From a virus, in the IMG/VR virus record IMGVR_UViG_3300046804_003497, positions 1 to 21,394 of that record: a stretch of DNA of 21,394 nt. The stretch is one strand, 5' to 3'. A program made the position numbers and the translations under genes. Position 1 is the first letter of the stretch, and every line of letters starts with the position of its first letter. A model generated the notes under the pieces. It was not told where the DNA came from. It did not search any database and saw nothing but the letters and a program-made list of their open reading frames with translations. Below are positions 1-21,394 of the stretch, piece after piece.

Positions 1-1088
1 ATCTACGTATTGCACTCCTAACAGCGCAGGAAAGTGGAGTAAAGCTCGACGAAATTAAGGCGCAGTACGCGCTCGACATTTATGAGGCTAATAAGCTCAA
101 CGAAACTCCTGAGAAGCAGCGCGTAGCTTTAGCTGAGGCGTATAACCGTGCCACGTCGAGCACCACCGACTTATTTAGCGACATGGTGGACCGTCATCGT
201 GAGATGGCACGACTTGACCAAGATCTAAATAAAGAACTTGAGGATCGCGCATACAAGGTTGGTCTGCTTAACGAGAAGGAGTACAACAGCATCCTGCTAC
301 TTAGAGAGCGCAAGCGCCTAGAAAAAGAGTTTGAGGGATTACCTGGAGCGGAAGCTCGAATCCAAGCAGGCGTCGACCTCTACCGCCAGGAGATCGATCC
401 AACCCAGTTTGAGCAGATGAGTCAGAACATCGCCAAGCTCAAGCAGGAAATGACCGAGCTACTCAATCCCGTCAATCAGATTGTCGGCGCCGCTAACGCC
501 ATTGGCACGGCCTTCAGCACCTCCTTCACCAACGTAATTAACGGCAGTCAGACCACTCAACAGGCACTGGCTTCCTTCTTCCAAAACCTCGCTAATTACT
601 TTCTTGATATGGCTGCACAGATCATTCAAAAAATGATCGTTATGGCCATCCTGAATCAGGTAGTTGGGTTGTTGCCTGGTTCGAAAGGCGCAGCGGGGGG
701 TAAGGAAAGCGATGCTGCCTTTATGGCACGTACAGGTGCTCTGGGGTTTGCCATGGGCGGCGTATTCGACCGCGGCGTCAAGGCTTACGCAATGGGCGGC
801 GTCGTCAATAAGCCCACGCTGTTCGCCTATGCGGACGGTGGTGCGGGTCGCTTCGGGCTGATGGGCGAGGCCGGACCAGAGGCCATCCTCCCCTTGAAGC
901 GTGGAGCGGACGGCAAGTTAGGTGTACAAAGCAGCGGATCAATCGGCAATATCATTGTCAATGTCGATGCAACCGGCACTAATACCCAGGCAGACACCAC
1001 TGACTCGAAGCGATTAGGCGGATTGATTGGCGCCGCTGTTCAGCAGGAACTTATAAAACAGAAACGACCCGGAGGCTTGCTTGCGTAA
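1..1088 (+). CDS. Tail tape measure protein, C-terminal part (5' truncated by window edge)
   Basis: The frame is open from position 3, so this is the C-terminal ~360 residues of a longer protein and the ATG at 183 is internal. The first ~150 residues are charged and helical (for example EAYNRATSSTTDLF). A hydrophobic stretch follows (NYFLDMAAQIIQKMIVMAIL, about 593-652), then a glycine-rich tail with repeated MGG motifs and GLMGEAGPEAILPL at 856-897. That tail is characteristic of the lambda gpH-type tape-measure C-terminal domain. The family sets tail length, fills the tail tube and enters the host envelope at DNA ejection. The stop TAA overlaps the next ATG by one base (TAATG), matching a coupled tail operon. 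Identity rests on the tail motif and on the M-L-K-I-J homologues that follow in lambda order. Confidence 0.9.
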   Translation, partial: LRIALLTAQESGVKLDEIKAQYALDIYEANKLNETPEKQRVALAEAYNRATSSTTDLFSDMVDRHREMARLDQDLNKELEDRAYKVGLLNEKEYNSILLLRERKRLEKEFEGLPGAEARIQAGVDLYRQEIDPTQFEQMSQNIAKLKQEMTELLNPVNQIVGAANAIGTAFSTSFTNVINGSQTTQQALASFFQNLANYFLDMAAQIIQKMIVMAILNQVVGLLPGSKGAAGGKESDAAFMARTGALGFAMGGVFDRGVKAYAMGGVVNKPTLFAYADGGAGRFGLMGEAGPEAILPLKRGADGKLGVQSSGSIGNIIVNVDATGTNTQADTTDSKRLGGLIGAAVQQELIKQKRPGGLLA

Positions 1089-1438
1089 TGGCCACATTCC
1101 CTTCCATCGACATCAGCTACGGCGCTGAAAAACGCAGCCGCCCCAAGACCCGCACGGTTAAGTTTGGCGATGGGTATGAGCATCGCACTGTCTTCGGGCT
1201 TCCTACGCACGCCAATCCAGTTGAGTGGACCGTTACGTGGAACAACATCAGTGAAGCGGATTCCGACACGATCGAAGCGTTCTTAAATGCACGAGCTGCC
1301 GATTCGGCCAGTTTTGACTGGACACCACCAGATGAGGCAACTTCCTACAAGTGGGTTTGTTCTGAGTGGAGTAAGACTATCGACTATCCGACACTTGCGA
1401 CGATCAACGCCACCTTCCGCCAGGTCTTCGAGCCCTAA
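1088..1438 (+). CDS. Minor tail protein, lambda gpM-like
   Basis: This 116-aa protein matches the Phage_min_tail family (lambda gpM, about 109 aa). It opens with MATFPSIDISYGAEKRSRPK, followed by VKFGDGYEHR and FGLPTHANPVEWTVTW, and ends with an aromatic-rich segment and the closing FRQVFEP. The pattern of an N-terminal lead-in, an RxxxFGDGY motif and a W-x-V-x-W strand is characteristic. gpM homologues act in assembly of the tail tip, between the tape measure and gpL. The start overlaps the upstream stop by one base and the stop overlaps the next start by one base, so translation is probably coupled on both sides. Confidence 0.88.
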   Translation: MATFPSIDISYGAEKRSRPKTRTVKFGDGYEHRTVFGLPTHANPVEWTVTWNNISEADSDTIEAFLNARAADSASFDWTPPDEATSYKWVCSEWSKTIDYPTLATINATFRQVFEP

Positions 1439-2661
1439 TGGCAGTCCCAACTTCAGAACTCCAGAAGGCCAATCCCAGCAGCATTATCGAGCTGTTTGAG
1501 CTGCAGCTTGTCACTGCGTTGCACGGTGCGAATACGACTTTTCGCTTTCACGCTGGCACTAATGACGTGTCAAACGGTGACGTGATCTGGGCAGGGAATA
1601 CCTATCAGCGTTATCCGATTGAGGTTGAGGGATTTGAGTACAGCGGCAACGGTCAACTGCCTAGACCGCGAATCCGCGTTAGCAACATCTTTGGCACGAT
1701 CACCGCAATCCTGCTGACGGTTAATAACACCAGCTCGGGCAATGACCTTAACGGCGCCAAGCTGACCCGCATCCGCACGCTGGCTCGTTATATCGATGGC
1801 GCAAATTTCACGGGTGGCACCAATCCCTATGGCACACCAGATCCCACAGCCGAGTTCCCCCGCGAGATTTACTACCTAGACCGCAAGGTTGCTGAGAATC
1901 GGGATGTTGTTGAGTGGGAGCTGGCTGCAGCGTTTGATCTGGCCGGGGTGCGTGCGCCCAAACGGCAGTGCATTGCCAACCGTTGCCAGTGGGTCTATCG
2001 CTCCACCGAATGCAGCTACTCCGGTCCACCGATCGCTGATGTGGATGATGAACTGCTGCCTGGTGTTACAAGCTCGGCTGAGGCGATTGCTTATTACGCA
2101 GCCAAGGCAACCTTTGATGCAACCGTGACGCCACTTGCCAATGCAACCTCGGCGCTAAACACCGCGACAAACAATCTCAACGTCGCTCAAGGCAACTGGT
2201 ACAAAGCAGAAACCCGTTTTGATACCTCCGGTCCAAATTTGGTCGTTCAGATATTTGGCAGTGCCGAAACGGCTAAGTGGGACGGCAATATTGTCAGCTT
2301 GGGGGATGTCTATCGCAAAGGTGCTGCAAGGCAATACCCCACTTACACATTTTTCTTTTCAAGCGCAAAATACTGGGAGATTGAACGCTGGGCGTATGAC
2401 AACTCCGCCGTTGTTGCTGCTCAATCTGCCTACAACAGCGCACTGTCTACCTACAACACAGCCAAGACCAATTACGACAATGCTTTGGCTGCTCGTGATG
2501 CGGCCTTCACTGCATGGCAAACATCGCCGCCTTTTGCCAATGATCTCGGCGGCAGTGGTGACGAATGCGGCAAACGCCTTAACAGCTGCAAATTGCGTTT
2601 CGGCAACCTGGCTGAACTACCCTTCGGGTCTTATCCGGGCGTTGGGACATTCTTCACATGA
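1438..2661 (+). CDS. Minor tail protein, lambda gpL-like with a large helical insertion
   Basis: At 407 aa this is far longer than lambda gpL (about 232 aa). Residues 1-175 match the gpL body ([52 protein letters not shown]). Lambda gpL coordinates an iron-sulphur cluster through C-terminal cysteines. Here Cys178, Cys183 and Cys192 ([16 protein letters not shown]) are followed by [13 protein letters not shown], and Cys377 and Cys384 ([15 protein letters not shown]) lie near the end. In lambda the corresponding pairs are only about 20-30 residues apart. The added ~160 residues comprise an alanine-rich helix (about 218-255), an aromatic mixed segment (about 260-320) and a second alanine-rich helix (about 323-362), suggesting a helical hairpin carrying a small domain. 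The stop overlaps the next start as ATGA. Family assignment is firm; the role of the insert is unknown. Confidence 0.9.
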
Positions 2662-3380
2662 AGTGGAAAACTGACGCACTGGCTCATGCACAGGCTGAGG
2701 ATCCGCGTGAAGCGTGCGGGTTGGTGGTGGTTGTCAAGGGGCGCAAGCGTTACTGGCCGTGCAAGAACCTGGCGACTGGGGCAGATCAGTTCATCCTCGA
2801 TCCAGAGGATTTTGCAGCAGCAGAAGATGCAGGCGAGGTCGTCGCCGTTGTGCATAGCCACCCATCAATGCCGCCAGTGCCGAGCCAGGTGGATCGCGTC
2901 TCGTGCGAGAAATCCGGCTTGCCCTGGCACATTGTCAATCCGAAGACTGGCGGTTGGGGTGAACTGTCGCCTGAAGGCTACAAAGCGCCGTTAATCGGTC
3001 GCACCTGGGCGTGGGGCGTGACGGATTGCTGGACATTGGTGCGTGACTGGTACGGCGAGCACGGTCTGCAGCTACGTGATTGGGATCGCCCGCTGACACC
3101 AGAAGAGTTTGAAGCTGCACCGATGTTCGACAACTGCTGGAAGCAGGCAGGATTCCGCCCGCTACAGGAAGACGAACAACTGGAGATGGGCGACGCGATC
3201 CTGATGAACATCCAAGGCGTTGGCTTGAACCACGTCGGTGTCTATATCGGCGATCAGATGGTGCTGCACCATATTCGGGGCAGGTTGTCGAGCCGAGATC
3301 TCTACGGCGGCTGGCTACAAAAATGCACTGGGCGCGTGCTTCGTCATCCCAGTTTCAGTACGATGGATGGAGGCAGCTAA
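2658..3380 (+). CDS. Tail tip peptidase, lambda gpK-like (JAMM + NlpC/P60 domains)
   Basis: The protein has 240 aa, close to lambda gpK. Residues 1-90 carry a JAB/MPN metallopeptidase fold with the JAMM signature: Glu18 (REACGLVV), His66-x-His68 ([10 protein letters not shown]), Ser76 and Asp79. Residues ~112-235 form an NlpC/P60 cysteine peptidase domain with Cys124 in [13 protein letters not shown], His192 in [11 protein letters not shown] and His204/His205 downstream. All expected catalytic residues are present. gpK family proteins are tail-tip assembly factors, and the NlpC/P60 part is thought to cut peptidoglycan cross-links during entry. ATG at 2658 gives a 4-base ATGA overlap with the gpL homologue, a typical coupled start. 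Confidence 0.93.
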
Positions 3381-3385
3381 GACCC

Positions 3386-3994
3386 ATGCTCCGCGAGATC
3401 CGAGTTTATGGGCGGCTGGCGAAATTCTTGGGTCGCCGTAAGTTCATGGCGGCAGTTGACAGTGCTGCAGAGGCTGTTCGTTTCCTGCTGGCGAACTTCC
3501 CGCAGCTAGAGCAACACATGATTGACCAGCACTATCGGGTCAGTGTTGGCGACTACGACCTGTCTGGCGAGGAGTTAGGCGACCCGGCTGGTCAGCAGGT
3601 GATCAAGATCATGCCTGTGATCGTTGGCGCTGGTGCGGTCGGTCGAATCATTGCCGGTGTGGCGTTGGTCGCCGCTGCGTTGATCATTGGTCAACCGTGG
3701 CTTGGCGCTACTGCATATGGATTGATTGTTGGCGTTGGTGCCAGCTTGGCTTTGGGTGGCGTTGCTTCGCTTCTGACTCCTACTCCAGGAATTGCACCTT
3801 TAGGTCAAACCGGCGCTTACAGCGCCCAGTCCACAACCCGCGAAACGGAGCTAGATCCCCAGAAGTCCTACAGCTTCAGCGGTATTCAAAACACTTCGCG
3901 TCAAGGTACGCCGGTTCCGCTTATTTACGGTGAAACCATCGTCGGATCCGTTGTGATCTCGGCTGGTATCGACACAGTGCAGGTTGCCGTATGA
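3386..3994 (+). CDS. Tail assembly protein, lambda gpI-like
   Basis: I place the start at ATG 3386, five bases after the gpK-like stop, because GGAGG at 3369-3373 lies upstream and the protein then begins MLREIRVYGRLAKFLGRRKF, the usual gpI opening. A longer reading from 3323 only adds residues that shadow gpK. The product is 202 aa (lambda gpI about 223). An N-terminal ubiquitin-like half (about 1-75; GDYDLSGEEL; VIKIMPVIVGAG) is followed by two hydrophobic Ala/Gly/Val-rich segments (about 75-105 and 110-130) and a conserved end (SGIQNTSRQGTPVPLIYGE). gpI is needed for tail tip assembly and is absent from the finished lambda tail. The stop overlaps the J start as ATGA. Confidence 0.88.
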   Translation: MLREIRVYGRLAKFLGRRKFMAAVDSAAEAVRFLLANFPQLEQHMIDQHYRVSVGDYDLSGEELGDPAGQQVIKIMPVIVGAGAVGRIIAGVALVAAALIIGQPWLGATAYGLIVGVGASLALGGVASLLTPTPGIAPLGQTGAYSAQSTTRETELDPQKSYSFSGIQNTSRQGTPVPLIYGETIVGSVVISAGIDTVQVAV

Positions 3995-6900
3995 CTGAGA
4001 TTATTCGCGGTGCCGGTGGTGGCGGCGGTGGTGGCGGTAATGGTGGCGGCCAGACCATTGTTCAAACGGTGGTTGCACCAACGCGCACACCAGTCCGCGA
4101 TCCAGACAACCTTGCCAGCAAGCAATACGCCACCTTTGTCGATCTGCTGGGTGAAGGTGAGATCGAGGGATTCCCTTCTGCTGCTGGCTACACCAAAGGC
4201 ACTGCAACCTATAACACCGCTGCCCTGAAGGATGTTTATCTAAACGGCACGCAAGTCCTGCGGTCTACCGCCAATTCTGCTGCTGCCCAGGCTGCTGATT
4301 ACAACTTCCAGAACGTCGGCTTTGACCCGCGCTTTGGTACGCAGGCGCAGACCTATATCCCTGGTTTTGGCGACATTGAGGATGAACGCAGCGTCAATGT
4401 TCAAGTCAGGCAGCCGACGCCTGTAACGCGCACCATTAACGACAGCAACACCACTGCGGTTCGCGTCAGCCTTACCGTTCCGCGCCTAGAGCGTTACACC
4501 AACGAGGGCGATGTACTTGGCACCAGCATCAGCCTGAGCATCCAAGTTCAATACAACGGCGGCGGCTTTACCACCGTCATAAACGACACGATCAGTGGCC
4601 GCACAGCAGATCAATATCAGCGCGATTACAAGATCGACCTATCCGGCACCTTCCCCGTTGATATTCGGGTGGTGCGCAATACGGCTGACAGCGCAGATAG
4701 CACCCTGATCAATGATCTGTATTGGTCGAGCTATACCGAAATCATCTACGGCAGGCTGCGTTATCCCAACAGCGCCTTGGTGGCGATGCGCCTCGATGCT
4801 GAGCAGTTCAGCAGCATCCCATCACGCACCTACCGCGTCCGTGGCATCAAGGTACAGATCCCGAGCAATGGCACCGTTGATCAAACCAATGGCCGCATTG
4901 TCTACAGCGGTTCATGGGATGGCACCTTCGGCGCTGCCGTCTGGACTTCAGACCCCGCATGGATTCTGTGGGACTTACTGACCAGCACTCGCTACGGCTT
5001 CGGCAATCACATTGCCGCCAGTCAGCTCGATAAGTGGTCTTTCTATTCCGCTTCCCAGTACGCTTCCGCGCTGGTGCCCGATGGCTTTGGCGGGCAAGAA
5101 CCTCGCTTTAGCTGCAACGCGCTGATCCAGAACCAAGATGACGCCTACAAGCTGATTAACGATCTGTGCAGCACGATGCGCGTCATGCCCTACTGGGCAA
5201 CTGGTGCGTTGACGATCAGCCAAGACAAACCGACAGATCCGAGCTATCTGTTCACGCTGGCAAACGTCACCGAGGAAGGATTCAGCTACAGCGGCAGCAG
5301 CCTCAAGACGCGCCACACCGTTGCTGTCGTCAGCTACCTCGATCTCGATACTCAAGATGTTGCCTATGAGGTTGTCGAGGATCAGGACGCAATCGCCAAA
5401 TATGGCGTGATCACAACTGAGGTCAAAGCCTTTGCCTGCACCAGTCGCGGACAGGCGGCACGTCTCGGTGATTGGCTTCTGTACTCCGAAGGCTACGAAA
5501 CCGAAGTCGTCAGCTTCACCACTTCAGTCGATGCAGGCGTGATGGTCCGCCCTGGGGCTGTGATCGAAATCAGCGATCCAGTGCGTGCTGGTGTTCGCCG
5601 TGGCGGTCGCATTGTTTCTGCCACCACTACCAGCGTCACGGTTGACGATTCCGCGAATACTGATCTGACGGCAATCAATGACGCCACCCTGTCGGTGGTA
5701 TTGCCTGATGGGACTGTCGAATCCCGAGCGATCACCACAATCAGCGGCACAACAATCAATGTGGCCGTTGCCTATAGCGCCGCACCCAACGCCAACAGCA
5801 TCTGGCTGCTGCAAAACACCAGCGTCGAAGCAAGCACCTGGCGCGTGTTGAGCGTCGAGGAAAAAGACGGCATCCAATACACCGTCAACGCATTGGCGTA
5901 TAACGCCACGAAATATGACTACGTGGAGCGGGATCGACCGCTTGAGCAGCGTGATGTAACCGTCATCGATCTTCAGCCTGACGCCCCGGCTGGTCTGCAG
6001 GCAACAGAGGCGTTGTATGAACTGAACGGTCGCGCTGCCGTCAAGATCATCGCCAGTTGGCCGTCAATCCTTGGCGTCAGTGAGTATCGCTTCCAGTGGA
6101 AACGCGGTGATGGCAACTGGAACAGCATTGACGTTCCACGCCCGGATTACGAAATCCTGGACGCTGCAGCAGATACCTATTACCTGCGCGTCTTCAGCCT
6201 GAATGCAGTGCGTTCGCCATCGAGTGTGGCGGCAGAGCTGACGATTTCCGTTGTCGGCAAGACCGCAGTTCCAACCAATGTCAGCGGTGTAAGCCTGATT
6301 CCCATTGATGAATCCAGCGCCATTCTTAGCTGGGATCGAGCTACTGACCTAGATGTGCTGCTGGGCGGCAAGGTGCTGATCCGTCACAACAAGGAATTGA
6401 GCGGCGCGATCTGGACTGAAAGCCAGGAAATTGTTGTCGCCGCATCGGGCAACCAGACCCAGAAACAGGTGCCACTGCTGGAAGGCACTTATCTGGTCAA
6501 ATTTGAGGATGACGGCGGACGGCGTTCTGCTTCTGCCACTTCGGTCATCGTCGATCTGCCAACACCGCAACCGCGTCTACTGGTGCAGACCTACGCGGAA
6601 GACCAAGAGACTCCGCCATTCCAAGGCAACTACACCAACATGTTTTATGTGGAGGATTTGCTTGAGGCGGGCGGCGTTAGCGGCATCGTCATCAGCAATG
6701 GTTTCCCTGTTGATGATCTGGCGCCTGATGGTAACTGGGACGGTCTGCCATCAATCGATAGCGCGGGCGGGATATTGCCTGAAGGCGAATACGAATTCGC
6801 CAGCACCTACAGCTTCCCCGGTGTGTTCGATGCCAACCTGCGCCGCAGGCTCGCCACCATTCCCTACATCCCTGGCGACTTTTGGGATGACCATGCCGAG

Positions 6901-7380
6901 CCGATCGATACCTGGGATCTGATTGATGGCGATGGTGGTGAACGGGTTAATGCCTTGACTTACGTCCGCAGCACGCAGGACGACCCGAGTGGCACTCCGA
7001 CCTGGAGTGCATGGCACGAATTTTCAAACGCCATCGTCCGTGGTCGCGGCTTCCAGTTCAAGACCATCGCTACCAGCAGCGACGAGGCGCAAAACATCAT
7101 CCTGACCGAGCTTGGCGCGGAAATGGAGCTACAGCAGCGGGTGGAGCAGTCCGCCGTTCTGACCAGTGGCGCTAGCACTTACACGCTGACCTACGGCAAT
7201 GCGTTTTTCCAAGCGCCGAGCATCGGCATCACTGCGTACAACATGGCGACAGGTGATTACTTCGAGATCAGCAGCGTGACAAGGACTGGGGCGCAGGTAG
7301 TATTTAAGAACAGTACGGGTACTGCTGTGAGCCGTCAGTTTGTCGCCACCATGGTCGGTTATGGCCGGGAGATTGTCTGA
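3991..7380 (+). CDS. Tail tip / central fibre protein, lambda gpJ-like
   Basis: With 1129 aa this is about the size of lambda gpJ (1132 aa). After a glycine-rich leader (residues ~7-20), DNLASKQYATFVDLLGEGEI and ALKDVYLNGTQVL are hallmark gpJ N-terminal motifs. The middle carries the hub domains (WILWDLLTSTRYGFG near residue 328; VSYLDLDTQDVAYEVV near 448). Two fibronectin type III-like domains lie at about 663-750 (PDAPAGLQA..., YYLRVFSLNAV) and 758-850 (PTNVSGVSLIPIDESSAIL). The C-terminal ~270 residues are unlike lambda and probably carry the variable tip (YGNAFFQAPSIGI near 1068). gpJ forms the trimeric tip and in lambda binds the receptor. Here separate fibre genes follow, so receptor binding may be shared. 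Confidence 0.93.
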   Translation: MTEIIRGAGGGGGGGGNGGGQTIVQTVVAPTRTPVRDPDNLASKQYATFVDLLGEGEIEGFPSAAGYTKGTATYNTAALKDVYLNGTQVLRSTANSAAAQAADYNFQNVGFDPRFGTQAQTYIPGFGDIEDERSVNVQVRQPTPVTRTINDSNTTAVRVSLTVPRLERYTNEGDVLGTSISLSIQVQYNGGGFTTVINDTISGRTADQYQRDYKIDLSGTFPVDIRVVRNTADSADSTLINDLYWSSYTEIIYGRLRYPNSALVAMRLDAEQFSSIPSRTYRVRGIKVQIPSNGTVDQTNGRIVYSGSWDGTFGAAVWTSDPAWILWDLLTSTRYGFGNHIAASQLDKWSFYSASQYASALVPDGFGGQEPRFSCNALIQNQDDAYKLINDLCSTMRVMPYWATGALTISQDKPTDPSYLFTLANVTEEGFSYSGSSLKTRHTVAVVSYLDLDTQDVAYEVVEDQDAIAKYGVITTEVKAFACTSRGQAARLGDWLLYSEGYETEVVSFTTSVDAGVMVRPGAVIEISDPVRAGVRRGGRIVSATTTSVTVDDSANTDLTAINDATLSVVLPDGTVESRAITTISGTTINVAVAYSAAPNANSIWLLQNTSVEASTWRVLSVEEKDGIQYTVNALAYNATKYDYVERDRPLEQRDVTVIDLQPDAPAGLQATEALYELNGRAAVKIIASWPSILGVSEYRFQWKRGDGNWNSIDVPRPDYEILDAAADTYYLRVFSLNAVRSPSSVAAELTISVVGKTAVPTNVSGVSLIPIDESSAILSWDRATDLDVLLGGKVLIRHNKELSGAIWTESQEIVVAASGNQTQKQVPLLEGTYLVKFEDDGGRRSASATSVIVDLPTPQPRLLVQTYAEDQETPPFQGNYTNMFYVEDLLEAGGVSGIVISNGFPVDDLAPDGNWDGLPSIDSAGGILPEGEYEFASTYSFPGVFDANLRRRLATIPYIPGDFWDDHAEPIDTWDLIDGDGGERVNALTYVRSTQDDPSGTPTWSAWHEFSNAIVRGRGFQFKTIATSSDEAQNIILTELGAEMELQQRVEQSAVLTSGASTYTLTYGNAFFQAPSIGITAYNMATGDYFEISSVTRTGAQVVFKNSTGTAVSRQFVATMVGYGREIV

Positions 7381-7979
7381 TGGCGCAACACGATTACTCG
7401 ATTGCTAACCAGTCCGGCTTAAGTTTCCGGCAAGATCTGAACAACGCGCTGCTGGCAATCGTCAGCCAGAACAGCGGCGCTACTGAACCCAGCACCACCT
7501 ATGCCTATCAGTGGTGGGCGGATACAACGACGGGTCTGCTGAAGATCCGCAATGCGGCGAACAGTGCCTGGGTAACGATTGGCACGCTGGCTAGCACCAA
7601 CCTTGGATTGGCAACTGCTGCTAGTCCGAGCTTTACCGGAACTGCGACGTTTGCCGGTGATGTGCTGCTAAGCGGCACTGGTGTGCTGGATTTGCCTTCT
7701 GGCACGACGGGTGAACGCCCCGGATCGCCAAACAACGGCATGATCCGATACAACACCACCCTTGGCACGTTCGAGGGATATAAGGCTGGTAGCTGGGGTG
7801 CGATTGGTGGCGGTGCAACAGGTGGCGGTGCAGACGACGTTTTTTATGAAAACGGCCAGACTGTGACTACCAATTACACTTTGACCACAAGCAAAAACGC
7901 GATGAGTGCCGGACCGATCGCAATTTCAAGTGGCGTCACGGTCACTATTCCTTCCGGTCAAACCTGGGTCATCGTCTGA
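7380..7979 (+). CDS. Tail fibre / tip-associated structural protein
   Basis: A 199-aa protein that begins directly at the J stop (TGATG, one-base overlap). The N-terminus, MAQHDYSIANQSGLSFRQDL followed by NNALLAIVSQN and YAYQWWADT, reads like the N-terminal attachment module of many phage fibre proteins. A collagen/adhesin-like low-complexity middle follows (SPSFTGTATFAGDVLLSG). Near residues 112-140 an IRYNTTLGTFEGYKAGSWG segment matches a repeat common in phage adhesins. The end (DDVFYENGQTVTTNYT ... SSGVTVTIPSGQTWVIV) looks like a small beta-structured tip. Its place immediately after J suggests that it attaches to the tail tip. No enzymatic motif is visible. Confidence 0.75.
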   Translation: MAQHDYSIANQSGLSFRQDLNNALLAIVSQNSGATEPSTTYAYQWWADTTTGLLKIRNAANSAWVTIGTLASTNLGLATAASPSFTGTATFAGDVLLSGTGVLDLPSGTTGERPGSPNNGMIRYNTTLGTFEGYKAGSWGAIGGGATGGGADDVFYENGQTVTTNYTLTTSKNAMSAGPIAISSGVTVTIPSGQTWVIV

Positions 7980-7981
7980 TC

Positions 7982-9091
7982 ATGGCACTATCACTCAACG
8001 GCACCAGCGGCATTTCGGGGGTTGACGGTTCTGCCGGAACACCTGCACTCCAGGGATCTGATACAAACACCGGCATCAGTTTTGGTACTGATACGGTCAA
8101 CATCAACACGGGCGGCACAACTCGGGCGACGGTTGATAGCAGCGGGAGGGTGTTAGTTGGTACGTCTAGTGCTATTAGCGGAGGTGTCATTGATTCTGGA
8201 AGCGGATCACAGAGTTCTCTTCCTTATTTGCAAATAGCTGGTACGGACTGGGCTCAATCTTCTGCAGTCTTTGCCTCCTACCAAAATGCTGCTGCTGTAT
8301 TTCCGCAGATTTCACTCAACAAATCAAAGAGTGGAACTGTAGGAACAATCGGAGTTGCACTGGCTTCAGGCGATGCACTCGGAGGCATCACGTTCTCTGG
8401 TAGTGATGGCACAAAGTTTGTAGCTGGTGCATCCATTGCTTCTTATGTAGACGGCACCCCTGGCAATAACGATATGCCGGGACGCCTAGTGTTCTCCACT
8501 ACTGCGGATGGGGCGTCTTCACCGACGGAGCGGATGAGGATTGATAGTAATGGGAAAATACAAGTAAATACAACGAATATAAGGGGCGGTGCAAGAGTTA
8601 CTATTGAAGGTGTTGGCGCTGATAGCACCAGTTCGGGACTGCCTCTTAGTATCAACGACACATACACAACTGCTGGTGGTGGCTCATACGCGGTTACGTT
8701 TTATAGAGTAGGCAGTCTTGTTGGCTCTATTACAACCACTGCCTCTGCAACTGGCTATAACACCTCTTCCGACTACCGCCTTAAGGAAAACGTCACTACT
8801 GTCACCGACGGCATCACTCGTCTGCAACAACTGAAGCCAAGCCGTTTCAATTTCATCGTTGATCCTGACAAGACGGTTGACGGCTTCCTTGCTCACGAAG
8901 TCCAAGCCGTCGTTCCTGAAGCCATCACTGGCGATAAGGATGCAGTCGATGAAGACGGCAACCCCGTCTACCAAGGCATTGACCAATCCAAGCTAGTGCC
9001 GCTGCTAACGGCTGCATTGCAGGAAGCTGTTTCCAAGATCGAATCCCTCGAAACCCGCCTCACCGCACTTGAAGGAGGTACTAACCCATGA
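7982..9091 (+). CDS. Tail fibre protein with C-terminal S74 intramolecular chaperone
   Basis: A 369-aa protein. Residues 1-60 (MALSLNGTSGISGVDGSAGT) form a short attachment module like those of neighbouring fibres. The middle (~60-255) is a glycine/serine-rich beta region. From ~259 an S74 peptidase/chaperone domain follows: NTSSDYRLKENVTTVTDGI, then FLAHEVQAVVPEAITGDKD and GIDQSKLVPLLTAALQEAV. Ser263 and Lys268 are five residues apart, the spacing of the catalytic Ser/Lys dyad known in endosialidase chaperones (Ser911/Lys916). The family guides trimer folding of beta-helical fibres and then cuts itself off, so the mature fibre would end near residue 262. The last 25 residues look coiled-coil (VSKIESLETRLTALEGG). 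The mid-region is more AT-rich than either end. Confidence 0.85.
   Translation: MALSLNGTSGISGVDGSAGTPALQGSDTNTGISFGTDTVNINTGGTTRATVDSSGRVLVGTSSAISGGVIDSGSGSQSSLPYLQIAGTDWAQSSAVFASYQNAAAVFPQISLNKSKSGTVGTIGVALASGDALGGITFSGSDGTKFVAGASIASYVDGTPGNNDMPGRLVFSTTADGASSPTERMRIDSNGKIQVNTTNIRGGARVTIEGVGADSTSSGLPLSINDTYTTAGGGSYAVTFYRVGSLVGSITTTASATGYNTSSDYRLKENVTTVTDGITRLQQLKPSRFNFIVDPDKTVDGFLAHEVQAVVPEAITGDKDAVDEDGNPVYQGIDQSKLVPLLTAALQEAVSKIESLETRLTALEGGTNP
9071..9079 (+). promoter_or_regulatory. Strong Shine-Dalgarno for the 211-aa fibre gene
   Basis: GAAGGAGGT lies inside the last codons of the S74 fibre gene, eight bases before ATG 9088. It is the best ribosome-binding site seen in the tail region, where most genes rely on stop/start overlap. 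It fixes the start of the next gene despite the 4-base ATGA overlap. Confidence 0.7.
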
Positions 9092-9723
9092 CCCTACGAC
9101 TAAACGGCTCCACATCCGGCTATGTGGAAATTGATGCACCGGCAACCGCTGGTAGCAACACGCTTGTCCTTCCGACGGGGAATGGCAGCGCCGATCAAGC
9201 ACTGGTCACCAACGGCTCTGGAACGCTGAGCTTTGCTGATCGTGGGCGAATGGTACAAGGCACCGCACAAGCCAGCACTTCCGGCACCAGCATTGACTTT
9301 ACTGGGATTCCGAGTTGGGCAAAGCGGGTGACGGTGATGTTTAACGGGGTGAGTACGAATGGGACGAGTCCAGTACAGGTGCAGCTCGGCGACAGTGGCG
9401 GCTTTGCTACCACTGGGTATGTTTCAACATCCGGGTCCATGAACTCCACCGGCATAGGTTCGGCAGCGTATTCCACATCGGGATGCGTATTAAGAAATGC
9501 CCATACTGCGGCTTTTGTGTACTCAGGACACATAGTGTTTTCCCTTCTGTCAAGCAATACATTTACGCATACGGGGCAATTTTCTGCCGATACCGCTAGT
9601 TCTGGTTCAATCGTAATGGGGAGCAAAGCCCTCTCCGCCACCCTCGACCGCATCCGCATCACCACCGTCAACGGCACAGATACCTTCGACGCCGGAACCA
9701 TCAACATCATGTACGAGGGTTGA
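9088..9723 (+). CDS. Tail fibre-associated / structural protein
   Basis: A 211-aa protein whose start overlaps the S74 fibre stop as ATGA. The N-terminus (MTLRLNGSTSGYVEIDAPAT, then AGSNTLVLPTGNGSADQALV and TNGSGTLSFADRG) is a short beta-rich attachment module recurrent in phage fibres. The rest (about 55-211) is a separate beta-sandwich-like domain: GTSIDFTGIPSWAKRVTVMF, QVQLGDSGGFATTGYVSTSG and the closing TVNGTDTFDAGTINIMYEG. Domains of this style often form trimeric tips or bind glycans, but I cannot name a family. No catalytic motif is visible. Confidence 0.72.
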   Translation: MTLRLNGSTSGYVEIDAPATAGSNTLVLPTGNGSADQALVTNGSGTLSFADRGRMVQGTAQASTSGTSIDFTGIPSWAKRVTVMFNGVSTNGTSPVQVQLGDSGGFATTGYVSTSGSMNSTGIGSAAYSTSGCVLRNAHTAAFVYSGHIVFSLLSSNTFTHTGQFSADTASSGSIVMGSKALSATLDRIRITTVNGTDTFDAGTINIMYEG

Positions 9724-9725
9724 TC

Positions 9726-10796
9726 ATGAGCACCATCAAAGTAACCAACGTCCAGAACCCGTCAGCAGCATCTGCGGCGATCACGCTGGACACTAACGGC
9801 CAAGCCACGCTCAACGGTCTTGCCTATCCCACCAGCGGCAGCCTGAGTGGCAGGTCGAGGATAATCAACGGATCAATGATGATCGATCAGAGAAATGCTG
9901 GGGCGAGTGTAACGCTCGGCAGCGGTACAACTTACACGCTTGATCGCTGGTTTTATTTCGCAAACGCCGCAAGTAAATTTACTGCTCAACAAAACGCAGG
10001 CAGCGTCACTCCTCCAACAGGTTTCAAAAATTATCTTGGTTTAACCGTAGCCGCCGCTGTTTCGATTACGGCAGGCGACTATTACCTCACTGCTCAACGA
10101 ATTGAGGGTTTTAATGTTGCCGATCTTGGGTGGGGTGCCGCAGGTGCTCAGTCGGTAACAATTTCGTTTTGGGTACGCAGTTCTCTGACAGGCACATTTG
10201 GTGCATCGGTGCAGAATGGTGCGTCTAATAGAAGCTATCCTTTTACTTATTCCATTAACGCTGCCAACACTTGGGAGTACAAAACTACAACTATTCCTGG
10301 CGATACTTCAGGAACTTGGGCGTCAGATAACTCAGGCTCATTAACTCTTTGGTTTGGCCTTGGTGTTGGCTCAACGTTGAGCGGAACTGCTGGATCGTGG
10401 TCGGGATCTGATTTCCGGTCAGCCACCGGAGCCACCAGCGTGGTCGGCACCAACGGAGCCACGTTCTACATCACCGGAGTCCAACTCGAAGCCGGTTCTG
10501 TCGCCACACCGTTTGAGCGGCGGAGTTATGGGCAGGAGTTAAGTCTGTGTCAGAGGTATTACGAAACAGGGAATTATTCTATTCGCTATGGAATAAGCAA
10601 TGCTTCCATCACCGCAGCAGTTTATACTCCCGTGTATTATGTCACAAAACGTGTGACTCCGACCATTGCTGGCACTAACGATCAGGGTACGTTTGGCACT
10701 CTTGACATAACAACAACCATGGCGAGTGTTGGTCGAAGTACTACAGTTGCAAACAACACAAACAGTGGCACATTTACTGCTAGTGCGGAGCTTTGA
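9726..10796 (+). CDS. Tail fibre protein with carbohydrate-binding-like domain
   Basis: I use ATG 9726 rather than the in-frame TTG at 9720, giving MSTIKVTNVQNPSAASAAI and 356 aa. The first ~45 residues form an attachment module (TLDTNGQATLNG). The next segment, SRIINGSMMIDQRNAGASV, and then YTLDRWFYF, are typical of phage fibre proteins that carry a jelly-roll carbohydrate-binding-like domain. That domain continues with YLTAQRIEGFNVADLGWG, VTISFWVRSSLTGTFGASVQ, FYITGVQLEAGSVATPFERR and SLCQRYYETG. The final ~70 residues look like a variable tip. It probably binds the cell surface. Codon use in about 9950-10380 and 10540-10790 is more AT-rich than in the conserved parts, hinting at swapped modules. 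Confidence 0.78.
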   Translation: MSTIKVTNVQNPSAASAAITLDTNGQATLNGLAYPTSGSLSGRSRIINGSMMIDQRNAGASVTLGSGTTYTLDRWFYFANAASKFTAQQNAGSVTPPTGFKNYLGLTVAAAVSITAGDYYLTAQRIEGFNVADLGWGAAGAQSVTISFWVRSSLTGTFGASVQNGASNRSYPFTYSINAANTWEYKTTTIPGDTSGTWASDNSGSLTLWFGLGVGSTLSGTAGSWSGSDFRSATGATSVVGTNGATFYITGVQLEAGSVATPFERRSYGQELSLCQRYYETGNYSIRYGISNASITAAVYTPVYYVTKRVTPTIAGTNDQGTFGTLDITTTMASVGRSTTVANNTNSGTFTASAEL

Positions 10797-10799
10797 TCA

Positions 10800-10955
10800 A
10801 TGACCTATCAACTTGTCGAACCTGGACTTGTCAAACGCCTCACCGACAACGCCTTCATCCCCTTTGCCGAAGGCAACACCGACTACCAGGCGTATCTCAA
10901 GTACGTCGAAGAAGGTGGCGAGGTTTTACCAGCCGACGAACCAGCCGAAAGCTGA
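10800..10955 (+). CDS. Small phage protein (51 aa), target-like neighbour of the HNH endonuclease
   Basis: A short gene from ATG 10800, three bases after the preceding fibre stop. It encodes MTYQLVEPGLVKRLTDNAFI, then PFAEGNTDYQAYLKYVEEGG, and ends EVLPADEPAES. The pattern NTDYQ-xYL-x(2)-EGG-x(2)-LPADE is one I associate with short proteins downstream of phage fibre genes, but the function is unknown. The end is nearly the same as the end of the HNH endonuclease that follows (EPLPADEPPAPES), so this gene or a relative seems to be the site into which the endonuclease came. The peptide is acidic, soluble and lacks a signal sequence. Confidence 0.7.
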   Translation: MTYQLVEPGLVKRLTDNAFIPFAEGNTDYQAYLKYVEEGGEVLPADEPAES

Positions 10956-10998
10956 ACACGGATTATTGAGCTATACTGGCTGTCTGCGCGTTTATTGC

Positions 10999-11661
10999 AT
11001 GGGCAAGCCAGTCGATAATCTTCGTGGCAGAACGTTTGGCAGTCTGACTGTCCTAGAACGTGGTCCGAAGTTGCGGCCTAGTGACGGAGCTTGGTGGCTT
11101 TGCCGCTGCAAATGCGGGAACAAAAAATCAATAGCCGCGACGGATCTAAAACAAAAGAAAGTTTCGTCATGCGGATGCGAACACGCCGCACGAATCGGGC
11201 AAGCCAACAAGACGCATGGAATGTCTAAATCCCGGACCTACCGCATTTGGATGGCCATGCGAAATCGGTGCGACAGGCTCAACCAGGACTACTCAGCACG
11301 CGGCATCAAATACTGTTCCGAGTGGAAGCGGTTTGAAAACTTTTTTGCCGACATGGGTGAAGCGCCTGACGATTGTTCGTTAGATCGCATTGATGTAAAC
11401 GGCAATTACGAAAAAAGCAACTGTCGTTGGGCGACAAGGCAACAGCAGTCAAACAACACAAGAACTAGCGTGTTTATTGAATGGAACGGTAAGTGCCAGA
11501 CGAGGACTCAGTGGGAACGTGAATTGGGGTTACGCCCATCAAGTTTGCGGAGTAGGCTAAGGGCAGGTTGGCCGTTAGAACGCGCCATGCAACCACTACG
11601 CTGGCTAGCCGAAGGCAACGAACCGCTTCCGGCGGATGAGCCGCCTGCCCCCGAAAGCTGA
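10999..11661 (+). CDS. HNH homing endonuclease with a captured C-terminal tail
   Basis: The start is taken as ATG 10999 (MGKPVDNLRGRTFGSLTVLE), giving 220 aa; upstream in-frame sequence only shadows the 51-aa gene. Residues 11-60 form a cysteine-rich DNA-binding unit (RTFGSLTVLE; CRCKCG at 35-40; SCGC at 57-60). Residues ~73-150 are the HNH-type nuclease core seen in free-standing phage endonucleases: YRIWMAMRNRC, YSARGIKYC, LDRIDVNGNY and NCRWATRQQQ. Residues ~158-198 are a helix-turn-helix-like unit (WNGKCQTRTQWERELGL; LRAGWPLERAMQ). The last ~20 residues (WLAEGNEPLPADEPPAPES) do not belong to this family and resemble the C-terminus of the gene upstream. The stop overlaps the next ATG (TGATG). 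No clear Shine-Dalgarno is seen. Confidence 0.88.
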   Translation: MGKPVDNLRGRTFGSLTVLERGPKLRPSDGAWWLCRCKCGNKKSIAATDLKQKKVSSCGCEHAARIGQANKTHGMSKSRTYRIWMAMRNRCDRLNQDYSARGIKYCSEWKRFENFFADMGEAPDDCSLDRIDVNGNYEKSNCRWATRQQQSNNTRTSVFIEWNGKCQTRTQWERELGLRPSSLRSRLRAGWPLERAMQPLRWLAEGNEPLPADEPPAPES

Positions 11662-11798
11662 TGGCAGTCCGCAGCAAAACCGGCACCGCGCGGATCGAGC
11701 ACCAGCCTGGTCCGCCGAAAACAACCCGCCAAGGATTCGGGCAGCAATCACGCCCACGCCGCCGGGGCAAGAAGCCTCTACGTGGTCAGGGTCGGTGA
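11661..11798 (+). CDS. Small basic phage protein (45 aa)
   Basis: The ATG at 11661 overlaps the endonuclease stop (TGATG). The product starts MAVRSKTGTARIEHQPGPPK, continues TTRQGFGQQSRPRRRGKKPL and ends RGQGR: strongly basic and proline/glycine-rich, probably disordered and nucleic-acid binding. I recall similar short KTGTARIEH/TRQG proteins in cyanophages, but cannot check this. Its stop TGA overlaps a GTG start of the next frame (GTGA), which supports both genes. Because it now sits after the endonuclease, its translation probably couples to the endonuclease rather than to the 51-aa gene. Confidence 0.68.
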   Translation: MAVRSKTGTARIEHQPGPPKTTRQGFGQQSRPRRRGKKPLRGQGR

Positions 11799-12379
11799 TT
11801 CCGATCTTGGAGCTTCCGGGCTTCAACGTACCAAGACCGCCCGACATTCCGGCATCTCCGCTGGAGCTACCTCGGGCGGTTTTGCCGTCTTATGCACCAA
11901 TAATCATTCCCCAGGCAGTCAGCGCTGGCACGCCATCTGTTCCACTGCCGGAGCCCGCAAAGCCCGCCGAGCCTGCACCCGAGATTCAACAAAATCTGCA
12001 ACAGCTAATAAAGGAAGCACTGCGCCAAGTACCGGAAGAACCATCAGCGCCGCAGGTCGCAAAACCAGCCCAAGCACTTCCCGAGCCATCGTCAACAGCA
12101 GAGGTAACTACGGTCGTTGTACCGGGTACGAACGTAAAAATCCCTGTACCAAAAGCGGAGATTTTGAGCGCCGCGGCCACTACGAGTGTGATTAGCGTCG
12201 GAGCGACCTTAGCTGCCACATCAATGTTCAAGCGCCTAGTCAGCGCAATGAAACCGGCCTTCAAGGCTTTGGCGACGAAGGTGCAGAAACTGCGGGGAAA
12301 GAAGGTGGAGACTTGGGCACGACAGCGGCTACTGGCACGACATCAGCGCATAAGACCGCATGGGGCGAATCTTCCCTGA
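11795..12379 (+). CDS. Proline-rich protein with C-terminal hydrophobic segment, unknown function
   Basis: I choose GTG 11795, which overlaps the upstream stop as GTGA and gives 194 aa beginning (M)IPILELPGFNVPRPPD. Starts further upstream would only read through the two preceding genes. Residues 1-130 are very proline-rich (ELPRAVLPSYAPIIIPQ; PLPEPAKPAEPAPE) with a short helix (NLQQLIKEALRQVPEE). Then come VVVPGTNVKIPVPKAEIL and a membrane-like helix (AAATTSVISVGATLAATSMF, about 141-160), followed by a lysine-rich end (MKPAFKALATKVQKLRGKK). The architecture suggests a virion or membrane-anchored protein with an extended Pro-rich arm. The final ~24 codons use rare-looking codons (cga, ata, aga) and lie antisense to the minus-strand gene at 12261, so the original stop was probably near 12300. 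Confidence 0.68.
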   Translation: MIPILELPGFNVPRPPDIPASPLELPRAVLPSYAPIIIPQAVSAGTPSVPLPEPAKPAEPAPEIQQNLQQLIKEALRQVPEEPSAPQVAKPAQALPEPSSTAEVTTVVVPGTNVKIPVPKAEILSAAATTSVISVGATLAATSMFKRLVSAMKPAFKALATKVQKLRGKKVETWARQRLLARHQRIRPHGANLP

Positions 12380-12800
12380 TCTTGTACCCCTTCTCGTACA
12401 ACTCAGCACACTTCAACGCACGTACCAGGGCATAGTCAAGCCGCTCCTTCTCTAATTTGCGCTTCGCCAGCTCCTTACACAGGCTGACCATCTCAAGATC
12501 GAGTGGAACGCTCAGACTGACCTGCGCCCCAAAGTTCTGATTCCTGACATACGGCTCAGGATTCACATCATTTCCTAAGTAGAAGGGTGTGAACACCAGC
12601 GTCGAGCTATTGCATGTATGCCCGTTGCCATAACTCTGCTGGCTATAGCTGCCTTGATTGATCTGAACCGCCTGATTACTGACGCTGCCGGTTGACGTTG
12701 CCACGGGATTGGCGATTGCCGTTGTGCCGCCATCCTGCGCTGCAACAGGCAGAGCGCAGATTACTGCGAGAACACCGACAACGAATTTGTAGTGCTGTTT
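12261..12800 (-). CDS. Exported protein, unknown function; start codon not identified
   Basis: The coding frame clearly includes an export signal (FVVGVLAVICALPVAAQ, cleavage likely after VAA) followed by GSVSNQAVQINQGSYSQQSY, TLVFTPFYLGNDVNPEPYV, QNFGAQVSLSVPLDLEMV, CKELAKRKLEKERLDYALV and LKCAELYEKGY. The N-terminal half looks beta-rich, the C-terminal half helical, and four cysteines could form disulphides outside the cytoplasm. No ATG, GTG or TTG occurs in this frame for about 100 codons before the signal peptide; the only ATG (13106) merely shadows the neighbouring gene. The left limit (stop TGA 12261) is firm, while 12800 is only the approximate upstream limit. It overlaps the 118-aa gene in the -1 frame and, at its end, the Pro-rich gene on the other strand. 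Confidence 0.62.
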   Translation of the reverse strand, partial: KQHYKFVVGVLAVICALPVAAQDGGTTAIANPVATSTGSVSNQAVQINQGSYSQQSYGNGHTCNSSTLVFTPFYLGNDVNPEPYVRNQNFGAQVSLSVPLDLEMVSLCKELAKRKLEKERLDYALVRALKCAELYEKGYKIREDSPHAVLCADVVPVAAVVPKSPPSFPAVSAPSSPKP

Positions 12801-13117
12801 GTAGTGATGGTGCGGGTAATATCCTGCTGTTCCACGAGTCCAGCAGCTCTGGTTACGGTTTCCAGCTGAAACTGCTCGCCTGCATTCGTGACGCTGTAGG
12901 TGGTCCCGCTGGCGCCGATCGCACCTGAAGGCGTGACGTTGATACCTGAATAGCTGGCGTAGTCGCCTCCGTAGACCTTGACCTGAATGGTTTCGTTGAC
13001 CGTCTGCGTAGTGGTGGTCGTGCTGGTCATGCTGCCCTGCGTGAAGTTGGGCGTCACGGTCTGCGCGACTGCCGCCCCAGGCAACACCATCAGTAGGAGT
13101 AGCCATTTGTAGTTCAT
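12761..13117 (-). CDS. Exported protein of 118 aa, Thr/Ser-rich, unknown function
   Basis: ATG 13117 overlaps the stop of the upstream membrane-protein gene as ATGA. The N-terminus MNYKWLLLLMVLPGAAVAQ is a clear signal peptide with an AVA-Q cleavage site at about residues 18/19. The mature part is rich in Thr and Ser and lacks cysteine: TVTPNFTQGSMTSTTTTTQT, IQVKVYGGDYASYSGINVTP, then TYSVTNAGEQFQLETVTRAA and an end rich in TTNST. It looks like a small secreted beta protein in the periplasm or on the cell surface. I recall similar sequences in cyanophages but know of no assigned role. It is the middle gene of the three-gene minus cassette. Confidence 0.78.
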   Translation of the reverse strand: MNYKWLLLLMVLPGAAVAQTVTPNFTQGSMTSTTTTTQTVNETIQVKVYGGDYASYSGINVTPSGAIGASGTTYSVTNAGEQFQLETVTRAAGLVEQQDITRTITTNSTTNSLSVFSQ

Positions 13118-13377
13118 GGCTGAGGCGTAGTCTTTCGTTTAATCGTAGAGCGGCTGGCTGATGCAGTTGAACTCGCCTGCCCAGCCTTATTCACAGCGTT
13201 GACACCAAATACAGCGGAGGATCCGCCAAACACTGTTACGAAAAACATCTCACTCTTACTCGACACGATGCCCATCGACATCAGTGTCAGCATTGCGGCA
13301 GACCACACCATGATCCCCAAGGAAGCGAAGCGGTTGAACCGCTCGACGCAAAAAGGGGGCTTACGGGGAGTCGCCAT
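13114..13377 (-). CDS. Small membrane protein (87 aa), first gene of minus-strand cassette
   Basis: I place the start at ATG 13377 (MATPRKPPFCVERFNRFASL). Upstream in-frame sequence shadows the holin-like gene on the other strand. Two hydrophobic segments are visible, about residues 19-36 (SLGIMVWSAAMLTLMSMG) and 45-57 (FFVTVFGGSSAVFGV), followed by a basic Ser/Thr-rich tail (SASRSTIKRKTTPQP). A two-segment membrane protein beside lysis genes could be a holin or antiholin, but it is transcribed away from the endolysin, so this is only a possibility. Only 25 bases separate its start from that of the divergent gene at 13403. Stop and next start overlap as ATGA. Confidence 0.68.
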   Translation of the reverse strand: MATPRKPPFCVERFNRFASLGIMVWSAAMLTLMSMGIVSSKSEMFFVTVFGGSSAVFGVNAVNKAGQASSTASASRSTIKRKTTPQP

Positions 13378-13402
13378 AATGAGACGATAGCCACCGCGGC
13401 TG

Positions 13403-13612
13403 ATGGATCCTTTCCTTACACCTCTGGTCACCGCGGCGATCATCGCTGGTGTTAGTGCGTTGTGGCGCATCGATAAGCGCGCCAGTGTTATGGACACCCG
13501 CATGGCTCTGATCCTCGAGCAGATCACCGCTTTGCGCTCCGATCACAAAGAACGCCTCGACGATCACGAAGTACGACTCAGAGCACTAGAGCAAACGCGC
13601 AGATCGCACTAG
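13403..13612 (+). CDS. Holin-like small membrane protein (69 aa)
   Basis: Begins MDPFLTPLVTAAIIAGVSAL: one membrane segment (about residues 3-21), then WRIDKRASVMDTRMALILEQ, then a charged C-terminal helix (SDHKERLDDHEVRLRALEQ) with coiled-coil character. One transmembrane helix plus a charged cytoplasmic tail is compatible with a holin or a lysis accessory protein. Its position 0.2 kb before the endolysin supports that, though no known holin motif was recognised. A hairpin follows its stop. Confidence 0.65.
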   Translation: MDPFLTPLVTAAIIAGVSALWRIDKRASVMDTRMALILEQITALRSDHKERLDDHEVRLRALEQTRRSH

Positions 13613-13631
13613 GCTGGGCACAGAACCCAGC
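13613..13631 (+). other. Short RNA hairpin between two small membrane-protein genes
   Basis: GCTGGG at 13613-13618 pairs perfectly with CCCAGC at 13626-13631 around a 7-base loop, directly after the stop at 13610-13612 and 5 bases before ATG 13637. Only a short T run follows, so a full intrinsic terminator is unlikely. It may attenuate transcription or limit translation of the next gene, or it may be chance. Confidence 0.35.
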
Positions 13632-13636
13632 ACTTT

Positions 13637-13783
13637 ATGGACTTCGACTTCCTCAGCCACCCCGCCTTCTGGATCATCGTTGGTGCGGCCTCCGAGATCA
13701 TCGGAATGAGCCCCCTGAAATCCAACAGCGTCATCCAACTGATTCTCCAGGCTCTGAACCTGCTCAAGGCAAAAAAGCGCTGA
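13637..13783 (+). CDS. Small membrane protein (48 aa), lysis-region gene
   Basis: A short gene from ATG 13637: MDFDFLSHPAFWIIVGAASE, then IIGMSPLKSNSVIQLILQAL and NLLKAKKR. One or two hydrophobic segments (residues ~11-23 and ~34-44) end in a basic cap. It sits between the holin-like gene and the endolysin, so it may belong to the lysis cassette (holin partner or antiholin); this is inference from position. I recall similar short FLSHPAFW/ASEIIG proteins in cyanophages. There is no clear Shine-Dalgarno; the upstream hairpin occupies that place. Confidence 0.6.
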   Translation: MDFDFLSHPAFWIIVGAASEIIGMSPLKSNSVIQLILQALNLLKAKKR

Positions 13784-13851
13784 GTCGGCTAAGCCCCACG
13801 AAGTTCCGTTTCTTCTAAATCATGGGCAAAAGCCCCATCCGCTTAGCCGAC
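13784..13851 (+). repeat. 11-bp perfect inverted repeat enclosing the endolysin start
   Basis: GTCGGCTAAGC at 13784-13794 is the exact reverse complement of GCTTAGCCGAC at 13841-13851. The 46-base loop contains the endolysin ATG (13822) and all its upstream leader. The left arm begins just after the stop codon of the 48-aa gene; the right arm covers endolysin codons 7-10. On an mRNA it could fold into a stem that controls access to the start. Confidence 0.6.
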
Positions 13852-14430
13852 CTCTTCAAGTACTACAAGGCGCTGCCCCATCAGCTGGCAGCCCTTGACG
13901 AACTTGAAGCCGAGATTCTCACGGCCGACCCTGGTGCGTTCGATCGCTCCAGGGCTTGGTTTTCCACATGGAGCCAAGCCGGTAAGCAACCCGAAAGCTC
14001 AATCGGCCCAGCTGTCGCACTGATCCGCAAGTGGGAAGGTTGCCGCCTCGAGACCTACTTATGCAGTGCCGGCGTACCAACGATCGGCTACGGCTCAACT
14101 GGTCCGAAGGTCAAGATGGGCATGCGGATTACCCAAGAGGAAGCCGATGCCCTGCTTGAGAAGGACGTTCAGCGCTTTGTTGATGTCGTCGACCTACAGA
14201 TCACCGCCAAACTGACCAACAACCAGCGTTGTGCTCTGATCTGCTTCGTGTTCAACGTCGGTGCTGGTGCGCTGTTTGATAGCACCCTGCGCCGGCGCCT
14301 CAATTCAGGCGAGGACCCAAATCGTGTAGCGAAGGAGGAGCTGCCCCGCTGGAACAAAGCCGGGGGCAAAGTGCTCGAGGGCCTGGCACGTCGTCGGGAA
14401 GACGAATTAAAACTCTTCCTTACCCCTTAG
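13822..14430 (+). CDS. Endolysin, GH24 lysozyme (T4/P1/lambdoid type) with N-terminal extra domain
   Basis: A 202-aa protein. Residues ~62-200 match phage lysozyme GH24: LIRKWEGCRLETYLCSAGVP followed by TIGYGST, then LTNNQRCALICFVFNVGAGA and RWNKAGGKVLEGLARRRE. The catalytic pattern E-x8-[D/C]-x5-T is met by Glu72, Cys81 and Thr87. Cys replaces the Asp of T4 lysozyme, as in phage P1 Lyz. Residues 1-60 (PIRLADLFKYYKALPHQLA...) form a helical N-terminal domain, perhaps for cell-wall binding. There is no signal peptide or SAR segment, so release should depend on a holin. It cleaves the glycan strands of peptidoglycan at lysis. No Shine-Dalgarno is visible, and the start lies within an inverted repeat. 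Confidence 0.92.
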   Translation: MGKSPIRLADLFKYYKALPHQLAALDELEAEILTADPGAFDRSRAWFSTWSQAGKQPESSIGPAVALIRKWEGCRLETYLCSAGVPTIGYGSTGPKVKMGMRITQEEADALLEKDVQRFVDVVDLQITAKLTNNQRCALICFVFNVGAGALFDSTLRRRLNSGEDPNRVAKEELPRWNKAGGKVLEGLARRREDELKLFLTP

Positions 14431-14471
14431 GACAACCACGACTACACTGCTCAGCGATACCGAGTACTTAA

Positions 14472-14996
14472 ATGCTCCTGCCGGATAGCGAGATTCGACG
14501 TCTCTGCGTCGAAGAATCGATGGTGCGCCCCTTTGACATCGAGCTTCTGAATCCCGCTTCCCTGGACTTGCGAATCGGCGACAACATCATGGTTGACGTC
14601 GAGCACAGCAAGGACCTGCAGCTCCAGTCCATTGCCCACTGCACCAAAGACGCGCCTTATTTGATGGCGCCCGGCGAGTTCCTTCTGGCCGAGACTAAGG
14701 AACTGTTCAACATGCCCTCCGATATCTGCGGCTTTTTCTGCCTGAAGTCATCGCGTGCCAGGGAGGGCTACGAACACAGCCACGCCGGCTTCGCCGATTG
14801 CGGCTGGAACGGAAGCCGCCTCACTCTCGAGCTAAAGAACAACCGCAAGTACCACAATTTGCCCCTCTACCCCGGAATGAAGATCGGACAGATGGTTTTC
14901 CTACTCATGGTGACCAATCCCGAGCTGAATTATGGAGAAATTGGGCATTACAACGGCCAACCACAGGTAATGCCGAGCTGGGAAGACCTGATCTAG
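14472..14996 (+). CDS. dcd: dCTP deaminase / dUTPase-family enzyme
   Basis: A 174-aa protein with the trimeric dUTPase-like fold signatures: NPASLDLRIGD at 27-37, LKSSRAREGYEHSHAGFADC at 91-110 with SSRAR (93-97) at the subunit interface, GWNGSRLTLEL at 111-121, PGMKIGQMVFL at 134-144 and a C-terminal nucleotide lid (YNGQPQVMPSW). The SSRAR motif and the Glu in LTLEL (Glu120) are the pattern of dCTP deaminases, which convert dCTP to dUTP (some also hydrolyse it to dUMP). dUMP is the substrate of the ThyX encoded on the other strand. Length is slightly below the usual ~190 aa. A TACACT -10-like element lies at 14443-14448 without a good -35. Which of the two activities it has cannot be read from sequence alone. 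Confidence 0.85.
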   Translation: MLLPDSEIRRLCVEESMVRPFDIELLNPASLDLRIGDNIMVDVEHSKDLQLQSIAHCTKDAPYLMAPGEFLLAETKELFNMPSDICGFFCLKSSRAREGYEHSHAGFADCGWNGSRLTLELKNNRKYHNLPLYPGMKIGQMVFLLMVTNPELNYGEIGHYNGQPQVMPSWEDLI

Positions 14997-15024
14997 CTAC
15001 CCTTACCTCAGGCGAATCTCGCTT

Positions 15025-15201
15025 ATGGAGCGCTTCCTAATCGAAATTCGAGGGAAGTTCTACTTCGAGACTGCGCAGGAAGCCGACCTGATTCCTGGGG
15101 ACATCTACTCCAGGATCGCGGAGGCTTTTTACAGTGAAGACGACATCATAGACATAGAAATAGACACATACATTATTCCGAAAAATGGAGCATCAGATTG
15201 A
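15025..15201 (+). CDS. Small acidic protein (58 aa), unknown function
   Basis: A short gene from ATG 15025, 28 bases after the deaminase-like gene. It encodes MERFLIEIRGKFYFETAQEA, then DLIPGDIYSRIAEAFYSEDD and IIDIEIDTYIIPKNGASD. The pattern is alternating beta strands with one helix, acidic and soluble, and the composition is unlike random translation. The stop lies 17 bases inside the following HNH gene. No family is recognised. Confidence 0.55.
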   Translation: MERFLIEIRGKFYFETAQEADLIPGDIYSRIAEAFYSEDDIIDIEIDTYIIPKNGASD

Positions 15202-15559
15202 TGACACCGTTCTCGTTACTAAAAAAGCTAATAAAAAACGATTTCGGGCTTCAATCTTCAGTGCATGGAATAACACCTGCGCTTACTGCGGTAAGCACGC
15301 CACAACCATCGATCACATAAAGGCGAAGGCGCGCGGCGGCCCTACAACACTCAGCAACTGCGTGCCAGCGTGCCTTCGCTGTAACGCGGACAAATCCCAG
15401 ACGCCTCTATGGATTTGGTGGATTCAGCAGCCACATTGGAGCCTAGTTCGCGCGCTTCGTGTGATCCGGTGGATCAACCGCAACGATTTCCTTTCATGTG
15501 TTCGATGTACAGCTGTGCTTGCCATAGGTCATTTGAGTATCGCCCCACAGCGCAGTTAG
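15185..15559 (+). CDS. HNH endonuclease, short Cys4 type
   Basis: A 124-aa protein with a complete HNH zinc module: Cys32-x2-Cys35 (TCAYCGKHAT), Asp43-His44 (TIDHIKAKARGG), Asn58 and Cys63-x2-Cys66-Asn67 (ACLRCNADKS) with Lys70. This is the bacterial/phage HNH form in which His44 is catalytic and the four cysteines bind structural zinc. Residues ~74-98 (PLWIWWIQQPHWSLVRALRV) are a helical extension usual in small phage HNH proteins. The last ~25 residues lie antisense to the minus gene at 15474 and may be run-on beyond the natural end. It may be a homing enzyme or a packaging-linked nuclease; position gives no decision. Its start overlaps the previous gene by 17 bases. Confidence 0.85.
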   Translation: MEHQIDDTVLVTKKANKKRFRASIFSAWNNTCAYCGKHATTIDHIKAKARGGPTTLSNCVPACLRCNADKSQTPLWIWWIQQPHWSLVRALRVIRWINRNDFLSCVRCTAVLAIGHLSIAPQRS

Positions 15560-15710
15560 GCATACAGCTTCGATACCGCACCTCGCCAATCCCTGGCTCA
15601 GTACTCATTTCGATGTAGAAGCCATCACCACAATCGATGGCCCCCTCAGGAATGACGTACTCAGGGCTTTGTCCAGAAGCATGAGCAGTCTTTGGCGAAG
15701 ATTCCTCCAC
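15474..15710 (-). CDS. Small protein (about 78 aa), unknown; last gene of minus operon
   Basis: The reading begins with GTG 15710 inside the preceding minus gene (50-base overlap) and ends at 15474. The convincing part is SPEYVIPEGAIDCGDGFYIE, MSTEPGIGEVRYRSCMPNCA and VGRYSNDLWQAQLYIEHMKG: aromatic-rich with three cysteines and a helical end. The first ~14 residues shadow the Cys-rich end of the upstream gene, so the true start may be further in. It converges on the HNH gene, overlapping it by 86 bases. No family is recognised. Confidence 0.5.
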   Translation of the reverse strand: MEESSPKTAHASGQSPEYVIPEGAIDCGDGFYIEMSTEPGIGEVRYRSCMPNCAVGRYSNDLWQAQLYIEHMKGNRCG

Positions 15711-15969
15711 TGGAGCGCCCCTCAGGGAAACCTAAACCACATTGTGCCGCAATCACTTCCCAGTGGATGCAGTGCTGACACCTCGGCTGATTATTAGTGA
15801 TGGCCCGCGCATCGGCATAGAGCTGCTCAGCCTCAATAACTGCAGCTTCAAGCTCGCTGCAACTAAGCGGAAGTTCAATCTTGCCCGTATGAGTCTTGAT
15901 GCGGACACGCCATCCATCGGTTCCCTGGAAAAGAACCATGCGGCCGGCGTGATACCGCAGCGAGGCCAC
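15661..15969 (-). CDS. Protein with C-terminal Cys/FPE/DC motif (102 aa)
   Basis: Start taken as GTG 15969, which overlaps the kinase stop by one base (TAGTG); ATG 15939 is an alternative. Residues 10-35 are beta-rich (RMVLFQGTDGWRVRIKTHTG), 38-58 a helix, and 64-97 a cysteine-rich end: Cys64-x2-Cys67-I-H-W, Cys77-GLG-FPE, then FAKDC (Cys95). Four regularly placed cysteines suggest a zinc site. The same end recurs in the genes at 17086 and 17312. Function unknown. Confidence 0.65.
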   Translation of the reverse strand: MASLRYHAGRMVLFQGTDGWRVRIKTHTGKIELPLSCSELEAAVIEAEQLYADARAITNNQPRCQHCIHWEVIAAQCGLGFPEGRSSGGIFAKDCSCFWTKP

Positions 15970-16511
15970 TACACCTGAGCAATTAGCTGAAGCTTAGTTG
16001 TGAGGTCTTCTAATGTCCCGTCGTTGAAGACAGCACACGAAAAATCTAAATAGTCGTTGAGGCCGCCCTCGCTGCTGTGCTCGAAACTGCGTGGTACGCC
16101 TGGCCGCTCAACGTACCAAAGCTGCCCTCCCAGCTTTTTGATCAATTGCGCTTCATTAACGAAGCGGCAGTCATCGACGACAACTTTGTCGTACTGCTTG
16201 ATTCGCTCACTCCAACAGCGCAACCAGATGTCAGGGCGAACGCAATCTCGGCCCCATTCCGTACCAAGGGTCCTCAGCATGTGCCGCACGCTGACGTCAG
16301 CACCTGGTACGACCACCTCCTTGTGCTTGTACACAAGATCTTCAGCCGCGGCTGTGCAGTATCCCAACGCTTTAAGCATCGGAATAAGCATTTCCTTGAG
16401 CGTCTGAGCAAAGGGCACAACGGTGTAGCCCTCTGTCTCGACTAGCCACTGAGCGATAGTGGACTTACCAGATCCAGCAGCAGGGCTATACAGCCCAATC
16501 AGTTTGTTCAC
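15969..16511 (-). CDS. Deoxynucleoside monophosphate kinase
   Basis: The start is GTG 16511 (MNKLIGLYSPAAGSGKST). Residues 8-18 hold the P-loop (SPAAGSGKST). RHMLRTLGTEWGRDCVRPDI is the hallmark of phage dNMP kinases (T4 gene 1 family), and KVVVDDCRFVNEAQLIKKLG supplies the Walker B-like strand and a following DxRF motif. At 180 aa it is shorter than T4 gp1 (about 241 aa) but matches other phage members. It phosphorylates dNMPs to dNDPs. With ThyX in the same operon it would move dTMP toward dTTP and recycle host nucleotides. It lies five bases downstream of the gene at 16517. Confidence 0.85.
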   Translation of the reverse strand: MNKLIGLYSPAAGSGKSTIAQWLVETEGYTVVPFAQTLKEMLIPMLKALGYCTAAAEDLVYKHKEVVVPGADVSVRHMLRTLGTEWGRDCVRPDIWLRCWSERIKQYDKVVVDDCRFVNEAQLIKKLGGQLWYVERPGVPRSFEHSSEGGLNDYLDFSCAVFNDGTLEDLTTKLQLIAQV

Positions 16512-16516
16512 CGTAA

Positions 16517-16756
16517 TTAAGCGTAGTAAGAGGCAATAAAGGAAGCGCGCATAATTTCAGCGCTATCGTCCTTGAACTTTTGCATCAATCCCGTATAAGT
16601 CCCGTGGTCCGGGTCCTCAGGGTTGCTGCGGTCATAAAGCTCGTAAAGGTAATCAAGAAACGCGGCCTTACCGGTCTCGATCTGCCATGGCTTGAGCTCT
16701 TCGCAGAGCGTCTCGGCGTTCAGCGACTGGATCGCCCCAATAAACGGTTTTTCCAT
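16517..16756 (-). CDS. Small protein (79 aa), unknown function
   Basis: ATG 16756 gives MEKPFIGAIQSLNAETLCEE; a TTG at 16786 would add ten residues. It continues LKPWQIETGKAAFLDYLYEL, YDRSNPEDPDHGTYTGLMQK and ends in a helix with ASYYA. It looks helical, with a conserved-looking KPWQ...FLDYLYEL core and normal GC-rich third codon positions. No family is recognised. It overlaps the upstream frame by 89 bases, ends six bases before the kinase start, and the two are probably co-translated. Confidence 0.62.
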   Translation of the reverse strand: MEKPFIGAIQSLNAETLCEELKPWQIETGKAAFLDYLYELYDRSNPEDPDHGTYTGLMQKFKDDSAEIMRASFIASYYA

Positions 16757-16844
16757 TAAAGAACCAAGGTCGAAAGTAAGTGTCAATGCCGAAGACCATG
16801 GGGTGAGCGCCGTAAGAGCCTACCCCGGCTGTCCAGTAATACAC
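16668..16844 (-). CDS. Possible small aromatic-rich protein overlapping its neighbour
   Basis: A frame starting at GTG 16844, two bases after the stop of the gene at 16847 and 11 bases after GGAG, encodes (M)YYWTAGVGSYGAHPMVFG, then IDTYFRPWFFNGKTVYWGDP. The first 35 residues look like protein, with good codon use. The rest (ERRDALRRAQ...) reads like a shadow of the 79-aa gene in another frame. An earlier ATG (16916) would add a CTGCGARL segment. It could be a real gene with an overlapping end, or chance. Confidence 0.38.
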   Translation of the reverse strand: MYYWTAGVGSYGAHPMVFGIDTYFRPWFFNGKTVYWGDPVAERRDALRRAQAMADRDR

Positions 16845-16846
16845 GG

Positions 16847-17089
16847 TCAGCCGTGCTCCGCATCCGGTGCATGGTAGAGGCGTTCCAGCTGCTGAGCCGG
16901 AGTTTCGTAACCCCATGGAACACTATCCAGGTCATCGTCATCAAGGGGCTCTTGGTCAGTCGGATCCTTGAGTATCCAGGTCACAAGCTCGCTGTGCTGC
17001 TTGACGATGATCATGCCCACACGGGGTGACCTACTCAGCAGCCTGAATAAGAAGACCTCGAAGCGGTTAAGGAAGGGGTGCCAGTTCAT
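16847..17089 (-). CDS. Small acidic-tailed protein (80 aa), unknown
   Basis: ATG 17089 overlaps the previous stop as ATGA. The product begins MNWHPFLNRFEVFLFRLLSR, then VGMIIVKQHSELVTWILKD, and has an acidic middle (EPLDDDDLDSVPWGYETP) and a helical end (AQQLERLYHAP). A shorter form starting at MIIVKQ is possible. Soluble, no recognised motif. Position within the ThyX-kinase operon is the only clue to role. Confidence 0.58.
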   Translation of the reverse strand: MNWHPFLNRFEVFLFRLLSRSPRVGMIIVKQHSELVTWILKDPTDQEPLDDDDLDSVPWGYETPAQQLERLYHAPDAEHG

Positions 17090-17415
17090 TGAAGGGTCTC
17101 AGTAAGTAGGGCTGGACAGTCAAGGGCATACACAGAACCGCCTTCAGGAAAACCAAGGCCGCACTTACTGCTCCAATGTATGCATGGTGCGCAAGGACCA
17201 CCACACTCTGATGCTTTGTACTTGGAACGCATCCACTCCATACGCCGCTCGGCTTTACCGCCCGGCGTCTGCACAAAACACTTGTTGCAGTAAACGGGAT
17301 TCCGCGTGGAATTACCGCACTGCACACACTTCCGCGTGTTGATCTTTTGTGAATAGCGAGCAGTCGCGGGCGAAAGATCCACCCGCTTCGGGGAACTGCA
17401 TTGAACAGGAGCCAT
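17086..17415 (-). CDS. Double zinc-binding protein with C-terminal Cys/FPE/DC motif; start uncertain
   Basis: The frame from ATG 17415 encodes 109 aa, but residues 1-27 overlap the preceding gene in another frame and look like its shadow. The true product probably begins near KCVQCG; GTG 17325 is a coupled alternative but would lose the first cysteine. A zinc ribbon at 30-46 (CVQCGNSTRNPVYCNKC) is followed by a basic linker (GGKAERRMEWMRSKYKAS) and the end motif Cys75-x2-Cys78-I-H-W, Cys85-GLG-FPE, YALDC (Cys100). Two putative zinc sites suggest binding to nucleic acid or protein; function unknown. Confidence 0.62.
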   Translation of the reverse strand: MAPVQCSSPKRVDLSPATARYSQKINTRKCVQCGNSTRNPVYCNKCFVQTPGGKAERRMEWMRSKYKASECGGPCAPCIHWSSKCGLGFPEGGSVYALDCPALLTETLQ

Positions 17416-17668
17416 CGGACCAGTAAGTGCATGAGGTACAGGACTCGCGGCCCTCGGGTTTCAGGACCTGCGAGATAGCGGTATTTAGCCGCTGCAGGAG
17501 CTTGTACTCCTCGATTAGTTCCGGCGTAACTTCGTAAGTTGTCTGCCTATGGCCGCAGTCGCTGCATTCGCGCCGGTAGCGATAAGCCGCGAGGTTGTTG
17601 ACCTTTCTGCATTCCTTCACCTTGAGCGAAGGCTGCCCGCACTTCGGGCACGTGCGAAAAAAGCTCAT
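17312..17668 (-). CDS. NrdR-like zinc-ribbon protein with C-terminal Cys/FPE/DC motif
   Basis: 118 aa from ATG 17668, overlapping the thyX stop as ATGA. Residues 7-46 (CPKCGQPSLKVKECR ... RYRRECSDCGHRQTTYE) match the zinc ribbon of NrdR, the repressor of ribonucleotide reductase genes, with Cys7, Cys10, Cys35 and Cys38. The ATP-cone that follows in true NrdR is absent; instead there is a helix (ELIEEYKLLQRLNTAISQVL) and the end motif Cys77-x2-Cys80-T-Y-W, Cys88-SMQ-FPE, FARDC (Cys103). DNA binding is plausible. Its place next to nucleotide genes fits a regulator of that pathway, but this is inference. Confidence 0.72.
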   Translation of the reverse strand: MSFFRTCPKCGQPSLKVKECRKVNNLAAYRYRRECSDCGHRQTTYEVTPELIEEYKLLQRLNTAISQVLKPEGRESCTSCTYWSDGSCSMQFPEAGGSFARDCSLFTKDQHAEVCAVR

Positions 17669-18387
17669 GGCGCTAAGCGGGCTTTACCCAGCCGCCGTTC
17701 CACGTAATAAGTGAGGATCTCAGGCGCCCAGTCCTCGAGGCGTGGCAGCATCAAATCACAGAGTGCCTGAATTTCAGGCTGCGCGTCTGCCTTAGCCCGC
17801 AGGTCAAGGAAGTGGAGCGCACTCCGCAGATTGAAGGTGACGACAAAGTTTTGCCTGAAATCAAAGGGCAGCATCCCTCGAATGTGCTCCTCAGCGAATC
17901 CAGCCCTAAGCCGCGCTGCATACCGCCTAATCAGATCCGTAGCAACGATCTGATCCTGCACCATGTCATCAACGGAGTAGCGGTATTTCTTGCCATCTCG
18001 ATCCTTGTAATAACCGGGCTGGCGGAAATACACCACATCCTCAACTTTCAGCTGGCCCGAGACAACCTCGAGCATGCGCTGGCCCGTGTAGCGCATCGAC
18101 TGCACATCGAAGCTCACGCCCACCCGGTGGGTGCGGGCCTGCTGCATCACGGAATGGGGGAACCCGCCTACGGCAAAAGTGATGGCGGGATGTTCGAGTG
18201 GTCCGTAATGACCGCGCTCCCCAGCTAAGAGTCGCTTGACGCATATGCGTCCTGCTTCATCCTCTGCCGGGATACCGGAGTCAGCAACGAAACCCTCGAA
18301 GTAGTCCTGGTGCATGCCAAGCCACACCAGTTGTTGAGGGTTCTCCGTCGCACTAAGGACGTGAACCCTAAATCGCGTGTCTTCCAT
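17665..18387 (-). CDS. thyX: Flavin-dependent thymidylate synthase ThyX
   Basis: At 240 aa it is the usual size for ThyX. Motifs in order: LAGERGHYGPLEHPAITF (about 54-71), the signature region QQARTHRVGVSFDVQSMRYT (82-101) and FNLRSALHFLDLRAKADAQP near 185-205, then the closing helix with LMLPRLEDWAPEI. The signature has R85-T-H87-R88 and S97-x-R99-Y100, an R-T-H-R-x8-S version of the common RHRx7S motif. ThyX makes dTMP from dUMP using FAD, NADPH and methylenetetrahydrofolate. With the dNMP kinase downstream and the deaminase-family enzyme on the plus strand it forms a dTTP supply route. Confidence 0.95.
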   Translation of the reverse strand: MEDTRFRVHVLSATENPQQLVWLGMHQDYFEGFVADSGIPAEDEAGRICVKRLLAGERGHYGPLEHPAITFAVGGFPHSVMQQARTHRVGVSFDVQSMRYTGQRMLEVVSGQLKVEDVVYFRQPGYYKDRDGKKYRYSVDDMVQDQIVATDLIRRYAARLRAGFAEEHIRGMLPFDFRQNFVVTFNLRSALHFLDLRAKADAQPEIQALCDLMLPRLEDWAPEILTYYVERRLGKARLAP

Positions 18388-18389
18388 AA

Positions 18390-18617
18390 TCAGACGATTT
18401 CAATTTGCGACATGGGCCAGCGCGCCTTGGCGTACTTCAAAGCATGACTCTTGGATTCAGCCCGCATATGGACATACATCGGAGATGCACCAACCTGCCG
18501 CACCTTGATGCGGAACTCCTTGGTCTTCGCACCAGCGACGGGTCTGCTGATCCCCTCGCCGTGTTGCGACTTTATTTCGATCTCCTCATTCCAAAGCAAA
18601 TTCGCAAAATCAGCCAT
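18390..18617 (-). CDS. Small protein (75 aa), unknown, upstream of thyX
   Basis: ATG 18617, stop two bases before the thyX start. The sequence includes MADFANLLWNEEIEIKSQHG, KTKEFRIKVRQVGASPMYVH and AESKSHALKYAKARWPMSQI. A beta-beta-alpha style with a basic KSHALKYAKARWP helix is conserved-looking; I recall similar short proteins in cyanophages but know no function. It is the first gene of the thyX operon and its upstream region is shared with the divergent gene at 18675. Confidence 0.62.
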   Translation of the reverse strand: MADFANLLWNEEIEIKSQHGEGISRPVAGAKTKEFRIKVRQVGASPMYVHMRAESKSHALKYAKARWPMSQIEIV

Positions 18618-18641
18618 AAATAAAAGCTAATGAACCTTGTG

Positions 18642-18659
18642 GCGCTCGTAGAATAGCGC
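18642..18659 (+). promoter_or_regulatory. TAGAAT box inside a short inverted repeat (promoter/operator candidate)
   Basis: GCGCT (18642-18646) and AGCGC (18655-18659) flank TAGAAT (18649-18654), in the 57-base gap between divergent genes starting at 18617 (-) and 18675 (+). TAGAAT resembles a -10 element for the plus gene, with its start 20 bases on; no good -35 is present. The inverted repeat could be an operator. Confidence 0.35.
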
Positions 18660-18674
18660 AAATGGAGGGCACGG

Positions 18675-18866
18675 ATGGACTGGTTACAGAGAGATGTAAA
18701 ACCCGAAAAGGAGTTGCAGACTGAGATCCTGGCGAGATCAATGGAACCACGCGAGGCCTACTTGTTCAGAACCCTGATGACGTACCAAGCCATGCTGCAG
18801 TCCGCGGTCCACGAGATCATGCGTCTCGAATTTGAGCTTGAAGATCTGAAAGCGCGAGATCTTTAG
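18675..18866 (+). CDS. Small helical protein (63 aa) on plus strand, unknown
   Basis: ATG 18675 has a good Shine-Dalgarno, GGAGGG at 18664-18669, five bases upstream. The product is MDWLQRDVKPEKELQTEILA, then REAYLFRTLMTYQAMLQSAV and HEIMRLEFELEDLKARDL: almost wholly helical with a coiled-coil end. It is one of only two plus-strand genes in the early half and its 3' end overlaps the convergent gene at 18817 by 50 bases. A small regulatory or adaptor protein is possible; no family is recognised. Confidence 0.6.
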   Translation: MDWLQRDVKPEKELQTEILARSMEPREAYLFRTLMTYQAMLQSAVHEIMRLEFELEDLKARDL

Positions 18867-19230
18867 CCTCTTCCTTCAGCTCCTTATACAGCCGCTCTCC
18901 CACCTCCTCAATCAACAGCTCCTCGAGCTTCTCGCTAATTAGCTGCTTGAGGTAGCCGTTCGGGACGTTCTGCTCCAGCAGATGCTCGATCGACTTACAG
19001 AACGCCGCACAGACCTCCATCTTCTTACGGATCTTGTGAGTCCAATCCGTATCAAGTGGTACGCCCGTCTCCTGCTCATCTTTAAGCCGGGCATCCAAAG
19101 CGATCTGCATTGAACGACTAGCAATCACCAGCTCACCCCGCAGGGCCTGAAGTTCCTGGTGCGTCAGGCAGTGCAGCTCATCCTTCAGGACGACACGGTC
19201 CAGCGACTTGCTTAAAAAAGTAAGAGGCAT
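18817..19230 (-). CDS. Helical protein (137 aa), unknown function
   Basis: ATG 19230 begins MPLTFLSKSLDRVVLKDELH. The protein is helix-rich throughout: LTHQELQALRGELVIASRSM, WTHKIRKKMEVCAAFCKSIE, then LISEKLEELLIEEVGERLYK and ELKEEAKDLALSDLQ. Heptad-like leucines suggest a helical bundle or coiled coil. The N-terminal region has a basic side and the end is acidic. No motif is recognised. A hairpin 17 bases before the start separates it from the gene at 19295, so it may have its own promoter. Confidence 0.65.
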   Translation of the reverse strand: MPLTFLSKSLDRVVLKDELHCLTHQELQALRGELVIASRSMQIALDARLKDEQETGVPLDTDWTHKIRKKMEVCAAFCKSIEHLLEQNVPNGYLKQLISEKLEELLIEEVGERLYKELKEEAKDLALSDLQAQIRDA

Positions 19231-19236
19231 AATTCG

Positions 19237-19270
19237 AAAAAGCGATAAGTCCCAGCTTGTACCGGGACTT
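19237..19270 (-). terminator. Terminator-like hairpin on minus strand
   Basis: Read on the minus strand, AAGTCCCGG (19270-19262) pairs with CTGGGACTT (19255-19247) around a 6-base loop: nine pairs with one G-U. Five bases later comes TTTTT (19241-19237). The T run is slightly displaced, so termination may be partial. It would separate the gene at 19295 from that at 18817. Confidence 0.5.
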
Positions 19271-19294
19271 CGATTCTACCTTATCAAGCGAGAC

Positions 19295-19552
19295 TCAAAC
19301 TGCCGGCTTGCGGACACACAGCACGAAACATCCAGGCCGCGTGGCATCCCGCCTCACCGAATACCGGTAGCGGTCGCTCAGCTTGGTGAGCATCCCCATC
19401 ACCTGCGAAATCGTCGTGGGCCGATACCCCGTACCAGTCTCCTCGTCGTAATACGGCACATAGATGGCGTCGCCTTCCTTCATAGCTAGCACCTCCTCCC
19501 GCAGCGGGGTGGTCTTGCAGTTCCGACCGGTGCGGACCTTAACTTCCGCCAT
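19295..19552 (-). CDS. Small protein (85 aa), unknown function
   Basis: I choose ATG 19552 (MAEVKVRTGRNCKTTPLREE); an ATG at 19576 would add eight residues. It continues LAMKEGDAIYVPYYDEETGT, TTISQVMGMLTKLSDRYRY and ends CFVLCVRKPAV. The pattern of beta-hairpin, helix and strands (TISQVMGML-x(6)-YSVRRDATRPG) resembles a small winged-helix or similar DNA-binding fold, but this is only a shape argument. It is read divergently from the HTH gene at 19643, across an AT-rich gap. Confidence 0.62.
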   Translation of the reverse strand: MAEVKVRTGRNCKTTPLREEVLAMKEGDAIYVPYYDEETGTGYRPTTISQVMGMLTKLSDRYRYSVRRDATRPGCFVLCVRKPAV

Positions 19553-19588
19553 TGTTACTTTCTCAAAAGAAGACATAAGTAGTAGCAC

Positions 19589-19642
19589 AGAAACGAACCT
19601 ATAAATAGCCTACACTCTAATTACTAAACCGGACCTAAGCTT
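19589..19642. promoter_or_regulatory. AT-rich divergent promoter region (candidate)
   Basis: This gap separates the minus gene starting at 19552 from the plus gene starting at 19643. It is visibly richer in A/T than its surroundings and holds TATAAAT (19600-19606) and TACACT (19611-19616), both -10-like. No convincing -35 is seen, so exact promoters cannot be assigned. Confidence 0.35.
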
Positions 19643-19852
19643 GTGACCAAGGAGGAAGCGAAAGAAGACACGAAACAAGCCCCCAGTCTCTGGGGTGGTG
19701 CGGACTCCAAGCTTGTCCTTTTCATGTACAACGGCGGCATGAGCGGCATGTCCATCAGCCGCGCCCTCCGCATCCCGTACAGCCGGGTCCTCCTGTGGTT
19801 GAAGCAAGAAGGCGTCGAGCTAAGAAAAAAGGCCACCCCTAAGGAAGGGTGA
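19643..19852 (+). CDS. Small helix-turn-helix DNA-binding protein (69 aa)
   Basis: The start is GTG 19643 (MTKEEAKEDTKQAPSLWGGA); no better start is visible and no Shine-Dalgarno precedes it. Residues ~33-60 (GMSGMSISRALRIPYSRVLL followed by WLKQEGVELRKK) form a typical helix-turn-helix: a short helix starting after GMS, a turn at IPYS, then a recognition helix ending WLKQEG. Proteins of this size are often phage regulators. It is isolated on the plus strand in the early region and could control the minus-strand genes that surround it. Its stop codon lies inside the terminator of the opposing operon. Confidence 0.68.
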   Translation: MTKEEAKEDTKQAPSLWGGADSKLVLFMYNGGMSGMSISRALRIPYSRVLLWLKQEGVELRKKATPKEG

Positions 19853-19856
19853 CCTT
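19824..19856 (-). terminator. Intrinsic terminator of the polymerase-side minus operon
   Basis: On the minus strand, AAGGTCACCC (19856-19847) pairs with GGGTGGCCTT (19838-19829) around an 8-base loop, with one C/A mismatch, and runs straight into TTTTTT (19830-19825). This is a textbook rho-independent terminator. It contains the stop codon of the minus gene at 19839 and also the last codons and stop of the plus HTH gene. Confidence 0.8.
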
Positions 19857-20057
19857 GATGATGCGGTGACTGAAGTCAATAACGGATAAAGGGCTGGAAC
19901 GCCTAAGCATCCATACAGCAAGTGCAGTCACTCCGCGTGTGGGCGGTGGAGCGGGTTGCGGCTCTAAGTGTTCGATGACCCAGTAAGGAGGGCGTACCAC
20001 CCGCACAGGCCGCTTGGTGCCGAGACGCAAGAGTCTTAGACCGAGATCTTCGAGCAT
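19839..20057 (-). CDS. Small basic protein (72 aa), unknown; last gene before terminator
   Basis: ATG 20057 has GGAGG at 20070-20066 eight bases upstream. The product is MLEDLGLRLLRLGTKRPVRV, then VRPPYWVIEHLEPQPAPPPT and a Leu/Val-rich end ending IIKVTLP. A basic helix, a PPYW motif and a proline-rich linker are visible, but no family. The stop lies within the intrinsic terminator, which supports a real gene despite the odd composition. Confidence 0.58.
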   Translation of the reverse strand: MLEDLGLRLLRLGTKRPVRVVRPPYWVIEHLEPQPAPPPTRGVTALAVWMLRRSSPLSVIDFSHRIIKVTLP

Positions 20058-20060
20058 GGA

Positions 20061-20240
20061 TCAGACCTCCACTAAGCGAACAATCTGCGATCCAATGAAA
20101 TTCTCCCTTGCTTTGAGGGAAGCTTGGAACATGTCGTCTGAAACGACGCGAAGTGTTTTAAGCGCCCTGGAGTGCGGAAGACGCAGCACCACCTCGTAGG
20201 TAGAGAACCCTCTACCGGGCACCTGGTACGGAAGATCCAT
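20061..20240 (-). CDS. Small protein (59 aa), unknown
   Basis: ATG 20240 (MDLPYQVPGRGFSTYEVVLR) is preferred to TTG 20243. The sequence continues LPHSRALKTLRVVSDDMFQA and SLKARENFIGSQIVRLVEV. Alternating strands and a helix suggest a small folded protein. It overlaps the membrane-protein gene upstream by 29 bases and carries the Shine-Dalgarno of the next gene in its last codons, so it belongs to the same operon. No family is recognised. Confidence 0.58.
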   Translation of the reverse strand: MDLPYQVPGRGFSTYEVVLRLPHSRALKTLRVVSDDMFQASLKARENFIGSQIVRLVEV

Positions 20241-20397
20241 CAAAAACAGTAAGGAAGATAGTGACGATAAGAAGACCGGTCAGCCAGGTCAGTCCAAACA
20301 GAACCGCGTACTGATTAAGCGCTTTCTGTTTTACGAGCTCGGAGTCTGCCTTCGGTTTGACGGCGAACTGCTCGAGCGCGTGTGTCTTGATCTGCAT
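20212..20397 (-). CDS. Small single-pass membrane protein (61 aa)
   Basis: ATG 20397 follows an AAGG-type ribosome site. Residues 1-27 (MQIKTHALEQFAVKPKADSE ...) are polar and likely cytoplasmic; residues ~29-51 (YAVLFGLTWLTGLLIVTIFL) form one strong transmembrane helix; a short tail follows. Its first 83 bases lie inside the ribbon-helix-helix gene in another frame. An early phage membrane protein could alter host envelope or defence, but nothing in the sequence shows which. Confidence 0.65.
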   Translation of the reverse strand: MQIKTHALEQFAVKPKADSELVKQKALNQYAVLFGLTWLTGLLIVTIFLTVFDGSSVPGAR

Positions 20398-20566
20398 CCA
20401 GAGCCTTCTGATACTCCGCCTTGGTATACACGCCTTGAAGGAAATCGTGCAACAGATCCCGGATCAGTGCCGTGGTCCGTTTGCCCTCTTTCTCGGCAAC
20501 ACGGTCGAGAAGGTCAGCACGTGCAGGATCGATCAGAACCTGGTAATGCCGCTTGGCGCCGTGCAT
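20315..20566 (-). CDS. Ribbon-helix-helix (CopG/Arc-type) DNA-binding protein
   Basis: ATG 20566 gives 83 aa beginning MHGAKRHYQVLIDPARADLL; a TTG at 20572 is less likely. Residues ~6-47 fit a ribbon-helix-helix fold: strand RHYQVLID, helix A ARADLLDRVAEKEG, turn KRT, helix B TALIRDLLHDFLQGV. A basic C-terminal tail (EYQKALDADQDTRARAVRRQ) follows. Such dimers bind operator DNA and often repress their own promoter. It lies in the operon just downstream of the polymerase gene. The last third overlaps the membrane-protein gene by 83 bases. Confidence 0.75.
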   Translation of the reverse strand: MHGAKRHYQVLIDPARADLLDRVAEKEGKRTTALIRDLLHDFLQGVYTKAEYQKALDADQDTRARAVRRQTEGRLRARKTESA

Positions 20567-20605
20567 TTTCAAGGCTGTAAGTCAAAGCGGACTGCAGTTA
20601 ATGTA

Positions 20606-20809
20606 CTACCAGGCAACGCTTTGGTCAACGTACTTGCGCCAACTGTTTTGTTGCGCTTTGCGACTGGAGCGTCGCTGCTTCGAGCATCCATCACGCACCT
20701 CCTTGGCGAAGGCCAGAAATTCCGCTGCTCGCTGTAGATCGGCAGTTGTGGCATGCCGAATCTCATCCTGCAACCAGGCAACCATGATTTGGCGCCCAGT
20801 TCGGGCCAT
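20606..20809 (-). CDS. Small basic protein (67 aa), unknown
   Basis: I use ATG 20809 (MARTGRQIMVAWLQDEIRHA), with AAGG close upstream; a TTG at 20830 would add seven residues. It continues TTADLQRAAEFLAFAKEVRD and a basic end (CSKQRRSSRKAQQ, then NSWRKYVDQSVAW). The central part is an amphipathic helix pair; the tail may bind nucleic acid. It lies between the polymerase and the ribbon-helix-helix gene, with a 46-base gap to the polymerase stop. A competing frame across the same bases reads like noise. Confidence 0.58.
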   Translation of the reverse strand: MARTGRQIMVAWLQDEIRHATTADLQRAAEFLAFAKEVRDGCSKQRRSSRKAQQNSWRKYVDQSVAW

Positions 20810-20855
20810 AGGCCTTCGGGATTGCCACAACTAAGTAACTGTAGAGATCGCGGCA

Positions 20856-21394
20856 TCACTTAGCGTCGTACCAGGTTTTGCCGTGGGCCGCTTCAGCTAG
20901 AGGTGGTATATCCCCAAGCCATTTTGCTTCCGCCGCTTCCATTACTTCGCTGAGCGTTTTAGCCCACTCCTCCTCCAAACCTTCACGCACCAACAGCACA
21001 ACTTCGTCATGCACAACAGCGGCGAGGCGGACCCGCTGCTCTCCGGTTTTTAGTAGGTGCGGCCACAAACGAGCGAGGGCAAGCTTCAAAATCGCAGCAC
21101 CAGCCCCCTGGACCGGTGTATTGCAGCGAGTCGTCAGTCGATTCATATCACCTAATAGGAAGCGGCGAAGATCCGTTCCAGGTATACGAATCTCAGCAAA
21201 CTTCTGATTCGCCGTCTTATTTGCCAGCTCTGCGTTTTCACGCTGCCAGTCATGCACGCCTTGGTAGGTGGCATGGAACGTATCCCTAATCTTTTCGGCC
21301 TCCTCGACCGTCATCGTGATCCCCATAGCGCCTGCATAATCCCGCAAACCCTTAGCGCCAGATCCATAGAGCAACCCGAAGTTCGCGCTTTTAG
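20856..21394 (-). CDS. polA: Family A DNA polymerase, C-terminal part (runs off the window)
   Basis: The frame is open to the right edge, so only the last ~178 residues are present. The edge shows NFGLLYGSGAKGL, the end of motif B (O-helix region) of family A polymerases. Then come MTVEEAEKIRDTFHATYQGV, RFLLGDMNRLTTRCNTPVQG, GAAILKLALARLWPHL and motif C VVHDEVVLLV with the catalytic Asp in HDEV. It is the phage replicative polymerase, homologous to E. coli Pol I. The TGA stop is firm; exonuclease or other upstream domains cannot be seen. It is the first visible gene of the minus operon. Confidence 0.94.
   Translation of the reverse strand, partial: KSANFGLLYGSGAKGLRDYAGAMGITMTVEEAEKIRDTFHATYQGVHDWQRENAELANKTANQKFAEIRIPGTDLRRFLLGDMNRLTTRCNTPVQGAGAAILKLALARLWPHLLKTGEQRVRLAAVVHDEVVLLVREGLEEEWAKTLSEVMEAAEAKWLGDIPPLAEAAHGKTWYDAK

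Follow-up and report, generated by a model that had tools for sequence, protein, structure and literature searches.

Three small proteins encoded in one tightly packed early operon of a virus share a conserved C-terminal module, a tail with four cysteines (Cys4), which is fused to N-terminal domains of different types. The genes lie in a stretch of 21,394 nt, referred to below as the window (IMG/VR record IMGVR_UViG_3300046804_003497, positions 1 to 21,394). The module is previously uncatalogued in Pfam, PHROG and PDB sequence families and, within the searches reported here, is restricted to viral records, where it recurs in several architectures and where tail genes co-occur. We propose, with somewhat less than even confidence, that the tail is a Cys4 zinc protein-interaction module through which small DNA-binding early proteins would dock on a partner common to them, or pair with each other.

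The original prediction had placed the three genes in one operon, and they indeed belong to a close-packed minus-strand run (Table 1). The order in this run is ThyX-B-C-x-x-x-dNMP kinase-A, where x stands for small ORFs (n=3) and A, B and C for classes of tail protein; DNA polymerase I (20856) is also part of it. Spacing is tight (gaps of +5, -1 and -4 nt), with overlaps of 1–4 nt at several junctions and larger ones at some. The ThyX gene is immediately upstream of the class B gene (4-nt overlap), and the dNMP kinase gene immediately upstream of the class A gene (1-nt overlap). With the ATG at 17415 as start codon, the class C gene would share 104 nt with the class B gene in another frame; because this candidate ATG lies inside the upstream gene, and an in-frame GTG is found further on, the N-terminus of class C is uncertain. 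The B/C overlap (17312–17415, minus strand), made of the tail of B and the beginning of C, recurs in relatives of the window.

Table 1. Tail genes and adjoining genes of the minus-strand run in the window.
Feature	Position	Strand	Description
Class A gene	15661..15969	-	102 aa; ORF and alignment of 38 family members; beta4-alpha domain about residues 1–58, Cys4 tail residues 64–98
Class A tail	15676..15783	-	CQHCIHWEVIAAQCGLGFPEGRSSGGIFAKDC and residues after it
Class C gene	17086..17415	-	up to 109 aa; short zinc ribbon CVQC-x9-CNKC, then Cys4 tail
Class C tail	17110..17196	-	CAPCIHWSSKCGLGFPEGGSVYALDC
Class B gene	17312..17668	-	118 aa; NrdR-type zinc ribbon residues 7–46, helix 49–69, Cys4 tail 77–103
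Class B tail	17339..17449	-	CTSCTYWSDGSCSMQFPEAGGSFARDC and flanks
Deoxynucleoside monophosphate (dNMP) kinase	15969..16511	-	PF21448 3e-17, phrog_139 6e-42
ThyX flavin-dependent thymidylate synthase	17665..18387	-	PF02511 1e-38
78-aa conserved gene	15474..15710	-	overlaps class A 3' end; 'RYSNDLWQAQLY'

A common C-terminal motif had been predicted for the genes at 15661, 17086 and 17312. All three ORFs are present, and when their tails are aligned, 11 columns do not vary (C, C, W, C, F, P, E, G, A, D and C). Used as a query against the window record, the third tail recovered exactly the two others (E 3e-6 and 1e-5). The window contains the strict motif three times, against none in 2,000 within-ORF shuffles, among which a much looser tail pattern occurred twice. 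Over 141 distinct tails, conservation is 100% for the four cysteines, the proline of FP[ED] and the alanine of [FY]A, and 98% for the tryptophan, the consensus being C-x2-C-x2-W-x(3-6)-C-x3-FP[ED]-x(n)-[FY]A-x2-C. Of the exact motif first proposed, the frame of Cys, Trp, Pro and Ala stood; the acidic position, given as E, is E or D, the D before the last Cys is inconstant, and the spacing varies. No histidine is invariant among the 141 tails, in which the invariant residues are Cys, Pro and Ala, and four potentially metal-coordinating cysteines are kept in every one. The tail is probably a zinc-binding Cys4 module. AF2 confidence for it is moderate (block means of about 56–76 in the class A and B models), and the spans reported in fold searches mostly end near residue 60, so that they barely cover the tail region.

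The sample came from four viral-contig scans followed by a profile search of ORFs. Since no stretch of the profile built from 15 diverse tails was conserved enough for pattern scans, closer subsets were used for them. The profile search yielded 347 matches (197 distinct, in 64 clusters), and the 206 related loci reduced to 78 non-redundant groups. Two outcomes had been named as counting against a separate module, that the tail would prove to be part of an ordinary known domain or that its cysteines would vary. Neither occurred: the 15 diverse tails matched no Pfam family (best E 0.038, to an unrelated family) and no PHROG family (best E 0.021, across 16 residues), the best match of the tail to PDB sequences was a chance one (E 1.3), and the cysteines are constant.

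Among 50,697 phage records, queried with two proteins of the window and five that represent the classes, the tail was found only in gene A39 of Synechococcus phage S-LBS1, its one occurrence in these searches other than on contigs of uncultured viruses. Its product (SLBS1_A39, ATS93211.1, 'hypothetical protein') combines an NrdR-like ribbon, a helix-turn-helix (HTH) and the same tail, and is 36% identical to the protein of locus L190 over 78% of the latter (E 1e-14). S-LBS1 has one tail copy, and no class A copy was found in that genome. The S-LBS1 paper mentions neither zinc nor gene A39 (PMC6157547), and we found no description of this module in the literature. In the cyanophages S-CRES2, S-SRP02 and Ssp-JY39, which have NrdR-like ribbons, no tail was matched at E up to 1, nor was one in S-EIVl and PaV-LD, whose matches were due to chance. 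Plasmids searched for relatives of the S-LBS1 protein returned noise alone. When 84,980 genomes of bacteria and archaea were scanned with one 9-residue B-type pattern, which leaves A-, D- and E-type tails in cells out of reach, a single locus was found, a chance match. A cellular origin through this locus was rejected: the match lies in a gene resembling that of a transporter, in an alternative reading frame, and the tail profile found nothing across the 3.1-Mb genome concerned. On the strength of S-LBS1 and of short stretches in which the window matches Synechococcus phages at the nucleotide level, the hosts are probably cyanobacteria.

The tail is borne by N-termini of five classes: beta4-alpha (A), NrdR-type ribbon (B), another ribbon (C), HTH (D), and ribbon plus HTH (E, comprising S-LBS1 A39 and members from L085, L130, L131, L133, L189, L190 and L198). 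The idea that one small module serves as a common tail on different proteins is thus borne out for beta, ribbon, HTH and ribbon-HTH N-termini. The gene at 17312 had been said to encode an NrdR-like ribbon, in agreement with the match of the window protein to PF22811 (E=8e-10, 38.9 bits for a cut-off of 27.2) and with the predicted class B fold (AF2 pLDDT 75), which aligns with NrdR at Z 6.7 (rmsd 1.7, 45 residues). The ribbons of classes B and E are in this way alike to that of NrdR (PDB 7p37, 9fxk) by sequence and by predicted fold. Unlike NrdR, the phage proteins are without the ATP-cone and have the Cys4 tail, or HTH and tail, instead; in the class B protein, the ATP-cone family is absent from the Pfam matches at E up to 10, and its place is occupied by the helix and the tail. 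The HTH of classes D and E resembles the C-terminal HTH of phage HNH homing endonucleases. In contrast to these enzymes, the D and E proteins have no HNH domain (the family matched none of the tail-bearing HTH proteins scanned), and their tail is C-terminal to the HTH.

Of the 34 proteins in the B/D/E alignment, 29 have a recognisable NrdR ribbon. Because the E proteins join ribbon, HTH and tail, and because the tail tree intermixes D and E, classes B and D probably arose by reduction within one family. The original prediction called the N-terminal parts unrelated, which is only partly right since E links B and D; it fits class A, whose N-terminus looks distinct from the others, and perhaps class C, which occurs only in the window's own lineage, adjoining B. 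In the tail tree, class A forms a single clade (support 97), as does class C (99), the few columns on which the tree rests leaving the deep branching order open. As tails group by class, every class has retained a tail version of its own.

This kinship gives rise to the main rival explanation, in which the proteins are paralogues of an ancient ribbon-HTH-tail DNA-binding family whose N-terminal parts were gained and lost, while the tail is a structural C-terminal cap that stabilises the fold and has no common partner. It would account for B and D looking like trimmed forms of E and for the mixing of D and E tails, and the invariant Cys, Trp, Pro and Ala are mostly as expected of a structural core. 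However, the class A fold cannot be derived from the ribbon or the HTH, yet it carries this tail too and in no case was it observed tail-less. Moreover, A and B/D/E tail proteins are found together in small operons, and other cyanophages have NrdR-type ribbons without the tail. We regard a purely structural cap as unlikely, though it deserves to be taken seriously. Tail-less NrdR-type ribbon proteins are also encoded close to tail genes and on their strand: in the A-only loci L033 (6141–6374), L045 (3463–3696), L151 (957–1265) and L175 (2084–2473) they lie about 1.7–2.3 kb upstream, and one more is present in L086 (7169–7474).

In the alignment of class A proteins (n=38), the invariant residues are W20, Y51, C64, C67, W70, C77, P82, E83, G89, A92 and C95. 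The AF2 model (pLDDT 79.9 overall, about 80–90 in the N-terminal domain) predicts four strands and one helix (beta-beta-beta-beta-alpha) for the N-terminal domain. This domain was found with a tail 165 times; the five tail-less matches were ORFs of about 50 aa, and the three distinct ones inspected were all cut at the end of the locus sequence. The model aligned best with P4-like integrases, in their arm-type DNA-binding domains (3rmp, Z 5.8; 3jtz, Z 5.5), then with AcrIF24 (7dtr, Z 5.4) and with the AP2 domain of 6sy0 (Z 5.3). For the arm-type and AP2 structures, rmsd was 2.1–3.5 over 52–60 residues; all these Z scores are less than 8, below the trustworthy range, and may mean a common arrangement alone. 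Unlike the arm-type and AP2 proteins, class A has no recombinase domain and only a weak positive charge, and shows no significant sequence match to them: no Pfam arm or AP2 family was matched, DUF6538 appeared at E 0.057 in three members, and Foldseek gave nothing below E 0.25. Tentatively, the model suggests an arm/AP2-like N-terminus with a DNA-binding role. A match of class A to Stappia phage SI01 was discarded as due to chance.

Another possibility is that class A is a host RNA polymerase inhibitor of the T7 gp2 type, the whole set acting on RNA polymerase. Weak matches to PF16857 were seen in six of the 38 class A members (best E 0.0023), and phrog_1307 was matched at E 0.02, but the PF16857 score was 13.3 bits against a cut-off of 27, and the hhalign profile comparison with T7 gp2 gave a probability of 6%. 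As the predicted beta-beta-beta-beta-alpha order also argues against it, class A was rejected as a gp2 relative, and we hold such a role to be highly improbable.

The distribution of classes over the 78 groups was A alone in 23, A+D in 20, A+B+C in 9, E alone in 8 and B alone in 7, single-copy loci being over-counted because many loci are fragments. Rarer combinations were A+E (4), A+B (2), an unclassified protein with A (2), B+D (1) and others (2). Class A was accompanied by one or two other tail proteins in 37 groups, on the same strand and mostly a few kb apart. Longer records have one to three tail genes, and most multi-copy genomes have one A and one ribbon or HTH protein. Such frequent sets of A with one DNA-binder would be expected if the A tail paired with a B, D or E tail to form a hetero-oligomer, and the average charge of A tails (+1.2) is opposite to that of these partner tails (-1.6 to -3.4). 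However, A is the sole class in a 55.9-kb record and B in one of 51.6 kb, two B proteins are present in a record of 85 kb, and one group is B+D; tail-to-tail pairing therefore cannot be obligatory, with the proviso that the records may be incomplete. Since the charge difference is in addition small and confounded by shared ancestry, mutual pairing of tails appears improbable.

The neighbourhood of the tail genes is partly conserved, in the order dNMP kinase, A, the gene at 15474–15710 of the window, then a convergent HNH gene and dCTP deaminase. Of 56 representative loci, 16 have a member of the dNMP kinase family, which directly precedes A in L190 too. The family of the 78-aa gene, named 'YSSDLWQAQ' (pattern 'YRxC...CRYSSDLWQAQxY'), is present in 37 of the 56, always on the strand of the tail genes and at a median of 229 nt from a tail gene. 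HNH and dCTP deaminase genes (46 and 35 of the 56, respectively) are mostly on the opposite strand. In the window, the HNH endonuclease gene (15185–15559, plus strand) is convergent with the tail operon. The presence of its family in 46 loci indicates that this gene behaves as a fixed, rather than a sporadic mobile, element.

Charges differ between the two parts of the proteins. The mean charge of N-termini is +6.9 for B, +7.4 for C, +4.7 for D and +10.9 for E, and +1.1 for A, and the corresponding tails average -2.3, -0.2, -1.6 and -3.4, class A being given above. Four cysteines with CxxC spacing are common in nucleic-acid-binding zinc modules. Together with the DNA-binding-type domains alongside, this could mean that the tail is a second nucleic-acid-binding finger and the proteins two-headed DNA or RNA binders. 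However, B, D and E tail cores are net negative and without conserved basic residues, and a slight positive charge is seen in tails of class A alone, so that we give this reading little chance. The charge split, the strict cysteines, the C-terminal position and the different folds favour contact with a protein over contact with nucleic acid. Against docking count the weakly basic N-terminus and slightly positive tails of class A, the modest Z (5.8) of its DNA-binding-like fold match and the moderate AF2 confidence of the tail.

In the docking mechanism that we infer, several small early-operon proteins of S-LBS1-related phages would carry the putative metal-binding tail. Most of their N-termini are known or likely DNA-binding types (NrdR-type ribbon, HNH-associated-type HTH, or both), class A having its beta4-alpha domain. 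Each N-terminus would select DNA or another site, while all the proteins would be led by their common tail to the same partner, which may be a phage or host component of transcription or replication, or another tail protein. The outcome would be coordinated early gene expression or DNA metabolism. A bolder version, which we consider rather unlikely, is that the tail is a phage-specific zinc plug, common to a whole group of cyanophages, by which different DNA-recognition domains are wired to a single shared partner in one early regulatory complex, with class-specific variants setting the positions.

Two further observations were made in the window. An HNH/AP2-like reading frame (10813–11661, plus strand) stands amid tail-fibre genes and is, by eye, homing-endonuclease-like. 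Opposite structural genes, two overlapping ORFs (12261–13117, minus strand), at least one of which has a signal-peptide-like start, possibly encode secreted proteins.

The module family, absent from Pfam and PHROGs, marks small anonymous early proteins of cyanophages as one functional group. S-LBS1 and Synechococcus sp. TCC793 are a described phage-host pair carrying one tail protein, and a single tail used as bait could expose the shared partner, which offers a direct experimental handle. If the docking hypothesis is true, interaction tails would be re-used on different DNA-recognition domains, an arrangement that would be unusual among small phage proteins.
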